Shown: positions 1-64,000, counted from the stretch's first letter. The stretch: 64,000 nucleotides of DNA from Arcobacter roscoffensis (GCF_024267655.1 NZ_CP100595.1:1612001-1676000), one strand, 5' to 3'. Notes: generated by a model from the letters alone, not told the origin. Translations and numbers: made by a program.

Positions 1-1334
1 ATTGTTCCAGTATTTACTTCACTTGTTAACTTGATACTTCCATTGTGGATTTTTACTATTTTTTTACAAATAGCCATTCCAAGTCCTGTTCCACCTGAAT
101 TTTTGTTTCTACTTTTATCTGTTCTGTAAAACTCTTCAAATATTCTTTCTTGTTCATCTTTAGCAATTCCAATGCCACTATCCTCAACGCTAATTACAGT
201 TGAGTCATTTTCTTTATAGCAAGAAATCTTTACAATACTTTTTTCAAAACTAAAATTAATAGCATTTTTAATTAGATTTTTAACAGCTATTTTCAATAAA
301 GATGCATGACCTTTGATTTGACTCATATTAGTAATATTTGTTTTTAGTTGTATATTTTTTGACAGGGCATAAGACTTTAACTCTTCCACAGATTCCAAGG
401 TAATTTCATCAAGATATATATCAGTATAATTATCAGAAATTGCAGTGTCATTTTTCGCTAAAAATAGTAAATCATCAATAGTATTTTGAATTCTAAGTAC
501 TTCATCTAAACATACTTCTAAACTGTTTTTGTACTCTTCCTTATCTCTATCTTTTCGAAGAGCTATTTCTATTTCACCTCTTATAATCGTAAGTGGAGTT
601 TTAAGTTCATGGGATGCATCACTACTAAACTGATTTATTTTTTTAAATGATATTTCCAATCTTTGAAGCAAGTTATTTATTTCATCAATTAATAAATCAA
701 CTTCATCATTACTATGAAGTTTTTTGACTCTTTGTGATAAATCAGAAGCATTTATTGATTTTAGACTATTTAGTATTTCTTCTATGGGTTTAAATGATTT
801 ATATATTAAAAAATATCCCCCAGTAATAGAGAAAACAAGAACAATTGGTATTATAAAAATAAGTATATAAAAAAGATTTTCAAGGGTTGAATTTAGTATC
901 TTATAATCTGTAGCAACTTGTAGAATATACTCTTTATTTTTTATATTAAATACAATGTTTCCTACTATATAGTCGTTTAACTCTTTAAAAACAATTTTAT
1001 CTTTTTGTAATTCATCTTGAAAAACTTTTATATTTGATGGGAAACTAGTAGTATTGATTATTTTTTTGTCTCTGTTGTTTTCAACTAATCTTATATATAA
1101 AGGAGAAAAGTTATACTCTTTTTCTTCATTATATAAATCAAACTGAAGATTAGACTCGTGGTCTAATATATCATCTACAACATCCAAAATTATAACTTTT
1201 AAAGAAGTTTGCATTTTATCTAAAGTCGAAATTTTAAGGGTTTTATAGATTGATAAAGATAGTACAATCAAGATTATAAATTGAATTATTATATTATAAA
1301 ATAAAAGCTTTTTCTTTATTGATAGATTAGTCAT
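1..1334 (-). CDS. Sensor histidine kinase (partial, C-terminus cut by window edge)
   Basis: Inner-membrane two-component kinase, 444 residues visible. Start is the ATG at 1334, overlapping the stop of the response regulator. Read by eye: a membrane segment at about residues 10-30, an extracytoplasmic region of roughly 115 residues, a second membrane segment near 150-172, a HAMP linker, and a HisKA box SHELKTPL with phospho-acceptor His242. The ATPase domain contains GIGIA (G1), an F box near FEEFYR and GGTGLGMAI (G2). The reading frame runs off the window at base 1, probably only a few residues short of the end. It pairs with the regulator immediately upstream, in the OmpR/EnvZ-like arrangement. 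The stimulus is unknown. Confidence 0.93.
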   Translation of the reverse strand, partial: MTNLSIKKKLLFYNIIIQFIILIVLSLSIYKTLKISTLDKMQTSLKVIILDVVDDILDHESNLQFDLYNEEKEYNFSPLYIRLVENNRDKKIINTTSFPSNIKVFQDELQKDKIVFKELNDYIVGNIVFNIKNKEYILQVATDYKILNSTLENLFYILIFIIPIVLVFSITGGYFLIYKSFKPIEEILNSLKSINASDLSQRVKKLHSNDEVDLLIDEINNLLQRLEISFKKINQFSSDASHELKTPLTIIRGEIEIALRKDRDKEEYKNSLEVCLDEVLRIQNTIDDLLFLAKNDTAISDNYTDIYLDEITLESVEELKSYALSKNIQLKTNITNMSQIKGHASLLKIAVKNLIKNAINFSFEKSIVKISCYKENDSTVISVEDSGIGIAKDEQERIFEEFYRTDKSRNKNSGGTGLGMAICKKIVKIHNGSIKLTSEVNTGT

Positions 1335-1998
1335 CACTTATTTTAAACCCCATTCCTCTTACTGTTTTAATAAGTTTTTTCTCAAAAGGTTTGTCTATTT
1401 TATTTCTTAATCTATAAATATATACATTTATGATATTACTTATATTACTATCTTCCATATTACTTAATGAAGATAAAATAACACTTTCCGATAAGACCTT
1501 ATTTTTGTTTCTAACTAAATATTCTAGTAAAGAAAACTCCTTAGCTGTTAATTCTATTTTTTTACCCGCTCTTTGTATATTTTTTGTTAGTAAATCAAGT
1601 TGTAAATCATCAATAGCAAGTAAAGTTGTTTGAGTTTCAGTCTTAAGTCTTAATTGAACTCTAATTCGAGCTAAAAGTTCATTAAAAGAAAAAGGTTTAG
1701 GAAGATAATCATTAGCACCAATATCAAGACCTTTTATCGTATCTTCTGTGCTATTTTTTGCAGTAAGCATAATAATTGGGGTGTTAATATTTTGTGTTCT
1801 TAATGTTTTACAAACTTCAATGCCATCTTTTATAGGAAGCATTATATCAAGCAATATCACATCATAATCATTTACAGAAGCTAAGTAAATTCCTTCTTCG
1901 CCATCTAAACAATAATCAACACTATAAGACTCTTCTTCAAGACCTTTTTTCAAAAAATTTACTATTTTTATATCATCTTCAACTATTAAAACTTTCAT
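1327..1998 (-). CDS. OmpR/PhoB-family response regulator
   Basis: DNA-binding response regulator, 223 residues. The receiver domain (about 1-115) has the acidic pair Asp8-Asp9, phospho-acceptor Asp51 (LLDIMLP), Thr/Ser switch region MLTAKN and Lys101 (LPKPFS). The C-terminal winged helix (about 128-220) has ELTAKEFSLLEYL and the recognition region INVYIYRLRNKID. It overlaps the start of the partner kinase by 8 nt, so the two are translationally coupled. It lies 66 nt downstream of the metallophosphoesterase gene, so it may be cotranscribed with the ABC transporter/oxidase-like operon or may control it. That regulatory link is inference. Confidence 0.95.
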   Translation of the reverse strand: MKVLIVEDDIKIVNFLKKGLEEESYSVDYCLDGEEGIYLASVNDYDVILLDIMLPIKDGIEVCKTLRTQNINTPIIMLTAKNSTEDTIKGLDIGANDYLPKPFSFNELLARIRVQLRLKTETQTTLLAIDDLQLDLLTKNIQRAGKKIELTAKEFSLLEYLVRNKNKVLSESVILSSLSNMEDSNISNIINVYIYRLRNKIDKPFEKKLIKTVRGMGFKISDD

Positions 1999-2064
1999 AA
2001 ATATCCTAATTCTTTTTAGTTATAAAAATTATATTATAAAAATATGAATATAAAATGAATACTA

Positions 2065-2781
2065 TTAATAAATAAGATTTATTAGGCTTATTTCACTATC
2101 AGCTTTGTATCTAAAATCAACTCCCCAAGTACCGATTCCTTTATTTACATAAATTGCAGTTTTATCTATATAATGAAGTCCATATAAAAAAGGCTGGAAC
2201 AATTTTACAATATAATGAAAAGGGTATATTTGACCACCATGGGTATGTCCACATAAAAATAGATCTATATAATTTTTTGTAGCATATTCATAATCCTTTG
2301 GTTGGTGAGCTAGAAGAATAGAGTTTTCATATTTACTAAGAGTATTTAATAGTTTTTCTTCATCTCTTTTTATTCTAAAAAATTTTGAAAATCTATCACT
2401 TAATCCACCAATAGCAATTTCCTTATCTTTAAAATCAATAAATTCAATCTTATTATCTAAAAAAGTTATTTGACTTAATATGTTCTTTAATTCATCTAGG
2501 CCATAAAATAAATCATGATTACCACTTATAAAATAAGCATTTCTTAGAGTATTTAACAATAATAACTTATCTTTTATTTTTGATACTTTACAATCTATAA
2601 TATCACCTGTAATAAATAGTACATCATATTTAGTTTTTTGACATAAATCTATTAATTTTTCAATATAAAATATATCGGTTTTTGTATCTATATGTAAATC
2701 ACTTAAATGTAGTATTTTAAAACCATCTAAAGCTAGTTTCTCTACTTTTATATCTAATTTATTAATTGTATTTGTTTTCAT
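2065..2781 (-). CDS. Metallophosphoesterase (YkuE-like)
   Basis: Calcineurin-like two-metal phosphoesterase. The metal-binding motifs appear in order: HLSDLHID, TGDIID, SGNHD, AHQPKD and CGHTHGGQIYP. Related YkuE/LpxH-like enzymes hydrolyse phosphoesters, often membrane-associated lipids, but the substrate here is not evident. I prefer the ATG at 2781 (MKTNT), which lies 4 nt after the YceI gene. An upstream ATG at 2823 would add 14 residues inside that gene. No signal peptide is seen. It is the last gene of the transporter/oxidase-like run before the two-component pair. Confidence 0.9.
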   Translation of the reverse strand: MKTNTINKLDIKVEKLALDGFKILHLSDLHIDTKTDIFYIEKLIDLCQKTKYDVLFITGDIIDCKVSKIKDKLLLLNTLRNAYFISGNHDLFYGLDELKNILSQITFLDNKIEFIDFKDKEIAIGGLSDRFSKFFRIKRDEEKLLNTLSKYENSILLAHQPKDYEYATKNYIDLFLCGHTHGGQIYPFHYIVKLFQPFLYGLHYIDKTAIYVNKGIGTWGVDFRYKADSEISLINLIY

Positions 2782-2785
2782 ATAA

Positions 2786-3316
2786 TTACATATCGCTAAA
2801 TTTAAAATTATATTTAATATCAATTTTATTTCTTACTGCTAAAAAAAGTAGTGTAGGGGGTTCTAAATTATAATCTGTTAAATTAATACTAAAAACTCCA
2901 TCAAAGAAAACTTTGTTGTTTGATTTTGATATTTTTGTTAATGCTTTTACTTTTCTACTTACTTTATTTAGAGATATAAAACCTTCAATCATATAATTGT
3001 CTTTATCAATTTTTCTTACATTAATAAAATCAAAACTTATTTTTGGGTTAATCTTTGATTTTAATAAGTCATACATATTTTTATCTCTACTAGAATCCTC
3101 ACTTTCCAAATCAATACTATTTATCCAAATTGTTCCTTTGATATTTGAAAAATCATTTTCATACTGTAAGTTTGTATATATTTTTTTTGTTTTAGGATCT
3201 ATATTTTTATCCCCAAATATTTCTGTATGAGCTATTACTTCTCCATTTTCTAGTACTAATTTATTTGCAGTAAGTGCAGTAATAGCAAATAAAACTAATA
3301 ATATTAATTTATACAT
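2786..3316 (-). CDS. YceI-family periplasmic protein
   Basis: 176 residues with a clear N-terminal signal peptide (MYKLILLVLFAITALTA) and a YceI/lipocalin-like beta-barrel pattern. The C-terminal signature is around FSINLTDYNLEPP and RNKIDIKYNFKF. YceI proteins are exported barrels that bind isoprenoid-type or other amphiphilic ligands. In several proteobacteria they sit beside cytochrome b genes, which fits the haem-protein-like neighbour two genes upstream. The start has a good Shine-Dalgarno (AAGGAG). It overlaps the preceding membrane-protein gene by 13 nt. The ligand is unknown. Confidence 0.85.
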   Translation of the reverse strand: MYKLILLVLFAITALTANKLVLENGEVIAHTEIFGDKNIDPKTKKIYTNLQYENDFSNIKGTIWINSIDLESEDSSRDKNMYDLLKSKINPKISFDFINVRKIDKDNYMIEGFISLNKVSRKVKALTKISKSNNKVFFDGVFSINLTDYNLEPPTLLFLAVRNKIDIKYNFKFSDM

Positions 3317-4278
3317 TTTTTCTCCTTTATTGATATATTATAAGAACTTAAAACTTTTAGAAGTGATATCAAAAATATAATTGGCACATATAAAATCAAG
3401 TTTTCTAAAGCTACTAAAAGTCCTAACCCAGAGGCTATCCAACCTATAAAAATCATATAAATGCAAATAGTTCTAAAATCTTTTTTTATTATTCCTCTTA
3501 AAATAGCCACATTGTAATATGAAATAACAAAAGGATAAACTATTCCTAGTAAAGCAGCTTCTTGCAAGAAAAATAGTAAATAACTTAGTGCGAAAAGTAA
3601 GATGACAAATATCTCATTTTCAAACTTTTCAAATTTAAATGTAAAAGCAGCTAATACACCTACTATATGAAATACAATAATTTCTAAAGTAAATCCATCT
3701 CTCCAAATTGAAATACTAGCATCCCTAGAAAGAGTTTCAAATAGTGCAGAGTCTATAAAAACCCAAAGAGTCATTGAATACAATGAGTATGAATAGCTTG
3801 GCAAACTTTTCATTTTTTCATTATCTTTTATAAATAGAACACTTATTAAACAAACCAAAGAAAAAATGATTGCAATAAACTGTCTATCTGAAGGCTCTAT
3901 TATAAAAAGTGCTGTACCTAAAGTATAAGATAAAGCTAAAGCAAATGCCAATTGAAGCGTTGAACTTTCTTTTATTTTCTCAATTATCAAAGGGGCTAAT
4001 CCTCCAACACTTAATCCAAGTAAAAAAAGTAAGACTTTTGAAAAATCTGGATAAGCTAAACTAACACTAAATTGTAATAGCAATAACAAAACTATTTTAT
4101 TTTTAGAAGATAACTTAATAAAATAAACTAAAATCGAACCAATAATCCCTCCTATAGCTATTGGTGATATTGCATAAATGTTCGATGAGAGATATTCAAC
4201 AATTCCTGTTTGGGCTATTAATAAATAAAAGCTTAATTCAAAAGATATAAATATACTTAAAGCAATTTTTGAAAACAT
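3304..4278 (-). CDS. Polytopic membrane protein, unrecognised
   Basis: 324 residues, almost entirely hydrophobic, with roughly ten predicted membrane segments and short charged loops (for example SKNK near 58 and KFEKFENE near 215). I see no catalytic motif. Weak MFS-like spacing (GGIIGSILVY, LGLSVGGLAPL) would fit a half-size transporter-like fold but is not diagnostic. It starts from an ATG with an AAGGAG site and overlaps the oxidase-like gene by 22 nt and YceI by 13 nt. This tight coupling suggests a joint role with the haem-copper-oxidase-like protein. No function is assigned. Confidence 0.75.
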   Translation of the reverse strand: MFSKIALSIFISFELSFYLLIAQTGIVEYLSSNIYAISPIAIGGIIGSILVYFIKLSSKNKIVLLLLLQFSVSLAYPDFSKVLLFLLGLSVGGLAPLIIEKIKESSTLQLAFALALSYTLGTALFIIEPSDRQFIAIIFSLVCLISVLFIKDNEKMKSLPSYSYSLYSMTLWVFIDSALFETLSRDASISIWRDGFTLEIIVFHIVGVLAAFTFKFEKFENEIFVILLFALSYLLFFLQEAALLGIVYPFVISYYNVAILRGIIKKDFRTICIYMIFIGWIASGLGLLVALENLILYVPIIFLISLLKVLSSYNISIKEKKCIN

Positions 4279-5828
4279 GAAAACTCCTTTTTGTAAAAAA
4301 TTATGAAAAACAGCACTGAAAAAGATAAGTCAAAAACTGTAATAAAAAGTGCTTCATAAGATAAACTTCCATTTAAATATAAAGCAAAAAACATAGAACT
4401 AACAAAAATTCTAATAATTGCAGTAAGTAAAGTAAACTCATATTGAGATTTTTTAGAAATAAAAGCAAAATAGTGGATTATTCCTGTAGTAAAAACAAAA
4501 ATAAAAACAATGTACTCATAACTATTTGAAAATTTAAAACCTAGTAAAGGATATAAATAACTTCCAAGAAAAATTAAAATAATTCCAGTTGAACCATCAC
4601 TTAAAGCTCCTAATAGATTATACTTTTGTAAAGAGTTTAGCTTTAAATCTAGTTTTATTAGTTTAAAAAAAGATATAAATACTACTATTCCAAATAGAGT
4701 TCTTAAACTCCATAATATTTCTATATCACCTTTAATAACACCTGCTTGTACAAATCCTGATATACTTAAAACTAAAAATATCCCAAGAATTCCATACAAA
4801 TAATACTTGTAAAACTTTATATCTTTTAAACTATTTATATGATTTGATAAAATTGCAAAAGTCATAAATAAAATTGAGACTCCCATTGCAACATGGGCAT
4901 GAGCTACAATCAAATCATTTCTATGAAATAACCATCTAAACTCTGGAATAAAAAGAATATTTCCCTCAATATCCACAAACAAAAAGGCTAATATAGATAT
5001 CAATAAAACATATTTAGGTGTTTTTGATATATGTGCATCTTGAAACCATCTATAAAGTAAAGGTATATATAAAAATGTTAGATATTGTAAAAACCATTCT
5101 TGCTCATATGTTAGTGAAGCAACAAAACTTCTATAAAGTACAGATAAAATATAAAAAACAAATGGAATTATCCAAAAAATATGCCATCTTGCATTAAAAT
5201 TACCTTTATGAAGAAGTTTGATTATAAGATAATAAATAGGAATTAAAGCAAAACTCATACCTAAAGTATTATCGCCATGTGGTCCACTTATAGTACTTTC
5301 TACTTGACCTATTATTGGATTCATTAATATCAAAAGGCAAAATGGTGCTATTATTACAATTGCTAAAGATACTTTAATCCATAATGGTTTAACTTCATAA
5401 AGTTTTATATATTCATATAAAGCTAAAGCATAAAAAACTCCACTTACAGCCAAGATAAAATTTAGTTCATAAGGGAAGTCATAAAAAGCTAAATCTCTAG
5501 TATTTCCTAAAACTAAACTACTTATCATAAAAACTAAAAATATATACCAAAAAATTGAATAAAGCCCTAAATATCTAAGTCCTTTATCACTTTTAATTCC
5601 ATCTTTATTTATAAGTAAAAATGGTAAATAAGAAAGCATTAAAGGAATAAAACCATATAACATCAATGAAATATGTAATGATCTTACATTTGATGGTAAT
5701 AAGGTATTAGAATTAATAGAAAATCCTAATAAATTAATAGAATATACTATTCCAAAAAATATCCCTAAAAAAAGAAAAATCAAAGAGATTTTGAAGTTTT
5801 GATTTATGAAACTACTGAATTTGTCCAT
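4257..5828 (-). CDS. Haem-copper oxidase subunit I-like membrane protein
   Basis: 523 residues with about 12-14 membrane helices. It resembles NorB/cbb3-type subunit I: His52 in helix 2 (RSLHISLMLYGF), SGPHGDNTLG with His184 in the position of the first CuB ligand, and the haem-ligand pair His310/His312 (AHAHVAMG) in helix 10. The helix-7 His-His pair that normally completes the CuB site is not visible; that segment reads around LYRSFVASLTYEQEW. It may therefore bind haems but not CuB, or be a sensor or electron-transfer relative. It is coupled to an ABC transporter (17-nt overlap) and has no subunit II or III nearby. Identification as the superfamily is fairly firm; activity is uncertain. 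Confidence 0.72.
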   Translation of the reverse strand: MDKFSSFINQNFKISLIFLFLGIFFGIVYSINLLGFSINSNTLLPSNVRSLHISLMLYGFIPLMLSYLPFLLINKDGIKSDKGLRYLGLYSIFWYIFLVFMISSLVLGNTRDLAFYDFPYELNFILAVSGVFYALALYEYIKLYEVKPLWIKVSLAIVIIAPFCLLILMNPIIGQVESTISGPHGDNTLGMSFALIPIYYLIIKLLHKGNFNARWHIFWIIPFVFYILSVLYRSFVASLTYEQEWFLQYLTFLYIPLLYRWFQDAHISKTPKYVLLISILAFLFVDIEGNILFIPEFRWLFHRNDLIVAHAHVAMGVSILFMTFAILSNHINSLKDIKFYKYYLYGILGIFLVLSISGFVQAGVIKGDIEILWSLRTLFGIVVFISFFKLIKLDLKLNSLQKYNLLGALSDGSTGIILIFLGSYLYPLLGFKFSNSYEYIVFIFVFTTGIIHYFAFISKKSQYEFTLLTAIIRIFVSSMFFALYLNGSLSYEALFITVFDLSFSVLFFIIFYKKEFSCFQKLL

Positions 5829-6438
5829 CTTTCACCTCAATTATTCTATTTGATAATTGTGCAAGACTCTTATCGTGCGTAGCAACTATTACTGTGATTC
5901 CTTCTTTTGATAACTCTTGAAATAGTTTAAAAACATTTAAAGAGTTTTTTGAATCTAAATTACCAGTTGGTTCATCTGCAAAAAGAACTTTTGGTTTATT
6001 TATAAGTGCTCTTGCTATTGCAACTCTTTGTCTTTGTCCTCCTGATATTTCATTTGGAAATTTATTTAGAAGCTCCCTAATATCTAATAAATTAAAAAGT
6101 TCACTTATTTCTTTATCACTTGCTTTTTCATTAGCTATTTTTATATTTTCAGCATTTGTAAGATAGTTTATTAAATAGTGAAATTGGAAAATAAAGCCAA
6201 TATTATCTTTTCTAAATTTATCTATATTTTTTATTTCTCTATATTTTTTATTTTCAAAAAATAGTTCGCCACTTTTTTCTTTTAAAAGTGTTGATAAAAT
6301 TGAAAGTAGGGTAGTTTTACCACTTCCACTCTCACCAATAATAGATATAAATTCACCTTTTTTAATACTTAGATTTATATTTTTTAAGGCCAAATCACCA
6401 TTATAATCATGAGAAAAGTTTTTTGCTTCTATTATCAT
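5812..6438 (-). CDS. ABC transporter ATP-binding protein (LolD/MacB-type)
   Basis: 208-residue ATPase of the LolD/MacB/FtsE class. Walker A GESGSGKTT at about 36-44, Q-loop FQFHYL, signature SGGQRQRVAIARAL, Walker B VLFADEP followed by TGNLDS, and a switch His in VATHDKS. It overlaps the permease stop by 4 nt (ATGA) and the oxidase-like gene by 17 nt, so it belongs to this operon. Enzymes of this class drive mechanotransmission or lipoprotein release rather than ordinary transport across the membrane. The substrate is unknown. Confidence 0.93.
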   Translation of the reverse strand: MIIEAKNFSHDYNGDLALKNINLSIKKGEFISIIGESGSGKTTLLSILSTLLKEKSGELFFENKKYREIKNIDKFRKDNIGFIFQFHYLINYLTNAENIKIANEKASDKEISELFNLLDIRELLNKFPNEISGGQRQRVAIARALINKPKVLFADEPTGNLDSKNSLNVFKLFQELSKEGITVIVATHDKSLAQLSNRIIEVKDGQIQ

Positions 6439-7514
6439 ATTTTATCTCCTTGCATTAAAATTATTGGATCAATTTTAGATACATTTAAAGCAGGGATTAT
6501 TGAGCCAATTACAGCCATTAAAATTGAACAGATAAATAGTGTAAGGCTTAAAGAACTACTTAAATGTGCATTGATATATCCATGAAATAGCTCAAATTTT
6601 TCAATCATCAGAAGAAATATATTTGCTATAAAAAATGCAGAAATAAAACTAATAAAGCCCAAAATGGCTGTTTCTAAAACTATTTGATTAATAATTCTTC
6701 CCGTTGAAATTCCAATAGCCTTTTTTATTCCAAATTCACTTTTTCTTTGATTTACAGTAATACTCATAATACTTACAACACTTAAAAGTCCCATACAAAA
6801 AGCTACCGATGAAATAAGCTTAGAAGAAGTTCTGATAATTTCAAATTGGTTATAATTATCTACAAAGCTATTTGTAGATTTAACTTCAATATCGTTTGAT
6901 AAGTCTTGTGTATTTTTTATTATGAAATCTATATCTTTTTGAATATTTGTATTTACTAAAAGAAATGAAGCTGATTTATTAAAGATTTTAGAAGCTTGAT
7001 TTATATTTAATACAACTCCACCATTTTCAAAACCAATTTCACTTCTAAATACTCCAGAAATTTTGTACGTATCTTTTGAAATTTGAATACTGTTTTTATT
7101 TTTTAAAGAATCATATATAGATTTTCCTACTAAAACTTCATTATCTTTTGGATATGAACCTTTTATTAGTGTATAGTTTGAAAATCTATTTTTTGTTACT
7201 CCATATACAGCTACAATTGGTAGTTCTTCAACAGGACTTGCCCCAACAACAACAGCTGATACTTTTTTAACTCCATCAAACTCTTCTATTTTATGAATAA
7301 GATTTATATCTACATTTGAAAAAAATGTATCAGAAATCTTTGCTTGAGTTATTATAATATCTCCATCATTTTTAAGCATAGAAGAGTACATATAAATAAT
7401 GCCATTTGATATTGAACTAATTAAAAAAATAGAACAAATACTAAGGCTTAAACTAAATAATATTAGTAAGGTTTTAAGTTTATTAGCTTTTAAAGCTTTT
7501 AAAGCAGTTCGCAT
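6435..7514 (-). CDS. FtsX/MacB-type ABC transporter permease
   Basis: Type VII ABC permease: one N-terminal membrane segment (about 15-40), a large periplasmic domain (about 45-225), then three C-terminal helices with the FtsX signature region (SIMSITVNQRKSEFGIKKAIG). I prefer the ATG at 7514 (MRTALKALKANK) because AAAGGAGATAT lies just before it. The ATG at 7529 is in frame but would place that site inside the coding region. It is the first gene of the run continuing to the two-component system. A LolCE/MacB-like job in moving a lipidated or haem-related cargo is possible but not shown. Confidence 0.88.
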   Translation of the reverse strand: MRTALKALKANKLKTLLILFSLSLSICSIFLISSISNGIIYMYSSMLKNDGDIIITQAKISDTFFSNVDINLIHKIEEFDGVKKVSAVVVGASPVEELPIVAVYGVTKNRFSNYTLIKGSYPKDNEVLVGKSIYDSLKNKNSIQISKDTYKISGVFRSEIGFENGGVVLNINQASKIFNKSASFLLVNTNIQKDIDFIIKNTQDLSNDIEVKSTNSFVDNYNQFEIIRTSSKLISSVAFCMGLLSVVSIMSITVNQRKSEFGIKKAIGISTGRIINQIVLETAILGFISFISAFFIANIFLLMIEKFELFHGYINAHLSSSLSLTLFICSILMAVIGSIIPALNVSKIDPIILMQGDKI

Positions 7515-7582
7515 ATATCTCCTTTTCATTATAGGAAATATAGCTGCAATTGATGAATTAAATATGAATAGGGTATGAACTT

Positions 7583-8974
7583 TTATTCATAAAAAAGAGT
7601 TTTTAGGTATTCTTCTGCTGTTTTTAAATGTTCATGTAGTTTATCTTCTGACATTCTATTTAAAAGAGATATTTGCATTTTCATTCTAGGATTATCTTTG
7701 AAAAGATGTGAGTATTTATATAAAAATCTCCAATATAAAGCATCAACTATTTTACACCAAGGCTCTTTTTTTGAGTAATCACTCATCTTTATAAGATAAT
7801 TAGAACTTGCTATATATGGCTTAGTAGTTATACTTCCACCATCACTAAAACCACTCATTCCATAGACATTTCCAAGCATTACCCAATCGTAAGCATCTAT
7901 ATAGTTTTGCATAAAATACTCATAGACATCATTTGGCCTTATTTCTAAAAGTAAAAAGATATTACCTAAAATCATAAGTCTTTCTATATGATGAGCATAG
8001 GCTGTTTTGTCTACTTTTTTTATTACATCATCCAGTATATCTATTCCACTTTTTCCATCAATAATTGCTTTTGGCATTGAGTTTTTAAATTCAAAAAAAT
8101 TAGAGTTTCGCAATCTCACACCATCATCTTCATAGATTTTTAGCATAAACTCTCTCCAACCAATAATCTGTCTTATAAATCCTTCTTTGGCATTATATGG
8201 AGCATGTGCATTTTTTATTTTTTCAATTACATAGTTTAAATCAAGTAAACCTATATTTAAACTGCTTGAGATATTTGAGTGGAAAAGATAAATAAGATTA
8301 GTATTTTTTGTAATTGCATCTTGGTAGTTTCCAAAGTTGTCAAATTTTTCTTTTACAAAATACTCAAGTTGTAATCTAGCTTCATCAAAAGAAATAGGGT
8401 AATTAAAATCTTCACAAACACCTACAGTATCAAACTTTTGACAATACTCTTTTGCTTCATTTATATAGTCATTTTCATAAGATAGTGTTGCAGGAATAAA
8501 TATATCTTTTGGAAGTTTCTTTCTATTATCACTATCAAAACTATATTTCCCGTATAAAGGTTTTCCGTTTTCCATAAATATATCAAGCTCTTTTCTTCTG
8601 TGCATATAAAAATGGTGTAGAAACTTACTTTTATCATCAGGATGTAAAAAGTTTGGATTTTTAATAGTATGTATATTTTCAAAATTCTTATAAACTTTCT
8701 TTTCTAAATAATCATCAAAAAGTTCATATATAAAAATTTCATTAGTTTTGTATTTTTCTAAATAGCTTTCATCCTCAAAATACTCAACATCAAAAGCATT
8801 TTGTTTTAAATAATTTTCATAAAACTTCATAGAGGCTCTATGAAGTACTAACTTTTGAATATGAAATTTATATTGAGTAAAAAATAAAGGCTCTTCTATT
8901 AAAACTATTTTTTTGTTTTTTAAAATATCAGTATTTTCAAATAACTGATGAGGATAGATTAAAAAAATATCCAT
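7583..8974 (-). CDS. Cryptochrome/photolyase-related protein (FeS-BCP-like)
   Basis: 463 residues. The N-terminal half is photolyase-related (IYPHQLFE, LHRASMKFYENYL). The C-terminal FAD domain has GWREFMLKIYE, HHIERLMILGN, DAYDWVMLGNVYGMS and GGSITTKPYIASSNY, as in bacterial (6-4) photolyases of the FeS-BCP group. That group normally carries four cysteines for a [4Fe-4S] cluster. Here the segment before ALYWRFL is shortened and keeps only one Cys (KKEPWCKI). It may repair (6-4) photoproducts or act as a light sensor. It shares the TAATG junction with the EAL gene and closes the lipid/vitamin operon. Confidence 0.87.
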   Translation of the reverse strand: MDIFLIYPHQLFENTDILKNKKIVLIEEPLFFTQYKFHIQKLVLHRASMKFYENYLKQNAFDVEYFEDESYLEKYKTNEIFIYELFDDYLEKKVYKNFENIHTIKNPNFLHPDDKSKFLHHFYMHRRKELDIFMENGKPLYGKYSFDSDNRKKLPKDIFIPATLSYENDYINEAKEYCQKFDTVGVCEDFNYPISFDEARLQLEYFVKEKFDNFGNYQDAITKNTNLIYLFHSNISSSLNIGLLDLNYVIEKIKNAHAPYNAKEGFIRQIIGWREFMLKIYEDDGVRLRNSNFFEFKNSMPKAIIDGKSGIDILDDVIKKVDKTAYAHHIERLMILGNIFLLLEIRPNDVYEYFMQNYIDAYDWVMLGNVYGMSGFSDGGSITTKPYIASSNYLIKMSDYSKKEPWCKIVDALYWRFLYKYSHLFKDNPRMKMQISLLNRMSEDKLHEHLKTAEEYLKTLFYE

Positions 8975-10029
8975 TAAAATATTCTTCTTATAGGTTCAGG
9001 GGATGGCTTAGCAAAATAGTAACCTTGTGCATAATCTACACCTAGTTTTTTTACCATTTCTAACTCTTCTAGTGTTTCAACACCCTCGGCTAATATTTGA
9101 ATATTGTTATCAATAGATATTGATTTTAAAGCTTTATAAACTGATTGTTTAAGCTCATTTGTATCAATACCATCTATTATATTTCTATCAACTTTTATAA
9201 TATCAGGTTTTATATCAATAATCATATTTAAAGAAGAGTATCCCTCTCCAACATCATCTAAGGCAATTTTGAAGCCTTGTTCTCTATAGTAGTTTAAGAT
9301 TTGTTTTAAATGCACTTTATCTTGTACATTTTCAGTTTCAACTACTTCAAAAACAATGTTTCTAGGGTCAAGTTCTAGTTGTTTAGCCCATTTAACTGTA
9401 CTTTGCAAACAAAATTTTGGGTCATAAATAGCTGTTGGTAAAAAGTTTATAAAAACTTTTGAGTTTATTTTTTTTACTGCTGCTGTTTTAAGTGCAGACT
9501 CACGACAAAGTTTATCTAGTCTAAAGTTTGTATCATTTCTATTTGACTTTTCAAAAAGATCATTTGGATACATCAAGTCACCATTTGGTAAAACACCTCT
9601 TGTCAAACATTCATAGGCATGTATTTTATTTGTTTTCATATCAATTATTGGTTGAAAATGCGTAGTTAAAGTCTCACTTTCTAGTATCTCAAAAAAGCTA
9701 TTATCTTTAATGAAATTTAGATAAATATTTAAAGGCTTAGCTTTTAAAACAGAAGTAATAGATAAAAGCTCATTAGTAGTTTCAACAAATATTTTTATCT
9801 CAGCTTGCTCAAATTGAGTGAAATTCTCATCAAAAAACTCTACTTGATTTTCAAAAAAAGTTCTAGCATCATCTATATCAATACTGCAAATATGTTCTTT
9901 AAGTCTTAGATTATTCTTATCTTTTAAAAGAATCTTACACTTATGTAATAACTCTGGAACTACAGTTATAAAGTGAATTGTTGCTTTTTCATTTTTTATA
10001 CAAAAATTTTCATTACATTTACAGCTCAT
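8974..10029 (-). CDS. EAL-domain cyclic-di-GMP phosphodiesterase
   Basis: 351 residues: an N-terminal region of about 110 residues without a recognised domain, then a complete EAL domain. The catalytic set looks intact: the E of YECLTR (the EAL-equivalent motif), the N of INFLP, the E of FEVVETE, the DD of ALDDVGEGYS, the K of IKVDR, the E of AEGVET and the Q of AQGYYFAKP. The product probably hydrolyses c-di-GMP to pGpG. The N-terminus has a Cys-rich start (MSCKCNENFC) that could bind metal. It lies between pdxH and the photolyase-like gene with gaps of under 10 nt, so a light or oxidative-stress input is an attractive but unproven idea. Confidence 0.92.
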   Translation of the reverse strand: MSCKCNENFCIKNEKATIHFITVVPELLHKCKILLKDKNNLRLKEHICSIDIDDARTFFENQVEFFDENFTQFEQAEIKIFVETTNELLSITSVLKAKPLNIYLNFIKDNSFFEILESETLTTHFQPIIDMKTNKIHAYECLTRGVLPNGDLMYPNDLFEKSNRNDTNFRLDKLCRESALKTAAVKKINSKVFINFLPTAIYDPKFCLQSTVKWAKQLELDPRNIVFEVVETENVQDKVHLKQILNYYREQGFKIALDDVGEGYSSLNMIIDIKPDIIKVDRNIIDGIDTNELKQSVYKALKSISIDNNIQILAEGVETLEELEMVKKLGVDYAQGYYFAKPSPEPIRRIF

Positions 10030-10038
10030 ATTTTATCC

Positions 10039-10680
10039 TTATGGTGCTAATCTATTTACTTCCCAAGAATTATCTTCTTTTCTTTTATACTCAAACCTAT
10101 CATGTAATCTATCTTTTCCACCTTGCCAAAACTCTATTGTTTCAGGGACTACTTTATATCCACCCCAAAAAGAAGGGAAGGGTACTTCTCCTTTTGAAAA
10201 CTTATTTTTTATCTCATCAAACTTTGCTTCAAGTAAGCTTCTTGAACTAATAACCTCACTTTGATGTGATACCCAAGCTCCAAGTTGACTACCTTTAGGT
10301 CTTGATAAAAAGTATTTCATAGAATCAGTTTTACTGATTTTTTCAATTCTTCCTTCCATCTTTACCTGTCGCTCTAAACCTAACCAAGCAAAGTGAATAG
10401 CTCCATATGGGTTTTCATCTATTTGCACTGCTTTTTTGCTTTTATAGTTTGAGAAAAATACAAAACCATCTGTATCAAAGGTTTTAAGTAGAACAGTTCT
10501 AATTGAAGGTTTCATATCATTTCCAACTGTAGATAAGCTCATAGCATTTGGCTCTATAAGATTTGCATCTATTGCTTGGTTGAACCATATCTCAAACTGT
10601 TTAAAAGGGCATTCATCTAAATCTTTAAAATCTAAACCCTTTGTCATATACTCTTGTCTCATTTTTGATAAATCAAACAT
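10039..10680 (-). CDS. pdxH: Pyridoxamine 5'-phosphate oxidase
   Basis: FMN enzyme that oxidises pyridoxine/pyridoxamine 5'-phosphate to pyridoxal 5'-phosphate in the cytoplasm. Family features: FVFFSNYKSKKA and IHFAWLGLERQV (FMN site), RPKGSQLGAWVSHQS, and the C-terminal signature FWQGGKDRLHDRFEY ending WEVNRLAP. The ATG at 10680 (MFDLSKM) is the likely start; a TTG two codons upstream is in frame. It is embedded in the lipid-modification operon with 9-nt gaps on both sides. That is unusual for a housekeeping vitamin gene, although pyridoxal compounds are known singlet-oxygen quenchers. Confidence 0.95.
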   Translation of the reverse strand: MFDLSKMRQEYMTKGLDFKDLDECPFKQFEIWFNQAIDANLIEPNAMSLSTVGNDMKPSIRTVLLKTFDTDGFVFFSNYKSKKAVQIDENPYGAIHFAWLGLERQVKMEGRIEKISKTDSMKYFLSRPKGSQLGAWVSHQSEVISSRSLLEAKFDEIKNKFSKGEVPFPSFWGGYKVVPETIEFWQGGKDRLHDRFEYKRKEDNSWEVNRLAP

Positions 10681-10689
10681 TATCAAGCC

Positions 10690-11226
10690 TTATTGTTTAA
10701 TTATAGTGATTACTAGCTCACCTACTGTAAAACCAAACTTTTTCATCTTTGAGTGGTTTATAATAACTCCATCTTCTTGTAAATGTAACCAATCTTTCAC
10801 ATCTATATTGATAGTTGAATCATTGTAAGGAACTTCCATTGTATAGTCTATCATTACTGTGTTACCATTTGACTTAAGTATACCTTGCCCTACAATATCA
10901 GAAGCAGTTCCTATATATTCATTTTTATTTTTTGAAGGTATTAGAGTCCACACTCTTCTTTGTTTTTCACCGTTATTATAAACAAAATATTCATCTAAAG
11001 TTCCAACTCCATCTTCATCCCATGAACCAATCATCTTAGCCTTAAAAGATTTGATTATCTTTCCACTTCTATCTTTTACTAGTCCATATGCTTTTAGTTC
11101 CCCATTGAAATAATCTTTTACTACAAATTTAGGGCTTGTTTCATTAAAGTCTTCAAGTTTCATAGCTCCACATCCTGTAAAAAGAAGTACAATAAATAGT
11201 ACAACTAATAGATTTTTTGTTTTCAT
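10690..11226 (-). CDS. DUF3833 family lipoprotein
   Basis: 178 residues with a lipoprotein signal peptide and lipobox LFTGC (Cys20). The mature part carries the DUF3833 pattern (FVVKDYFNGELKAYG, DRSGKIIKSF, RRVWTL). Family members are typically found beside cyclopropane-fatty-acid synthase, DUF1365 and FAD amine-oxidase genes, as here. It overlaps cfa by 4 nt (ATGA coupling). A role in lipid delivery or envelope modification is inferred only from the neighbourhood. Confidence 0.88.
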   Translation of the reverse strand: MKTKNLLVVLFIVLLFTGCGAMKLEDFNETSPKFVVKDYFNGELKAYGLVKDRSGKIIKSFKAKMIGSWDEDGVGTLDEYFVYNNGEKQRRVWTLIPSKNKNEYIGTASDIVGQGILKSNGNTVMIDYTMEVPYNDSTINIDVKDWLHLQEDGVIINHSKMKKFGFTVGELVITIIKQ

Positions 11227-12449
11227 GCAACTAAACCTTTATTTAGGTGCATATTTTGATCTCTTGTAAATACTACTTGAACAAGATTTACATTTCTTGT
11301 TAAAAAAGCAGCCTCACAATAATTTAAATACATTTTCCACATTCTAATAAAATAATCATCAAAGCCTAAGGCTTTTATCTCTTTAATTCTAGTATTAAAA
11401 TTTTCATACCAAATATTTAAAGTTTTTGCATAATCTTCTGTAAACTCTTCCATATGTAAAAGATTTAGTCTTGTATGTTTGCTTGTGCTTTTTAAAATTC
11501 TTGATACACTTGGAAGATGTCCACCTGGGAAGATATATTTTTGAATAAAGTCAGTTCCTTTAGAATAAGATTCATATCTATTATCAGGCATTGTGATAAT
11601 TTGTAGCGCTAAAACTCCACTTGGTTTAAGTAAGGCTTCACATTTTTTAAAGAAAATATCAAAATACTCTTTACCTACTGCTTCAAACATCTCAACTGCA
11701 ATGATTGCATCATATTTACCCTCTAAATCTCTATAGTCTTTTAAGAAAATATCAATACTCTCTTCAATTTTATTCTCTTTAAACTTTTTCTCACATAATT
11801 TTTTTTGTTCACTACTTAAAGTTACAGTTGTTACTTTACACTTTCTTTCTTTTGCTAAGTGCATTGCCATAGATCCCCAACCAGAACCAATTTCAAGTAC
11901 TCTATCACCTTCTTTGATATTTAATTTATTTGCTAAGTGAGATATTTTTCTTTTTTGAGCCTCATAAAGTGATTCATTTGGATTTTCAAAAATAGCTGCT
12001 GAGTACATCATAGTTTCATCTAAAAATAGTTTATAGAAGTCATTTGATAAATCATAATGCTCTGAGATATTTTTTCTAGAGTTTTTCTTTGAGTTTTTTC
12101 TTAAAAGATGTTTTACTTTATTAAAATGAGGTAAGATATTGATAAAGAAATTGTTTTTATCATGCTCACTTTTTACACCTAAATCATCAGAGTTTATCAA
12201 AGCTAACTCAATAAGTTTTGTTAAATCATTTGTTTCAAAATCCTCATCCATATAACTCTCAGCAAAGCCAACATCACCATATAAAGCTATTTTTGAAAAA
12301 AAACTATAGTTATTTAGTTTTAAAAATACTTCTTTTTCTTCCTTATTACCATAATGATTTATCTCGTTGTTTGGAAATTGTACTTTTAAATTTCCTTCTT
12401 TTAATTTTGAAAAAAAAGAGTGTCCAAATTTATGCCATACCTTTTTCAT
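11223..12449 (-). CDS. cfa: Cyclopropane-fatty-acyl-phospholipid synthase family methyltransferase
   Basis: 408 residues. SAM-dependent enzyme that methylates or cyclopropanates unsaturated acyl chains of membrane phospholipids. Visible motifs: EHYDLSNDFYKLFLD and MMYSAAIF (substrate region), SAM motif VLEIGSGWGSMAMHLA, EMFEAVGKEYF, and a C-terminal MWKMYLNYCEAAF. Length matches the CfaA-like branch that occurs with DUF1365 and FAD oxidases. Because of this context the product could be a methylated or furan fatty acid rather than a simple cyclopropane. It starts 1 nt after the DUF1365 stop. Confidence 0.95.
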   Translation of the reverse strand: MKKVWHKFGHSFFSKLKEGNLKVQFPNNEINHYGNKEEKEVFLKLNNYSFFSKIALYGDVGFAESYMDEDFETNDLTKLIELALINSDDLGVKSEHDKNNFFINILPHFNKVKHLLRKNSKKNSRKNISEHYDLSNDFYKLFLDETMMYSAAIFENPNESLYEAQKRKISHLANKLNIKEGDRVLEIGSGWGSMAMHLAKERKCKVTTVTLSSEQKKLCEKKFKENKIEESIDIFLKDYRDLEGKYDAIIAVEMFEAVGKEYFDIFFKKCEALLKPSGVLALQIITMPDNRYESYSKGTDFIQKYIFPGGHLPSVSRILKSTSKHTRLNLLHMEEFTEDYAKTLNIWYENFNTRIKEIKALGFDDYFIRMWKMYLNYCEAAFLTRNVNLVQVVFTRDQNMHLNKGLVA

Positions 12450-12450
12450 T

Positions 12451-13197
12451 TTAATATCTCCTTTTTGTATCTATATCTTCTATACTATTAAACTTCAAGC
12501 CCTTTTTATAAAGTTTCAAGGATTGCCATAAAGTCCTTGTCACAACAAAAAAAGTTAAAAAAGTGTGCTTTAAAAATAGTTTTATAATATTTTTATTAGT
12601 GAACTCTAAAGGTGTCCCACTAAAAGATGCTGTTAGCATTTTTTTCTTTTCTTCAAATAAATCTATTTTTAAAGCCACGTTTGATTTGTCATATCTAAAT
12701 AAAAAACTATAATCCCCATCTCTTTTAAAAAAAGGTGATACATACATATCTTTTGGAATCTCACCTCTATAAAGGTTATGTCCTCTATGAGTTAGTTTAA
12801 CAGGATAAATAACTCTTCCTCCATTATAATTATGAACTTCTGCAAGTATATAATCTAGCTCTTCATTTTTATTAAATATTAAAAGTAAACTAATAGGATT
12901 AAATACAAAATTTAAAATTCTAGGAAGAGTTATAAATCTAAGCTTATGGGGTTTTTGAATGTCAAATTTTTCTAAAAGTTCATCAACGTTTTCTAAAAAA
13001 TTTTCTTGTTTCCCAAAATGATCTTTGCTTTTAAAAGAAAAAAGATTGAGTTTATTATATGAGAATAGTTTAGTTTTTAACTCTTCTAAACTATTTGTAT
13101 CAATATCAAGCATAAAAAATTTATACTTAAAATCATGAGCTTTTGGAAGAAATCTTTTATGGTAGATTACTCCATCATAAAATTGATGTGCACTCAT
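12451..13197 (-). CDS. DUF1365 family protein
   Basis: 248 residues of the DUF1365 family: SAHQFYDGVIYHKRFLP, the FMLDID motif, ITLPRILNFVFNPISLL and YPVKLTHRGHNLYRG. The biochemical role is not established. The gene almost always accompanies an FAD-dependent amine oxidase and a Cfa-type methyltransferase, exactly as here (4-nt ATGA overlap with the oxidase, 1-nt gap to cfa). A soluble protein without signal peptide; it probably acts on or carries acyl lipid intermediates, an inference from gene partners. Confidence 0.9.
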   Translation of the reverse strand: MSAHQFYDGVIYHKRFLPKAHDFKYKFFMLDIDTNSLEELKTKLFSYNKLNLFSFKSKDHFGKQENFLENVDELLEKFDIQKPHKLRFITLPRILNFVFNPISLLLIFNKNEELDYILAEVHNYNGGRVIYPVKLTHRGHNLYRGEIPKDMYVSPFFKRDGDYSFLFRYDKSNVALKIDLFEEKKKMLTASFSGTPLEFTNKNIIKLFLKHTFLTFFVVTRTLWQSLKLYKKGLKFNSIEDIDTKRRY

Positions 13198-14432
13198 AGT
13201 TCACATCCAAACATTGAAGCTATAGTATTTGCACTCCAAAGTCCATCTTCATGAAAACCGTATCGCCAATAAGCTCCTGCATAATAAGTGTTGTTTATAC
13301 CGTTTATTTCATCTCTTCTTTTTTGAGCCTCAATTGCTTTTTTATCAAACTGCGGATGAGAATATGAAATTCTCTCAATTATTTCATCTACACTATCTAT
13401 TTCATTTAATGACACAAAATAGTCTTTATTTGTTTTTAGATTTTGTAGAGTATTAATCCAATATGATAAAGTAATCGAGTTATCGTTCTTTTTATCTGTT
13501 TTATAATTCCATGCAGCATAAATATCTTTATTTGGATATAAAACTTTTCTGTCAGTATGAAGTAGGGCGTCATTTTTTTTGTATTTAAAACAATCTAAAA
13601 CTTCTTTTTCATTTTCACTTGCATCATCCAAAAGCTCTAGTGCATCAGGAGCGTGCATTGCAAATACAACTTTATCATAGATTTTAGTTTCATCATTTTC
13701 AAAAGTTATAAATACTCCATCTGCTTTTCTTTCAACTTTTTTGATATTTGAGTTTAAGAAAATTTGACCAGAGATTTTTTCTTTGATTTTATTTACATAA
13801 TTTACACTACCATTTGATACAGTGAGCCATTGATGATGAGTAGTTACACCTAATAATCCGTGATTTTTAAAAAACTGTAAAAATGTTCTTGCAGGAAAGT
13901 CATTCATCTTATCACTTGGTGTTGACCAAATAGATGCACCCATAGGAATAATGTATCTTTCTTTAAAAGCTTCTCCATACTCTTTTAGGTAATCACCTAA
14001 ATCTTTATCCAAATCTTTACTGTTAGTTTCTAAATCTTTATTTGCTTTTTTATTAAACTTCATTATGTCATTTATCATAGAGTAGTGAGAAAGATTAAAA
14101 AGGTTTTTTTTCTGAAAAAACAGACCACCTATAGAGTTTCCATTGTAAGCTATGTTTTCATTTTTATCCCAGAAACCAAAACTCATATCACTTTTTTCTA
14201 TTTTAACATCAAGCTTTTCAAAAAGTTTTGTTAAAAGAGGATATGTTTCATGATTGAAAACTAAAAAGCCTGTATCAACTCCAAATTTCTTACCATCTTC
14301 TTCAACTTGTGTAGTTCTTGCATGACCACCAAGTCTATGCTCTTTTTCATATAAATCTACATGATGTCTTTGGCTTAGAAGATAAGCACTACCTAAACCG
14401 CTAATTCCTGCTCCTAGTACTGCTATTTTCAT
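13194..14432 (-). CDS. FAD-dependent amine oxidase-like oxidoreductase
   Basis: 412-residue flavoprotein with an N-terminal dinucleotide-binding motif (AVLGAGISGLGSAYLL, then the acidic residue in DLYEKEHRLGGHA) and a C-terminal amine-oxidase FAD region (YYAGAYWRYGFHEDGL). The FNHETYPLL and GASIWSTP segments are typical of the group linked to DUF1365/Cfa. In Rhodobacter sphaeroides such a protein belongs to the singlet-oxygen response and to modified fatty-acid synthesis. The same job is likely here but is inferred by homology of gene sets. ATGA overlaps join it to its neighbours on both sides. Confidence 0.92.
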   Translation of the reverse strand: MKIAVLGAGISGLGSAYLLSQRHHVDLYEKEHRLGGHARTTQVEEDGKKFGVDTGFLVFNHETYPLLTKLFEKLDVKIEKSDMSFGFWDKNENIAYNGNSIGGLFFQKKNLFNLSHYSMINDIMKFNKKANKDLETNSKDLDKDLGDYLKEYGEAFKERYIIPMGASIWSTPSDKMNDFPARTFLQFFKNHGLLGVTTHHQWLTVSNGSVNYVNKIKEKISGQIFLNSNIKKVERKADGVFITFENDETKIYDKVVFAMHAPDALELLDDASENEKEVLDCFKYKKNDALLHTDRKVLYPNKDIYAAWNYKTDKKNDNSITLSYWINTLQNLKTNKDYFVSLNEIDSVDEIIERISYSHPQFDKKAIEAQKRRDEINGINNTYYAGAYWRYGFHEDGLWSANTIASMFGCEL

Positions 14433-14947
14433 TTGTATCTTCCTTTTTCATCTTGTTTTGTGTAAATTAAACTATTTACATTTATATAATCACTTAAAAA
14501 ATCTATGATTTTCTTTTGTTCTTCTTTTGCCATAAATGGCTTTCTGTTCATAATCCATAAATTTTCTAAATCATCATCTGCAACAACTGCACTTTTATAA
14601 TTGTTTAGGTAAATCACATTGTATTTTTTTGAAAAAATCCAAAAGTAGGTCATTTTCATACTTGACATAGAATCATCATCCAAAGCTTTTGCAATACCTG
14701 AATACTCTATTAGTTTTCCACCTATTTGATTTTCAAAACATCTGTTGAATACTTTATATTTGTTAGTATCTATTAAAGAGTATTCAACAGTTGAGGCTAT
14801 ACAGTTTTCTTGAAAACTGTTGTGTGTACGAGCAATCTCATACCAAATTCCACTAAAAGATTTAGGGTCAACAAATTGGACTGACTTTAAAGGCTTTGAA
14901 TGTAATAATGAGAACATAGCTAAAATAATAAATAATTTTACACTCAT
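14429..14947 (-). CDS. Lipocalin family protein (Blc-like)
   Basis: 172 residues with an N-terminal export signal (MSVKLFIILAMFSLLHS). Lipocalin features: FSGIWYEIARTHNSFQENC (the GxW motif), a central YFWIFSKKYNVIYL, and the C-terminal NLWIMNRKPFMAKEE typical of bacterial Blc. Blc proteins bind fatty acids or lysophospholipids at the envelope. Here it overlaps the FAD oxidase by 4 nt. I see no convincing lipobox Cys at the cleavage site, so it may be periplasmic rather than lipid-anchored. It is separated from the MFS gene upstream by an 86-nt gap with a hairpin. Confidence 0.92.
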   Translation of the reverse strand: MSVKLFIILAMFSLLHSKPLKSVQFVDPKSFSGIWYEIARTHNSFQENCIASTVEYSLIDTNKYKVFNRCFENQIGGKLIEYSGIAKALDDDSMSSMKMTYFWIFSKKYNVIYLNNYKSAVVADDDLENLWIMNRKPFMAKEEQKKIIDFLSDYINVNSLIYTKQDEKGRYK

Positions 14948-14980
14948 ATTGACACCTAAATGTTTTAGTAAGGTAATATT

Positions 14981-15010
14981 AACAGCTATTAATTACTTTT
15001 AATAGCTGTT
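14981..15010. terminator. Hairpin between MFS and lipocalin genes
   Basis: Perfect 12-bp inverted repeat (AACAGCTATTAA / TTAATAGCTGTT) with a 6-nt loop. On the plus strand it is followed by TTTT. On the minus, coding direction the A-run precedes it and only a weak T stretch follows. It could attenuate rather than stop operon transcription. Confidence 0.55.
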
Positions 15011-15033
15011 TTTTGTCACTTTATAAAAAACTA

Positions 15034-16269
15034 TTATTTTTTATATTTTAAAAGAAGAGTAATTGCAAATATTTTAAGAATTACTGGTAAGATTGAGTAA
15101 AGTAAAGCTAAAATGCTCAAAGAAAAACTGCTAGGGTTTACAGTATTAAAAGATACTAGCTCTAAAGATACAAAAGTAATAGCAACACTTAAAGCTAATG
15201 CTAGTTTTGTAAACATCGCCCAAAAACCAAAAAGTGTTCCTGAGATTTCATTTCCTATTTTTTTTGAACTTTGCGCTAAATCTGCTTGAATAGAAGAGGG
15301 TAGAGCCATATCAGCTCCCAAACAAATACCTGTAAAAAATGTAATAAAAGCAAACTTTATATACTCACCTTCGTTTATAAAAGGAGTAAAACAAAAGAAA
15401 AAAGAAGCTACTATCATAGATATAATCCATGTTTTCTTTTTAGATATTTTTTTTGATAAATTAAGCCAAAATGGAACAGCAATAATTGCACTTATAAAAT
15501 ATAAAAGTAATAAAGCTCCGGTAAATTGTGGTGTTTGCAAGTAGTGCTGTACATAAAATAAAAAAAGAGTTGCTGGAATTGCATTTGCTAAATTATTTAT
15601 CAAAAAAGCTAAAAATAGTCTTTTGGCTTCTTTAAATTCATTATAAAAAAGTTTCAATGAATTTAAAAAACTAATATTATTTAATTCTAATGTAGGCTCT
15701 TTTATACCAAAAAGAAAAATAGCTAATATACAAGGAAGTAAAAAAGCAAGTAAATAAAATATAAGCTCTAAACTTTTACTTGAATCATCAGATACACCCA
15801 GCAGAAATGGAAGTAATAAAACTAAAAGCACTCCAATTATTGCAAAAACTTCTCTACTAAAAGAGAGTTTAGAGTTATGAAAACTATTTTTACCCAAGAC
15901 AGCATTTAGTGCAAGATAAGGAATATTTAGTAAACTCCAAGCAATATAAGTAATAACTGAAAATAAAATCAAAGATAAAGTAGGGTAGTTTTCAAAGGGG
16001 TTTACTAAAAAATAAAAGCCAAAAACTAAAAGAATAGAACCAAATAAAATCAAACTTTTTTTACTAAAGTATTTATCACAAGCTCTCCCAATAAATGGAT
16101 CAGCTATCATATCTAAAACTCTTGCAATAAATAAAGTTATTCCTACAAGTGCTGTATTTAGACCAATTGATTCAACATAATATGTGGGAAGATATATATA
16201 CAAAGGCATTCCTAATATTGCTATTGGAATAGCTAAACTACCATATATTAAAACCCCTTTATTATTCAT
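15034..16269 (-). CDS. MFS transporter (GPH/MelB-like)
   Basis: 411 residues, about 12 membrane segments, glycoside-pentoside-hexuronide-like. The loop 2-3 motif is DMIADPFIGRACDKYFSKK, and the mid-protein motif GADMALPSSIQADLAQ is typical of the family (LIPSMQADVID in relatives). It sits inside the lipid-modification operon (4-nt overlap with the NTF2-like gene). MelB-like carriers in such clusters may move lipids or lysolipids, as LplT/MFSD2-type relatives do, but the substrate is unknown. Confidence 0.9.
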   Translation of the reverse strand: MNNKGVLIYGSLAIPIAILGMPLYIYLPTYYVESIGLNTALVGITLFIARVLDMIADPFIGRACDKYFSKKSLILFGSILLVFGFYFLVNPFENYPTLSLILFSVITYIAWSLLNIPYLALNAVLGKNSFHNSKLSFSREVFAIIGVLLVLLLPFLLGVSDDSSKSLELIFYLLAFLLPCILAIFLFGIKEPTLELNNISFLNSLKLFYNEFKEAKRLFLAFLINNLANAIPATLFLFYVQHYLQTPQFTGALLLLYFISAIIAVPFWLNLSKKISKKKTWIISMIVASFFFCFTPFINEGEYIKFAFITFFTGICLGADMALPSSIQADLAQSSKKIGNEISGTLFGFWAMFTKLALALSVAITFVSLELVSFNTVNPSSFSLSILALLYSILPVILKIFAITLLLKYKK

Positions 16270-16697
16270 GCTTTTATCTTATTTTTTATAAAGCGTAAAA
16301 TTGACTTTAATACAGGTACTTTTTCATAAATATTTGAAGCAGCATCCCAATAATCAATATGTGATACAACTTTTAAGTCTTCATTTAATTCAATTCTACT
16401 AACTCCTGTAAAACTCTCTACATCTTTACAATTTTTGTATTTAAATATAAAGTTCCATTGTAAATATGCAATATTTTTATTTTCTACTATCTCTTTTACA
16501 ATAAACCTTGGTTCATCTAGTGATTTATACATATGGTCAAAAATATTATATATTGAGTTTATTCCTTTTGTTTTTTGAAAAGGGTCTTCAAAATATATAT
16601 CTTCACTAAAAATATCTTCGTACTCTTGTATAGATATATCTTTATTTAAATTTTCAAAAAATAAAGCATAGTTTTGTATATGTTTTGAATAATTCAT
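16266..16697 (-). CDS. NTF2/SnoaL-like family protein
   Basis: 143 residues, a single alpha+beta cone domain of the SnoaL/NTF2-like type: YEDIFSEDIYFEDPFQ, YLQWNFIFKY, GVSRIELNEDLKVVSHIDYWD. Such small domains act as hydrolases, isomerases or binding modules. No catalytic residue can be assigned. ATGA overlaps link it to the SDR and MFS genes. Its regular presence in Cfa/DUF1365 clusters suggests a step in the same lipid pathway. Confidence 0.87.
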   Translation of the reverse strand: MNYSKHIQNYALFFENLNKDISIQEYEDIFSEDIYFEDPFQKTKGINSIYNIFDHMYKSLDEPRFIVKEIVENKNIAYLQWNFIFKYKNCKDVESFTGVSRIELNEDLKVVSHIDYWDAASNIYEKVPVLKSILRFIKNKIKA

Positions 16698-17449
16698 TTT
16701 AACAATCCTTTTGTAATTGCTAAAGAAATTTTATAAGGTAGAATATTTAATAAATACAAGAAAAATGAAAGTTTAAATGGAAACTTTATTTCAAACTTAT
16801 ATCCTTTATCTAAATTATGAAAAATCTTAAGTGCTGCTGTTTTACTACTCATTAGTTGAGGCATATCAAAATTGTTTTTATTTGTAAGTCTAGTTTTGAC
16901 AAATCCATGATTTATTATTTGAAGTTCAATATTTTTCTTTAGAAGTTCAGGCTGAATAGCTTGTGCAAAATTTACGAGTGCAGCTTTACTAGATCCATAA
17001 GCACCTGCATTTGGTAAACCAAAATAGCTTGATAAACTTGCATTAAAAACTAATTTTCCAAAACCTTGATTCTCAAATTTTGGTGTAATGATATTTGTAA
17101 GTCTTACAGCTCCTAAATAATTTATATCTGTCATTTTTTCAAAATCTTCTATATTTAAACTATCTAAGGGTGAAACTTCATAAACCCCTGCATTAAAAAT
17201 ACATACATCAAGGTAGTTTAATTTTTTCCATACACATAAAGCTGCTTCATTTATAGATGAACTATTTTGAACATCTATATCTTTTAAAAATAAAGTTTGT
17301 TTAAAAGATGACTTTAAACTATTTAGCTCATGAGAGTGTTTTGTATCTCTAGAACTAGCTACTACTGTATAGCCATTTTGTAAATATAATTTTGTAAGCT
17401 CATAGCCAATGCCACTACTTGCACCAATTATCCATATATTTTTAGACAT
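16694..17449 (-). CDS. SDR-family oxidoreductase
   Basis: Classical short-chain dehydrogenase/reductase. Cofactor motif IIGASSGIGYELTKL, NAGVYE, catalytic Ser in NASLSSYFG, and the YGSSKAAL (YxxxK) pair. The C-terminus is hydrophobic. I prefer the ATG at 17449 (MSKNIW), preceded by AAAGGAT; a longer frame from 17500 would run into the end of thiE. It is the first gene of the lipid set after thiE (10-nt gap). Substrate unknown, probably an acyl or lipid intermediate. Confidence 0.92.
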   Translation of the reverse strand: MSKNIWIIGASSGIGYELTKLYLQNGYTVVASSRDTKHSHELNSLKSSFKQTLFLKDIDVQNSSSINEAALCVWKKLNYLDVCIFNAGVYEVSPLDSLNIEDFEKMTDINYLGAVRLTNIITPKFENQGFGKLVFNASLSSYFGLPNAGAYGSSKAALVNFAQAIQPELLKKNIELQIINHGFVKTRLTNKNNFDMPQLMSSKTAALKIFHNLDKGYKFEIKFPFKLSFFLYLLNILPYKISLAITKGLLK

Positions 17450-17459
17450 AATAAATCCT

Positions 17460-18074
17460 TTATTTAAAAAGACTTGTATAATAAGCAGCTTTATTAACAA
17501 CTAAATCTTTATTGCTCCAAATGTCATTTATAACTGATACCATATCAGGCTCAAAATGCATTAAAGTTTTCACACTATTAGTATTAATTCCACCAATAAC
17601 ACATACAGGAATATCTAGTTTTTCTTTTGCTTTTTTGATAATATCAACAGGCACGATGTTTGATTGAGGTTTAGTTTTTGAGTTGAAAAAAGAGCCAAAA
17701 GCTACATAATTAGCACCTTCATCTTGCATTTTTTTAGCAAGTTTAACATCTCCATAACAAGAAACACCAATTATTCCTTTAAAGTTTTTTCTTATTTTTT
17801 TAAAATCTTTATGATCACTTTTTCCTACATGTAAACCATCACAAGATAGTTTTATAGCTAAATCAATTCTATCATTTAAAATAAAAGTAGCATTGTAGTA
17901 AACACATAGTTTTTGAAGCTGCTTTATTTTTTCAATCAGTTCTTCATCACTACTTTTTTTATCTCTTAATTGAACTATTTTAGCTCCACCAACTAATGCT
18001 TTTTTAATATCATCATAAATAGTTTCATCAGAAGTTAGTTCATCATCACTAATAACATATAAACCTTTTAACAT
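17460..18074 (-). CDS. thiE: Thiamine-phosphate synthase
   Basis: 204 residues. TIM-barrel enzyme that joins HMP-diphosphate and the thiazole phosphate to give thiamine monophosphate. Motifs: VQLRDKKSSDEEL, LNDRIDLAIKLSCDGLHVGKSD, IGVSCYGDVKLA, YVAFGSFFNSKTKP and VCVIGGINTNSV, all as expected. It overlaps thiD by 7 nt and leads into the lipid-modification genes. I recognised no TPP riboswitch upstream of thiD. Confidence 0.96.
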   Translation of the reverse strand: MLKGLYVISDDELTSDETIYDDIKKALVGGAKIVQLRDKKSSDEELIEKIKQLQKLCVYYNATFILNDRIDLAIKLSCDGLHVGKSDHKDFKKIRKNFKGIIGVSCYGDVKLAKKMQDEGANYVAFGSFFNSKTKPQSNIVPVDIIKKAKEKLDIPVCVIGGINTNSVKTLMHFEPDMVSVINDIWSNKDLVVNKAAYYTSLFK

Positions 18075-18835
18075 TTTAAGCCTTTTAAATTATGTTTTAT
18101 AGGTCCATTGCCTTTTCCTAAATTTGGGGCATTTACTATTGCTTCATAGATATACTCTTTTGCTTCTTTTATTACAGCTTTTAAGTCATCATCGTAAGAT
18201 AAAAGTGTTGCAATTGCTGCACTATATGAACATCCTGTACCATGAGTGTTTAAATCACTTGCTCTTTTACTTTGAAAATACTCTAGTTTCCCATCACTTG
18301 TTTTTAGCACATCTACTGCAAAGTCTTCATTATCTTCTATATCTTTAAATAAAATATTTGTTCCATAATTTTCACAAGATAAAATATCTTCAATATGCTC
18401 AACACCAAAAAACTCTTTTGCTTCATATCTATTTGGTGTAATAAGTGTGGCAAAAGAAAATAGTTGTTTTAAGCTTTCAATACAATCATCATCTAAAAGT
18501 TTTGAGTTTGCTCTTGATATTGCAACTGGGTCTAAAACCACAGGAATCTGTAAATCTTTTATATACTCTTTTACAACTTCAATTAAATCTTGTGAGCCTA
18601 ACATACCTATTTTTACTGCTTTTATATCAAAATCACTGTTTACTGAGTCTATTTGTTCTTTAACAAAATTAGGCTCTAATGGAACTACACCTTGAACACC
18701 TAAAGTATTTTGAGCAGTAATTGCTGTAATTGCTGTAGTCATAAAGCCATTGTGATAAAGTGAACTTTTTATGTCAGCTTGTATTCCTGCTCCACCACCA
18801 CTGTCACTACCAGCAATTGATAAAATAGTATTCAT
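18068..18835 (-). CDS. thiD: Hydroxymethylpyrimidine/phosphomethylpyrimidine kinase
   Basis: 255-residue ribokinase-fold enzyme phosphorylating HMP and HMP-phosphate. N-terminal SIAGSDSGGGAGIQADIKS, TAITAQNTLGVQGV, VLDPVAIS, TPNRYEAKEFFG, and the catalytic anion-hole region NTHGTGCSYSAAIA. It heads the 13-gene minus-strand run (thiD-thiE-SDR and onward). The 103-nt region upstream (18836-18938) has no recognisable thiamine riboswitch elements. Confidence 0.97.
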   Translation of the reverse strand: MNTILSIAGSDSGGGAGIQADIKSSLYHNGFMTTAITAITAQNTLGVQGVVPLEPNFVKEQIDSVNSDFDIKAVKIGMLGSQDLIEVVKEYIKDLQIPVVLDPVAISRANSKLLDDDCIESLKQLFSFATLITPNRYEAKEFFGVEHIEDILSCENYGTNILFKDIEDNEDFAVDVLKTSDGKLEYFQSKRASDLNTHGTGCSYSAAIATLLSYDDDLKAVIKEAKEYIYEAIVNAPNLGKGNGPIKHNLKGLKC

Positions 18836-18938
18836 ATTAGAATCCTTTTATTATTGTATGGTGTTAGTTTAGCTTTATAATTTAATTTTTTGTATTTGTA
18901 ATTTGTTAGTTAATAAAATAGTAAGTTTTAATTACTTA

Positions 18939-19541
18939 CTATTTTGAAGGAAAAATCGCTACTTTTAAAATAGCTTTAAAGGCATCATTTTTATTAGTTG
19001 TAGAAATGTCACTTGATATTTTATGCTCTGATAGTTTACCTTGCAAAGTTTGTAAAACATGCCAAAATCTTTCATTAAAAGGCACTTCTATATGTTTTAT
19101 TTCATGCTCTAAAATAAGCTCAACAATTGTCTCAATACAATGAAAATAAAAGATTTTATTTCTAGCTCTTTGTATTTTGTATTCTCTCATTATTTTTAGG
19201 TTATTTATGAAAGCTTCTTTTTCAATATCGCTCAAAGAACTTCTATTTTGAACATCATTTTCTTCTTCATCTAAATGCTCTAAATATGAATCAATTTCTT
19301 TATTCATGTTATTTTCAATATTTGGATGAAATTTCAAAATAAGATTTAATATCTCATTTGCTCTTAATCTTTCTTCTTTTAGTTCATGAGAATAGTTTGT
19401 TTTTCTTTTATAGTCATGATCAAAAGCTTCTAAAAGCTCAGCTGCATACTTTAAGTATTTAAATTTATCTTCTTTACCATCTTTAAAGGTAATACCATGT
19501 TCACTGATAATTGGTTTTAAGCCTGCATATTCTAGTTTCAT
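18939..19541 (-). CDS. Hypothetical protein, 200 residues
   Basis: Not recognised. A soluble, mostly helical, charged protein (for example FHPNIENNMNKEIDSYL and EYKIQRARNKIF) without signal peptide or membrane segment. A central ETIVELILEHEIKHIEVPF contains an HEIKH-like segment but not the metallopeptidase HExxH. It has a good Shine-Dalgarno (AAGGAATTAAT) before the ATG at 19541. It is divergent from the EamA gene and stands alone. Confidence 0.8.
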   Translation of the reverse strand: MKLEYAGLKPIISEHGITFKDGKEDKFKYLKYAAELLEAFDHDYKRKTNYSHELKEERLRANEILNLILKFHPNIENNMNKEIDSYLEHLDEEENDVQNRSSLSDIEKEAFINNLKIMREYKIQRARNKIFYFHCIETIVELILEHEIKHIEVPFNERFWHVLQTLQGKLSEHKISSDISTTNKNDAFKAILKVAIFPSK

Positions 19542-19603
19542 ATTAATTCCTTATATTACTTAATTTTATCAAATAAAAATAAAAGCTTAATAAAATTATA
19601 TTT

Positions 19604-19612
19604 TGTTATAAT
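19604..19612 (+). promoter_or_regulatory. Extended -10 promoter, leaderless geometry
   Basis: TGTTATAAT ends 6 nt before the ATG at 19619, so transcription would be expected to start at or within a base or two of the start codon. There is no Shine-Dalgarno between. A clear -35 is not seen, as is usual for sigma-70 promoters in Campylobacterota. Confidence 0.6.
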
Positions 19613-19618
19613 CCGCTC

Positions 19619-20521
19619 ATGCAAAAATCTATCACAAATCAAAATCAAGAAAATATTAAAGGTATTATCTTTATGGTATCAGCTGTATTGATTTTACCAT
19701 TTAGTGACTCCATCGCAAAATGGCTATCAAGCTCATATACAACCATACAAATAGCATGGTTACGATTTCTTATTCAAGCTATAATACTTATAATATTATC
19801 TTTTAGTCTAAAATATAAAATAACAGGTTTTCATAAAAAATTTATTTTAGTAAGTATTTATATTAGTTCATCTATTGTCTTTTTATTTTGGGGATTAAAG
19901 TATCTTCCTTTAGCAAATAATATAGCACTATTTTTTATAGAACCCCTTGTTTTAACACTTTTAAGTGTTTTAATACTAAAAGAAAAACTTCAAAAAAATC
20001 ATATAATTGCAGTAATCATAGGACTTATAGGTACTTTAATAATCATAAGACCAAACTGGTCCGCTTATGGTATGGCTTCTATTTTCCCCATAGTATCAGC
20101 TATTTTTTATGCCTTATATTTAATTACATTAAGACAGGTTTCTACTAAAACAAATAGTAAAAGTTTACAGTTTTATATTGGTGTAATTTCAACTATTCTT
20201 TTAAGTGTTATTATAGTTGTTTGTGAACTTTTAAATATAGATTCATTTGGTTTTAAACAAATAGATTTTAATGATTGGTGGTTGATACTTCTTTTAGGTG
20301 TTATAACTACAATAGTTCAATTATTAGTTTCTAAAGCTTTCTTTTACTCTAAGGCTTCAAGTTTAGCTTCATTTCAATACTTAGAGATTATAAGTGCTTC
20401 AATTTTAGGATGGCTTATATTTAAACATATACCCGATATGTTAACAATTATAGGTGCGATAATTGTTATTTCCTCTGGATTATATCTTATAAGCCATGAA
20501 AGAAAGAACTCTAAAACATAG
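19619..20521 (+). CDS. DMT-superfamily (EamA) transporter
   Basis: 300 residues, ten membrane helices in two EamA repeats (about 15-140 and 155-295). Typical features: AVLILPFSDSIAKWL, IQIAWLRFLIQA, FIEPLVLTLLSVLILKEKL in repeat 1 and SLASFQYLEIISASILGWLIF in repeat 2. Likely a metabolite or amino-acid exporter; the substrate cannot be predicted. The gene appears to be leaderless and ends at a hairpin terminator. Confidence 0.93.
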   Translation: MQKSITNQNQENIKGIIFMVSAVLILPFSDSIAKWLSSSYTTIQIAWLRFLIQAIILIILSFSLKYKITGFHKKFILVSIYISSSIVFLFWGLKYLPLANNIALFFIEPLVLTLLSVLILKEKLQKNHIIAVIIGLIGTLIIIRPNWSAYGMASIFPIVSAIFYALYLITLRQVSTKTNSKSLQFYIGVISTILLSVIIVVCELLNIDSFGFKQIDFNDWWLILLLGVITTIVQLLVSKAFFYSKASSLASFQYLEIISASILGWLIFKHIPDMLTIIGAIIVISSGLYLISHERKNSKT

Positions 20522-20552
20522 AAGTTTAAATTTATTAAACTTCTTGTTTTTT
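20520..20552. terminator. Rho-independent terminator
   Basis: 10-bp stem (AGAAGTTTAA / TTAAACTTCT) with a 5-nt loop, followed on the plus strand by TGTTTTTTT. It terminates the EamA gene and contains the stop codon of the convergent cytochrome gene at 20535. Confidence 0.8.
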
Positions 20553-21431
20553 TGTTTCTTCTAATTCTTTATAATATGTACCATGTAAAATAGCCATCTC
20601 TTCTTCCTCTTTATAACCATTTATAATACTAGCAATTGCTCCTTTTATAGCAAATATAGACATATAAATATGAGTAAAAAATAGTGCTGTCATTGCAAGC
20701 CCTACAATATTATGTATGATAATACAAAGTCTTAGCATTTCAATTTTTGTTAATCCAAACATTGTTAAAACTGCTAAATTTAAATCTTGAACATATAAAG
20801 TTGCACCTGTGAATATCATAACTAAACCACCAAGAGTACAAACCCAAAACCACATTTTCTGACCTGCATTAAACTTTCCTGCTGGAACTGGTTTTTTCTC
20901 TTTAGATAAATAACCTCCTAAAATCATAAACCATTTAATATCCTCAGCTGTAAAAAGCATATTTTTAAGCCACATTAAAAACATAGGTACTACACTTATC
21001 ATAAATAAAACAGTAGATACAGCATGGAGTTCCTTACAAGCTTTAACAAACTCTCCTCCACCAAAAGTAGAACCAAACATCATAATAATACCTGTTGGAA
21101 TGATTATAATAAAAGAAACAGCGGCAATTCCATGTATTATTCTATTAAAAAGAGTAAACACATAATACTTTTTACCATCATGCTTAAACTTTTTTGGTCC
21201 AACTATTAAGTAATGAACTAAAAAAACTAAAGGAACTACTACCAAAATAAAAAGATAAGCGTTTTCAAAAAGTCTTGTTTGTAAGAAAACAAAAAGATCA
21301 CCTAAATGACTATTACCTGTTTGCTCTTGACTAAGCATGTTTGTAATAATCTCTTGATTTTGCACGCTAACTGTAGTATATGCAAATAGCGAGCCAACTA
21401 AAGTAACAATTAACAAAAATATTTTTTTCAT
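20535..21431 (-). CDS. Formate dehydrogenase gamma subunit (cytochrome b556)
   Basis: 298 residues with signal peptide and four membrane helices. This is the di-haem b subunit that passes electrons from formate dehydrogenase to quinone. Family-typical segments: FTLFNRIIHGIAAVSFI (haem His), ELHAVSTVLFMISVVPMF, KWFMILGGYLSKEKKPVPAG, NAGQKMWFW, CIIIHNIVGL and FTHIYMSIFAIKGA. Unusually, no catalytic (FdhA/FdnG) or iron-sulfur (FdhB) gene lies next to it: trpB is upstream and a convergent transporter downstream. It must work with a dehydrogenase encoded elsewhere. Start ATG with GGAG. Confidence 0.93.
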   Translation of the reverse strand: MKKIFLLIVTLVGSLFAYTTVSVQNQEIITNMLSQEQTGNSHLGDLFVFLQTRLFENAYLFILVVVPLVFLVHYLIVGPKKFKHDGKKYYVFTLFNRIIHGIAAVSFIIIIPTGIIMMFGSTFGGGEFVKACKELHAVSTVLFMISVVPMFLMWLKNMLFTAEDIKWFMILGGYLSKEKKPVPAGKFNAGQKMWFWVCTLGGLVMIFTGATLYVQDLNLAVLTMFGLTKIEMLRLCIIIHNIVGLAMTALFFTHIYMSIFAIKGAIASIINGYKEEEEMAILHGTYYKELEETKKQEV

Positions 21432-21571
21432 AATGTGTCTCCAATATAAATATGAAGAAATTATTACCTTGAAGAGTGACTTTAATATGACATTTTAAAT
21501 TTTAGTAAATTTTATTTTACTATTAGACTTTTTTAGGTTTATTTAATATAGCTATTTGGAAATCTTAAAAT

Positions 21572-21601
21572 AAAAAAAGGAAAAAATATTTTCCTTTTTT
21601 T
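21572..21601 (-). terminator. trpB terminator
   Basis: 13-bp stem (AAAAAAAGGAAAA / TTTTCCTTTTTTT) with a 4-nt loop immediately after the trpB stop at 21604. On the minus strand it ends in a T run. Confidence 0.85.
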
Positions 21602-21603
21602 TA

Positions 21604-22821
21604 TTAAAATTTAGCGTTTGGAATAGGGTGGTTTTCGACAACAAAATCAATATCTTTATCACCTCTACCACTTAGATTTACTAAAATTGTTTGATCTTTT
21701 GGAAGCTGCTTTGCTAACTGCATAGCAAAACCTACTGCATGAGCTGATTCTAAAGCAGGAATTATTCCTTCAAGTTGTGATAACTTATAAAAAGCATCAA
21801 TAGCTTGTGTATCATTACAAAGTCCAACCTTTGTTCTTCCTATATCATTTAAATGTGCTTGTTCAGGTCCAACAGATGGATAATCAATTCCTGAAGCAAT
21901 AGAATAAACAGGAGCAGGTTCACCTTTTTCATCTTTTAGCATTACTGAATTAAAACCATGCATAACACCTTCACTACCATATGTTAAAGAAGCAGAGTGT
22001 TCACCAAGCTTTTCACCTTTGCCCATAGGTTCAACTCCATAAAGTTCTACTTCCTTATCATCAATGAAGCCTGCAAAAATTCCCATTGCATTAGATCCAC
22101 CACCAACACAAGCAACTACATTATTAGGTAAATTATCTTCATGTTCAAAAAACTGCTCACGTGATTCAATTCCGATAATACTTTGGAAATCTCTAACCAT
22201 CATTGGAAAAGGATGAGGACCAACAACTGAACCAATACAGTAGATTGCTGTATCTGCTTGAGAAACATAAGATTCAAAAGCAGAATCAACAGCTTCTTTT
22301 AGTGTTCTTAAACCATGTGTTGCAGGAACAACCTTAGCTCCTAGAATTTTCATTCTAACTACATTTGGATGTTCTTTTGCAATATCAACTTCACCCATAT
22401 GTATTTCACACTCTAAACCAAAATAAGCAGCAGCAGTTGCTAAAGCAACTCCATGTTGACCAGCACCAGTTTCTGCAATAACTTTTTTAAAGCCCATATG
22501 TTTAGCTAAAATAACTTCAGCCATACAATGATTAAGTTTATGAGCCCCAGAATGATTTAAATCTTCTCTTTTTAAATAAATCTTAGCTCCACCACAGTGA
22601 GTTGTCAAGTTTTTTGCATAAGTAATAGGAGTTGGTCTTCCTTGAAAATGCTTTCTTACATATTTTAACTCTTCTATAAATGCAGGTGAGTTTTTTATTT
22701 CTTCATATGCTTTTGTAATATCTGCAAATGGTTTTTCTAACATTGGAGGAATAAATGATCCTCCAAATCTTCCAAAATAACCATTTTCATCAGGATGTGA
22801 TTCTAAATAAGATTTACCCAT
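21604..22821 (-). CDS. trpB: Tryptophan synthase beta chain
   Basis: 405 residues. PLP enzyme condensing indole with serine. N-terminal [16 protein letters not shown] lysine in GAHKLNHCM, catalytic Glu in [13 protein letters not shown], phosphate-binding [12 protein letters not shown], and NLSGRGDKD near the end. It stands alone here: trpA and the rest of the pathway are not adjacent, and trpD is at 39801. The TrpB1-like length and motifs suggest a standard synthase rather than the TrpB2 type, but GAHKLNHC departs from the common GAHKTN/GSHKIN. Start ATG preceded by AAAAGGAAG. Confidence 0.96.
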
Positions 22822-22892
22822 AAATTGCTTCCTTTTGTCTTTAATAAGCGTAATAAAATGGCAAACATTATATTCTATAAGTTTTTAATCTC

Positions 22893-25800
22893 TTATGAAA
22901 GTGGTAGTTTAATACTTACTTTTGCACATTTATTGAAGTTCTTTTCTTGGAAAACATAAGAGATATTTTCAATTTTGATTTCACCACTTAAACTCTCACT
23001 AATAATCTTATGGGTCATATACAATCCAAGACCAGTACCTTGACTTTTATGTTTTGTAGTAAAGTATGGTTCAAAAACTCTATCAATAATTTCAGGATTA
23101 ATACCACCTGCATTATCAATTATTTCTATAATTGCGTAATTATTTTCCATAAATGTATTAATCTTAATAAACCTATCATCAAAATCTTTATCTTTTAAGG
23201 CATCTTTTGAGTTATTGATTATATTTAATAAGGCTTGATTTAATTCATTTTCAAAAGAGTTTAAATCAATCTGTTTATCCAAACTAAGTTCAATATCAAT
23301 AAAATTATTTGTAAATGAACTTTTTACAATATTTAAAAGTTTTTCTATAGTTGAGCTAAGATTAAATAACATTTTTGTTTTATCAGTTTTTAAATAGTTT
23401 TGAAAATCATCAATAGTTTGAGATAAAAACATAGTTGTTTGTGAAATATTATCAATTGTGTCATTAAAAGTTTTATCATCAAGTTGATCAAACTCTTTTT
23501 GTAATTTCATACCAGTTGCAGCTGTTGATATAAAACTTAAAGGTTGCCTCCATTGATGAGCAATATTTCCAATCATTTCACCTAAACTTGCCATTTTTGA
23601 TTGTTGAATAATTAACTGTTCTTTGTCTTTAATCTCACTCATATCAATGACTGAAACAATATCACAATTCTCTTCTTTAAAAAGAATTGTTTTTGACTTT
23701 AGTAAAATAGGGAAGGTTTTATTATTTCTTTTAACAGCTCTTAGCTCATAAGTTTTTGTTTTTGCTTCACTTATTATACTTTTCAAATCTTTTTTGTCAT
23801 TAACTTTAAAAAGTGAATCAAAATCTATTTTATGTAAATGTTTCTTGTTTATATTAAACATTCTTAAAGCTTCAATGTTTGAAAATAGAATCTTATTTCC
23901 TTTAATAATAAATATTCCCTCAATAGTTAAATTAATCAAGGCTCTAAAGTTTTCCACTGTATTTTCAAGTTCTTTTTGTGTTTTCTTTAAATTATTCTGA
24001 TAATTTAAAAGTTGCTTATTTTTATAAAGTATAATTACTATTATGATTAATAAAGGTAAGAAGTACTTCCATAAAACAGAGTAATCAAAAGCTTGTGTAT
24101 ACTCCAACTTTGACCACTTTTCATAGATTTCTCTTTTTTCATCAGGGGTCATTGTTTTTAGAACTTTATTTATGATTGATTGAAGTACTTCATAATCATC
24201 TCTTATCATCATTTGCAAATCAAAGTTTATTCCCGTACTTCCAGATATTTTTATATTGCTATAGGCATATTTCCTTATATTGTGAGCTAATATAGGCATT
24301 GATTCAACTAAAGCATCTATTTTTCCATTTGATAAAAGCTCTAAACCATGTTGTACATTTTTAAGTAATACAAATTTCATATTTGGATATGCTTCTTTTA
24401 ATAGTTTATGAGCAGTATAGTTCTCACCAACTCCAACTCTTTTATTAAGTAAATATGAACCATCCGGAATATAATTACTTTCTTGTAAAGTAGCTATTCC
24501 TAAAGGTGCTTTAAAATATATATCCGTAAATATCGAATACTTTTGTCTATCACTAGTTTTTGAAGTTGTAATGATAATATCATTTCTTTTATTTTTTATA
24601 TCATCCAAGGCTTCTGTAAAATTACTTTTAAAATTTAGATTTACTTTTAATTTAGACTTTTTAACTACATATTGCCAAAAGTCAAAACCTAAACCATAGG
24701 CTTTACCATTTTCTTCAAAACTCATAGGAGCCCAATTATCTGTGTAGGCTACATTTACTATCTTATTATCTATAAACTCTTGTTCTTGTCTAGTAAAATG
24801 AATCTCTTTTGAAATATTTAACCATTTATCATTTAAAGCATCTAATTCACTTTGAGAAATCAAATCCATTGATTTATTTACAATAGTTACTAATTGTTCT
24901 TTATTTTTATTTACTCCCATAAAAAGTTTATTGTTATAATCTTTTAGTTTAACTTCTGCGGTACTTTTTAAGCTAGCTGAATACTCTTTATTTAAATAGT
25001 AAGTTCCTATAAGCTTATTTTGAATTGTAGCATCTGCAATATTGTTTTTTATAGCATTAAAAACTTCTTTTAAACTATCAAATTCAAGTAGTTTAATATT
25101 TGGAAAATTTTTCTTTATTGTAGAAGATAATGCCCAGCCTTTTACCATAGCTACTTTTTTTTCATCTAAATCATCAATATTTACAATATCTGTTGTGTAA
25201 TTATTTGTAATTAAAATAAGCTCTTGATTTAAAAACTCTTTTGTATAGAATAAAAACTCTTCTCTTTCTTTTTTATAGGCTATAACTGGTAATAAGTCAA
25301 TCTCTTTATTTTTAAATTTTTCCATTAAAATAGGCCACTTATCACTTATAAATATAGGCTCTATACCGATTTTAGAAAATAAAAGTTTCACATAATCAAT
25401 AACAAAACCTCTTGGTTTAGCATTTTGATAGTAGTCATATGGAATCCAATCTAACTCATTTGCAATATATATTTTTTTATTTTTATCTATAAAGTTCTTT
25501 TCTTCATTTGTAAAAAAACTAACCTGAATATGTTTATCATTTTCTATCCATTTTGAATAAATTAAATTTTTTTCATCTATAGTTATTAAATCTAGTGATT
25601 TGTCAATTATTGATTTTAATATAGAAGAGTCTTTTTTTGTTGCCATGAAAAGTTCATTGTGTTTATTAAGTAAAAACTGTGCTTTAATACCACTGATATT
25701 ATGTTTTTTCATTAAATATTGCACTAAAGCAACATTTGAAATAAAAGCATCAGCTTTATTTAAGATTACAGCATCTATTGCAGATAAAATATCTTTCACA

Positions 25801-26321
25801 TAATAAATTTCAATATTAGGATAGTTGTTTTTTATAAAGGTTTCTTGAGCGTAACCTCTAGGTATTGCTATTTTTTTGCCATTTAGTTCTTCCAAAGAAC
25901 TAAAACTTTTTTTACTACTATATAAATAATCTCTTATGCTAATATAACTTTTTTTTGTGTATTCTAAGTATTCTTCTCTTTTTTTATTTTTAAATAAAAC
26001 AGGTAATAAATCTATTTTTTTATTTTTTGCTAATTCTAATAGTTCATTCCATGTGTAACCATAGTTATATCTAAATTTAAGACCACTTTTTTTCTCTATT
26101 AAATCTAAATAGTCTTTTGCTATGCCTTTATAAACTCCATTTTCAACAAAATCAAAAGGAGGCCAATCTTCTTCAACACCTACATCAATTATTGAATTGT
26201 TTTTTATATATTTCAACTCTTCTTGATTAAAAATAAGAGTTTTTTCAATAGTAGAACTTTCAATATTGTGTGAAAATAGGGTAGTTATGAAAATAAAAAA
26301 TAAAAAAATGTATCTATACAT
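22893..26321 (-). CDS. Sensor histidine kinase with three solute-binding domains
   Basis: 1142 residues: signal peptide, then three consecutive SBP_bac_3 (Venus-flytrap) domains at about 35-265, 275-505 and 510-745. Each begins with a VGVEEDWPPFDF-like, IANELDWIPYDYY-like or VAYTDNWAPMSFE-like strand. Then one membrane helix (about 762-785), a PAS domain, a HisKA box with IAHQWRQPLSF as the His site, and an ATPase domain (NIINNSKDAL, IIDNAGGI, GTGLGLYM). This is BvgS-like ligand sensing, but with three binding domains rather than two and no C-terminal relay. No response regulator is adjacent. Start: the ATG at 26321 with AAGG is better than the TTG at 26324. An RNA hairpin covers that Shine-Dalgarno. 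Confidence 0.93.
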   Translation of the reverse strand: MYRYIFLFFIFITTLFSHNIESSTIEKTLIFNQEELKYIKNNSIIDVGVEEDWPPFDFVENGVYKGIAKDYLDLIEKKSGLKFRYNYGYTWNELLELAKNKKIDLLPVLFKNKKREEYLEYTKKSYISIRDYLYSSKKSFSSLEELNGKKIAIPRGYAQETFIKNNYPNIEIYYVKDILSAIDAVILNKADAFISNVALVQYLMKKHNISGIKAQFLLNKHNELFMATKKDSSILKSIIDKSLDLITIDEKNLIYSKWIENDKHIQVSFFTNEEKNFIDKNKKIYIANELDWIPYDYYQNAKPRGFVIDYVKLLFSKIGIEPIFISDKWPILMEKFKNKEIDLLPVIAYKKEREEFLFYTKEFLNQELILITNNYTTDIVNIDDLDEKKVAMVKGWALSSTIKKNFPNIKLLEFDSLKEVFNAIKNNIADATIQNKLIGTYYLNKEYSASLKSTAEVKLKDYNNKLFMGVNKNKEQLVTIVNKSMDLISQSELDALNDKWLNISKEIHFTRQEQEFIDNKIVNVAYTDNWAPMSFEENGKAYGLGFDFWQYVVKKSKLKVNLNFKSNFTEALDDIKNKRNDIIITTSKTSDRQKYSIFTDIYFKAPLGIATLQESNYIPDGSYLLNKRVGVGENYTAHKLLKEAYPNMKFVLLKNVQHGLELLSNGKIDALVESMPILAHNIRKYAYSNIKISGSTGINFDLQMMIRDDYEVLQSIINKVLKTMTPDEKREIYEKWSKLEYTQAFDYSVLWKYFLPLLIIIVIILYKNKQLLNYQNNLKKTQKELENTVENFRALINLTIEGIFIIKGNKILFSNIEALRMFNINKKHLHKIDFDSLFKVNDKKDLKSIISEAKTKTYELRAVKRNNKTFPILLKSKTILFKEENCDIVSVIDMSEIKDKEQLIIQQSKMASLGEMIGNIAHQWRQPLSFISTAATGMKLQKEFDQLDDKTFNDTIDNISQTTMFLSQTIDDFQNYLKTDKTKMLFNLSSTIEKLLNIVKSSFTNNFIDIELSLDKQIDLNSFENELNQALLNIINNSKDALKDKDFDDRFIKINTFMENNYAIIEIIDNAGGINPEIIDRVFEPYFTTKHKSQGTGLGLYMTHKIISESLSGEIKIENISYVFQEKNFNKCAKVSIKLPLS

Positions 26322-26326
26322 CAAGT

Positions 26327-26370
26327 AACCTTATTATAGTAATAATGATATATTATACTATAACAAGGTT
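26327..26370 (-). promoter_or_regulatory. Inverted repeat covering the kinase Shine-Dalgarno
   Basis: On the minus strand AACCTTGTTATAGTA is followed after 14 nt by TACTATAATAAGGTT. The arms pair over all 15 positions in RNA (one G-U), and the second arm contains the AAGG site 8 nt before the ATG at 26321. It could block translation, terminate dnaJ transcription, or bind a regulator. The first arm also contains a possible -10 (TATAGTATAAT), in which case the mRNA might lack that arm. Confidence 0.5.
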
Positions 26371-26395
26371 TATAATAAAGTAAGTATTTTATGTC

Positions 26396-27514
26396 CTAGC
26401 TAAACCAATTTTTAACTTTATCAAACATATTTTCAAAGCTTGATTCATGTGGCTTACTCTCTACTCCAAAACTCTCTTGTAGTTTTTCAAGTAATTCTTT
26501 TTGCTCAGAAGTTAATGCTTTTGGGTATTCAATTTTAATTTGTACTATTAAATCCCCTTGTCCATATCCTTGAACAGATTTAACACCTTCACCTCTAAAT
26601 TTAAACTGTTGTTTATCTTTAGCACCAGCTGGAATTTCTAATTCTAATTCACCTCTAAGTCCTGGAACTTTTATTTTATCTCCAAGGGCAACTTGTGTAA
26701 AGAAAATAGGTGCTTCAAGATAAATATCATCATCATTTCTAACAAAATGTGAATCTTCTTTTACGCTTACTTGTAAATATAAATCTCCTCTTGAACCATC
26801 AGGAGCAATATTACCTTTATTTGAAACTCTAATTCTCATTCCATCATTTACACCCTCAGGTATATCAACTTTAAATGAGTCTTTAACTTCATCATATCCA
26901 GTACCACCACATGATTTACATGATGCGCTAGGTGCTTGACCAGTCCCTTGACATGTTGGACATGTTTGAGCAAATGTCATAAATCCTTGTCTAGTATGAA
27001 CTTGACCTTGTCCAGCACAAGTTTTACAAGTTGAAAGTTTTCCATCTTTAGCACCTGTACCCTTACAAGGTTTACAAGCAGTTTTATATGTATAATCTAT
27101 CTCTTTATTACAACCAAAAATAGCTTCATTGAATTCAAGTCTTACTTCAACTGCAATATCTAAATTATAGTTGTAAGTTTTTCTTTGTCTTCTTGAGCCA
27201 CCGCCACCAAAAGCAGAACCAAACATCTCTTCAAAAACAGAACTTAAATCATCAAAACCACCAGAGAAGCCTCCACCTTGGCCATGACCTTCTAGTCCTT
27301 GTTTACCATATCTATCATAAATTGATCTTTTTTCTTCATCACTTAGAACCTGGTATGCCTCATTTACAGCTTTAAACTTCTCTTCTGCTTCATTATCATC
27401 AGGGTTTTTATCTGGGTGATACTTCATAGCCATTTTTCTGTAAGCTTTTTTTATTTCGCTTTTTTGTGCATTTGTACTTACTTCTAATATTTCATAATAA
27501 TCTAATTCAGTCAA
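26396..27514 (-). CDS. dnaJ: Chaperone protein DnaJ
   Basis: 372 residues. Co-chaperone that stimulates DnaK ATPase. J domain 1-70 with the HPD motif (YHPDKNPDD), a Gly/Phe-rich linker ([12 protein letters not shown]), four zinc-binding repeats ([32 protein letters not shown]) and the C-terminal substrate-binding domains. Start is a TTG at 27514 behind AGGAGATATTTAA. dnaK, grpE and hrcA are not adjacent. It is divergent from recR. Confidence 0.98.
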
Positions 27515-27588
27515 TTAAATATCTCCTAAATAATTTTTTCTATTTGTTACATCTGCGCGATTTTATCTAAAATATTATAAAAATAAGA

Positions 27589-27594
27589 TATAAT
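27589..27594 (+). promoter_or_regulatory. -10 element, leaderless geometry (recR)
   Basis: TATAAT (in AAGATATAATTCGCTT) ends 6 nt before the recR ATG at 27601, with no Shine-Dalgarno between. A leaderless transcript is expected. Confidence 0.6.
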
Positions 27595-27600
27595 TCGCTT

Positions 27601-28173
27601 ATGAAAAAAGGATTAGAAAAATTTTATGAATTAGTTGAGGCTTTTGAGTCTCTTCCGACTATTGGTAAAAAGTCAGCTTTAAGATTGGCATATCATGTTG
27701 TAATGAATGATAATTATTGTGGTATTAAAATTGCCCATAGTATTGAAAATGCTTTAAAAAATATAACAAAATGTGTTAAATGTGGTTCTATGAGCGAACA
27801 TGAAATATGTGAGTTTTGCTTAGATGATTCAAGGGATAATACAAAACTATGTATTGTTCAAAGTGCTAAAGATATATTTATTATTGAAGATTCTAAACAA
27901 TTTGATGGAAAATACTTTGTAATTGAAGAGTTAGATCAAGAAGCAATTGATGCTTTAAATAGATTTGTTCTTGAAAATGAAGTTGAAATGGTTTTGTTTG
28001 CTATAACACCATCAATTGCAAATGATGCTTTTATTTTGTTTATTGAAGATAAATTAAAAGATAAAAATATTCAGTTTTCAAAAATAGCTCAAGGTGTTCC
28101 AACCGGTGTTAGTTTAGAAAACGTAGATATTTTATCTCTATCAAAAGCTATACAAAGTAGGGTGGAAGTTTAA
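27601..28173 (+). CDS. recR: Recombination protein RecR
   Basis: 190 residues. Part of RecFOR, loading RecA at gaps. Helix-hairpin-helix ESLPTIGKKSALRLAYH at about 15-30, zinc motif CVKCGSMSEHEICEFC, and a Toprim domain beginning LCIVQSAKDIFIIE. The C-terminus is slightly shortened compared with E. coli RecR. It converges with the PAS gene and the stop codons overlap by 4 nt. Apparent leaderless start. Confidence 0.96.
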   Translation: MKKGLEKFYELVEAFESLPTIGKKSALRLAYHVVMNDNYCGIKIAHSIENALKNITKCVKCGSMSEHEICEFCLDDSRDNTKLCIVQSAKDIFIIEDSKQFDGKYFVIEELDQEAIDALNRFVLENEVEMVLFAITPSIANDAFILFIEDKLKDKNIQFSKIAQGVPTGVSLENVDILSLSKAIQSRVEV

Positions 28174-28577
28174 ACTCTTCCTTCCTCTTTGTTCCAAGTA
28201 GCATAAAGTTCCTCAGCTGCTGAGATTTCTTTAGGAGAGGCTTTTCTTCTACAAGACATGTACCCTTTAGAACCATCACATGACTCAAATGGATATACTG
28301 TTGCATATACCCAATAATACCCACCTGATTTTGTAGCGTTCTTTACATACCCTGTCCAAATTTCACCTCTTTGTACTGTGTCCCATAATGACTTAAATGC
28401 CTTACTTGGCATATCCTTATGTCTTACCATACTATGAGGTTTTCCTAATAGCTCTTCTATTGAATACTCTGCTATACTACAAAAATCACTATTGGCAAAT
28501 CTTATTATTCCCTTTGCATCCGTCTCACTTACTAAAAACGCATAATCATCTAATACTGTTTCTTGTCCTGCTGCCAT
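28170..28577 (-). CDS. PAS-domain energy-taxis protein (CetB/Aer-like)
   Basis: 135 residues, a single PAS domain of the Aer type (FAD-binding in relatives): VSETDAKGIIRFAN, MVRHKDMPSKAFKSLWDT, IWTGYVKNATKSGGYYWVYATVYPF. Without a membrane or signalling domain of its own it must act through a partner, and the gene 9 nt upstream encodes a receptor without an obvious sensing domain. This matches the CetA/CetB bipartite redox-taxis system of Campylobacter jejuni. FAD binding is inferred from the family. Confidence 0.88.
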   Translation of the reverse strand: MAAGQETVLDDYAFLVSETDAKGIIRFANSDFCSIAEYSIEELLGKPHSMVRHKDMPSKAFKSLWDTVQRGEIWTGYVKNATKSGGYYWVYATVYPFESCDGSKGYMSCRRKASPKEISAAEELYATWNKEEGRV

Positions 28578-28586
28578 ATCTTACCC

Positions 28587-29984
28587 CTAAAACTTTTTGC
28601 TCTTAGCATCTTCAACTAATAAATTAGCCATCTGTGACACTTCGTTTGAAATACTTGTTGTTTGATTTGCTTCGTTTGCATTCTCTTGTGTAACTCTATC
28701 AAGCATTGTTACTGCATCATTAATCTGCTCAATTCCACTCATTTGCTCTTTTGAAGAATTACTAACATCTTCAATAATAGAAATAGTTTCATTAATATGA
28801 TTGTTTAATGTTTCATATCCATTAATCATCTCATCTGAAATCTTTTTACCTGAATTTGCTTTTTCATTTGCATCTTCAACTAAAACTTTAATATCCTTAG
28901 CAGCCTCAGCTGATCTAGCTGCAAGATTTCTAACTTCTTGAGCAACAACAGCAAAACCTTTACCAGCTTCACCAGCAGTAGCAGCTTCAACAGCAGCATT
29001 TAGTGAAAGGATATTTGTTTGGAAAGCAATTTGGTCAATAATAGTAATAGCTTCGTTAATAGAAGATACCTTAGTATTAATTTCCTCCATAGAAGAAGCA
29101 GTTTGAGAAGCTAAAGTTCTACCATTAGAAACAGCACCTCTAACAGTATTACCTAAATCAGCCATTTTAGAAGCATTGTTAGCATTATTTCTAGTAATAG
29201 AAGTAATTTCTTCTAAAGAAGCAGAAGTTTGCTCTAGTGATGCTGCTTGTTCATTTGCTTTAGTAGAAAGGTTATGCATTGAGTTTCTCATGATTGATGA
29301 GTTTTGCTCTAACTTTTGTCCATTTTCTAGGTTTGTTTGGGCATGATTAGATAAGGCATCACCTAAAGTATTAATACTAGTCATTACTTCAAGCATATTA
29401 TCTCTGATATCAAATGGAATATCAATTTTTTTTGTAAAATCATCATTTGCATAAGCAGTAGATGTCTCTTTGATACTATTCATATTTCTTTCTAAAACAT
29501 CTAACATCTGATTTAGTGATTTTCTTAAAGCACTAACCATAAAGTTTTTAGAATCAGATTTAACTCTACATTTAAAGATACCTTGTTCTACTTTATTAAG
29601 TGTCAAAATAATTTCACCTAATACTTTCATATCTTCTTTTCTCATAGCATCAAAAGTGTCATAATAGTCATTCATTTCATGAAGAATTAAACCTATCTCA
29701 TCATTTTTTATATATTTTGCTTTTTCAACTGTATTTGATCTCATAAAAGTAAAGTTTACAATATCACCCATATACTTTTTAAATCTATTAATACCACCAA
29801 GAATTCTGTTTTTTGCTGCATTTGTTGTATAAAAAATCAGCAATCCAAAAACAATATTTATAGCTATAATTGCTATCATATCAGATGCTGTATAAATCGC
29901 CATTATACTTATACATGCAAATCCTATTTGAGTTAATATCATATTAACCCAAAGCCTCTTATTGGTACTCATGTTTGTAAACAT
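28587..29984 (-). CDS. Methyl-accepting chemotaxis protein (CetA-like)
   Basis: About 465 residues. Two closely spaced membrane helices (from [17 protein letters not shown]) with almost no periplasmic loop, HAMP-like linkers, and a full MCP signalling domain whose hairpin tip reads [20 protein letters not shown] and [17 protein letters not shown]. The missing periplasmic domain and the PAS gene just downstream indicate a CetA-type partner for energy taxis. I prefer the ATG at 29984 (MFTNM), preceded by AAAAGGCAAAATA. An ATG at 30032 would add 16 residues. Confidence 0.9.
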
Positions 29985-30054
29985 TATTTTGCCTTTTATT
30001 CTAATTACTAGTTCATTATTTTTGCTCTTCATTATTATTATAGTAAATATTTGA

Positions 30055-30060
30055 TAAAAT
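30055..30060 (+). promoter_or_regulatory. -10 element, leaderless geometry
   Basis: TAAAAT (in TTGATAAAAT) ends 6 nt before the ATG at 30067, with no Shine-Dalgarno between. Same geometry as recR and the EamA gene. Confidence 0.45.
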
Positions 30061-30066
30061 GACTAC

Positions 30067-30240
30067 ATGAAAAAAAGAATTATTTGTCAAAAATGTGTAA
30101 ATTATTTTGTTACATGGGAACAGGGTAGACCCCATGGTTGTAAGGCTTATGGCTTTAAATCTAAGATTATACCCTCTATGGTTGTAAAAAACTCAAGTGG
30201 TTTTGAATGTAACTTTTATCAACAAAAAAACCTTAAATGA
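30067..30240 (+). CDS. Small conserved Cys protein, 57 residues
   Basis: Short frame starting MKKRIICQKCVNYFVTW, with PHGCKAYGFKS in the middle and SGFECNFYQQK near the end. Four cysteines (CQKC, one in GCKAY, one in ECNFY) suggest zinc binding. I recall very similar small proteins in many proteobacteria, sometimes wrongly labelled uracil-DNA glycosylase; the function is unknown. It starts from what looks like a leaderless promoter and lies between the divergent chemoreceptor and the dUTPase gene. Confidence 0.8.
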   Translation: MKKRIICQKCVNYFVTWEQGRPHGCKAYGFKSKIIPSMVVKNSSGFECNFYQQKNLK

Positions 30241-30358
30241 TTATTTATAACTATGCAAATCACATAAAAAGTATACTTTTTATATAAAATCTATTATTCA
30301 TTGAATTTTAGATACTATTACAAAAATAAATACAACTATATATTATTAGGAGACAAGT

Positions 30359-31282
30359 TTGTTATATAAAGACTTAAAAGACAGCATAAAATCATTGGGA
30401 TTTTTATCAATTGAAGATTTTGTGCAATACATCGGTGTAACACCATCTGATGTTTTAGAATGGGAAGAAAAAGATCAAGTACCATATACTATATCTTTAA
30501 TTATTCATTTACTAAAAGGTGAAAAAGAATTACCAAATAATACAACTCTAGATAATTTAGTAGAAGAGTGTTTACCTTTAGCTGAACTATTAGAAGAAGC
30601 TTCATCTTTTCCTCATAAATTAGAAGAAATGTTTTTATTACAAAAAGAGCTTAATGACTCTACGAATGGTAAAAACTGGGAGCTAGGAAGAAACAAGTTT
30701 GGCAAAGAAATAAACTGGCTTAGATGTATTCATATGGAAGTTGCTGAACTTATAGACTCAACTCCATGGAAACACTGGAAAAATATCAATTCTGAACCAG
30801 ATATGAAGAATATACATGTAGAATTAGTTGATATTTGGCACTTTTTAATGTCATATATTTTACAAGAAACAAATGTTCCTAAGGCTGTATCTTTAGTAAA
30901 TACTCATTGCATTTATGAAGCTGTTGTTGATGTAGATGTAAGGGTTATGGTGAAAGAAGCAGAAAAACTATCTTACATAGCTTTAGCAATTGAAACAAAT
31001 AACATGCCTTCATTTAGTGGTGTTGAAAGATTTATTGATCAATTCTTTAGATGTTGTAAGGTATCAGGTTTATCATTTACTTGGCTTCAAAAACTTTACA
31101 TTGGAAAAAACTGTTTAAATAAATTTAGACAAGACAATGGATATAAAGAAGGAACATATATAAAAGAATGGAATGGAAAAGAAGATAATGTAATCATGGT
31201 TTCACATTTAGAAACAATGGATAATGTTAGCTTTGAAATTTTATATAATAAACTTGAAGAGTCTTATAGCAAATGTAAATAA
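30359..31282 (+). CDS. dut: Dimeric dUTP diphosphatase with N-terminal extension
   Basis: 307 residues. All-alpha dimeric dUTPase (MazG-like fold) converting dUTP to dUMP. Metal-binding Glu127/Glu130 in HMEVAELIDS, TPWKHWK, and Glu155/Asp158 in VELVDIWHFLMS. The core begins near residue 85. The preceding 80 or so residues (DFVQYIGVTPSDVLEWEEKDQVP) look like a Cro/C1-type helix-turn-helix and are absent from the Campylobacter enzyme as I know it. Start is a TTG at 30359, decided by TTAGGAGACAAG just upstream. Confidence 0.9.
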   Translation: MLYKDLKDSIKSLGFLSIEDFVQYIGVTPSDVLEWEEKDQVPYTISLIIHLLKGEKELPNNTTLDNLVEECLPLAELLEEASSFPHKLEEMFLLQKELNDSTNGKNWELGRNKFGKEINWLRCIHMEVAELIDSTPWKHWKNINSEPDMKNIHVELVDIWHFLMSYILQETNVPKAVSLVNTHCIYEAVVDVDVRVMVKEAEKLSYIALAIETNNMPSFSGVERFIDQFFRCCKVSGLSFTWLQKLYIGKNCLNKFRQDNGYKEGTYIKEWNGKEDNVIMVSHLETMDNVSFEILYNKLEESYSKCK

Positions 31283-31285
31283 TTT

Positions 31286-31318
31286 TATAGCTAAAAAGGG
31301 TTTCCCTTTTTAGCTATA
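31286..31318. terminator. Bidirectional terminator
   Basis: Perfect 15-bp stem (TATAGCTAAAAAGGG / CCCTTTTTAGCTATA) with a 3-nt loop. It lies between the convergent dUTPase and carbonic-anhydrase genes and includes the stop codon of the latter. Confidence 0.8.
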
Positions 31319-31810
31319 ATCATTTTTATAATCTACATAATGTCCAGCGTGTTTAATTAAACCTTCAACATCCTCATCCGTTAGCTGTTTTACAACTTTT
31401 GCAGGACTTCCCATAATTAAACTTTTAGGTGGGAACTTTTTACCTGATGTAACTAAAGAATTAGCTCCAACAATTGAACCCTCACCAATTACAGCATCAT
31501 CAAGAATAGTAGCACTCATACCAATCAAACAATTATCTTCAATTTTACAACCATGAAGCATTACTTTGTGCCCAATAGTAACATTATCACCAATAATCGT
31601 AGAAGTATGTGTATCTGTATGAATCATAGATAAATCTTGAACATTTGTATTTTTACCAATTCTAACTTTATTTACATCTGATCTAATTACACATTGAAAC
31701 CACACAGAAGAGTTCTCACCAATTACTACATCACCAATTATATCAGCACTTGGAGCTACCCAAGCAGATGAATCAATTTGAGGATAGTGCTCTTTAAATT
31801 TTAATATCAT
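31310..31810 (-). CDS. Gamma-class carbonic anhydrase-like hexapeptide protein
   Basis: 166 residues forming a left-handed beta-helix (repeats such as ADIIGDVVIGENSSVWF and VTIGHKVMLHGCKIEDNCLIG). The metal histidines of the gamma-CA/YrdA family are present (MIHTDTHT and IGHKVMLHGC). Family members form trimers. Some hydrate CO2 and others, such as YrdA/PaaY, have other or unknown activity. The gene stands alone, with start AGGAAGCAAT-ATG. Confidence 0.92.
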   Translation of the reverse strand: MILKFKEHYPQIDSSAWVAPSADIIGDVVIGENSSVWFQCVIRSDVNKVRIGKNTNVQDLSMIHTDTHTSTIIGDNVTIGHKVMLHGCKIEDNCLIGMSATILDDAVIGEGSIVGANSLVTSGKKFPPKSLIMGSPAKVVKQLTDEDVEGLIKHAGHYVDYKNDYS

Positions 31811-31871
31811 ATTGCTTCCTAAATTTTTTAGGATTATTATAACTTGTGATTTTTAAAAATGCAAATAAGTT

Positions 31872-34457
31872 TTACTTATTTGCACTATATTTTAAAATTA
31901 TTGGTTTACTATAATTTGGAACATCATCATATGTAAATATTGCATAATATTTATCAATATCCATTGCTCCAAAATCATCATAAGTATAAACATCTTTACC
32001 TGCATAAAGCTTTTGCCCATCATAAGAAGAGTAAGGAGCTCTAAATGGATTTTTAATGACCTTTACTCCTACAAAATCAATATCTACTGGATTTTCCCAT
32101 GTGATTTTCACTTTTCCATTATCTTCAAATATTTTTGCATTTTTAACTTGAGCTAGTGGACTTCTTCGCTTAGGGATATGCTCTATTATAAGTTTTGGAG
32201 AAAGTGAAATATTTTTAATTTCCCAAGAAACTTTTTTGTCTTTCAATACTTTTTTAGATGAAGTAGGCTTTAAAACAAAAGATACATTTGTTTTATCCTT
32301 TACCTTTTCATTTAAAATTTTCTCTGAGAATGTATCAAACATAAAGTATTGAGTCTGATTATTCTTAAGCTCAGTTGCACTTACATCATAACCTATATTT
32401 TGGATAATCTCTCTATTTGCAATGCTCTCATAAGATTTTTCTATATTGTCATCTACAAATTCTATATGAAATCTGATATCATCTTTTATGTATATTTTTG
32501 TTGAGTTCAACTCAAAGTATGCTTTTGTAATCATACTGCTTTCATAAGGAGGCAAAGAGGCTAAATTAAACTCAAAAGTAGAATATATTTTTGATCCATT
32601 TTCATCAAAACCTGCTGTTATTTCATCGTCTTTTATTTCATTTTTACTTATTGTATGAACATTTGTTGGATATAAAGCTGTAATTTCAGGTTTTAAAGTA
32701 TATGTTAGTTCAAGTCTTGGCCTATAAGGTAAACCAAAACCAAATTTCCCATAACCTATATCCCATTGCATCATTTGTCTTGATCTTCCAATTCTAAGCT
32801 CTTTTGGACCTTCAACTCTTAAAATGATTTTATTATCATGAATAGATTTCTTAAGGAATTCACACTCCATTGCTGATAATTCCCAAGTTCTCCAAATACC
32901 TTGAGTTAATTGATGAGATTGAGTAGGTCTTCCTATATATTTAATAAGTTTCATGTTTTCAACATCATCAAAATCAGTAATATCACCCATTTGTGTTTGA
33001 TCAACAATTGCCACATTCCACTCACCATATTTTTCAATAGTAGTTGAAACTCTATTTATTGGGTATAAATTAAATTCAGCATGTTTAATCATTGCGCTTT
33101 GAGGTAATGAGTTTACATTTATGGTAATTACAGCATATGAAACACCTTTATTCTCATCAACACCAACAAATAATGAGTTAACACCAAAATGTTTGGCATT
33201 GTCATTGATATTTTCAGATACATAACCTGTTTCATTTTTACTAGCGTAATATGTTCTGCTAAACTCATCATATTCTAAATTTGTTTTTATTTTAACTTGT
33301 GGACAATAGGGTGATTTGATACCTGTTTTACTATTTACAGCTCTTATATTATAGTAATAATCTTTATTTGAAAAAAGATTAATATCATTAAATTCTAAGT
33401 TTTGTGTTCTAGCAATTAGATTATTATCATTACAAAAAGATTTATCTTTTAAACTTCTATATATTTCAAAAAATACATTTTCTTGCTTTTCATACTCCCA
33501 TTTAAGGTTTACATGGGAAGAACCAATTTCAACTACTTCAAAAGATTCCACTCTTTTTAAAGCAAAATCACTATAATTTGGAACTTCTGATACTGTACTT
33601 AGTAATGCAGGAATATGTTCTCTTAAATGCTCGTTCATATCATCCATATAATCACTTATATTTCTAGTACCAACTTCCACTACTGTTGAAATAATACCCT
33701 TTGAATAGTAAAATTCTCTACCACTTCCAGAAATAAGCTTCGCAGGAGGTTTTCCTTGATGAATACCATATTCTCTTCCAGATATTTTTCTAATTTCTTC
33801 TGCCATATTTGCACATATTGTATTCATGTCTGTCGTATCAATTGTATCTTCGTGCCTAAAATCATGAGCAGGGAAAAATACATTTCCTTGAGAATGGTAA
33901 TCTAAAGCAATAGTTATATTTTCATGGCTTTCTACAAAATCTTTTAAAGCTTTTGTTTCTGGCTCTGAAAAAGGCTGTGGACCACCATATACATTTGATG
34001 TAGTAAGACTTGATTTTATAAAACCAATAGGAAAGTTTCTATTTAAATCAACTCCATAAGTTCCATCAGCGTTTACACGTCTATTTTTTCTCCAGAAAGA
34101 AAAATGATTTCTTGAATACTCATATCCATCAGGATTTGCACAAGGAACCATATAAATAGTTGTATTTTCTAAATATGACCTAATTTTAGGGTCACTTTCA
34201 TAATTTTCTAAAACATAATTTGCAAACTCTATAGCCAATTCATGTCCAACCCATTCTCTTGCATGTATAGTTCCTGTATAAAATAATGCAGGTCTAGAAG
34301 AAGCGGTTTTAATATCTTTAGAAATTGTAATAACATTTATATCTCTTTTTTCCCACGTTTGTCCTATAGAGTCCAAACTAAAATAAAGAGGATATTTTTT
34401 TTGTAATTCTTTAAATATATCAGTTGACTGAGTATATGATCTATAAAGTTGTTTCAA
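31872..34457 (-). CDS. M14 zinc carboxypeptidase with C-terminal beta-sandwich domains
   Basis: 861 residues. The M14 domain (about 5-290) has zinc ligands His65, Glu68 (IHAREW) and His188 (YHSQG), Asn139-Arg140 (DLNRNF) for the substrate carboxylate, and catalytic Glu261 (VVEVGT). Then a fibronectin-III-like domain (about 303-392), two DNRLRE-like beta-sandwiches (about 395-575 and 580-755), and a final FnIII-like domain. Despite these surface-protein-like domains there is no signal peptide. Start TTG at 34457 with AGGAGAATAAG, directly after the ATP-grasp gene. It probably trims C-terminal residues from the product of the two ligases encoded upstream; that role is inference. Confidence 0.9.
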   Translation of the reverse strand: MKQLYRSYTQSTDIFKELQKKYPLYFSLDSIGQTWEKRDINVITISKDIKTASSRPALFYTGTIHAREWVGHELAIEFANYVLENYESDPKIRSYLENTTIYMVPCANPDGYEYSRNHFSFWRKNRRVNADGTYGVDLNRNFPIGFIKSSLTTSNVYGGPQPFSEPETKALKDFVESHENITIALDYHSQGNVFFPAHDFRHEDTIDTTDMNTICANMAEEIRKISGREYGIHQGKPPAKLISGSGREFYYSKGIISTVVEVGTRNISDYMDDMNEHLREHIPALLSTVSEVPNYSDFALKRVESFEVVEIGSSHVNLKWEYEKQENVFFEIYRSLKDKSFCNDNNLIARTQNLEFNDINLFSNKDYYYNIRAVNSKTGIKSPYCPQVKIKTNLEYDEFSRTYYASKNETGYVSENINDNAKHFGVNSLFVGVDENKGVSYAVITINVNSLPQSAMIKHAEFNLYPINRVSTTIEKYGEWNVAIVDQTQMGDITDFDDVENMKLIKYIGRPTQSHQLTQGIWRTWELSAMECEFLKKSIHDNKIILRVEGPKELRIGRSRQMMQWDIGYGKFGFGLPYRPRLELTYTLKPEITALYPTNVHTISKNEIKDDEITAGFDENGSKIYSTFEFNLASLPPYESSMITKAYFELNSTKIYIKDDIRFHIEFVDDNIEKSYESIANREIIQNIGYDVSATELKNNQTQYFMFDTFSEKILNEKVKDKTNVSFVLKPTSSKKVLKDKKVSWEIKNISLSPKLIIEHIPKRRSPLAQVKNAKIFEDNGKVKITWENPVDIDFVGVKVIKNPFRAPYSSYDGQKLYAGKDVYTYDDFGAMDIDKYYAIFTYDDVPNYSKPIILKYSANK

Positions 34458-34458
34458 C

Positions 34459-35961
34459 TTATTCTCCTATTTTTAATCTAGACTTTAACTGAACTAGTTT
34501 ATTCTTTCCTATTCCATCAATCTGCTTTAATTCATCTATTGTAGTAAAGCCATCAATAGTATCTCTAAAGTCTAAGATAATTTTTGCTAACTTTGAGCCT
34601 ATACCTTTGATTTTTCTTAAAGTATCAACATCAGCACTATTTATATCAATTCTCATATCATCAATATTATCATCCCATACTTTTAAAAGCTGTTCATCTA
34701 TTGACTCTAATTCTAATAAATCACTAGTATCAGTTACAATATTTTCTTTTAAATACTCATGTATTTCTAATGCAAGTTCTTCTTCCATACCATGTAAAGT
34801 CATAATATCAGTTAATGAAGCACAATTTAAATTTATTTTATCAAGGCTAAATTCATTTTTTAAAGGCTTATTGTTTAATTCTTTTTTTATTGGTAGGTCT
34901 TTTGGATTAATAGAAGCAGGATAATCTAAATCATTTGACTGTTCAGTAATTTCCATATCAAAATCATCTTTTGGATCATTTATGTACCAAGTTCCATCAC
35001 AAGAAGGCTTATATTTGCTAAAACCAATATGTCTCATAGTTCTTAGTAATGATGAATCAATTTTTCCTAACTCTTCCCATGAGAATAGGGGAACATGTGG
35101 CATACCAAATCTTCCATTTGAGAAGTCCCACATTAAGTATTGACCAATCCAATCTCTAATATAAGGGAAGGCTGCAAAAGCTGTTGCACACTCTAATATA
35201 TAAGGTTTATCAGTTTTAGCACAAATAGCAATATCACAAGCCCAATATTCTGCTTTTGCTGCTTTACTTGCTTCTACTGCTAATTCTAAGGCATTCATAG
35301 GTACATTTTCATATGACATTGAACCACCCTGAGAAGTATTTGTAATCCATTCACCTTCTCCTGAAAATCTCCAAAATGCACAAATTGGTTTATGTCCTAT
35401 TAACATAACTCTTAAATCCCCTGAATATTTTAAATCAATCGCATCTTGAGTATAAATAGGACTATATTTTTTCTCATCTAATAGTTTTTTCGCTTCTTTA
35501 TAAGTATCAGCTTTATGCACATAATATCCACCATAATTTGATGGCCCATATGATCTTTTAATAATTTGAGGATATGAAGCTTTATTTTTTAAGTAGTTAA
35601 AACCTTTTTTATTATCATAAAAAATTTTAGTTTTTGGAATACTAAGATTGTTTTTCTCACAAAATAGTGTTACATTCTCTTTTGATTTGTTTGAGAACTG
35701 TGTTTGAAGTGATGGCACAAACCTAACATGTGGCAACTCTTTAGATATTTCTACAAAAGTATCATAAGCAGTTGCAGGTATATTACCAATTAGAATATCA
35801 ATCTTCTTTTTTTTAACCTCTTTAATAAATCTTTCTTTATCATTTTTCCAGTGATATACAACTTCTTCAATTTTATCAGGCCAACCTTTGAAATTTGAAT
35901 GATCAAAGAATCTTAAAACATAATCAAGATATAAAAATCCTAACTTTGGTAATTTCTGCAT
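34459..35961 (-). CDS. ATP-grasp protein fused to two helix-hairpin-helix units
   Basis: 500 residues. Residues 1-300 are an ATP-grasp fold (IIKRSYGPSNYGG nucleotide loop, GDLRVMLIGHKPICAFWRFS, Asp243 and Glu257 as probable metal ligands). The usual ExN triad reads ECA at Glu257-Ala259, so the conserved Asn is lost and activity may be altered. Residues 376-430 and 438-498 are ComEA-like helix-hairpin-helix units (INLNCASLTDI; INSADVDTLRKIKGIGSKLA; IDGIGKNKL). An ATP-grasp/HhH fusion is very unusual. No signal peptide. The operon also holds a second ATP-grasp and two peptidases. Confidence 0.85.
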   Translation of the reverse strand: MQKLPKLGFLYLDYVLRFFDHSNFKGWPDKIEEVVYHWKNDKERFIKEVKKKKIDILIGNIPATAYDTFVEISKELPHVRFVPSLQTQFSNKSKENVTLFCEKNNLSIPKTKIFYDNKKGFNYLKNKASYPQIIKRSYGPSNYGGYYVHKADTYKEAKKLLDEKKYSPIYTQDAIDLKYSGDLRVMLIGHKPICAFWRFSGEGEWITNTSQGGSMSYENVPMNALELAVEASKAAKAEYWACDIAICAKTDKPYILECATAFAAFPYIRDWIGQYLMWDFSNGRFGMPHVPLFSWEELGKIDSSLLRTMRHIGFSKYKPSCDGTWYINDPKDDFDMEITEQSNDLDYPASINPKDLPIKKELNNKPLKNEFSLDKINLNCASLTDIMTLHGMEEELALEIHEYLKENIVTDTSDLLELESIDEQLLKVWDDNIDDMRIDINSADVDTLRKIKGIGSKLAKIILDFRDTIDGFTTIDELKQIDGIGKNKLVQLKSRLKIGE

Positions 35962-35970
35962 TTTCTCCCC

Positions 35971-36873
35971 TTATTTTTTTGTTTTTTTATCAATTAAGTT
36001 TGCGATTAACTCTATTTTTTTATCGTTAAAATCAAGTCCAAGTTTTTCTTGTTCTGGTGTTGCAAAAGCTGGAATTCCATTTACTTCTAAAACAATATAT
36101 TCTTCTTTTTTTCTATCATAGATAATATCAACACCTGCAATATCAAGTCCTGTAACTTTAACAGCTTTTAGTGCCAAATTGATTACATCATCATTTGGTT
36201 CTCTAACAAAAACACTTCCTCCACTGGTAATATTTGTTTTCCAACTACCTTCACTTGCTTTTCTACCATAGCAAGCAACATATTGACCATCTACAATATC
36301 AACTCTATAATCAGTATTATCATAATCAATAAATTTTTCAACATAAAAGTATCTTAAATCCATTTGATTCAAAAATGGAATTAACATGTCTAAAGTTTCA
36401 CGATTTTCTATTTTTGTAAGACCAACTCCACCCCAACCGTCAGTTGGTTTGTATACCATCTTACTCCATTTTTTCATTATTTCTTGAAGATGGTGTGTGT
36501 CATCTCTATGACAAAGCTTATAATCTGCTGTTTGAATCTTATTGCGTCTTAAAAGAAAAGATGTATGAAATTTGTCTTCTGTTAATTCAAATGCATCGTA
36601 AGAATTAATCATAGGTATCACATGATTTAAAGCTTTATACAAATACATTTGATATTGAGTTTGTTCACCCGCATTATAAGAAAAGAATAAGTCTAATTTA
36701 TCAAGTTTTATACCGTCGTATAATATGTGCCCATTCTTTGCTATTGCATTTCTTAAGTTTATATCAGCAATAACATCTATATCTCTTTGTTTAAGTTGCT
36801 TAATTAGTTTTTCTTGTATCTTATCTCCACCACCATTTTGGTATAACCACATACCAATCTTTCTATTCCCCAT
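35971..36873 (-). CDS. RimK-like ATP-grasp ligase
   Basis: 300 residues, complete ATP-grasp: YKPTDGWGGVGLTKI (Lys142 and glycine loop), DYRVDIVDGQYVACYGRK, SWKTNITSGGS, and the metal triad Asp249 (GVDI), Glu263 and Asn265 (VLEVNGIPAF). Such enzymes form an amide bond through an acyl-phosphate, adding an amino acid to a carboxylate (RimK, glutathione or coenzyme F420 ligases). Start has AAGGGG. It is 10 nt before the fused ATP-grasp gene and 19 nt after the M20 peptidase gene. Acceptor and donor are unknown. Confidence 0.92.
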   Translation of the reverse strand: MGNRKIGMWLYQNGGGDKIQEKLIKQLKQRDIDVIADINLRNAIAKNGHILYDGIKLDKLDLFFSYNAGEQTQYQMYLYKALNHVIPMINSYDAFELTEDKFHTSFLLRRNKIQTADYKLCHRDDTHHLQEIMKKWSKMVYKPTDGWGGVGLTKIENRETLDMLIPFLNQMDLRYFYVEKFIDYDNTDYRVDIVDGQYVACYGRKASEGSWKTNITSGGSVFVREPNDDVINLALKAVKVTGLDIAGVDIIYDRKKEEYIVLEVNGIPAFATPEQEKLGLDFNDKKIELIANLIDKKTKK

Positions 36874-36891
36874 AGTACCCCTTCTATATAG

Positions 36892-37986
36892 TTAATTATT
36901 ATTTTGATAATAATCTAAAATTTCTGTCATCATTTGTATTCTTTGCTCAAATGAACTTTTAAGTGCTCGCTCTTTTAATGTATGATCACCATAGCCATAT
37001 GGACCAAAACCATCAAGTGTTATAACTCCACAATTAGAAACTATATTTGCATCACTAACTCCACCTCTATGCTCTTTTGGAATTTTTAGTTTTGTTAGTT
37101 CTTCTAGAAACTTTAAATAATCTAATTGTTCTTGGTTTTCTTCCATTACATCTCTTTGAATTATTCCATCAAGATGACAAGCAGAACCTTTTACAAAACT
37201 AGTATTTGAAATTTCTTCTACAGCTTTGATAACTCTTTGTTTTTCACTTTTCTTATCAAACCTAAATTCAAACATCATTTCAAAATGAGGTGAAACTGTA
37301 TTTATCCCAATTCCTCCCTCACATTTTCCAACATTGATTATAGTTCCTTTATTTATATCCATAAGTTCACTATATTTTTGAAGTTTGATAGCCCCTTCTA
37401 AGTTTGCATTTATTCCTTTTTCATAAGAAGTCCCTGCATGTGCTGCTTTCCCGTCAATTTTTACTATATATCTTCCAACACCTTTTCTTGATGTTACAAG
37501 TTCTAAATTTTTACCTGCTGCTTCAAAAACAAAACAATAATCATAATTTTTTGCAATACTAGAACTTACTTCTTTTGAATCATCACTTCCTGTTTCCTCA
37601 TCACTAACAAGTAAAAAATCAATATTAAAGATTTGTCCATTTTTTTCATATATATTCCGTAAAGCTTGTAAGGCAACAATATTGCCACCTTTCATATCAC
37701 AAACTCCAGGACCATATATCCAATTATCATCTTCATCCCATTTTTCAAAATAGTCTTGAGGAAATACTGTGTCATTGTGACCAAGCAGAAGTATTTTTTT
37801 GCCAGTTTTTTTTGTGGATTTAAATAAAAGATGGTCACCTATGAACTCTCTTTTATATGTAGTTGTTGAAAACCCAATATTTTCAAGCCATGTTTTCATT
37901 TGTAAACCAACCTTATCTACACCACTTTTATTTGTAGTATAAGAGTTAATTTTTACTATTTTCTTAAGATCTTCTAAATAGTTCAT
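36892..37986 (-). CDS. M20-family metallopeptidase (CPG2/ArgE/DapE-like)
   Basis: About 364 residues, a di-zinc amidohydrolase. Metal and catalytic residues visible: LLLGHNDTVFP, PGVCDMKGGN (bridging Asp), SDEETGSDDS (catalytic Glu pair), VFEAAG, the dimerisation-domain His in GKAAHAGTS, and the final ligand in GYGDHTLKER. Cytoplasmic, no signal peptide. I prefer the ATG at 37986 (MNYLED); an ATG at 38019 is in frame. It heads the ligase/peptidase operon. The closest activity is probably hydrolysis of an N-acyl or glutamyl amide. Confidence 0.92.
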   Translation of the reverse strand: MNYLEDLKKIVKINSYTTNKSGVDKVGLQMKTWLENIGFSTTTYKREFIGDHLLFKSTKKTGKKILLLGHNDTVFPQDYFEKWDEDDNWIYGPGVCDMKGGNIVALQALRNIYEKNGQIFNIDFLLVSDEETGSDDSKEVSSSIAKNYDYCFVFEAAGKNLELVTSRKGVGRYIVKIDGKAAHAGTSYEKGINANLEGAIKLQKYSELMDINKGTIINVGKCEGGIGINTVSPHFEMMFEFRFDKKSEKQRVIKAVEEISNTSFVKGSACHLDGIIQRDVMEENQEQLDYLKFLEELTKLKIPKEHRGGVSDANIVSNCGVITLDGFGPYGYGDHTLKERALKSSFEQRIQMMTEILDYYQNNN

Positions 37987-38088
37987 TTTTTCACTTTTTT
38001 GGATTATATAAATACACATAAAATTATATCCTAAAAAAGTTACATTTTGGATACTATGAAAAAATAGTTTTTAGATTTAATTTGTAGA

Positions 38089-38122
38089 AAAAAAAAGGCA
38101 TTGTAAAAAATGCCTTTTTTTT
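38089..38122 (-). terminator. argG terminator
   Basis: 14-bp perfect stem (eight A then GGCATT, paired to AATGCC then eight T) with a 6-nt loop, about 30 nt after the argG stop. On the minus strand it ends in a long T run. Confidence 0.9.
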
Positions 38123-38152
38123 GAGTAATATAAATATTATTTATTTATATTT

Positions 38153-39400
38153 TTATAAATGATAGTATTTCTTGTTTTCACCAGAAATTATAAATCTTAG
38201 TGCATTAAGTCTAATAAATCCTTCTGCATCTTTTTGATTATATACTTCATCTTCTTCAAAAGTAGAGTGAGCTTCTGAGAATAAAGATTTTTTAGAATCT
38301 CTTCCTACAACGATAACATTACCTTTGTAAAGTTTTAATTTTACTGTTCCCTCAACATTTTCTTGAGTTTTATCAATAGCAGATTGCAGCATTTCTCTCT
38401 CAGGAGAGAACCAATATCCTTGATAAATTAACTTAGCATATTTAGGCATTAATTCATCTTTTAAATGAGCAGCTTCTCTATCTAAAGTAATTGATTCAAT
38501 TGCTCTATGAGCTTTTAACATGATAGTTCCACCTGGAGTTTCATAACAACCTCTAGCTTTCATTCCAACATATCTATTTTCAACAATATCAATTCTTCCA
38601 ATACCATGTTTATTTCCATAGTTATTTAAAGTTTCTAAGATAGTTGCAGGTGACAACTCTTCACCATTAATTGAAATTGGGTCACCATTTTTATATCCAA
38701 TTGTAATATACTCAGGTTCATCAGGTGCTTTTTCAGGAGAGTTAGTCCATAACCACATAGATTCCTCAGGTTCTGCATTTGGATCTTCTAAAGATAAACC
38801 TTCATAAGAAATATGAAGTAAGTTTGCATCCATAGAGTATGGAGAAATAGCTGGGTTACCATCTTCATCAATATGTTTTTGGTCAATTTCAATACCATGT
38901 TTAGCAGCATATGCTAATAATTTTTCTCTTGAATTTAAGTCCCATTCTCTCCATGGAGCAATTACTGTAATATCTGGGTTTAATCCTAAGTATCCAAGTT
39001 CAAATCTAACTTGGTCATTACCTTTTCCTGTAGCACCATGAGATACAGCATCTGCACCCATTTTATTTGCAATCTCTATTTGCTTTTTAGCAATAAGTGG
39101 TCTTGCAATTGATGTTCCTAATAAATATTCACCTTCATAAATTGCATTTGCTCTAAACATTGGGAATACATAATCTTTTACAAACTCTTCTTTGATATCT
39201 AAAATAAAAATATTTTCAGGTTTAATTCCACAAGCTAAAGCTTTTTCTCTTGCAGGTTCAACTTCTTCACCTTGACCTAGATCAGCAGTAAAAGTAATAA
39301 CTTCAGCATTATACTCATCTTGAAGCCATTTTAAAATAGTAGATGTATCTAGCCCACCACTATAAGCTAATACAACTTTTTTAACATCTTTTTTACTCAT
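38153..39400 (-). CDS. argG: Argininosuccinate synthase
   Basis: 415 residues. Joins citrulline and aspartate using ATP, the penultimate step of arginine synthesis. ATP pyrophosphatase P-loop [16 protein letters not shown] at the N-terminus, [18 protein letters not shown], and [19 protein letters not shown]. argF lies separately at 54589 and argH is not in the window. Start ATG with AGGATAAATTAA. Confidence 0.98.
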
Positions 39401-39533
39401 TTAATTTATCCTATGATTTCATATAAATTTTAAGCATATATTATATCTAAATGTAACTATAAAATAATTTAAACATATTATTAACCTTTACTTAATACAT
39501 AATATATAAAAAGCACTTTTAATAATAATTAGA

Positions 39534-39539
39534 TATAAT
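39534..39539 (+). promoter_or_regulatory. -10 element, near-leaderless geometry
   Basis: TATAAT (in TTAGATATAATCACTCTT) ends 7 nt before the ATG at 39547, with no Shine-Dalgarno. It closely resembles the recR promoter. Confidence 0.55.
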
Positions 39540-39546
39540 CACTCTT

Positions 39547-39798
39547 ATGAGAATAGATAAATTTTTAAATGCAGTAAATATTACAAAAAGAAGAGCAGTT
39601 GCTGAGGATATGCTTGAACATAAAGTTGTTTTTATAAACAATCAAGCTGTTAAAAAAGCAAAAGAGGTTAAAGTAGGGGACTTAATTGAAATTAAATACC
39701 TTGAAAAAAGTGACAAATTTGAAGTATTACAAATACCTACTTCAAAATCTACACCTAAATCTAAAATGGAAGAGTACGTAAAGAAAATAGAAGGATAA
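39547..39798 (+). CDS. S4-domain RNA-binding protein (RqcP/Hsp15-like)
   Basis: 83 residues, essentially a single S4 RNA-binding domain: MRIDKFLNAVNITKRRAVAEDML, then VFINNQAVKKAKEVKVGDLIEIKYL, and a basic tail. Small S4 proteins of this type (Hsp15, RqcP) bind stalled 50S subunits or rRNA. Which of these applies here cannot be decided. It is 2 nt before trpD and cotranscribed with it. Confidence 0.9.
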   Translation: MRIDKFLNAVNITKRRAVAEDMLEHKVVFINNQAVKKAKEVKVGDLIEIKYLEKSDKFEVLQIPTSKSTPKSKMEEYVKKIEG

Positions 39799-39800
39799 AT

Positions 39801-40784
39801 ATGTTTAATAGTGCAAAATTAAAATTTGATGATATTTTTGAAAATAGGTTACCACAAGAAGAAGTAAGAGACTATTTAATTGAACTTTACGAAAGAGGTG
39901 AAACAGCAGCTGAAATTGCAGGAGCTGCGAGTGCTATGAGAGATCATTTGATACCACTTCCTGTTCACTATAGTATTAAAGAGAAGCTAATTGACAATTG
40001 TGGTACAGGAGGAGATAAGTCTAACTCTTTTAATATTTCTACAACAGTATCAATTTTATTAGCTGCTTGTGGTTCATATGTAGCAAAACATGGAAATAGA
40101 AGTATTACAAGTAAAAGTGGTAGTGCAGATATGCTTGAAGCCTTAGGTATTAACTTAGAAATGTCATTAGAAAATTCAGCAAAAATGCTAGAAGATGCAA
40201 ACTTTTGTTTTATGTTTGCACAAAAACATCATCCAGCAATGAAATACATAATGCCTATTAGAAAGTCAATACCACATAGAACTATCTTTAATATCCTAGG
40301 TCCTTTATCAAATCCAGCAACAGTTTCAAAGCAACTTATAGGTGTATTTGATAAAACTTATATAAATAAGATTGCTTACGCTTTAGATATGCTTGATACT
40401 AAAAGATCAATTATTGTTTCTTCAAAAGATGGAATGGATGAAGTATCTATTTCTGATATTTCTTATGCTACTTCTTTAATAAATGGTAAAATTGAAGACT
40501 TTGAAATTGACCCAGAAATATTTGGACTTAAATTAGCACCAAAAGAGTATATAGTTGGTGGTGATGAAAAAGAGAATGCTTTAACAACAAAAGCTATTTT
40601 AAGTGATGAAATAATAGGGCCTAAGCTTGATATAGTACTTATTAATGCCGCTGTTGCTTTAGTAGTTGATGAAAAAGCAAGGGATATAAAAGAAGGTATT
40701 GAAATTGCAAGAAATGCTATAAAAAGTGGAAAAACAAAAGAAAAGCTAGAAGAGCTTATTAAAATATCAAATCAATTAAACTAA
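39801..40784 (+). CDS. trpD: Anthranilate phosphoribosyltransferase
   Basis: 327 residues. Transfers phosphoribose from PRPP to anthranilate in tryptophan synthesis. PRPP/anthranilate motifs: DNCGTGGDKSNSFNISTT, AKHGNRSITSKSGSADML, FMFAQKHHPAMKYIMPIRK, and RTIFNILGPLSNPA. It lies in an operon with S4, tsaE and lptB genes rather than other trp genes. Confidence 0.97.
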   Translation: MFNSAKLKFDDIFENRLPQEEVRDYLIELYERGETAAEIAGAASAMRDHLIPLPVHYSIKEKLIDNCGTGGDKSNSFNISTTVSILLAACGSYVAKHGNRSITSKSGSADMLEALGINLEMSLENSAKMLEDANFCFMFAQKHHPAMKYIMPIRKSIPHRTIFNILGPLSNPATVSKQLIGVFDKTYINKIAYALDMLDTKRSIIVSSKDGMDEVSISDISYATSLINGKIEDFEIDPEIFGLKLAPKEYIVGGDEKENALTTKAILSDEIIGPKLDIVLINAAVALVVDEKARDIKEGIEIARNAIKSGKTKEKLEELIKISNQLN

Positions 40785-40795
40785 GTGAAATAAAA

Positions 40796-41212
40796 TTGGC
40801 AAAAGAGTTTGAACTAAAAGAAAATGAATTAGAAATACTAATTTCATACTTAAAAGCAATCTTAAACAACAAAGATTGTATCGTAATACTAAGAGGTGAC
40901 TTAGCAAGTGGTAAAACTACACTAGTTAAAAACTATGTGAAAAGCTTAGGTATAGATGACTTAGTAACATCTCCTACATTTTCAATTCAATCAATTTACT
41001 CAAATGAAATATTTCACTATGATGTTTATAATAAAACATTAGAAGAATTTATTTCACTGGGAATGCTAGAAGAGTTTGAAAAACAAGGACTTCACTTTGT
41101 AGAGTGGGGAGATAAAAAACTTCAAGAAATACTAAATGATTATGGTTATGAAGTTTTAGTAATAAACATAGATAAAAAAGACAACAAGAGGTTATATACA
41201 ATTGAATCATAA
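40796..41212 (+). CDS. tsaE: tRNA threonylcarbamoyladenosine biosynthesis protein TsaE
   Basis: 138 residues. P-loop ATPase of the TsaBDE complex that makes t6A37 on ANN-decoding tRNAs. Walker A RGDLASGKTTLVKNYV, VTSPTFSIQSIY, FHYDVY, and HFVEWGDK near the C-terminus. Start is a TTG at 40796; no in-frame ATG lies between it and the trpD stop at 40784. The next gene starts inside its last codons. Confidence 0.95.
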   Translation: MAKEFELKENELEILISYLKAILNNKDCIVILRGDLASGKTTLVKNYVKSLGIDDLVTSPTFSIQSIYSNEIFHYDVYNKTLEEFISLGMLEEFEKQGLHFVEWGDKKLQEILNDYGYEVLVINIDKKDNKRLYTIES

Positions 41213-41927
41213 ACTACATATAAAAGATATAACAAAAACTATTAAAAAAACGCAAATATTACATGGCATTTCCCTAGAAGTAAAATCAGGAGAAATTATT
41301 GGTTTATTAGGGCCAAATGGTGCAGGTAAAACTACAACTTTCTATACAGTTTGTGGATTAGTAAAACCAAGTTCTGGTGATGTTTACTTTGATGACAAAG
41401 AAATAACTCATCTTCCTTTACATAAAAGAGCTTTAAAAGGAATAGGTTATTTGCCTCAAGAGTCATCTATTTTTAAAGACTTATCGGTTGAAGATAATCT
41501 TATGCTTGCAGCGCAAATTGTAACTGATGATAAGGAAGAACAACACAAAAGAGTAGAAGAACTACTTGAAGTATTTAATATTGAACCTATTCGTCAAAGA
41601 AAAGGTGTATCATTATCAGGAGGAGAGAGAAGAAGAACTGAAATTGCAAGAGCTCTTGTTTCTCATCCAAAATTCTTATTACTAGATGAACCTTTTGCTG
41701 GTGTTGACCCAATTGCGGTAAAAGATATACAAGAAATTATTTCACAATTAACAAAGATAAATATTGGTGTTTTAATTACAGATCATAATGTAAGAGAGAC
41801 TTTACAAATTTGTGATAGAGCATATGTTATGAAAGCTGGTGCATTACTTGCAAGTGGTACTAGTGAAGAAATAAGAAATGACGATAAGGTAAGAGAACAC
41901 TACTTAGGTGAAGATTTTAACTTCTAA
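41202..41927 (+). CDS. lptB: LPS export ABC transporter ATP-binding protein
   Basis: 241 residues. ATPase of LptB2FG that extracts lipopolysaccharide from the inner membrane. Walker A GLLGPNGAGKTTTFY, Q-loop YLPQESSIF, signature LSGGERRRTEIARAL, Walker B FLLLDEPFAGVDP, switch ITDHNVRET, all typical of LptB. Start TTG at 41202, overlapping tsaE by 11 nt, behind AAGAGG. lptA/lptC are not adjacent, at least not downstream. Confidence 0.96.
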   Translation: MNHKLHIKDITKTIKKTQILHGISLEVKSGEIIGLLGPNGAGKTTTFYTVCGLVKPSSGDVYFDDKEITHLPLHKRALKGIGYLPQESSIFKDLSVEDNLMLAAQIVTDDKEEQHKRVEELLEVFNIEPIRQRKGVSLSGGERRRTEIARALVSHPKFLLLDEPFAGVDPIAVKDIQEIISQLTKINIGVLITDHNVRETLQICDRAYVMKAGALLASGTSEEIRNDDKVREHYLGEDFNF

Positions 41928-41939
41928 AGTTAAATCTTC
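41911..41939. terminator. Hairpin between convergent lptB and diguanylate cyclase genes
   Basis: AAGATTTTAACTT pairs with AAGTTAAATCTT with one bulge and a very short loop. The stem includes the lptB stop codon and probably terminates both genes. Confidence 0.6.
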
Positions 41940-43259
41940 TTAGTGTACTATTACTTTATTTCTACCAGTTCTTTTAGCTTCATATAAAGCTTCATCAGTT
42001 CTTGCTAAAAGAGTGTTTTCATCATCTCCATCTTTTAAAGAAGCAATACCAAAACTAGCTGTCAATCTTAAATTTTTAGAACTAAAATCTTTGTCTTCTA
42101 TAGCAGCTCTTATTTTCTCAGCCACATTCAAAGATCCTTCTGATGAAGTTTCAGGAAGTAAGATCAAAAACTCTTCTCCACCCCATCTAACAACAATATC
42201 ATGTTCTCTTACATTGCCTAAAACAACTTGAGCAATATCTTTTAAAACCTCATCGCCTATTTGGTGGCCATGAGTGTCATTTATATTTTTAAAGAAATCT
42301 AAATCAAAGATTATTAAAGATAAATCATTTTTATATCTAAAACCTCTTCTTATTTCTTTTCCATATATTTCTTTAAACTTATTTCTATTGTTAAGTCCCG
42401 TTAAAGAGTCATGGCTTGCTTGATATTCTAAAAGGTTTGATTTCTCTTTTAACTCTGTAATATCTGTAAGTGACAATACAAAATAATTATCTTTTTCATC
42501 ATAATTATCAATATTTACGGTAAAAATTCTTTCTTCATTATTTGAATTTTTTATTTTTACAACTCTATCTATCTCAGGAAGTTTTTTAATATAACTTATC
42601 CAACACTCTTGTTTTTGTAATAAGTCTTTTGTAATAAAACCATACTCTTCTTGAAATAAATCATAAATATTTACAGTTTTAGAACTAAACTCTTCAATGT
42701 CACTAACATTAAAAAATTCTAAGAATCTTTTATTTACATTGGTTAAGCTATTATTATTTGTAACTACTACTATATTATCTTGAGCATCAAGTATTGATTT
42801 TAGTTTTTGAACTTCTTGTTCTACTCTTGACTCTAAAGAAACATTTAATTGCTCTAACTCTCTTTTTAATAAAATAGGCTCAATCGCTTTTATCATACTC
42901 TCAACTAACTGATATAAATCAATAGGTTTCATAGCATAAGTATTAACACCAACATCTATAGCTCTTTTTAAAAAGTTAGGGTCATTGTGGGCACTTGTAA
43001 TTACTATTGGTATTTCTTTGTTGATTTCCTTGATTCGTGTACACATTTCAAGACCATCCATTTTTGGCATGTTAATATCAGATACAATTAAATCAATAGC
43101 TGATGAGTTTTCTTTAAAAGTTTCTAAGCCTTCTAAACCATTTGCAGCTGTATATACTTTTTTTACCAATGAACCTAAAAGCTTCGCAGTAAACTCTCTT
43201 ACATCATTTTCATCTTCCACATATAAAACAGAGATGTTTTCTAAAATCTCTTTATTCAT
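41940..43259 (-). CDS. Response regulator/PAS diguanylate cyclase (GGDEF)
   Basis: About 439 residues: receiver domain (1-120) with phospho-acceptor Asp61 (LIVSDINMP), a coiled linker, a PAS-like domain (about 160-270), and a GGDEF domain with active-site GGEEF (VRWGGEEFLILLP). An RxxD inhibitory site (REHD) lies five residues before it, so an active, product-inhibited c-di-GMP synthase is likely. The ATG at 43259 (MNKEIL) is chosen because ACAGGAGAAAACA precedes it. The start lies inside the end of the EAL gene, so both are made together. Confidence 0.94.
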   Translation of the reverse strand: MNKEILENISVLYVEDENDVREFTAKLLGSLVKKVYTAANGLEGLETFKENSSAIDLIVSDINMPKMDGLEMCTRIKEINKEIPIVITSAHNDPNFLKRAIDVGVNTYAMKPIDLYQLVESMIKAIEPILLKRELEQLNVSLESRVEQEVQKLKSILDAQDNIVVVTNNNSLTNVNKRFLEFFNVSDIEEFSSKTVNIYDLFQEEYGFITKDLLQKQECWISYIKKLPEIDRVVKIKNSNNEERIFTVNIDNYDEKDNYFVLSLTDITELKEKSNLLEYQASHDSLTGLNNRNKFKEIYGKEIRRGFRYKNDLSLIIFDLDFFKNINDTHGHQIGDEVLKDIAQVVLGNVREHDIVVRWGGEEFLILLPETSSEGSLNVAEKIRAAIEDKDFSSKNLRLTASFGIASLKDGDDENTLLARTDEALYEAKRTGRNKVIVH

Positions 43260-45213
43260 TGTTTTCTCCTGTAAACTCATACAAATTAGGTTCGGCTATT
43301 GGTGCTGAAAAATAATAACCTTGTGAAAAATCAGTTCCCAACTCTTTTGTAATATTAAAGATTTCTTCATTCTCTACAAATTCTGCAATTGTTTTTAAGT
43401 TTAAATTCTTAGCAAATTCTACTATAGTTTTAGTAATTTTAAAAGAGTTTTCATCAACTGCAATATTTTTAATCAATGAAGCATCGATTTTTAAATAATC
43501 AACATTCATTTTCAATAAGTGTTCAAAATTAGAATAACCACTACCAAAGTCATCAATAGCTACTTTACATCCTAAAGCTTTTATCTCATCAACAAAGTTA
43601 ATTAATAATTCGTAATTTTTAACATTCTCATCTTCTAGAATTTCAAATACAACCTTATTTGAAACATTATATTTTTTTATTTTTTCTTTTATAAAATCTA
43701 AAAAATCTGGGTCTTCTATATCTTCATATGAAATATTCACAGAAAATTCAAAGGGTAAATCAGAAAACTTTTTAAAAGATTTTTCTATTACTATTTTTGT
43801 AAGTTTTGTATATTGATTAGATTTTTTAGATATATCTAGAAAGAAAAATGGAGATATTACTTTTCCATCTTCATCAATCAGTCTAACTAAACACTCATAC
43901 TTATCAACCTTCATTGTCTTATTATTTATAAGAGGTTGATAAAATACTACAATCTTATCATTATTAAATGCAGTTTTTAGCTTCTTTGACCATAGCATGT
44001 TATTTTCATACTCTTGAAATTTATCTAACTCATCATAAAATACTAAATAGTCTTTATGGTCTTTTTTTGCACTTTGTAATGCAATATCAGCAGTAATAAG
44101 CTTATTGTTTTTATTTGAAAAAGAAATACCAGCTGTGATTCTTACATCAATTTCATATTGTTCATAATAGAAAACTTTTTTATAAATCTCTTCTGAAATA
44201 TTCTGAACTATTTCTAAAAACTTATCTTGCTCTAAATTTGTATTTGTTATACAATAAGTATCAGCTGGGAATTTATATAGGCTTAATTGTTTATAATCTT
44301 TAATACAACTATAAATCAACTCACCTACACCTTTTAATATATCATCACCGATTCTATGACCAAAGAAATCATTTATCTCTTTAAATGAATTTATATCAAA
44401 AATTGAAATTGCATCTAGGTTTAGTTTATTTTGTTGTAAGCTATCAATTAGTTTAGCTCTATTTGGTAAAGAAGTTAAATTATCTGTATATAAAAGATTA
44501 AATAAATCATTTTTATATTTTATTTCATGGGAAATATCATTTAGTAAAATTATATTTGTATGATTGTGGGCAAGGTAGATTTTTTGTATTGTAAAATACT
44601 TTTTCGCACCTTCATAAATAATACATACCTTATTATCTTCTTTTTCTGTTTTTTCTAACCAGCTATCATCACCTTTTTGAATACACTCGTTTTCATTTTC
44701 AAAGATATTAGAAATTTTTATATATTTTCCATTTATTTCATCTTCATTTTGACAAGATGTTAATTGATTAAAATATTGATTTGAGAAAATTACATTTTCC
44801 CCATCTGTTAAAAATAGTGGATTATTAATATTATTTATTATAGAACTTGATAATTCTTGCTCTTTTTTTATTTGAATATCTTTTACATGTAAACTATTAT
44901 AGTTTTCAAGTTTAAAATATAATTCATCATAATCAACAGGACTTAATAAATAATCATAATCTTTTTTCGATCTTTCATTCTCACAAATAAGTAAAATTGC
45001 AATATTTAATTGCTTACATCTTTGTGTTATTTGTTCATAATTACTAATGTTTGTATTTAATACAAGTAAATTTTTATTCTCTAAATTAAAAAGAACTTCT
45101 TTACTATTAGTAGAATAATTAATTGTTATATCACTAGTATATTTTTTAATGTGCTGATTAAACCCTAAATAGTCTTCAAGGTTCATATCAGCTATTAAGA
45201 CACTAAAATGCAT
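43252..45213 (-). CDS. Degenerate GGDEF/EAL protein, likely c-di-GMP phosphodiesterase
   Basis: 653 residues: an N-terminal receiver-like region without clear phosphorylation residues (FSVLIADMNLEDYLG), a PAS-like region (about 120-225), a GGDEF domain (about 230-395) whose signature has decayed (the expected GGDEF site reads FPADTYCI), and an EAL domain. The EAL catalytic residues look intact: ECLVR, SVNISYED, FEILED, AIDDFGSGYS, LKIDASL, AEFVEN, FSQGYYFSAP. Predicted to degrade c-di-GMP, opposing the downstream cyclase made from the same transcript. Confidence 0.93.
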   Translation of the reverse strand: MHFSVLIADMNLEDYLGFNQHIKKYTSDITINYSTNSKEVLFNLENKNLLVLNTNISNYEQITQRCKQLNIAILLICENERSKKDYDYLLSPVDYDELYFKLENYNSLHVKDIQIKKEQELSSSIINNINNPLFLTDGENVIFSNQYFNQLTSCQNEDEINGKYIKISNIFENENECIQKGDDSWLEKTEKEDNKVCIIYEGAKKYFTIQKIYLAHNHTNIILLNDISHEIKYKNDLFNLLYTDNLTSLPNRAKLIDSLQQNKLNLDAISIFDINSFKEINDFFGHRIGDDILKGVGELIYSCIKDYKQLSLYKFPADTYCITNTNLEQDKFLEIVQNISEEIYKKVFYYEQYEIDVRITAGISFSNKNNKLITADIALQSAKKDHKDYLVFYDELDKFQEYENNMLWSKKLKTAFNNDKIVVFYQPLINNKTMKVDKYECLVRLIDEDGKVISPFFFLDISKKSNQYTKLTKIVIEKSFKKFSDLPFEFSVNISYEDIEDPDFLDFIKEKIKKYNVSNKVVFEILEDENVKNYELLINFVDEIKALGCKVAIDDFGSGYSNFEHLLKMNVDYLKIDASLIKNIAVDENSFKITKTIVEFAKNLNLKTIAEFVENEEIFNITKELGTDFSQGYYFSAPIAEPNLYEFTGENNE

Positions 45214-45309
45214 TCTTTACCTTAATGTTATCAGTTTTCATAGTTTTACATAAAAATGCTTTAAAATTACTTTTACAGCAATAGTTCCAGTAAAGCTATA
45301 ATTTAAAAA

Positions 45310-46035
45310 TTATTTATTAAATATTTTAAGTGCATTGTTTAAATCTTCTTGTGTATCAATACCAAAAGATTTAGACTCAACTTGAACCATTGCAATTTTA
45401 TTACCATTATCTATTGCTCTTAACTGCTCTAACTTTTCTACTGCTTCAAGTTTTGATGGATTTAATTCACAAAATGCATTTAAAGATTTCTTTGTAAATC
45501 CATAAATACCTAAATGTCCATAGTAACTAGAGTTATCATAGTGATCTCTGTGATATGGAACTTTTGCTCTTGAGAAATATATTGCATTTTCTAACTCATC
45601 TAATACAACTTTTACATGATTTGGATCATCTGCAAGTTCTGAACTGATTTTTTTATAACAAGAAGTAATCATAATGTCTTCATTATTTTCAATTACATCT
45701 TTTACTCTATTAATTACAGCTTCTACAACTTGTGTTTCAATAAAAGGTTCATCTGCTTGAACATTTACAATTACTTCATTCTCATCTAAATTTAGTTTAT
45801 TTACAGCTTCATTAATTCTATCTGTTCCACTTTGATGCTCACTTGATGTCATAACAGCATCAAATCCATGCTCTTTTGCAAGATCAATTACTTCTTGTGA
45901 ATCAGTTGCAATTACAACCGTGTCTAATGTACTTACTTGCTTTGCAGTCTTTATAACCATAGGTAAGCCCATAATATCAACTAATATTTTATTTTCAAAT
46001 CTACTAGAGTTTAATCTTGCAGGTATAATAATCAT
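45310..46035 (-). CDS. kdsB: 3-deoxy-manno-octulosonate cytidylyltransferase
   Basis: 241 residues. Activates Kdo to CMP-Kdo for lipid A/core assembly. IIPARLNSSRFENKIL at the N-terminus (nucleotide-binding), VNVQADEPFIETQ, SSEHQSGTDRINEAV, FSRAKVPYHRDH, and YGHLGIYGFTKKSL are characteristic. It is divergent from polA, with Shine-Dalgarno AAGGAATTAAA. Confidence 0.97.
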   Translation of the reverse strand: MIIIPARLNSSRFENKILVDIMGLPMVIKTAKQVSTLDTVVIATDSQEVIDLAKEHGFDAVMTSSEHQSGTDRINEAVNKLNLDENEVIVNVQADEPFIETQVVEAVINRVKDVIENNEDIMITSCYKKISSELADDPNHVKVVLDELENAIYFSRAKVPYHRDHYDNSSYYGHLGIYGFTKKSLNAFCELNPSKLEAVEKLEQLRAIDNGNKIAMVQVESKSFGIDTQEDLNNALKIFNK

Positions 46036-46121
46036 TTTAATTCCTTATCTTGTAAAACCTTATTTTTAGTGTATATATTATAATATAATATCTTTAAATA
46101 CGACTATGAAAGAAGAAATTA

Positions 46122-48803
46122 ATGAAAAAAACTATTACTGTTATTGATACATTTGGATTTTTATTTAGATCTTATTATGCTTTACCCCCTTTAAAATCGA
46201 AAACTGGTTTTCCAACAGGACTTTTAACTGGTTTTATGAATTTTGTTTCAAATATAGGTAAAGATTTTCAAACAGACTACTTAGTTTTCGCTCTTGATGC
46301 TAAAGGTGATACCTTTAGAAGTGAAATATACCCTGAATATAAGTCACATAGACCTGATGTACCACAAGACTTATTAGCGCAACTTCCTGTTGCAATTGAT
46401 TGGATTGAAAAGATGGGCTTTAAAACTGCCATTAGAACAGGTTTTGAAGCAGATGATATTATTGCTTCTATTGCTCATGATGCAAAACAAAAAGATTTAG
46501 AAGTTAGAATTGTCTCTCACGATAAAGATTTATACCAACTAATAGAAGATGATTCTATTTATCTTTTTGACCCTATTAAAAAAGTTGTTATAAACGAAGA
46601 AAACTGTTATTCAAAATATGGTGTTAGACCTAATCAATTTACAGATTATCAATCACTATTAGGTGATAGTGCCGATAATGTTCCAGGAGTTAAAGGAGTA
46701 GGTGCTAAAACAGCAGAAGCTTTAATAAAAGAGTATGGAACACTAGATAATATTTATGCTAATTTAGAAAACATTGAAAAGAAAAGATGGAAAACACTTC
46801 TTACTGATGGAAAAGAAATGGCATTTGTATCAAAGCAATTAGTTACACTTAGTCAAGATTGCCATTGTATTGACAATCTTGAAGAGTTTAACTTACCAGA
46901 AGAAAATCCGATTTTAAAAATAGCTCATATTTTAGATGAATATGATATGAATAGAATTATTGATAGAGTAAATAAAAATGGCTTAAACTACAAAACTAAA
47001 ATACCAGAACCAAAAGTAAAAGAAAACTATGAATATGTTTTATTAGATAATGAAGATAAACTTTTTGAAGTAATTAACTCAATACCTAAAGATACAATTG
47101 TAGCTTTTGATACAGAAACAACAGATGTAGATGCTAAAAATGCAAAAATTGTAGGTTTTTCTTTTGCATATGAAACAAACAAAGCTTATTATGTACCTAT
47201 TTCACACTTTTATTTAGGGGTAGGGGAGCAAATAAGTTTAGAAGCTTCAAAAAAAGCTATTGAAAAACTTAATGACTTTAAACTTGTTTTACAAAACTAC
47301 AAATATGATTATGTAATCGTAAAAGAAAATTTAGGAATACAATTAAGCCTTTATGCTGATACTATGATTTTATCATGGCTTTTAAATACTGCTGAAAAGA
47401 TAGGGCTTGATTATCAAGTTGATAAATATTTTGATCACAAGATGATAGCTTATAAAGATGTTGTAAAAAAAGGTGAAAACTTCTCAAATGTAAATATAAA
47501 TGAAGCTTGTAATTATGCAGCTGAAGATGCACTTATGACTTTAAAACTATTTAATAAACAACTAGAATTATTTAAAGATGAAGAAAATACTGAACTTTTA
47601 GATATTGCTTTTAAGTATGAATTTGATTTCATAAAAGTATTAGCAAATATGGAAGACAATGGTATTAAAATTGACTCAGACGTTCTAAAAGAGTTAAAAG
47701 AGAAAAATAGTATACACATTAATGAATTAACTATAAAAATATATGAATTAGCTGGTACTGAATTTAATATAAACTCTCCAAAACAATTAGGTGTAATATT
47801 ATTTGAAACATTAGAGCTACCAGTAATTAAAAAAACAAAATCAGGATACAGCACAAATGAAGTAGTTTTACATAAACTAGAAGACCAACATGCTATTGTT
47901 CCATTACTTTTAGAGTATAGAGAAGCATATAAACTACAATCAACATATTTAGAACCACTTTTTAAACTTGCATTAGAAAATAAAGATAGTAAAATTCATA
48001 CTTCATTTTTACATACAGGAACAGCAACAGGAAGATTAAGTTCAAAAAATCCAAATTTACAAAATATTCCTGTAAGAAGTAAAGTAGGTAAGCAAATAAG
48101 AAAAGCATTTATTCCTCAAGATGGTTACAAATTAGTAGGTATTGATTATTCTCAAATTGAACTAAGACTTCTTGCCCACTTTAGTGAAGATGAAGCCTTA
48201 GTAGAAGCTTTTAGTCATAACTTAGATATTCATAGACAAACAGCTGTTAAAATTTTTGGTGAAGAAGAAGCTGATGCAAAAAGATCAATTGCTAAATCAA
48301 TTAACTTTGGATTACTATATGGAATGGGAAGTAAAAAACTAGGTGATACTTTAGGAATTCCATCAAAAGAAGCAAAAGTATATATCGAATCATATTTTGA
48401 AGCTTTTAAAGATGTAAAAGACTATTTAAAATCAATAGAAGATTTTGCATATGAAAATGGTTTTGTTGAAACTTTAGTTAAAAGAAAAAGACTTTTTGAT
48501 TTTAATTCAGCAAATGGAATGCAAAAAGCTGCTTATTTAAGGGAGTCTGTAAATACACTTTTTCAAGGAAGTGCAGCAGATTTAATTAAATTATCAATGC
48601 TTGAAATATTTAAAAAATATGAAAGTAATGAAGACATACGAATGTTATTACAGATACATGATGAACTTATTTTTGAAATAAAAGAAGAGAAAATAGAAAA
48701 AATAACTTCAGATTTAGAACAAATCATGGAAAATATTTACAAATTAAAAATACCTCTAAAAGTGTCAGTATGCGTTGGGGAGTCGTGGCAAGACTTGAAA
48801 TAA
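46122..48803 (+). CDS. polA: DNA polymerase I
   Basis: 893 residues with three complete domains. The 5'-3' exonuclease (1-290) has EADDIIASIAH and DSADNVPGVKGVGAKTA. The 3'-5' exonuclease (about 310-490) has AFDTETTDVD, YADTMILSWLL and NYAAEDALMTLKLF, so proofreading looks intact. The polymerase has motif A (GIDYSQIELRLLAHFS), motif B (KRSIAKSINFGLLYGMG) and motif C (LQIHDELIFEI). The ATG at 46122 follows AGAAGAAATTA. Confidence 0.98.
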   Translation: MKKTITVIDTFGFLFRSYYALPPLKSKTGFPTGLLTGFMNFVSNIGKDFQTDYLVFALDAKGDTFRSEIYPEYKSHRPDVPQDLLAQLPVAIDWIEKMGFKTAIRTGFEADDIIASIAHDAKQKDLEVRIVSHDKDLYQLIEDDSIYLFDPIKKVVINEENCYSKYGVRPNQFTDYQSLLGDSADNVPGVKGVGAKTAEALIKEYGTLDNIYANLENIEKKRWKTLLTDGKEMAFVSKQLVTLSQDCHCIDNLEEFNLPEENPILKIAHILDEYDMNRIIDRVNKNGLNYKTKIPEPKVKENYEYVLLDNEDKLFEVINSIPKDTIVAFDTETTDVDAKNAKIVGFSFAYETNKAYYVPISHFYLGVGEQISLEASKKAIEKLNDFKLVLQNYKYDYVIVKENLGIQLSLYADTMILSWLLNTAEKIGLDYQVDKYFDHKMIAYKDVVKKGENFSNVNINEACNYAAEDALMTLKLFNKQLELFKDEENTELLDIAFKYEFDFIKVLANMEDNGIKIDSDVLKELKEKNSIHINELTIKIYELAGTEFNINSPKQLGVILFETLELPVIKKTKSGYSTNEVVLHKLEDQHAIVPLLLEYREAYKLQSTYLEPLFKLALENKDSKIHTSFLHTGTATGRLSSKNPNLQNIPVRSKVGKQIRKAFIPQDGYKLVGIDYSQIELRLLAHFSEDEALVEAFSHNLDIHRQTAVKIFGEEEADAKRSIAKSINFGLLYGMGSKKLGDTLGIPSKEAKVYIESYFEAFKDVKDYLKSIEDFAYENGFVETLVKRKRLFDFNSANGMQKAAYLRESVNTLFQGSAADLIKLSMLEIFKKYESNEDIRMLLQIHDELIFEIKEEKIEKITSDLEQIMENIYKLKIPLKVSVCVGESWQDLK

Positions 48804-48909
48804 TCTTAATTCTTACTTAATTTTATGCATTTTATAACTTTTATTTTGACATGTAAAGAAATATTTGTTATTATTATGTTGAAAAAATTAATACATAAAG
48901 AGTAATAAC

Positions 48910-49611
48910 ATGTTAAAGACAGTAAGAAATATAAGAAAACTATACAACGCTAAGTTACTTTTTATTAGTGCTGATGAAAATGTACATCAGACTATAGAAA
49001 ATGAATTTGATGATTATTTCAAAGAATTGAAAATTGCGAAAAATTTAATTGAAGCTATAAAGTTAGCTACTTCGAGTACTTATGATATGGCTGTTATTGA
49101 TACAAATATTGAAGGTGTATCTTTCTCTGAACTTTGTACTGAGTTATCAGAGGTTGCACCTACTTTACCAAAGATTGTAATTTCTGATTCTGATGAAAAT
49201 GAAAACATTGTTACAGCTATTAATAATGGTGCCTATACTTTTTTATCTAAGCCTTTAAGAGCAAAAGATATTAAATTAGCAGTTATTATGTGTCTTAACC
49301 AAACAAAAAGAGGGGATAAAATAGAGTTTGATCATGGTATTTATTTTGATGAATATAGAGATCAATTCTTTAAAGCTGGTGGAGTTCTAATTGAATTTAC
49401 TAGACTTGAAAAGTCATTCTTAAAACTTTTGATTGCTAAAAGAAATGAAGTCGTTGATTATGATATGATAAAAGAAGTTGTTTGGAAAGGTAAAGATATG
49501 TCTATTTACACTATGAGAAATATTGTAAATAAAGTTAGACAAAAAACTTATTATGAAATAGTAAAAAATCACTCTAACAAGGGTTACACAATAGATAATC
49601 TTAAAAAATAA
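48910..49611 (+). CDS. Orphan response regulator with winged-helix domain
   Basis: 233 residues. The receiver-like domain (about 12-130) has a candidate phospho-acceptor Asp in MAVIDTNIEG and FLSKPLRAKD, but the N-terminal acidic pair is replaced (LLFISADEN), suggesting weak or phosphorylation-independent control. The C-terminal winged helix (about 155-230) has IEFTRLEKSFLKLLIA and YTMRNIVNKVRQKTYYEI. No kinase is nearby. It resembles the atypical regulators of Helicobacter and Campylobacter in general design only. Confidence 0.88.
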   Translation: MLKTVRNIRKLYNAKLLFISADENVHQTIENEFDDYFKELKIAKNLIEAIKLATSSTYDMAVIDTNIEGVSFSELCTELSEVAPTLPKIVISDSDENENIVTAINNGAYTFLSKPLRAKDIKLAVIMCLNQTKRGDKIEFDHGIYFDEYRDQFFKAGGVLIEFTRLEKSFLKLLIAKRNEVVDYDMIKEVVWKGKDMSIYTMRNIVNKVRQKTYYEIVKNHSNKGYTIDNLKK

Positions 49612-49622
49612 GATTATCTATT
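49590..49622. terminator. Hairpin at the end of the orphan regulator gene
   Basis: Perfect 14-bp stem (AATAGATAATCTTA / TAAGATTATCTATT) with an A5 loop, containing the stop codon at 49609-49611. It lacks a long T run, so termination may be partial. Confidence 0.65.
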
Positions 49623-49649
49623 TACAAACGTTAATAAAAAAGTTATAAT

Positions 49650-49847
49650 ATGCATGAAGAACTTATAGTATCAAAAGAAGAGTTGATCAAACTTTTCGAA
49701 GAAGAAACCATCAAGGATACAGGAAAAGGCTGGCTTATGGAAGATAAGGAAGTGGATATTATAGCTTTACATGAAGTTGACCCCAAATTCCTACAAGATG
49801 TCACCAAGGCAAAGTTCTACAAATTAATTCAAAAAGGTAATAAATAA
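49650..49847 (+). CDS. Small hypothetical protein, 65 residues
   Basis: Unrecognised acidic protein (SKEELIKLFEEETIKDTGKGW; KEVDIIALHEVDPKFLQDV). The reading frame ends in a one-base overlap with the next gene (TAATG), supporting real translation. The ATG at 49650 directly follows a TATAAT, so either the promoter belongs elsewhere or translation depends on read-through from the regulator gene. Confidence 0.65.
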   Translation: MHEELIVSKEELIKLFEEETIKDTGKGWLMEDKEVDIIALHEVDPKFLQDVTKAKFYKLIQKGNK

Positions 49848-50110
49848 TGTCGCATTGTCCATACTGCAAAAAGAAAATTGCTATGAGCAAAGCTTTTTGT
49901 TCAAGAAGCTGTAAAGAGAACTATTTTCAATTAATAGCTATACAAATTCCAAAACCATTCTTAAAAAGAATTTTTGTATTTTGTACACCAGAACAAAGAG
50001 AAGCTGAAATAGAAAATTTTGCTAATAGACATGGATGGAGATTAGATTTATTAAAAAAGAAAATAGATGAACTAGCAATACAAAGTGGTTATATCGAAGA
50101 GAATAATTAA
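49847..50110 (+). CDS. Small zinc-ribbon-like protein, 87 residues
   Basis: N-terminal CPYCKKKIAMSKAFCSRSC is a CxxC...CxxxC arrangement likely to bind one zinc ion. The rest is helical (PEQREAEIENFANRHGW, LDLLKKKIDELAIQ). I do not recognise the family beyond a general resemblance to zinc-finger proteins of Campylobacterota. It is coupled to the 65-residue gene and ends in a strong terminator. Confidence 0.75.
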   Translation: MSHCPYCKKKIAMSKAFCSRSCKENYFQLIAIQIPKPFLKRIFVFCTPEQREAEIENFANRHGWRLDLLKKKIDELAIQSGYIEENN

Positions 50111-50135
50111 AACTATTCTCTTCGATTCTTTTTTA
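50094..50135 (+). terminator. Strong rho-independent terminator
   Basis: Perfect 12-bp stem (TCGAAGAGAATA / TATTCTCTTCGA) with an 8-nt loop that holds the stop codon, followed by TTCTTTTTTATTT. Confidence 0.9.
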
Positions 50136-50954
50136 TTTAATATTTAAATTGTCTCTTTTTAAAACTACATAAATAACTATACAAATCAGTGTAAATAAAC
50201 CTGAAATAAGCATTCCCATAGTTAGCCAATTGCTATATATGAAACCTAACTGAACATCAGGCTGTCTATAAAACTCTGCTATAATTCTCATAATAGAGTA
50301 AAGAACTCCATACATCAAGGCTAGTTGCCCATCAAATGATTTTCTATTTCTAAAATAAACTAAAATAGCAAATACAACAATTCCCTCTAAGAATGCTTCA
50401 TATAACTGAGAAGGATGTCTTAAAACACCATCTACATAAATACCCCAAGGAACATCAGTAGCTCTTCCCACTAACTCTTGATTTACAAAATTCCCAATTC
50501 TTCCAAATACATAAGCAGCTGAAATACCCAATACAGAAATATCAGCTAAAAACCAAAAAGACACTTTGTTTCTTCTTGTAAATAAATAAGAAGCAATGAT
50601 AAATCCTATAAATGCACCATGATAACTCATACCAGCAATTCCCACAAATTCACCATTAGCAAAGGGGTTAAAAATTTGCCATGGATGAGTTAAGTAATAT
50701 GAAGTATTTGGGTCATAAAATAAAATATAGCCTAGTCTAGCACCTAAAATAACACCTATTTCTACCCACCAAATATATGAATCAAAAAGATCATTTGATA
50801 TAGAAAGCTTATCTCTTTTAATAAACCACTTAGCCACAAAAATAGCTGAAAGTAGAGCAAGGGCATACATTATTCCATACCAGTGTACAGAAATCCCTGC
50901 AACATTAAATGCTACAGGGTCAAAATTTGAGTATATGTTTTGCCACTCTTGCAT
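50133..50954 (-). CDS. lgt: Prolipoprotein diacylglyceryl transferase
   Basis: 273 residues, about seven membrane helices. Transfers diacylglycerol from phosphatidylglycerol to the lipobox Cys of prolipoproteins. Family motifs: HWYGIMYALALL, GARLGYILFYDP, MSYHGAFIG, GRIGNFVNQELVGR (Lgt signature), and LRHPSQLYEAFLEG. It follows the Fe-S oxidoreductase gene by 2 nt. Confidence 0.97.
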   Translation of the reverse strand: MQEWQNIYSNFDPVAFNVAGISVHWYGIMYALALLSAIFVAKWFIKRDKLSISNDLFDSYIWWVEIGVILGARLGYILFYDPNTSYYLTHPWQIFNPFANGEFVGIAGMSYHGAFIGFIIASYLFTRRNKVSFWFLADISVLGISAAYVFGRIGNFVNQELVGRATDVPWGIYVDGVLRHPSQLYEAFLEGIVVFAILVYFRNRKSFDGQLALMYGVLYSIMRIIAEFYRQPDVQLGFIYSNWLTMGMLISGLFTLICIVIYVVLKRDNLNIK

Positions 50955-50956
50955 TA

Positions 50957-52258
50957 CTAGTCTAATGCCTCAGCGATTAACTCAATTGGGTTTTTAAATA
51001 CTACTTCTTGTACATCTGCTTGATGTAAAGAGTTTGTTATTTGCATTCTACATGCACTACACTCAGCACTTACGATTTGAGCTTTTGTATCTTTAATCAT
51101 TGCTGCTTTTGGAGCGCCTGCTGCTTTTGCAAACTCATATTTTTCAGTTTGCATAGTAACACCACCAAATCCACAACATCTATTTGAATCACTCATTTCA
51201 GTTAAAACATAATTTTGTTTTAATAAAGTTCTTGGTTCTTCCCATACACCTTGCATCTTTTTAGCATGACAAGGATCATGATAAGTTACAACATCTTCCA
51301 TTTTTTTGTCAGATTTAGCAAGCATATCTTTAAGTTCTGTATTGTTTTCTAACCACTTAGTAGCCATAAATACTTTTTTAGAAATCTTTTGTGCTCTTGC
51401 TTTCCATTCAGGTTGATCATGTAAGTAATGTTCCCAATCTTGATTAATCATTGCAGAACAAGTTGCTTCAGGAATAATAATTGCATCGACTTCATCAATC
51501 CATGATTCAAAGTACTCAATATTATATTTAGTTAAATAATCAACTGTATCAAATGCTCCTGTAAAATATGCAGGTGCACCACAACACTTTTGTTTCTTTG
51601 GAATAAATATATCAAGCTCAAGTTTCTTTAAAATCTTAACTAAAGAATCCCCTGTTGCAGTATAAGTATAATTACTCATACATCCAATAAAGATTGCAAC
51701 CTTTCCTTTTTTGTTTTCTTCTTGCTTTTTATGTTTTGCAAAAATATTCTCTGGATATTTTCTTAAGAAACTTCTCATATCTGCAAAAGGTAAAGCTCTA
51801 TCTTTTTTTACAATTGGAAGTGAAAATCTAGGAAGTGCAGACTCTTTAGCTTTATCTATTTTTAAAGCACATGTTTGGAACATCCAACCTAAAGATGATA
51901 ATAAGTCCATAGTTTTTCTATGTCTTAAAAGATAAAAGAAAAATCTTTTATACCAAGCAATACCATATTTTTTTGCAATATCACTTCTTACTTGTTCAAT
52001 CACCATATCCGTAGGTAAATCGTTAGGACATGCCTCAACACAGTTTGTACATAAAAAACATGATTCAAAAATATCTTTTGCATTTTGATCAAGCTCTAAA
52101 TTACCATCTTCATATGCACCTAATAAATCAATAAATCCTCTTGGACTTGTTGCTTCATCTTGGTTTATATTAAAAATAGTACAAACAGGTTTACATTTAC
52201 CACACTTAACACAATCATCAGCGATTGCGTTATAATTAAATTTATTAATTTTTGACAC
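50957..52258 (-). CDS. (Fe-S)-binding oxidoreductase, GlcF/HdrB-like
   Basis: About 433 residues. N-terminal double [4Fe-4S] ferredoxin domain (CVKCGKCKPVCTIF and CFLCTNCVEACP), followed by two CCG domains (FIGCMSNY...KQKCCGAPAYF and HDPCHAKK...NRCCGFGG...CSACRMQI). This is the architecture of glycolate/lactate oxidase iron-sulfur subunits and heterodisulfide reductase-like proteins. No flavoprotein partner is adjacent, so the donor is unknown. The GTG at 52258 (VSKINKF), behind AAGGTAATAAAA, is the likely start. An ATG at 52321 would add 21 unlikely residues. Confidence 0.9.
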   Translation of the reverse strand: MSKINKFNYNAIADDCVKCGKCKPVCTIFNINQDEATSPRGFIDLLGAYEDGNLELDQNAKDIFESCFLCTNCVEACPNDLPTDMVIEQVRSDIAKKYGIAWYKRFFFYLLRHRKTMDLLSSLGWMFQTCALKIDKAKESALPRFSLPIVKKDRALPFADMRSFLRKYPENIFAKHKKQEENKKGKVAIFIGCMSNYTYTATGDSLVKILKKLELDIFIPKKQKCCGAPAYFTGAFDTVDYLTKYNIEYFESWIDEVDAIIIPEATCSAMINQDWEHYLHDQPEWKARAQKISKKVFMATKWLENNTELKDMLAKSDKKMEDVVTYHDPCHAKKMQGVWEEPRTLLKQNYVLTEMSDSNRCCGFGGVTMQTEKYEFAKAAGAPKAAMIKDTKAQIVSAECSACRMQITNSLHQADVQEVVFKNPIELIAEALD

Positions 52259-52472
52259 TTTTATTACCTTATTTGATTTAAAATTTATAATATTTAATAT
52301 AATAAGCTGTGCAATATACAATAAATAGTGTTAAGAGTACATAAATAGTAGCGCCAACATCGCATTTATGAGGCATTAATAAAACCTTCTTTTTTAATAT
52401 ATTTTTTCAATAATTATCATAAATTTTTAAAGAAATATTTGATAATCTAAAGAATAAATACTAGGAGTTTAA

Positions 52473-53213
52473 ATGAATTTTTTAGAAAATTTTAAAAATA
52501 AAAACTTGATAATAGCTCATAGAGGCTTTAGAGATTTTTATGTTGAAAACTCATTAGATGCACTAATAAACTCCTCAAAAAATAGTGATTTTATTGAACT
52601 TGATATTCAATTTACAAAAGATTACACTGCTATCATTCATCATGATGAAACCTTGGAGAGAATGTCTAATATACATATGTATCAAAATTATAAGGATTTA
52701 AAACCTTGGTATATAAAAGATTTTAATTATAAAGAAATAGAAAACTTAGATATAAAAGGTACTAACATTTCAACTCTAGAAGAGTTTTTAGAAATTGCTA
52801 AAAAAAAAGATATATATTTTAATCTAGAAATAAAACAAATGTCAAAAGATACAAATAAAATAGAAGCAATTGATATTATAATAAATCTTATTGAAAAATA
52901 TGATTGTTCTAAATATGTACTTTTTTCATCTTTTAATCATGAGTATTTAAAGCTTATCAATAAATATAATAAAAAGTATTCAATTGCTGTACTTGATGAA
53001 AATATAAAAAGAGAAAAACTTCTTTCATATCTAAAAGATTTAAATGCTCAAACCTACAATATAAATAAAGAATTAGTAGATGAAACCCTTATTAGAAAAT
53101 TAAAAAAAGAAGGAATTGAAACTTTAGTTTACACAATAAATGATAAAAAGATTATTGACAAGTTATTTAAAAAAGGAGTTAAGGGAGTCTTTACAGACTA
53201 CCCTTATGAATGA
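52473..53213 (+). CDS. Glycerophosphodiester phosphodiesterase
   Basis: 246 residues, TIM-barrel GDPD/UgpQ family. Catalytic features: IAHRGFRDFYVENSL (His-Arg), ELDIQFTKDYTAIIHHDE (Glu-Asp metal site and second His), FNLEIKQ, and the C-terminal VYTINDKKIIDKLFKKGV and GVFTDYP. No signal peptide, so it is probably a cytoplasmic enzyme releasing glycerol-3-phosphate from deacylated phospholipids. Start has AGGAG. Confidence 0.95.
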   Translation: MNFLENFKNKNLIIAHRGFRDFYVENSLDALINSSKNSDFIELDIQFTKDYTAIIHHDETLERMSNIHMYQNYKDLKPWYIKDFNYKEIENLDIKGTNISTLEEFLEIAKKKDIYFNLEIKQMSKDTNKIEAIDIIINLIEKYDCSKYVLFSSFNHEYLKLINKYNKKYSIAVLDENIKREKLLSYLKDLNAQTYNINKELVDETLIRKLKKEGIETLVYTINDKKIIDKLFKKGVKGVFTDYPYE

Positions 53214-53241
53214 TTCAAAAACTAAATAGTTTTTGAGAATC
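53212..53241. terminator. Hairpin between convergent GDPD and hemN genes
   Basis: GATTCAAAAACTA pairs with TAGTTTTTGAGAATC (two-nucleotide bulge) across a 2-nt loop. Part of the hemN stop region lies in the stem. Confidence 0.65.
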
Positions 53242-54589
53242 TTCTTTTATCTTCTGGTATTTTATTTAAATAAGCATCAAAAGGCATACAAATATTTCTA
53301 ATTAACATTGTTCCTGTTTGGCTTACTTGAATTTTATCTTCTGTAATTTCAACAAGTTGAGCTTGAACAAACTCTTCTAAAGCTTCAATTGCATCATTAA
53401 AATACTCATTAAAATTAACATTGAACTCATTTTCAACTCTTTTGATATTTAAAGAGAAATTACTCATAAGCTCCATAATTACAAATTGTCTTAACTGATC
53501 ATCATCAGATAATCTATAACCTTTAAATACTGGTAAGTCTCCATTATCTAAAGCTTGTTCATATGATGGAATATCTTTAAAGTTTTGAGAGTAGTAATCA
53601 ACTCCATTTCCAATAGATGTTAAACCAATTCCAATTAAATCAGCTCCACCTTTTGTAGTATATCCTTGGAAGTTTCTATGTAACTCACCTTTTTCAATAG
53701 CCTTAAATAGTTCATCCTCTGGTTTTGCGAAGTGATCCATACCAACCATTTTATAGCCATTTGATGTAAAGAAATCAATTGTGTCTTTTAGCATTTCTAA
53801 TTTTTCTTCTGGTTGTGGGAAAGTAGTCTCATCAAACTTTCTCATAGTCTTCATTAACCAAGGAACATGAGCATAATTAAATACTGCAAATCTATCAGTA
53901 TCTAAAGTAATCATCTTCTCTAAAGTCTTTTTAAAACTCTCTCTTGTTTGATGAGGAAGTCCATAAATTAAATCTGTGTTAACAGAATGAATTCCAGCTT
54001 CTCTTGCAATTTTAATTACATTTTGAGTCAATTCAAAAGGTTGAATTCTATGAATTGTTTTTTGAACAGTCTCATCCAAATCTTGTACACCAAAACTTAA
54101 TCTATTACAACCACCAGCTTTTAATACATCCATATGCTCTTGTGTAAAAAATCTTGGGTCAACTTCACATGAAACTTCTGCATCATCTGAAAAATTTGGA
54201 AATATCTCTTTTACTGCATTTATTACTTCTTCAAGTTGAGAAGGAGAGAAAAAAGTAGGAGTTCCTCCTCCAAAATGCATTTGAGTTACTTCTCTTTTTG
54301 TATTAAGGTGATTTTTTAAGATACTAAGTTCTTTTTTTAAGTACTGTATATATCTTACTTTTTTATCCTCTTTAGATGTAAAAATAGTATTACATCCACA
54401 AAAATAACAAGCACTTCTACAAAATGGCATATGTATATATAAAGATATTGCTCTATCATCACTTTGATTAGAGTAGTACTCTTTTAAATCATCTTGAGTA
54501 AACTCTTCACTAAACTCAGGAGCCGTAGGATATGAAGTATATCTAGGTCCTGGTCTTGAATACTTTTTAAATTTAGAAAAATCAATCAT
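53222..54589 (-). CDS. hemN: Oxygen-independent coproporphyrinogen III oxidase
   Basis: 455 residues. Radical-SAM enzyme converting coproporphyrinogen III to protoporphyrinogen IX. N-terminal SRPGPRYTSYPTAPEF, cluster motif MPFCRSACYFCGCN (CxxxCxxC plus the extra Cys of HemN), HFGGGTPTFF, SFGVQD, and the C-terminal HemN domain. It follows argF with a one-base overlap (TAATG). Confidence 0.97.
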   Translation of the reverse strand: MIDFSKFKKYSRPGPRYTSYPTAPEFSEEFTQDDLKEYYSNQSDDRAISLYIHMPFCRSACYFCGCNTIFTSKEDKKVRYIQYLKKELSILKNHLNTKREVTQMHFGGGTPTFFSPSQLEEVINAVKEIFPNFSDDAEVSCEVDPRFFTQEHMDVLKAGGCNRLSFGVQDLDETVQKTIHRIQPFELTQNVIKIAREAGIHSVNTDLIYGLPHQTRESFKKTLEKMITLDTDRFAVFNYAHVPWLMKTMRKFDETTFPQPEEKLEMLKDTIDFFTSNGYKMVGMDHFAKPEDELFKAIEKGELHRNFQGYTTKGGADLIGIGLTSIGNGVDYYSQNFKDIPSYEQALDNGDLPVFKGYRLSDDDQLRQFVIMELMSNFSLNIKRVENEFNVNFNEYFNDAIEALEEFVQAQLVEITEDKIQVSQTGTMLIRNICMPFDAYLNKIPEDKRRFSKTI

Positions 54590-55515
54590 TAAACGTTTCT
54601 TTGTTTATCTAGCCAAACCATTACACCTTTTTGTGCATGTAGCCTGTTTTCAGCTTCTTGGAATACTAAACTTTTTTCAGATTCAAATACTTCTTCACTT
54701 ACTTCATAACCTCTATAAGCAGGTAAACAGTGTAAGAAAATTGCTTTATCATCAGCAATATTCATCATTGCATTATCTACCATGTAACCTTCAAACTCTT
54801 TTACTTTTTGTTCCTTTTCATCTTCTTGACCCATAGAAACCCAAGTATCAGTAGTAACAACAGTTGCATCTTTTACAGCTGCTTTAGGGTCATTGCTAAT
54901 AACAATCTTAGCACCAGACTCTTTTGCAGCTTCTAATGCAACTTCTAAAATCTTTTCATCAACTTCATAACCTTTTGGTGTAGCAATTCTAAGTTCAAAA
55001 CCTAGTTTTGCAGCCATATTTAGCCATGAATGCGCAAGATTATTACCATCACCAACATAAGCAACAACAAGATTTTCTTCTAATCCTGCTTCTTGAATAG
55101 TCATGTAATCAGCCATTAATTGTACTGGGTGATACTCATTTGTAAGTCCATTAATTACAGGAACCTTTGAATGATGTGCAAACTCTTCAAGTTTACTTTG
55201 TTCAAATGTTCTAATCATTACCATATCAACCATTCTAGATATCACTCTTGAAGTATCGCTCATAGGCTCGCCTCTACCTAATTGAATATCATTTGATGAA
55301 AGAAATAATCCTACACCACCTAGTTGATAAATACCTGTTTCAAAAGAGACTCTTGTTCTAGTAGAACTTTTCTCAAAAATCATACCCAAAGTTTGTTTTG
55401 GCATATAATCTTTAAACTCTCTTCTTTTTGTCTCTTCTTTGATTTGTTTAGCCAAATCAAGAATTTCTAGGATTTCATCCTTAGTGTAGTCTGCTAATGT
55501 TAAGAAATGTCTCAT
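54589..55515 (-). CDS. argF: Ornithine carbamoyltransferase
   Basis: 308 residues. Makes citrulline from ornithine and carbamoyl phosphate. Carbamoyl-phosphate site [42 protein letters not shown], and HCLPAYRG (ornithine/catalytic Cys) are all present. It is cotranscribed with hemN rather than with other arg genes. Confidence 0.98.
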
Positions 55516-55607
55516 AATAATTCCTCTGTAAATTAATAAAAAGGAACATTCTATTTAATTATGGATTATTTTTTACTTAAGAAATTTATATTTTTAATAC
55601 ATATAAG

Positions 55608-55639
55608 ATTATATAGCACCTAAAATAGGGCTATATAAT
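55608..55639 (-). terminator. hemB terminator hairpin
   Basis: ATTATATAGCACCT pairs with AGGGCTATATAAT (one-base bulge), 12 nt after the hemB stop. The T run on the minus strand is weak. Confidence 0.6.
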
Positions 55640-55651
55640 TTTTAAAGAAAA

Positions 55652-56626
55652 TTACTTTTGAAGTAAAAGCTCACAAGCTTCTTTTGCGTGGTATGTGATA
55701 ATTAAGTTTGCACCAGCTCTTTTAAATGAAAGAAGTGTTTCCATCATTACTCTTTCATAATCAATAAGTCCAGCAGCCCCAGCATGTTTAAGCATAGCAT
55801 ACTCACCACTTACATTATAAACACAAAGTGGTGTATTTGAATTATTTCTAATATCTCTAATAACATCCATGTAAGATAGAGCTGGTTTTACCATAAGTAT
55901 ATCTGCCCCTTGTTTCTCATCTTCAAGTGACTCTTCAATAGCTTCTAATCTATTAGCAGGATTCATTTGATAAGTTCTTCTATCTCCAAATGAAGGTGTT
56001 GATTCAGCAACATCTCTAAAAGGTCCATAATATGCACTTGCAAACTTAGTTGAATATGCCATAATTGGTAAATTTTCATAACCATTTTCGTCTAATGCTT
56101 TTCTTAATGTACCAATAATTCCATCCATCATTCCAGATGGTGCTATCATATCAACGCCTGCTTTTGCATGTACTATTACTTGTTGTGCTGATATTTCTAA
56201 TGTTTTATCGTTATCAACTGTTTGAGTCTTTGGATCTAAAATCCCACAATGTCCATGATCTGTATACTCACAAAAACATAAGTCTGTAACAATAAACATT
56301 TCAGGGAATTTCTCTTTTATTGCTCTTATAGTTCTTGCTATAATACTCTCATCACATAAACACTCACTTCCCACAGAATCTTTAGTATCAGGAATTGCAA
56401 ATAATATTATAGATTTTAGATTAATACTTATTAAGTACTCACACTCTTTTAAAATCTCATCAATTGACATTTGAAATACACCTGGCATTGATGAAACTTC
56501 TGTTTTAATTCCTTCGCCTTCTCTTACAAATAATGGATATATAAAATCATCAGTTGAAAGCTTTGTTTCTTCTACTAAACCTCTTAAAGTTTCATTTATT
56601 CTTAGTCTTCTAAATCGTTTAAACAT
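55652..56626 (-). CDS. hemB: Delta-aminolevulinic acid dehydratase
   Basis: 324 residues. Condenses two ALA molecules into porphobilinogen. Zinc-type Cys cluster DLCFCEYTDHGHCG, IAPSGMMDG, first Schiff-base Lys in YSTKFASAYYGPFRD, second Lys in LMVKPALSYMD, and YNVSGEYAMLKHA. It is divergent from ribA. Start ATG with AAGAGGTAAATAG. Confidence 0.98.
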   Translation of the reverse strand: MFKRFRRLRINETLRGLVEETKLSTDDFIYPLFVREGEGIKTEVSSMPGVFQMSIDEILKECEYLISINLKSIILFAIPDTKDSVGSECLCDESIIARTIRAIKEKFPEMFIVTDLCFCEYTDHGHCGILDPKTQTVDNDKTLEISAQQVIVHAKAGVDMIAPSGMMDGIIGTLRKALDENGYENLPIMAYSTKFASAYYGPFRDVAESTPSFGDRRTYQMNPANRLEAIEESLEDEKQGADILMVKPALSYMDVIRDIRNNSNTPLCVYNVSGEYAMLKHAGAAGLIDYERVMMETLLSFKRAGANLIITYHAKEACELLLQK

Positions 56627-56645
56627 TCTATTTACCTCTTTTGGT

Positions 56646-56651
56646 TATAAT
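56646..56651 (+). promoter_or_regulatory. ribA -10 promoter element
   Basis: TATAAT at the start of the hemB/ribA divergent gap, about 34 nt before the ribA ATG at 56685. This gives a leader of roughly 27 nt that contains AAGG. Confidence 0.55.
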
Positions 56652-56684
56652 CTCGAATTCTAACAATATAAGGTTTAAAGATAA

Positions 56685-57260
56685 ATGAATATAATACAAT
56701 CAAATATAGCTAATCTACCTACAAAACATGGAAAGTTTAGAATAAAAGCTTATAAACAAGATAATCAAGAACACCTAGCTATCATGAGTGAGAATTTTGA
56801 AGAATTAGAATCTCCCTATGTTAGAATTCATTCAGAATGTCTAACAGGTGATACACTTGGCAGCTTAAAATGTGACTGTCAAAATCAATTAAATTTAGCA
56901 CTAGATTTTATATCAAAGCAGGGTGGCCTAGTAATCTACCATAGACAAGAGGGAAGAAATATAGGTTTATTAAACAAAGTAAATGCCTATTGTTTACAAG
57001 ATCAAGGAAGAAATACAATTGAAGCAAATATTGAGCTTGGTTTTGGTGAAGATGATAGAGATTATTCCGTAGTAAAATATATATTTAATGACTTAGATAT
57101 CAAAAAGATAAAACTTATTACAAATAATCCAAAAAAAATAGATTATGTAGAGAACTTAGGAATTGAAATTGTAAAAAGAATTCCAGCAATTACAAAAACT
57201 AATATATATAATGAACACTATTTAAAAACAAAAAAAGATCAAATGGGACACATGCTTTGA
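56685..57260 (+). CDS. ribA: GTP cyclohydrolase II
   Basis: 191 residues. First step of riboflavin synthesis from GTP. Zinc Cys motif SECLTGDTLGSLKCDCQNQL, YHRQEGRNIGL, and GFGEDDRDY. All three zinc cysteines are present, unlike the RibA-like half of the ribB product at 61973, so this is the functional enzyme. It overlaps rsmG by 4 nt. Confidence 0.97.
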   Translation: MNIIQSNIANLPTKHGKFRIKAYKQDNQEHLAIMSENFEELESPYVRIHSECLTGDTLGSLKCDCQNQLNLALDFISKQGGLVIYHRQEGRNIGLLNKVNAYCLQDQGRNTIEANIELGFGEDDRDYSVVKYIFNDLDIKKIKLITNNPKKIDYVENLGIEIVKRIPAITKTNIYNEHYLKTKKDQMGHML

Positions 57261-57844
57261 TAGATTTAAAACAATTATGCCAATCAAACAACTTAGATTT
57301 TGATGATAAATTTTATGAAGATTGTGAAGTTTTCACAAAACTTTTAAGACAATGGGGACAAGTTCATAACTTAACAGGAAGTCTTGCAATAGATGATATA
57401 AATGAGAATATTCTAGACTCAGTATATCCTTTAAGTTTTATTGAAAATCATGAAAGTTTTGCAGATATAGGAACAGGTGCTGGTTATCCAGGTCTTATTT
57501 TAGCAATGGCCAGAAGAGATATAAAAGCTTATTTAATAGAACCAAGAGTTAAAAGAGTATCTTTTTTAAACTTCGTAAAAGCTAGTTTAAAACTTGAAAA
57601 CTTAACAGTTATATGCAATAGAGTAGAAAAAGTTGAAGATTTAAATGTTGATTTAATAACTTCAAGAGCAGTTACAAACACTAACTTACTTTTAGATATT
57701 ACAAACAATATCAAAGAAGAAAATAGTTCATATCTTTTTTACAAAGGTTCCCTTGTTCAAGAAGAAATAGAACAAGCAAAAGTAAATAACTATACACTTG
57801 TAAATAGAAAAGATAGAAACTATTTATATATAAAAGGTAAATAA
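57257..57844 (+). CDS. rsmG: 16S rRNA (guanine527-N7)-methyltransferase
   Basis: 195 residues. SAM motif FADIGTGAGYPGLILAMA, WGQVHNLTGS at the N-terminus, and DLITSRAVTNTN are RsmG signatures. Start TTG at 57257, overlapping the ribA stop (TTGA). The following small gene begins in its stop codon (TAATG). Confidence 0.96.
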   Translation: MIDLKQLCQSNNLDFDDKFYEDCEVFTKLLRQWGQVHNLTGSLAIDDINENILDSVYPLSFIENHESFADIGTGAGYPGLILAMARRDIKAYLIEPRVKRVSFLNFVKASLKLENLTVICNRVEKVEDLNVDLITSRAVTNTNLLLDITNNIKEENSSYLFYKGSLVQEEIEQAKVNNYTLVNRKDRNYLYIKGK

Positions 57845-58065
57845 TGATTTTCAAAATTCTAGCAATACTAATAGTACTTTTTTTGGTTTACTTAATCTTC
57901 TTTAAAAAAGGAAGAGAAAAAGATATAGTTCAAGCAAAAAAAGATGAAAAAATCTCTGATGAAATGGTAGAATGCCCAACTTGTAAAACATATGTTTCTC
58001 AAAATGAAGCTATCTTAAGTAATGGAAAATTCTACTGCTCAGAAGAGTGTTTAAATAATAAATAG
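57844..58065 (+). CDS. PP0621-family small membrane protein
   Basis: 73 residues: an N-terminal membrane helix (IFKILAILIVLFLVYLIFF), a charged linker, then CPTCKTYVSQ and FYCSEECLNNK, a CxxC...CxxxC zinc-binding tail. This matches the PP0621/MYND-like small proteins of proteobacteria; the role is unknown. It is coupled to rsmG by a one-base overlap. Confidence 0.85.
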   Translation: MIFKILAILIVLFLVYLIFFKKGREKDIVQAKKDEKISDEMVECPTCKTYVSQNEAILSNGKFYCSEECLNNK

Positions 58066-58073
58066 GATTAACA

Positions 58074-58445
58074 ATGATACTAATAGGTGATAAACTAGTT
58101 CCTTTCGAAAATATTTCGAAAATCAATCAAATAAATGAGATAGAAAATACAAAAAGTAATAGTACTCTTTCATTTGGTTACAACGAAGACTTACTTAAAT
58201 ATACTTATGAAAATGAGTTAAATAGTGCTGTAAAAGTTAATTCAATTAAAGAAGCGATTTATGCAAATGCTTTAAATGCAAAATATATTCTTGCTCAAAA
58301 GTCATTAGCTAAACAAATTCAAAAGGTAGCAGAAAACTATATGTTTGACTCAAAAGTTTTGGCAATTATTGAATCTAATGAAGAATTAGAAGAAATAGCC
58401 ACTTTTGAAATAGATGGAATTATTTACAACTCAATAATTGAATAA
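58074..58445 (+). CDS. Hypothetical protein, 123 residues
   Basis: Unrecognised soluble protein: a beta-rich start (ILIGDKLVPFENI), a central helical stretch (KEAIYANALNAKYILAQKS), and an acidic end. Start ATG with AGGATTAACA, 8 nt after the PP0621-like gene. It is probably part of the ribA-rsmG operon. Confidence 0.78.
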   Translation: MILIGDKLVPFENISKINQINEIENTKSNSTLSFGYNEDLLKYTYENELNSAVKVNSIKEAIYANALNAKYILAQKSLAKQIQKVAENYMFDSKVLAIIESNEELEEIATFEIDGIIYNSIIE

Positions 58446-58519
58446 AAAATAACTAACCAAAAAATAAGCAAACATTAGATAACATAATTACCTTTTATAT
58501 AAACAATATAGGCAAAAAT

Positions 58520-58675
58520 ATGAAAGAAATATTAGATATCGTAATTCTTATTATGTTCGTAATTATGGTTGCATTATTTATAATCAACTTTAACAAACAA
58601 CAAATAAAGAAATACAAAGATAAAATAGAAAATAAAGATGACAAGACTTCTAATAAGGAAACAATAGATGAATAA
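58520..58675 (+). CDS. Small single-pass membrane protein, 51 residues
   Basis: Frame starting MKEILDIVILIMFVIMVALF: one hydrophobic helix, then a basic/acidic cytoplasmic tail (KKYKDKIENKDDKTSNKE). It overlaps the glyS start by 8 nt, which supports a real gene translated with glyS. A weak AGG lies before the ATG. Function unknown. Confidence 0.65.
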   Translation: MKEILDIVILIMFVIMVALFIINFNKQQIKKYKDKIENKDDKTSNKETIDE

Positions 58676-60683
58676 ACCATTATTAATAGAGATTGGTGTT
58701 GAAGAATTACCAGCAATTCCATTTTTAAAAGAGTTAGCAAACATTGAGAAAAAATGGACTGACATTTTAGAAAAGAATAGATTATTATGTGATTTTGAAT
58801 TTTTCTATACACCAAGAAGATTAGTATTATGGCATAGAGAGTTTCAAGTAAAACAAGAAGATTCAGTTCAAGAAATGTTCGGAGCTCCTGTAAAGATAGC
58901 ATTTAAAGATGGTGAACCAACTGGTGCTGCTTTAGGTTTTGCAAAAAAATGTGGTGTAAGTGTAGATGAATTAGATAAAATCGATCAAGGAAGAGGGGAA
59001 GTTTTATACTTCAAAAAAGAAGTAACTGGAACAAACTCAGCTGATTTATTAAATGATATGGTAAATGAATTTATCTCTTCTTTAAATTTTGGAAAATCAA
59101 TGAGATGGGCTTCAAGAACAGATAGCTTTATTAGACCTATTAGATCATTATCAATTATGCTAGGTGAACAAGTAGTTGAGGGTGAACTTTATGGAGTTAA
59201 ATCTTCTAACTTTGCTTTTGCACATAGAATGGTTTCTTATGAACCTTTCACATTTGATTTTGCAGGAGATTATTTCTGTAAACTTGATAAAAATGGAGTT
59301 ATTTTATATCCAGATGAAAGAAGAAAAATCATCTTAGATCAAATGAGAGAGATTGAGCATAGAGATGGTGTTAAAATTGAAATAGATAAAGATTTACTAG
59401 AAGAAGTTGTTGCTATTACAGAATATCCAACTGCTTTAATTGGTAAATTTGACGAAGAGTTTTTAGAGTTACCAGAAGAAGTAATTGTAACTTCTATGAA
59501 AGAACACCAAAGATATTTTGCTGTTTATAAAGATGACAAATTAACAAACAACTTTATTGTTGTATCAAACTCTAAAACTAATGACTTTGGTTACATTATT
59601 GAAGGTAATGAAAAAGTATTAAGACCAAGACTTGCAGATGGTATGTTCTTCTGGAAAAATGATATTAATAATGGGCTTTCAAATGAAGGACTTAAAAAGC
59701 TTACATTTGTAGAAGGTTTAGGTTCTATGTATGAGAAGTGTGAAAGAGAAGCAAAAATTGCATCTTACTTAGCCAATACATTTGAAGTAGAACAAAAAGA
59801 TCTTATAGAAAAAGCTGTAATGTTAAGTAAAGCAGACTTAATGTCTGAAATGGTATTTGAATTTACAGAACTTCAAGGTCTTATGGGATACTACTATGCA
59901 AAACTTGCAGGAGAAGATGAACTAGTATACACTGCACTTAAAGAGCAGTATTTACCAGATGGTGAAGACTCTGACTTACCATCAAATAAATTTTCATCAA
60001 TAATAGCATTAGCTTATAAACTTGATAACTTAATGGGATTATTTAGTGTTGGTAAAATCCCAACTGGTTCAAAAGATCCATTTGGATTAAGAAGAGCTGC
60101 TGCTGGTATTGTAAAAATTTCAATGGAACATGAATTATCAGTTGATTTAGATAAAATCATTGATGCATTAGCATCTAATTACCCAGGATTAGATAAAGCT
60201 CAATTAGTTGAATTCTTCAATGAAAGACTATTTAAAATTTTTGATGTAAACCCATCTGTATTAAAAGCAGTTTTAGGTTCAGGGGAAACTGATATATTTA
60301 AAATCTCTAAAAAACTTTGTGCATTAAACCCAATTGTTCAAAGTGATAATTTCAAAGAATACTCTACAACATTTAAAAGAGTTGCAAATATCATCAAAGA
60401 TATAGATGTAAACTCTGAACTAACTGTTAATGACTCTTTATTAGAAGATGATGCAGAAAAAGAATTGTATTTAGCATTTACAACAGTTGTATCAAAAGAG
60501 TATCAATGTTATGAAGACCAAGTAGAGGCTTTATTTGATTTAAAATCACAATTAGATAACTTCTTTGACAATGTATATGTAAATCATGAAGATGAAGCTA
60601 TCAAAACAAATAGAAAAAATATCATAGGTAAAGTTTACCAAGAATTTAGAAAAATTGCTGATATTAAAGAAATTACTATCTAA
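58668..60683 (+). CDS. glyS: Glycyl-tRNA synthetase beta subunit
   Basis: 671 residues. Beta chain of the heterotetrameric bacterial enzyme: N-terminal LLIEIGVEELPAIP, FGAPVKIAF, FGKSMRWASRTDSFIRPIRSL, the HD-like middle region (KADLMSEMVFEFTELQGLMG), PFGLRRAAAGIV, and a C-terminal tRNA-binding domain. The alpha subunit gene glyQ is not adjacent. Start ATG with AAGGAAACAATAG. Confidence 0.98.
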   Translation: MNKPLLIEIGVEELPAIPFLKELANIEKKWTDILEKNRLLCDFEFFYTPRRLVLWHREFQVKQEDSVQEMFGAPVKIAFKDGEPTGAALGFAKKCGVSVDELDKIDQGRGEVLYFKKEVTGTNSADLLNDMVNEFISSLNFGKSMRWASRTDSFIRPIRSLSIMLGEQVVEGELYGVKSSNFAFAHRMVSYEPFTFDFAGDYFCKLDKNGVILYPDERRKIILDQMREIEHRDGVKIEIDKDLLEEVVAITEYPTALIGKFDEEFLELPEEVIVTSMKEHQRYFAVYKDDKLTNNFIVVSNSKTNDFGYIIEGNEKVLRPRLADGMFFWKNDINNGLSNEGLKKLTFVEGLGSMYEKCEREAKIASYLANTFEVEQKDLIEKAVMLSKADLMSEMVFEFTELQGLMGYYYAKLAGEDELVYTALKEQYLPDGEDSDLPSNKFSSIIALAYKLDNLMGLFSVGKIPTGSKDPFGLRRAAAGIVKISMEHELSVDLDKIIDALASNYPGLDKAQLVEFFNERLFKIFDVNPSVLKAVLGSGETDIFKISKKLCALNPIVQSDNFKEYSTTFKRVANIIKDIDVNSELTVNDSLLEDDAEKELYLAFTTVVSKEYQCYEDQVEALFDLKSQLDNFFDNVYVNHEDEAIKTNRKNIIGKVYQEFRKIADIKEITI

Positions 60684-60688
60684 TAAAA

Positions 60689-60714
60689 TATGAATAGACT
60701 TAGCTCTATTCATA
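60689..60714 (+). terminator. glyS downstream hairpin
   Basis: 9-bp stem (TATGAATAG / CTATTCATA) with an 8-nt loop, 6 nt after the glyS stop. The following sequence is AT-rich but not a pure T run. Confidence 0.5.
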
Positions 60715-60833
60715 TAAAATAAATAACTAATCACACTTTTAAAAATTATTAATCCCTAAACTACTCAAATCTTGCTTTTAGTACTTTTGTAGTACACTTT
60801 TACTTTAAAAAACTTATAATAAGGAAATATATA

Positions 60834-61178
60834 GTGAAGAAAATTTTAATAGCAACTTCCTTAGTAGCGACTGCTTTATTTTTTAATGGTTGTGAAGAGA
60901 AACAAAATAAAATCAATAGATATATTCAAAACTGGACAGGTGTAAATGGAGTTCTTGAAGTTTATGCAGGAGAAAAACTAGTAAAGAGATTCATAAAAAT
61001 TGATAAACTTTCAACAGCTGTTGCAACAGAAGGAAAGAACCATAGACCATATAGATTTGGATATGGAATACTTGATCAGAATTTAAACTTTAAAAAAGAT
61101 GCAAATGAGAGTAAAGTATATTTTGAGTTTTCTGATTACTCTACAAACTATATTTTCTTTGAAAATCCAAACCCATAA
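60834..61178 (+). CDS. Hypothetical lipoprotein, 114 residues
   Basis: Signal peptide with lipobox FFNGC (MKKILIATSLVATALFFNGC). The mature part is beta-rich (NGVLEVYAGEKLVKRFI; YFEFSDYSTNYIFFE). Start GTG at 60834 with AAGGAA upstream. Family not recognised; similar small lipoproteins occur widely in Campylobacterota. It is followed 14 nt later by another lipoprotein gene. Confidence 0.8.
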   Translation: MKKILIATSLVATALFFNGCEEKQNKINRYIQNWTGVNGVLEVYAGEKLVKRFIKIDKLSTAVATEGKNHRPYRFGYGILDQNLNFKKDANESKVYFEFSDYSTNYIFFENPNP

Positions 61179-61192
61179 AAAAGAAGGACAAA

Positions 61193-61360
61193 ATGAAAAG
61201 AATTCTATTAATTACAATTACATCTATTTTTATCTTTTCAGGTTGTGCAACTTGGGAAGGGGTTAAAGAAGATAGTTCAAAAGCTTGGAGTGCTACAAAA
61301 AAAGGAAGCAAGCATGTTTATGAAGGAACAAAAGAAGCAATACACGAAGCCACTGAATAG
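61193..61360 (+). CDS. Small entericidin-like lipoprotein, 55 residues
   Basis: Lipoprotein signal with lipobox IFSGC, then an amphipathic, lysine-rich tail (WEGVKEDSSKAWSATKKGS, TKEAIHEATE). Length and amphipathic tail resemble entericidins, the small membrane-active lipoproteins, but the match is loose. Start ATG with AAGAAGGA. It is followed by a hairpin. Confidence 0.7.
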   Translation: MKRILLITITSIFIFSGCATWEGVKEDSSKAWSATKKGSKHVYEGTKEAIHEATE

Positions 61361-61368
61361 CTTAAGTT

Positions 61369-61394
61369 ATATTTTGGGGAAATCCCCAAAATAT
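61369..61394. terminator. Hairpin between lipoprotein and tRNA genes
   Basis: Perfect 11-bp stem (ATATTTTGGGG / CCCCAAAATAT) with a 4-nt loop, 8 nt after the lipoprotein stop. No T run follows on either strand. Confidence 0.6.
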
Positions 61395-61474
61395 GTACAA
61401 AGTATAATAGAAAAAAATCGCGCTTTTTGAATAATTGTTAGTATGTATTATAAAGTTTACTTTGTGAAATTTAA

Positions 61475-61551
61475 TGGAGCTGGTGAAGGGACTTGAACCC
61501 CCGACCTGCTGATTACAAATCAGCTGCTCTAGCCAACTGAGCTACACCAGC
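61475..61551 (-). tRNA. tRNA-Thr (TGT)
   Basis: Full cloverleaf on the minus strand: acceptor GCTGGTG, D-arm GCTC...GAGC, anticodon loop TTTGTAA (anticodon TGT), T-arm GGTTCAA. CCA is encoded at 61475-61477. Confidence 0.95.
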
Positions 61552-61587
61552 TTCCAAAAATAAAAAGATTATTCAACATGTGAATAA

Positions 61588-61664
61588 TGGTGTCAAGAGA
61601 GAGACTTGAACTCTCGACCTCCGGCTTATGAGACCAGCGCTCTAGCCAGCTGAGCTACCTTGAC
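61588..61664 (-). tRNA. tRNA-Met (CAT), elongator
   Basis: Acceptor GTCAAGG, D-arm present, anticodon loop CTCATAA (anticodon CAT), T-arm AGTTCAAG, encoded CCA. G1 pairs with C72, so it is not the initiator. A lysidine-modified tRNA-Ile with the same anticodon cannot be excluded by sequence alone. Confidence 0.88.
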
Positions 61665-61677
61665 ATATTGGCTAAAT

Positions 61678-61754
<77 letters not shown>

Positions 61755-61778
61755 AACTAATATTTTAAGACACTTAAA

Positions 61779-61853
61779 TGGATGGGGTAGAGGGATTCGA
61801 ACCCCCGAATAACGATACCAAAAACCGTTGCCTTACCACTTGGCGATACCCCA
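61779..61853 (-). tRNA. tRNA-Gln (TTG)
   Basis: Acceptor TGGGGTA, D-arm CGCCAAGTGGTAAGGC, anticodon TTG within GGTTTTTGGTAT, T-arm GGGTTCGAATCC, encoded CCA. Very close to other bacterial tRNA-Gln. It is first in the minus-strand order of the four tRNAs. Confidence 0.95.
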
Positions 61854-61929
61854 TTTTTTAAGTGACGAAATTATAGTGGAAATTATAATATTTGTCAAGA
61901 GGTTTTAGAAAAAATTTTGAAATTTCTGA

Positions 61930-61935
61930 TATAAT
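61930..61935 (+). promoter_or_regulatory. ribB -10 promoter element
   Basis: TATAAT (in CTGATATAATAT) lies 37 nt before the ribB ATG at 61973. It supports that start over the in-frame TTG at 61892, which lies upstream of this promoter. No FMN riboswitch is visible. Confidence 0.55.
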
Positions 61936-61972
61936 ATATTATAAATTAAATAAATTATTGAAAAGAAGAGAC

Positions 61973-63001
61973 ATGAACGCAATACAAAGAGTAAAAGAAG
62001 CAATTGAAGAAATACAAAAAGGAAATATGGTCATCATGCTTGATGATGAAGATAGAGAAAATGAAGGTGATTTAGTTTATTCAGCAGCATTAAGTACTCC
62101 TGAAAAAGTAAACTTTATGGCAACTCATGCAAAAGGTCTAATCTGTGTATCGGTTACAAAAGAGACTGCAAATAAATTAGAGTTAAATCCTATGGTTAAT
62201 TCTAATACATCTTCATACGAAACAGCATTTACAGTTTCAGTTGATGCAGCAGATGCAGCAACAGGAATCAGTGCAGGTGAAAGAGATGACACAATAAAAA
62301 TTTTAGCAAACCCAATAGCCAAGGCTACTGAACTTGTAAGACCTGGTCATATATTTCCATTAATTGCAAAAGATGGTGGAGTTTTAGTTAGAACAGGTCA
62401 TACAGAAGGAAGCGTTGACTTATGTAAACTTGCAGGACTAAACGGAGAAGCTGTAATTTGTGAAATTATGAAAGAAGATGGAACAATGGCAAGAAGAGAT
62501 GATTTAGATATTTTTGCCCAAAAACACAATATGAAACAAATTTATATTTCTGACTTAGTTGAGTATAGATTATCTCATGAAAAACTTGTAGAAGAAATAT
62601 CTAGTGAAGAAACTAACTTCTTAGGGACTAGTGCTAAGAAAAAAGAGTTTAAAGACCATTTAGGAAATGTACATACAGCAATCTTATTAGGTGATCAAAA
62701 TGAAATTAGTCATGTGAAATTTCATACAATTTTACCTGATATAGAGTTATTCTTAAAAGATGAAAAGCTAAATTCTATGTTAAAAACAATAAACTTTTTA
62801 CAATCAAAAGGTGGAGTTCTAATTTTCTTATCAGACGAGAAAAAAAGAGAAACTCAAAAAGATTATGGAATAGGGGCTCAAATACTAAACAGCTTAAATA
62901 TTAAGCAAATAAAACTTATGACAAGTGGAGGGAAACACTCTTTTGTTGGACTTCAAGGTTTTGGTTTAGAAATTGTTGAAGAAATTCAAATAGAGTGTTA
63001 A
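61973..63001 (+). CDS. ribB: 3,4-dihydroxy-2-butanone 4-phosphate synthase with degenerate RibA domain
   Basis: 342 residues. The N-terminal half (1-205) is a complete RibB: MVIMLDDEDRENEGDLVY, FMATHAKGLICVS, TAFTVSVDA, GHIFPLIAKDGGVLVRTGHTEG. It makes the four-carbon unit of riboflavin. The C-terminal half resembles GTP cyclohydrolase II in overall layout (DYGIGAQILNSLNIKQIKLMT) but lacks the zinc cysteines and the SECLTGD region, so it should be inactive; ribA at 56685 supplies that step. Start ATG at 61973 with AAAGAAGAGAC. Confidence 0.95.
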   Translation: MNAIQRVKEAIEEIQKGNMVIMLDDEDRENEGDLVYSAALSTPEKVNFMATHAKGLICVSVTKETANKLELNPMVNSNTSSYETAFTVSVDAADAATGISAGERDDTIKILANPIAKATELVRPGHIFPLIAKDGGVLVRTGHTEGSVDLCKLAGLNGEAVICEIMKEDGTMARRDDLDIFAQKHNMKQIYISDLVEYRLSHEKLVEEISSEETNFLGTSAKKKEFKDHLGNVHTAILLGDQNEISHVKFHTILPDIELFLKDEKLNSMLKTINFLQSKGGVLIFLSDEKKRETQKDYGIGAQILNSLNIKQIKLMTSGGKHSFVGLQGFGLEIVEEIQIEC

Positions 63002-63013
63002 ACTCTATTTGAA
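62985..63013. terminator. Hairpin over the ribB stop codon
   Basis: 12-bp stem (TTCAAATAGAGT / ACTCTATTTGAA) with a 5-nt loop that contains the stop codon. It lies between convergent ribB and the 63025 gene. There is no T run. Confidence 0.6.
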
Positions 63014-63024
63014 ATAGTAGGAAT

Positions 63025-63519
63025 TTAAACTAAACCTGCTGCTGATTTAATTAAATCTAATGTTTTTTGAGGAATCACTAAATCATTAGATAATTTATCT
63101 TCATTCTCTTTATAATATTTTGACTCTAAAATTATATTAATTTTATCTTCATATTTTTGAATAACAGTTTCTTGTGTATCTCTATCTTCAATATCTAAGA
63201 ATTGTCTAGGCTCTTGGTTTGATACTCTTGCAAGTCTATATTCAAAAAGAGATCTATTATCAAAATCTTCATTAAATCTATTACAAATAGTTTGATAAAC
63301 ATCATTTAATTCTGCTTCATACTTTCTGTAAATAGTTCCAGCACTATCATTTAATGCTCTTGTAAAGTTGTCATAATCAACAAATAGGGATTTTAAAGTC
63401 TCTTCATCTAAAGAGTCTTCTTCAACATTATACTTCTTTGATAACAAGTGCTTGCAACAATAATAAACAACTTCTTTTTCTGTATTTTTAATGTCAGCTA
63501 AAAATTCTGATAATTTCAT
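63025..63519 (-). CDS. Hypothetical protein, 164 residues
   Basis: Unrecognised helical, acidic, soluble protein. A CC pair near the start (VVYYCCKHLL) and several conserved-looking aromatic and charged positions (FEYRLARVSNQEPRQF) are all that can be noted. Start ATG with AGGAGAAATAT. It lies just downstream of pckA behind that gene's terminator. Confidence 0.75.
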   Translation of the reverse strand: MKLSEFLADIKNTEKEVVYYCCKHLLSKKYNVEEDSLDEETLKSLFVDYDNFTRALNDSAGTIYRKYEAELNDVYQTICNRFNEDFDNRSLFEYRLARVSNQEPRQFLDIEDRDTQETVIQKYEDKINIILESKYYKENEDKLSNDLVIPQKTLDLIKSAAGLV

Positions 63520-63546
63520 ATATTTCTCCTATTTAATTTAATGAAA

Positions 63547-63574
63547 AAAAGGAGTGAAAATTTTCACTCCTTTT
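63547..63574 (-). terminator. pckA terminator
   Basis: 28-nt perfect palindrome (AAAAGGAGTGAAAA / TTTTCACTCCTTTT). On the minus strand it is followed by a T run, 30 nt after the pckA stop. Confidence 0.85.
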
Positions 63575-63605
63575 GACAGTAAATTTTTAATAGTAGAATT
63601 ATACC

Positions 63606-64000
63606 TTATAATAATGGTCCTGCAGCTGTGAAATCATATTCACTTTCTAAAGTTAAGTATTTTTTAAAGTTTTCTATATACATGGCTGCTAATTTTTTCT
63701 TAGTTTCATCATATGAAGCTTTATCTTCCCATGTGTTTCTAGGATTTAATACTTCTGTATCAACACCATCTAAAGTTTTTGGAATAGATAAATTAAATAC
63801 TGGTAATGTTTCAAATTCAGAGTTTTCAATAGAACCATCTAAAATTCCATTAATACAAGCTCTTGTATTTCTAATACTCATTCTTGAACCAACACCATAT
63901 GGACCACCAGTCCATCCAGTATTAACTAAATAAACATTAACATTGTGTTTATCAATTTTTTGTCCTAGTAACTCTGCATATTTAGTAGGGTTAAGAGGTA
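63606..64000 (-). CDS. pckA: Phosphoenolpyruvate carboxykinase (ATP), C-terminal part
   Basis: The frame enters from the window's right edge and ends at 63606. About 131 residues are visible, including [44 protein letters not shown] and [15 protein letters not shown], which are C-terminal signatures of ATP-type PEPCK (oxaloacetate to PEP in gluconeogenesis). The catalytic P-loop and kinase motifs lie outside the window. The N-terminus is cut by the window edge, not by mutation. Confidence 0.95.

Follow-up and report, generated by a model that had tools for sequence, protein, structure and literature searches.

A conserved bacterial cassette of RimK-like ATP-grasp proteins and M20 and M14 carboxypeptidases with a possible role in reversible glutamylation

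A four-gene ligase/peptidase locus

Four genes encoding an M20 carboxypeptidase, two RimK-like ATP-grasp proteins (AG1 and AG2), and an M14 carboxypeptidase form a neighbourhood that is conserved across bacterial lineages. We tentatively read this cassette, with a confidence that falls a little short of even, as an autonomous cytoplasmic glutamylation/deglutamylation (make-and-trim) module whose acceptor would be encoded elsewhere.

In the window, that is, the whole 64,000-nt stretch of Arcobacter roscoffensis DNA that was analysed, the locus spans positions 31872-37986 (Table 1). The ORFs were found as the first-pass annotation had described them, as four close-set genes on the minus strand, but the intergenic gaps are 18, 9, and 1 nt rather than 19, 10, and 1 nt. 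Pfam domains comprise M20 and M20_dimer in the M20 protein, RimK in both AG1 and AG2, HHH_3 in AG2, and Peptidase_M14 in the fourth protein. For the M20 gene, the ORF list also permits an upstream ATG at 38019. With dN/dS values of 0.06-0.29 for M20, AG1, AG2, and M14 in comparison with four relatives, all four genes are under purifying selection. The gene directly downstream (31310-31810, minus strand) encodes a gamma carbonic anhydrase-like hexapeptide protein and is local Arcobacter-type synteny, not a member of the cassette. A dUTPase_2-family gene (30359-31282, plus strand), whose product has an N-terminal extension of ~85 residues resembling a helix-turn-helix domain, also adjoins the locus and is kept there in Arcobacter-type genomes.

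Table 1. Genes of the four-gene locus, in window coordinates
Feature	Position	Strand	Start and domain assignment
M20 carboxypeptidase, CPG2-like	36892..37986	-	ATG at 37986, matches the start of homologues
AG1, RimK/MptN-like ATP-grasp ligase (predicted)	35971..36873	-	Pfam RimK; NCBIfam
AG2, divergent RimK-like ATP-grasp protein	34459..35961	-	Pfam RimK and HHH_3
M14A-type carboxypeptidase, 861 aa	31872..34457	-	TTG start; Pfam Peptidase_M14; NCBIfam DNRLRE in tail

Distribution, gene order, and mobility

All four genes are present in 30 of the 298 Campylobacterota genomes sampled, and partial sets in five (G218, G037, G256, G105, and G061). Counted singly, AG2 occurs in 32 of these 298 genomes (the G037 copy being a broken remnant), M14 in 32, AG1 in 31, and a high-scoring M20 in 32, and for all five gene pairs computed the co-occurrence yielded Fisher p < 1e-35, a value uncorrected for phylogeny. 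The first-pass annotation had named as a refutation that the four genes usually lie apart, and its reading withstands this test, as they occur contiguously and almost all-or-none.

A search of genome contigs confirmed 273 AG2 relatives, and the loci of the best 80 of these, which include Desulfuromusa, Geopsychrobacter, and Thiomicrorhabdus, were analysed for gene order. Among the loci of these best 80 of 273 relatives, M20 neighbours AG1 in 63 cases, of which 56 have the two genes co-directional and 7 have them divergent; AG1 neighbours AG2 in 66 and AG2 neighbours M14 in 68. Most junctions either overlap slightly or span no more than a few tens of bases. The order M20-AG1-AG2-M14 is also found in Desulfuromonadales and Thiomicrorhabdus, and the four genes recur on a Photobacterium megaplasmid, where M20 is divergent and ATGA-type stop/start overlaps join AG1, AG2, and M14. 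This copy (L112:6714-13094) lies on a 2.1-Mb replicon of Photobacterium sp. DA100, a plasmid according to its listing, and the PLSDB table gives no annotation for the four genes. In the Gammaproteobacteria sample, the only match among 274 was the seed itself; likewise, strong matches in the sample of the Desulfuromonadales seed's phylum were limited to the seed, the remainder being generic RimK-like proteins.

The cassette occupies unrelated chromosomal sites. In Arcobacter-type genomes, it is flanked by argG on one side and the gamma carbonic anhydrase gene on the other, and in Sulfurimonas-type genomes it lies downstream of rimM-trmD-rplS; considered as candidate cassette genes, these recurrent neighbours were rejected as local synteny only. 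No further conserved cassette gene was found among neighbouring ORFs of at least 80 aa, and the junctions within the cassette are mostly too short to hold a gene, such as the precursor peptide gene that would be expected next to the ATP-grasp genes in a graspetide (RiPP) pathway. In two genomes of one genus (G009 and G129), AG2 has been relocated between efp and dnaE, yet it has been kept, and M20, AG1, and M14 are still together in G009 (L135) and, judged by coordinates, in G129. The solitary AG2 genes (L134:8000-9418 and L136:7619-9040) begin ~30 nt past efp. In another genome (G256), M14 is the sole remaining cassette gene and is found at the usual argG/carbonic anhydrase site. In a quick AG2 tree, Thiomicrorhabdus and one Desulfuromonadales sequence group together within the Campylobacterota, a placement that horizontal transfer would produce; two further Thermodesulfobacteriota sequences branch at other points. 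Since its gene order recurs at unrelated chromosomal sites, the cassette is autonomous and has probably been transferred.

The two carboxypeptidases

The catalytic domain of the M14 protein (residues 1-290) is followed by a C-terminal tail with an fn3-like, DNRLRE-type beta-sandwich, and the DNRLRE-type tail is common to all 25 aligned homologues. Such fn3/DNRLRE tails are typical of extracellular proteins; no signal peptide was found in the M14 protein of the window, and its aligned homologues share the same start. Assignment to M14A was based on the zinc ligands HxxE...H and the equivalents of R71, R127, N144, R145, and E270 (CPA numbering), all of which are present: H65, E68, and H188 (Zn) as well as R67, R123, N139, R140, and E261 are invariant in 61 homologues. 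An ungapped alignment to CPA4 places R247 at the position of CPA residue 255, which is Arg in 60 of the 61 homologues and Lys in one. Residue 255 sets the specificity: CPA has a hydrophobic residue there and CPB an Asp, whereas the Arg of carboxypeptidase O (CPO) confers a preference for acidic C-terminal residues (Glu/Asp) (PMC9925722). The Arg at this position suggests that the M14 enzyme is acidic-specific, similar to CPO. The position corresponding to CPA Tyr248 is variable among the homologues. The AlphaFold model (pLDDT 84) matches the folds of CPA, CPO, and CPT, with low confidence in the pocket loop 236-245.

The M20 residues H81, D83, D108, E141, E142, E166, and H346 (numbering follows the longer ORF, which starts at 38019) are invariant in 64 homologues, and the best solved-structure match is carboxypeptidase G2 (CPG2; E 7.9e-28). 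In M20 enzymes, a Glu as metal ligand marks carboxypeptidases and aminoacylases and an Asp marks dipeptidases (PMC6271292); the specificity-marking ligand E166 is Glu in 64 of 64 sequences. From these residues, the protein is predicted to be a CPG2-type carboxypeptidase with a complete two-metal site.

The two ATP-grasp proteins

AG1 looks fully active as a ligase, as its nucleotide-binding Lys and D/E/N metal triad are complete: K101, K142, R190, N214, a GG motif, D249, E263, and N265 are invariant in 88 homologues. Its closest curated profile is MptN (E 6.9e-44), although its 150 bits do not reach the cut-off of 350, and it also scores below the cut-offs of TIGR00768 (131.8 vs. 143.4 bits) and the S6-ligase equivalog (68 vs. 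331); a weak similarity to cyanophycin synthetase was found as well. R190 and N265 align to R189 and N262 of the Pseudomonas enzyme RimK_PA, which contact the bound glutamate (PMC10092738). On the acceptor side, RimK_PA has R64 and S68, which are not conserved in AG1 in an alignment read by eye, and a RimK-type poly-Glu tail would therefore not be recognised in the same way. The AG1 proteins fall into two groups, ~55% and ~75% identical to the AG1 of the window, and some loci (L050, L051, and L070) contain a second AG1-like gene.

AG2 retains D243 and E257, but its D/E/N triad is incomplete: an alanine takes the place of the third metal ligand in each of 100 homologues. This residue, A259, was matched to the Asn position by motif order and the Pfam alignment for RimK. 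In these 100 sequences, an invariant ECATAF motif replaces the EVN metal/substrate motif, and the Lys, Arg, NTxxGG, Asp, and Glu positions are retained. AG2 scores 64.6 bits against TIGR00768 (cut-off 143.4), LysX proteins match it best among solved-structure profiles, and its AlphaFold model (pLDDT 77) has RimK and LysX as best folds. Because the metal/substrate Asn is lost throughout, AG2 may be a partner protein or an altered ligase. It may even be catalytically dead, which would weaken the notion of two ligases. The first-pass annotation had credited the locus with complete motifs and two amide-forming ATP-grasp proteins, which holds for M20, M14, and AG1 with its full catalytic set, but not for AG2 with its altered metal site. 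It had also stressed a fusion of AG2 with a helix-hairpin-helix (HhH) domain, which proved to be optional: the lineage of the window has HhH domains at the C-terminus of AG2, but of 24 AG2 homologues only about half contain a Pfam HhH model (HHH_5 in 11, HHH_3 in 8), and Pfam detects it in neither the Thiomicrorhabdus nor the Photobacterium proteins. That so highly conserved an ATP-grasp protein has invariably lost a metal Asn poses a separate and sharp biochemical question.

Proposed function and alternative explanations

In the proposed glutamylation module, AG1 would join an acidic amino acid, most likely glutamate, to the C-terminal or a side-chain carboxylate of an acceptor at the expense of ATP. 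Three features converge on such an acidic unit: the pocket of M14, the CPG2 type of M20, and the affinity of AG1 to glutamate ligases. AG2, with its altered metal site and optional nucleic-acid-type HhH tail, might select or present the acceptor, or itself be a second ligase whose chemistry is modified. Terminal acidic residues would be cut off by the M14 enzyme, whose beta-sandwich tail would serve as a docking or chain-handling domain, and M20 would take off the last or short-chain residue. Here, we infer that the unit is glutamate, that addition and removal act on one acceptor, and what AG2 does. The make-and-trim idea itself had been put forward in the first-pass annotation, and its pairing of ligases with peptidases agrees with the observed co-occurrence and contiguity of their genes, but AG2, whose metal site is altered, may not be an active ligase.

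The glutamylation module is favoured by the near all-or-none co-occurrence, the conserved order, and the retention of AG2 after relocation, together with M14 R247, M20 E166, and the Glu-contacting Arg and Asn of AG1; moreover, a ligase and a protease paired by the same logic are known from experiments on Pseudomonas RimK-RimB. Against it stand the lack of an acceptor gene in the cassette, the reading of M14 specificity from residue 255 when further pocket residues contribute and the Tyr248 position is variable, the weak M14 model at loop 236-245, a fn3/DNRLRE tail that would be odd for a cytoplasmic trimming enzyme, and the missing acceptor-side Arg64 and Ser68 of RimK in AG1. The main rival is a free glutamyl metabolite or polymer, which we consider possible but rather less likely: AG1 and AG2 would ligate an acidic oligopeptide, osmolyte, or storage polymer, from which the M14 exopeptidase and M20 as final amide hydrolase would recover the building blocks, resembling cyanophycin synthetase/cyanophycinase, carnosine synthase/carnosinase, and the NAGGN osmolyte genes. 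The absence of a protein substrate gene from a cassette that is self-contained across phyla would agree with this, as would the named host genera, which are largely marine and would suit an osmolyte, and the weak similarity of AG1 to cyanophycin synthetase. RimK and its homologue MyfB also build poly-glutamate from free glutamate (PMC8141765). However, no transporter, acetyltransferase, or regulator accompanies the cassette, the multi-domain M14 is larger than the hydrolysis of small peptides requires, and it would be futile, unless regulated, to make and degrade the same compound from a single tight operon.

The remaining explanations appear less probable still. The tail architecture of M14, being typical of secreted proteins, would suit export by an unrecognised route and action on extracellular peptides or glycoproteins, with the other three proteins modifying or protecting the cell's own surface peptides; we regard this as improbable, given the lack of a signal peptide, the agreeing starts of the homologues, the absence of an accompanying secretion gene, and partners that are cytoplasmic enzymes. 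An amino-group-carrier logic (LysX/ArgX-LysW-LysK), in which AG1 or AG2 would load an amino acid onto a small carrier protein and M20 would release the product, is very unlikely. The LysX matches of AG2 point in this direction and LysK-type enzymes belong to M20, but biosynthetic kinase, reductase, and aminotransferase genes are absent from the cassette and M14 has no place in such a pathway. We rejected it as the identity of the cassette, as the LysW model TIGR01206 has no match in the whole genome of the window, while control genomes match as expected. Hardly more credible is general peptide scavenging, or a chance neighbourhood without joint function: M14 and M20 are common catabolic families, but the joint presence and absence, the conserved order at unrelated sites, and the retained AG2 argue against it, and scavenging would not need two ATP-grasp proteins. 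The neighbourhood survey hence contradicts the option that the first-pass annotation had named as fatal to its own reading. A phage or viral origin was likewise rejected, with an AG2 relative in 0 of 2.9 million IMG/VR contigs, only distant RimK-like phage matches for AG1, and only generic PHROG matches, as was a defence system, for which no PADLOC model matched; altogether, no link to toxins, defence, or phages was found.

Reversible glutamylation is well known in eukaryotes and very few of its bacterial targets are documented. As the cassette is widespread and self-contained and its M14 is predicted to erase acidic residues specifically, it offers a directly testable entry point, whether it leads to tags on proteins or to a glutamyl metabolite in ecologically important sulfur- and hydrogen-using bacteria. 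A bolder and more doubtful extension of the glutamylation module would be a horizontally mobile system in bacteria that corresponds to the glutamylation code of eukaryotes, in which a dedicated ligase, with a pseudo-ligase or HhH targeting partner, and two dedicated carboxypeptidases might set and remove reversible C-terminal or side-chain acidic tags on specific non-S6 proteins of marine bacteria.

Comparison with known systems

Make-and-trim pairs of ligases and proteases are already known, whereas the four-family set is, as far as could be checked, undescribed: in agreement with the first-pass annotation, which knew of no such system, no description of this set at one locus was found in the literature searched, outside which lies the 2009 amidoligase survey of Iyer et al. 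RimB is unrelated to M14 and M20. In Pseudomonas, RimK-RimB (rimBK/rimABK) combines in one operon a RimK-fold glutamate ligase and a protease by which the attached glutamates are trimmed again (PMC10092738), as in the make-and-trim logic proposed here. The cassette, however, has M14 and M20 as its only peptidases and no RimB-type protease, AG1 and AG2 score below the curated RimK-family cut-offs, and the acceptor-side residues of AG1 differ; the two are not homologous as systems. Ribosomal protein S6 would be an unlikely acceptor, because the genome of the window encodes a separate canonical RimK (307 aa) elsewhere than the cassette and its S6 ends in ...SDEAAKKAN and not in Glu; for the same reasons, the RimK/S6 system was rejected as the identity of the cassette.

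The tubulin enzymes TTLL (ATP-grasp) and CCP (M14) are another known make-and-trim pair, with a glutamate ligase opposed by an M14 carboxypeptidase. The cassette differs in its bacterial setting without tubulin, its CPA-like (M14A-type) M14 with other accessory domains, and its second metallopeptidase (M20) and second ATP-grasp protein. The first-pass annotation had drawn an analogy with tubulin tyrosination, of which the ligase/carboxypeptidase logic stands, but given the acidic-specificity Arg of M14, tubulin glutamylation/deglutamylation or the Pseudomonas RimK-RimB pair is the better fit. CPO shares the CPA/CPB/CPO fold and the Arg at 255 with the cassette M14, but is a GPI-anchored digestive enzyme lacking the fn3/DNRLRE tail and ligase partners. 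CPG2, which the cassette M20 resembles most among solved structures, is a stand-alone folate hydrolase, not in an operon with ligases. MptN, the nearest curated relative of AG1, and MyfB add glutamates C-terminally, but to methanopterin and methylofuran coenzymes, which have no known use by the cassette hosts, and no M14 or M20 partner has been reported for them. Another ligase/hydrolase pair was observed in the genome of the window at L145:382-2358 (C1 near 1066757), where the gene of the canonical 307-aa RimK is immediately followed by an AstE/AspA (M14-superfamily) deacylase-like gene.
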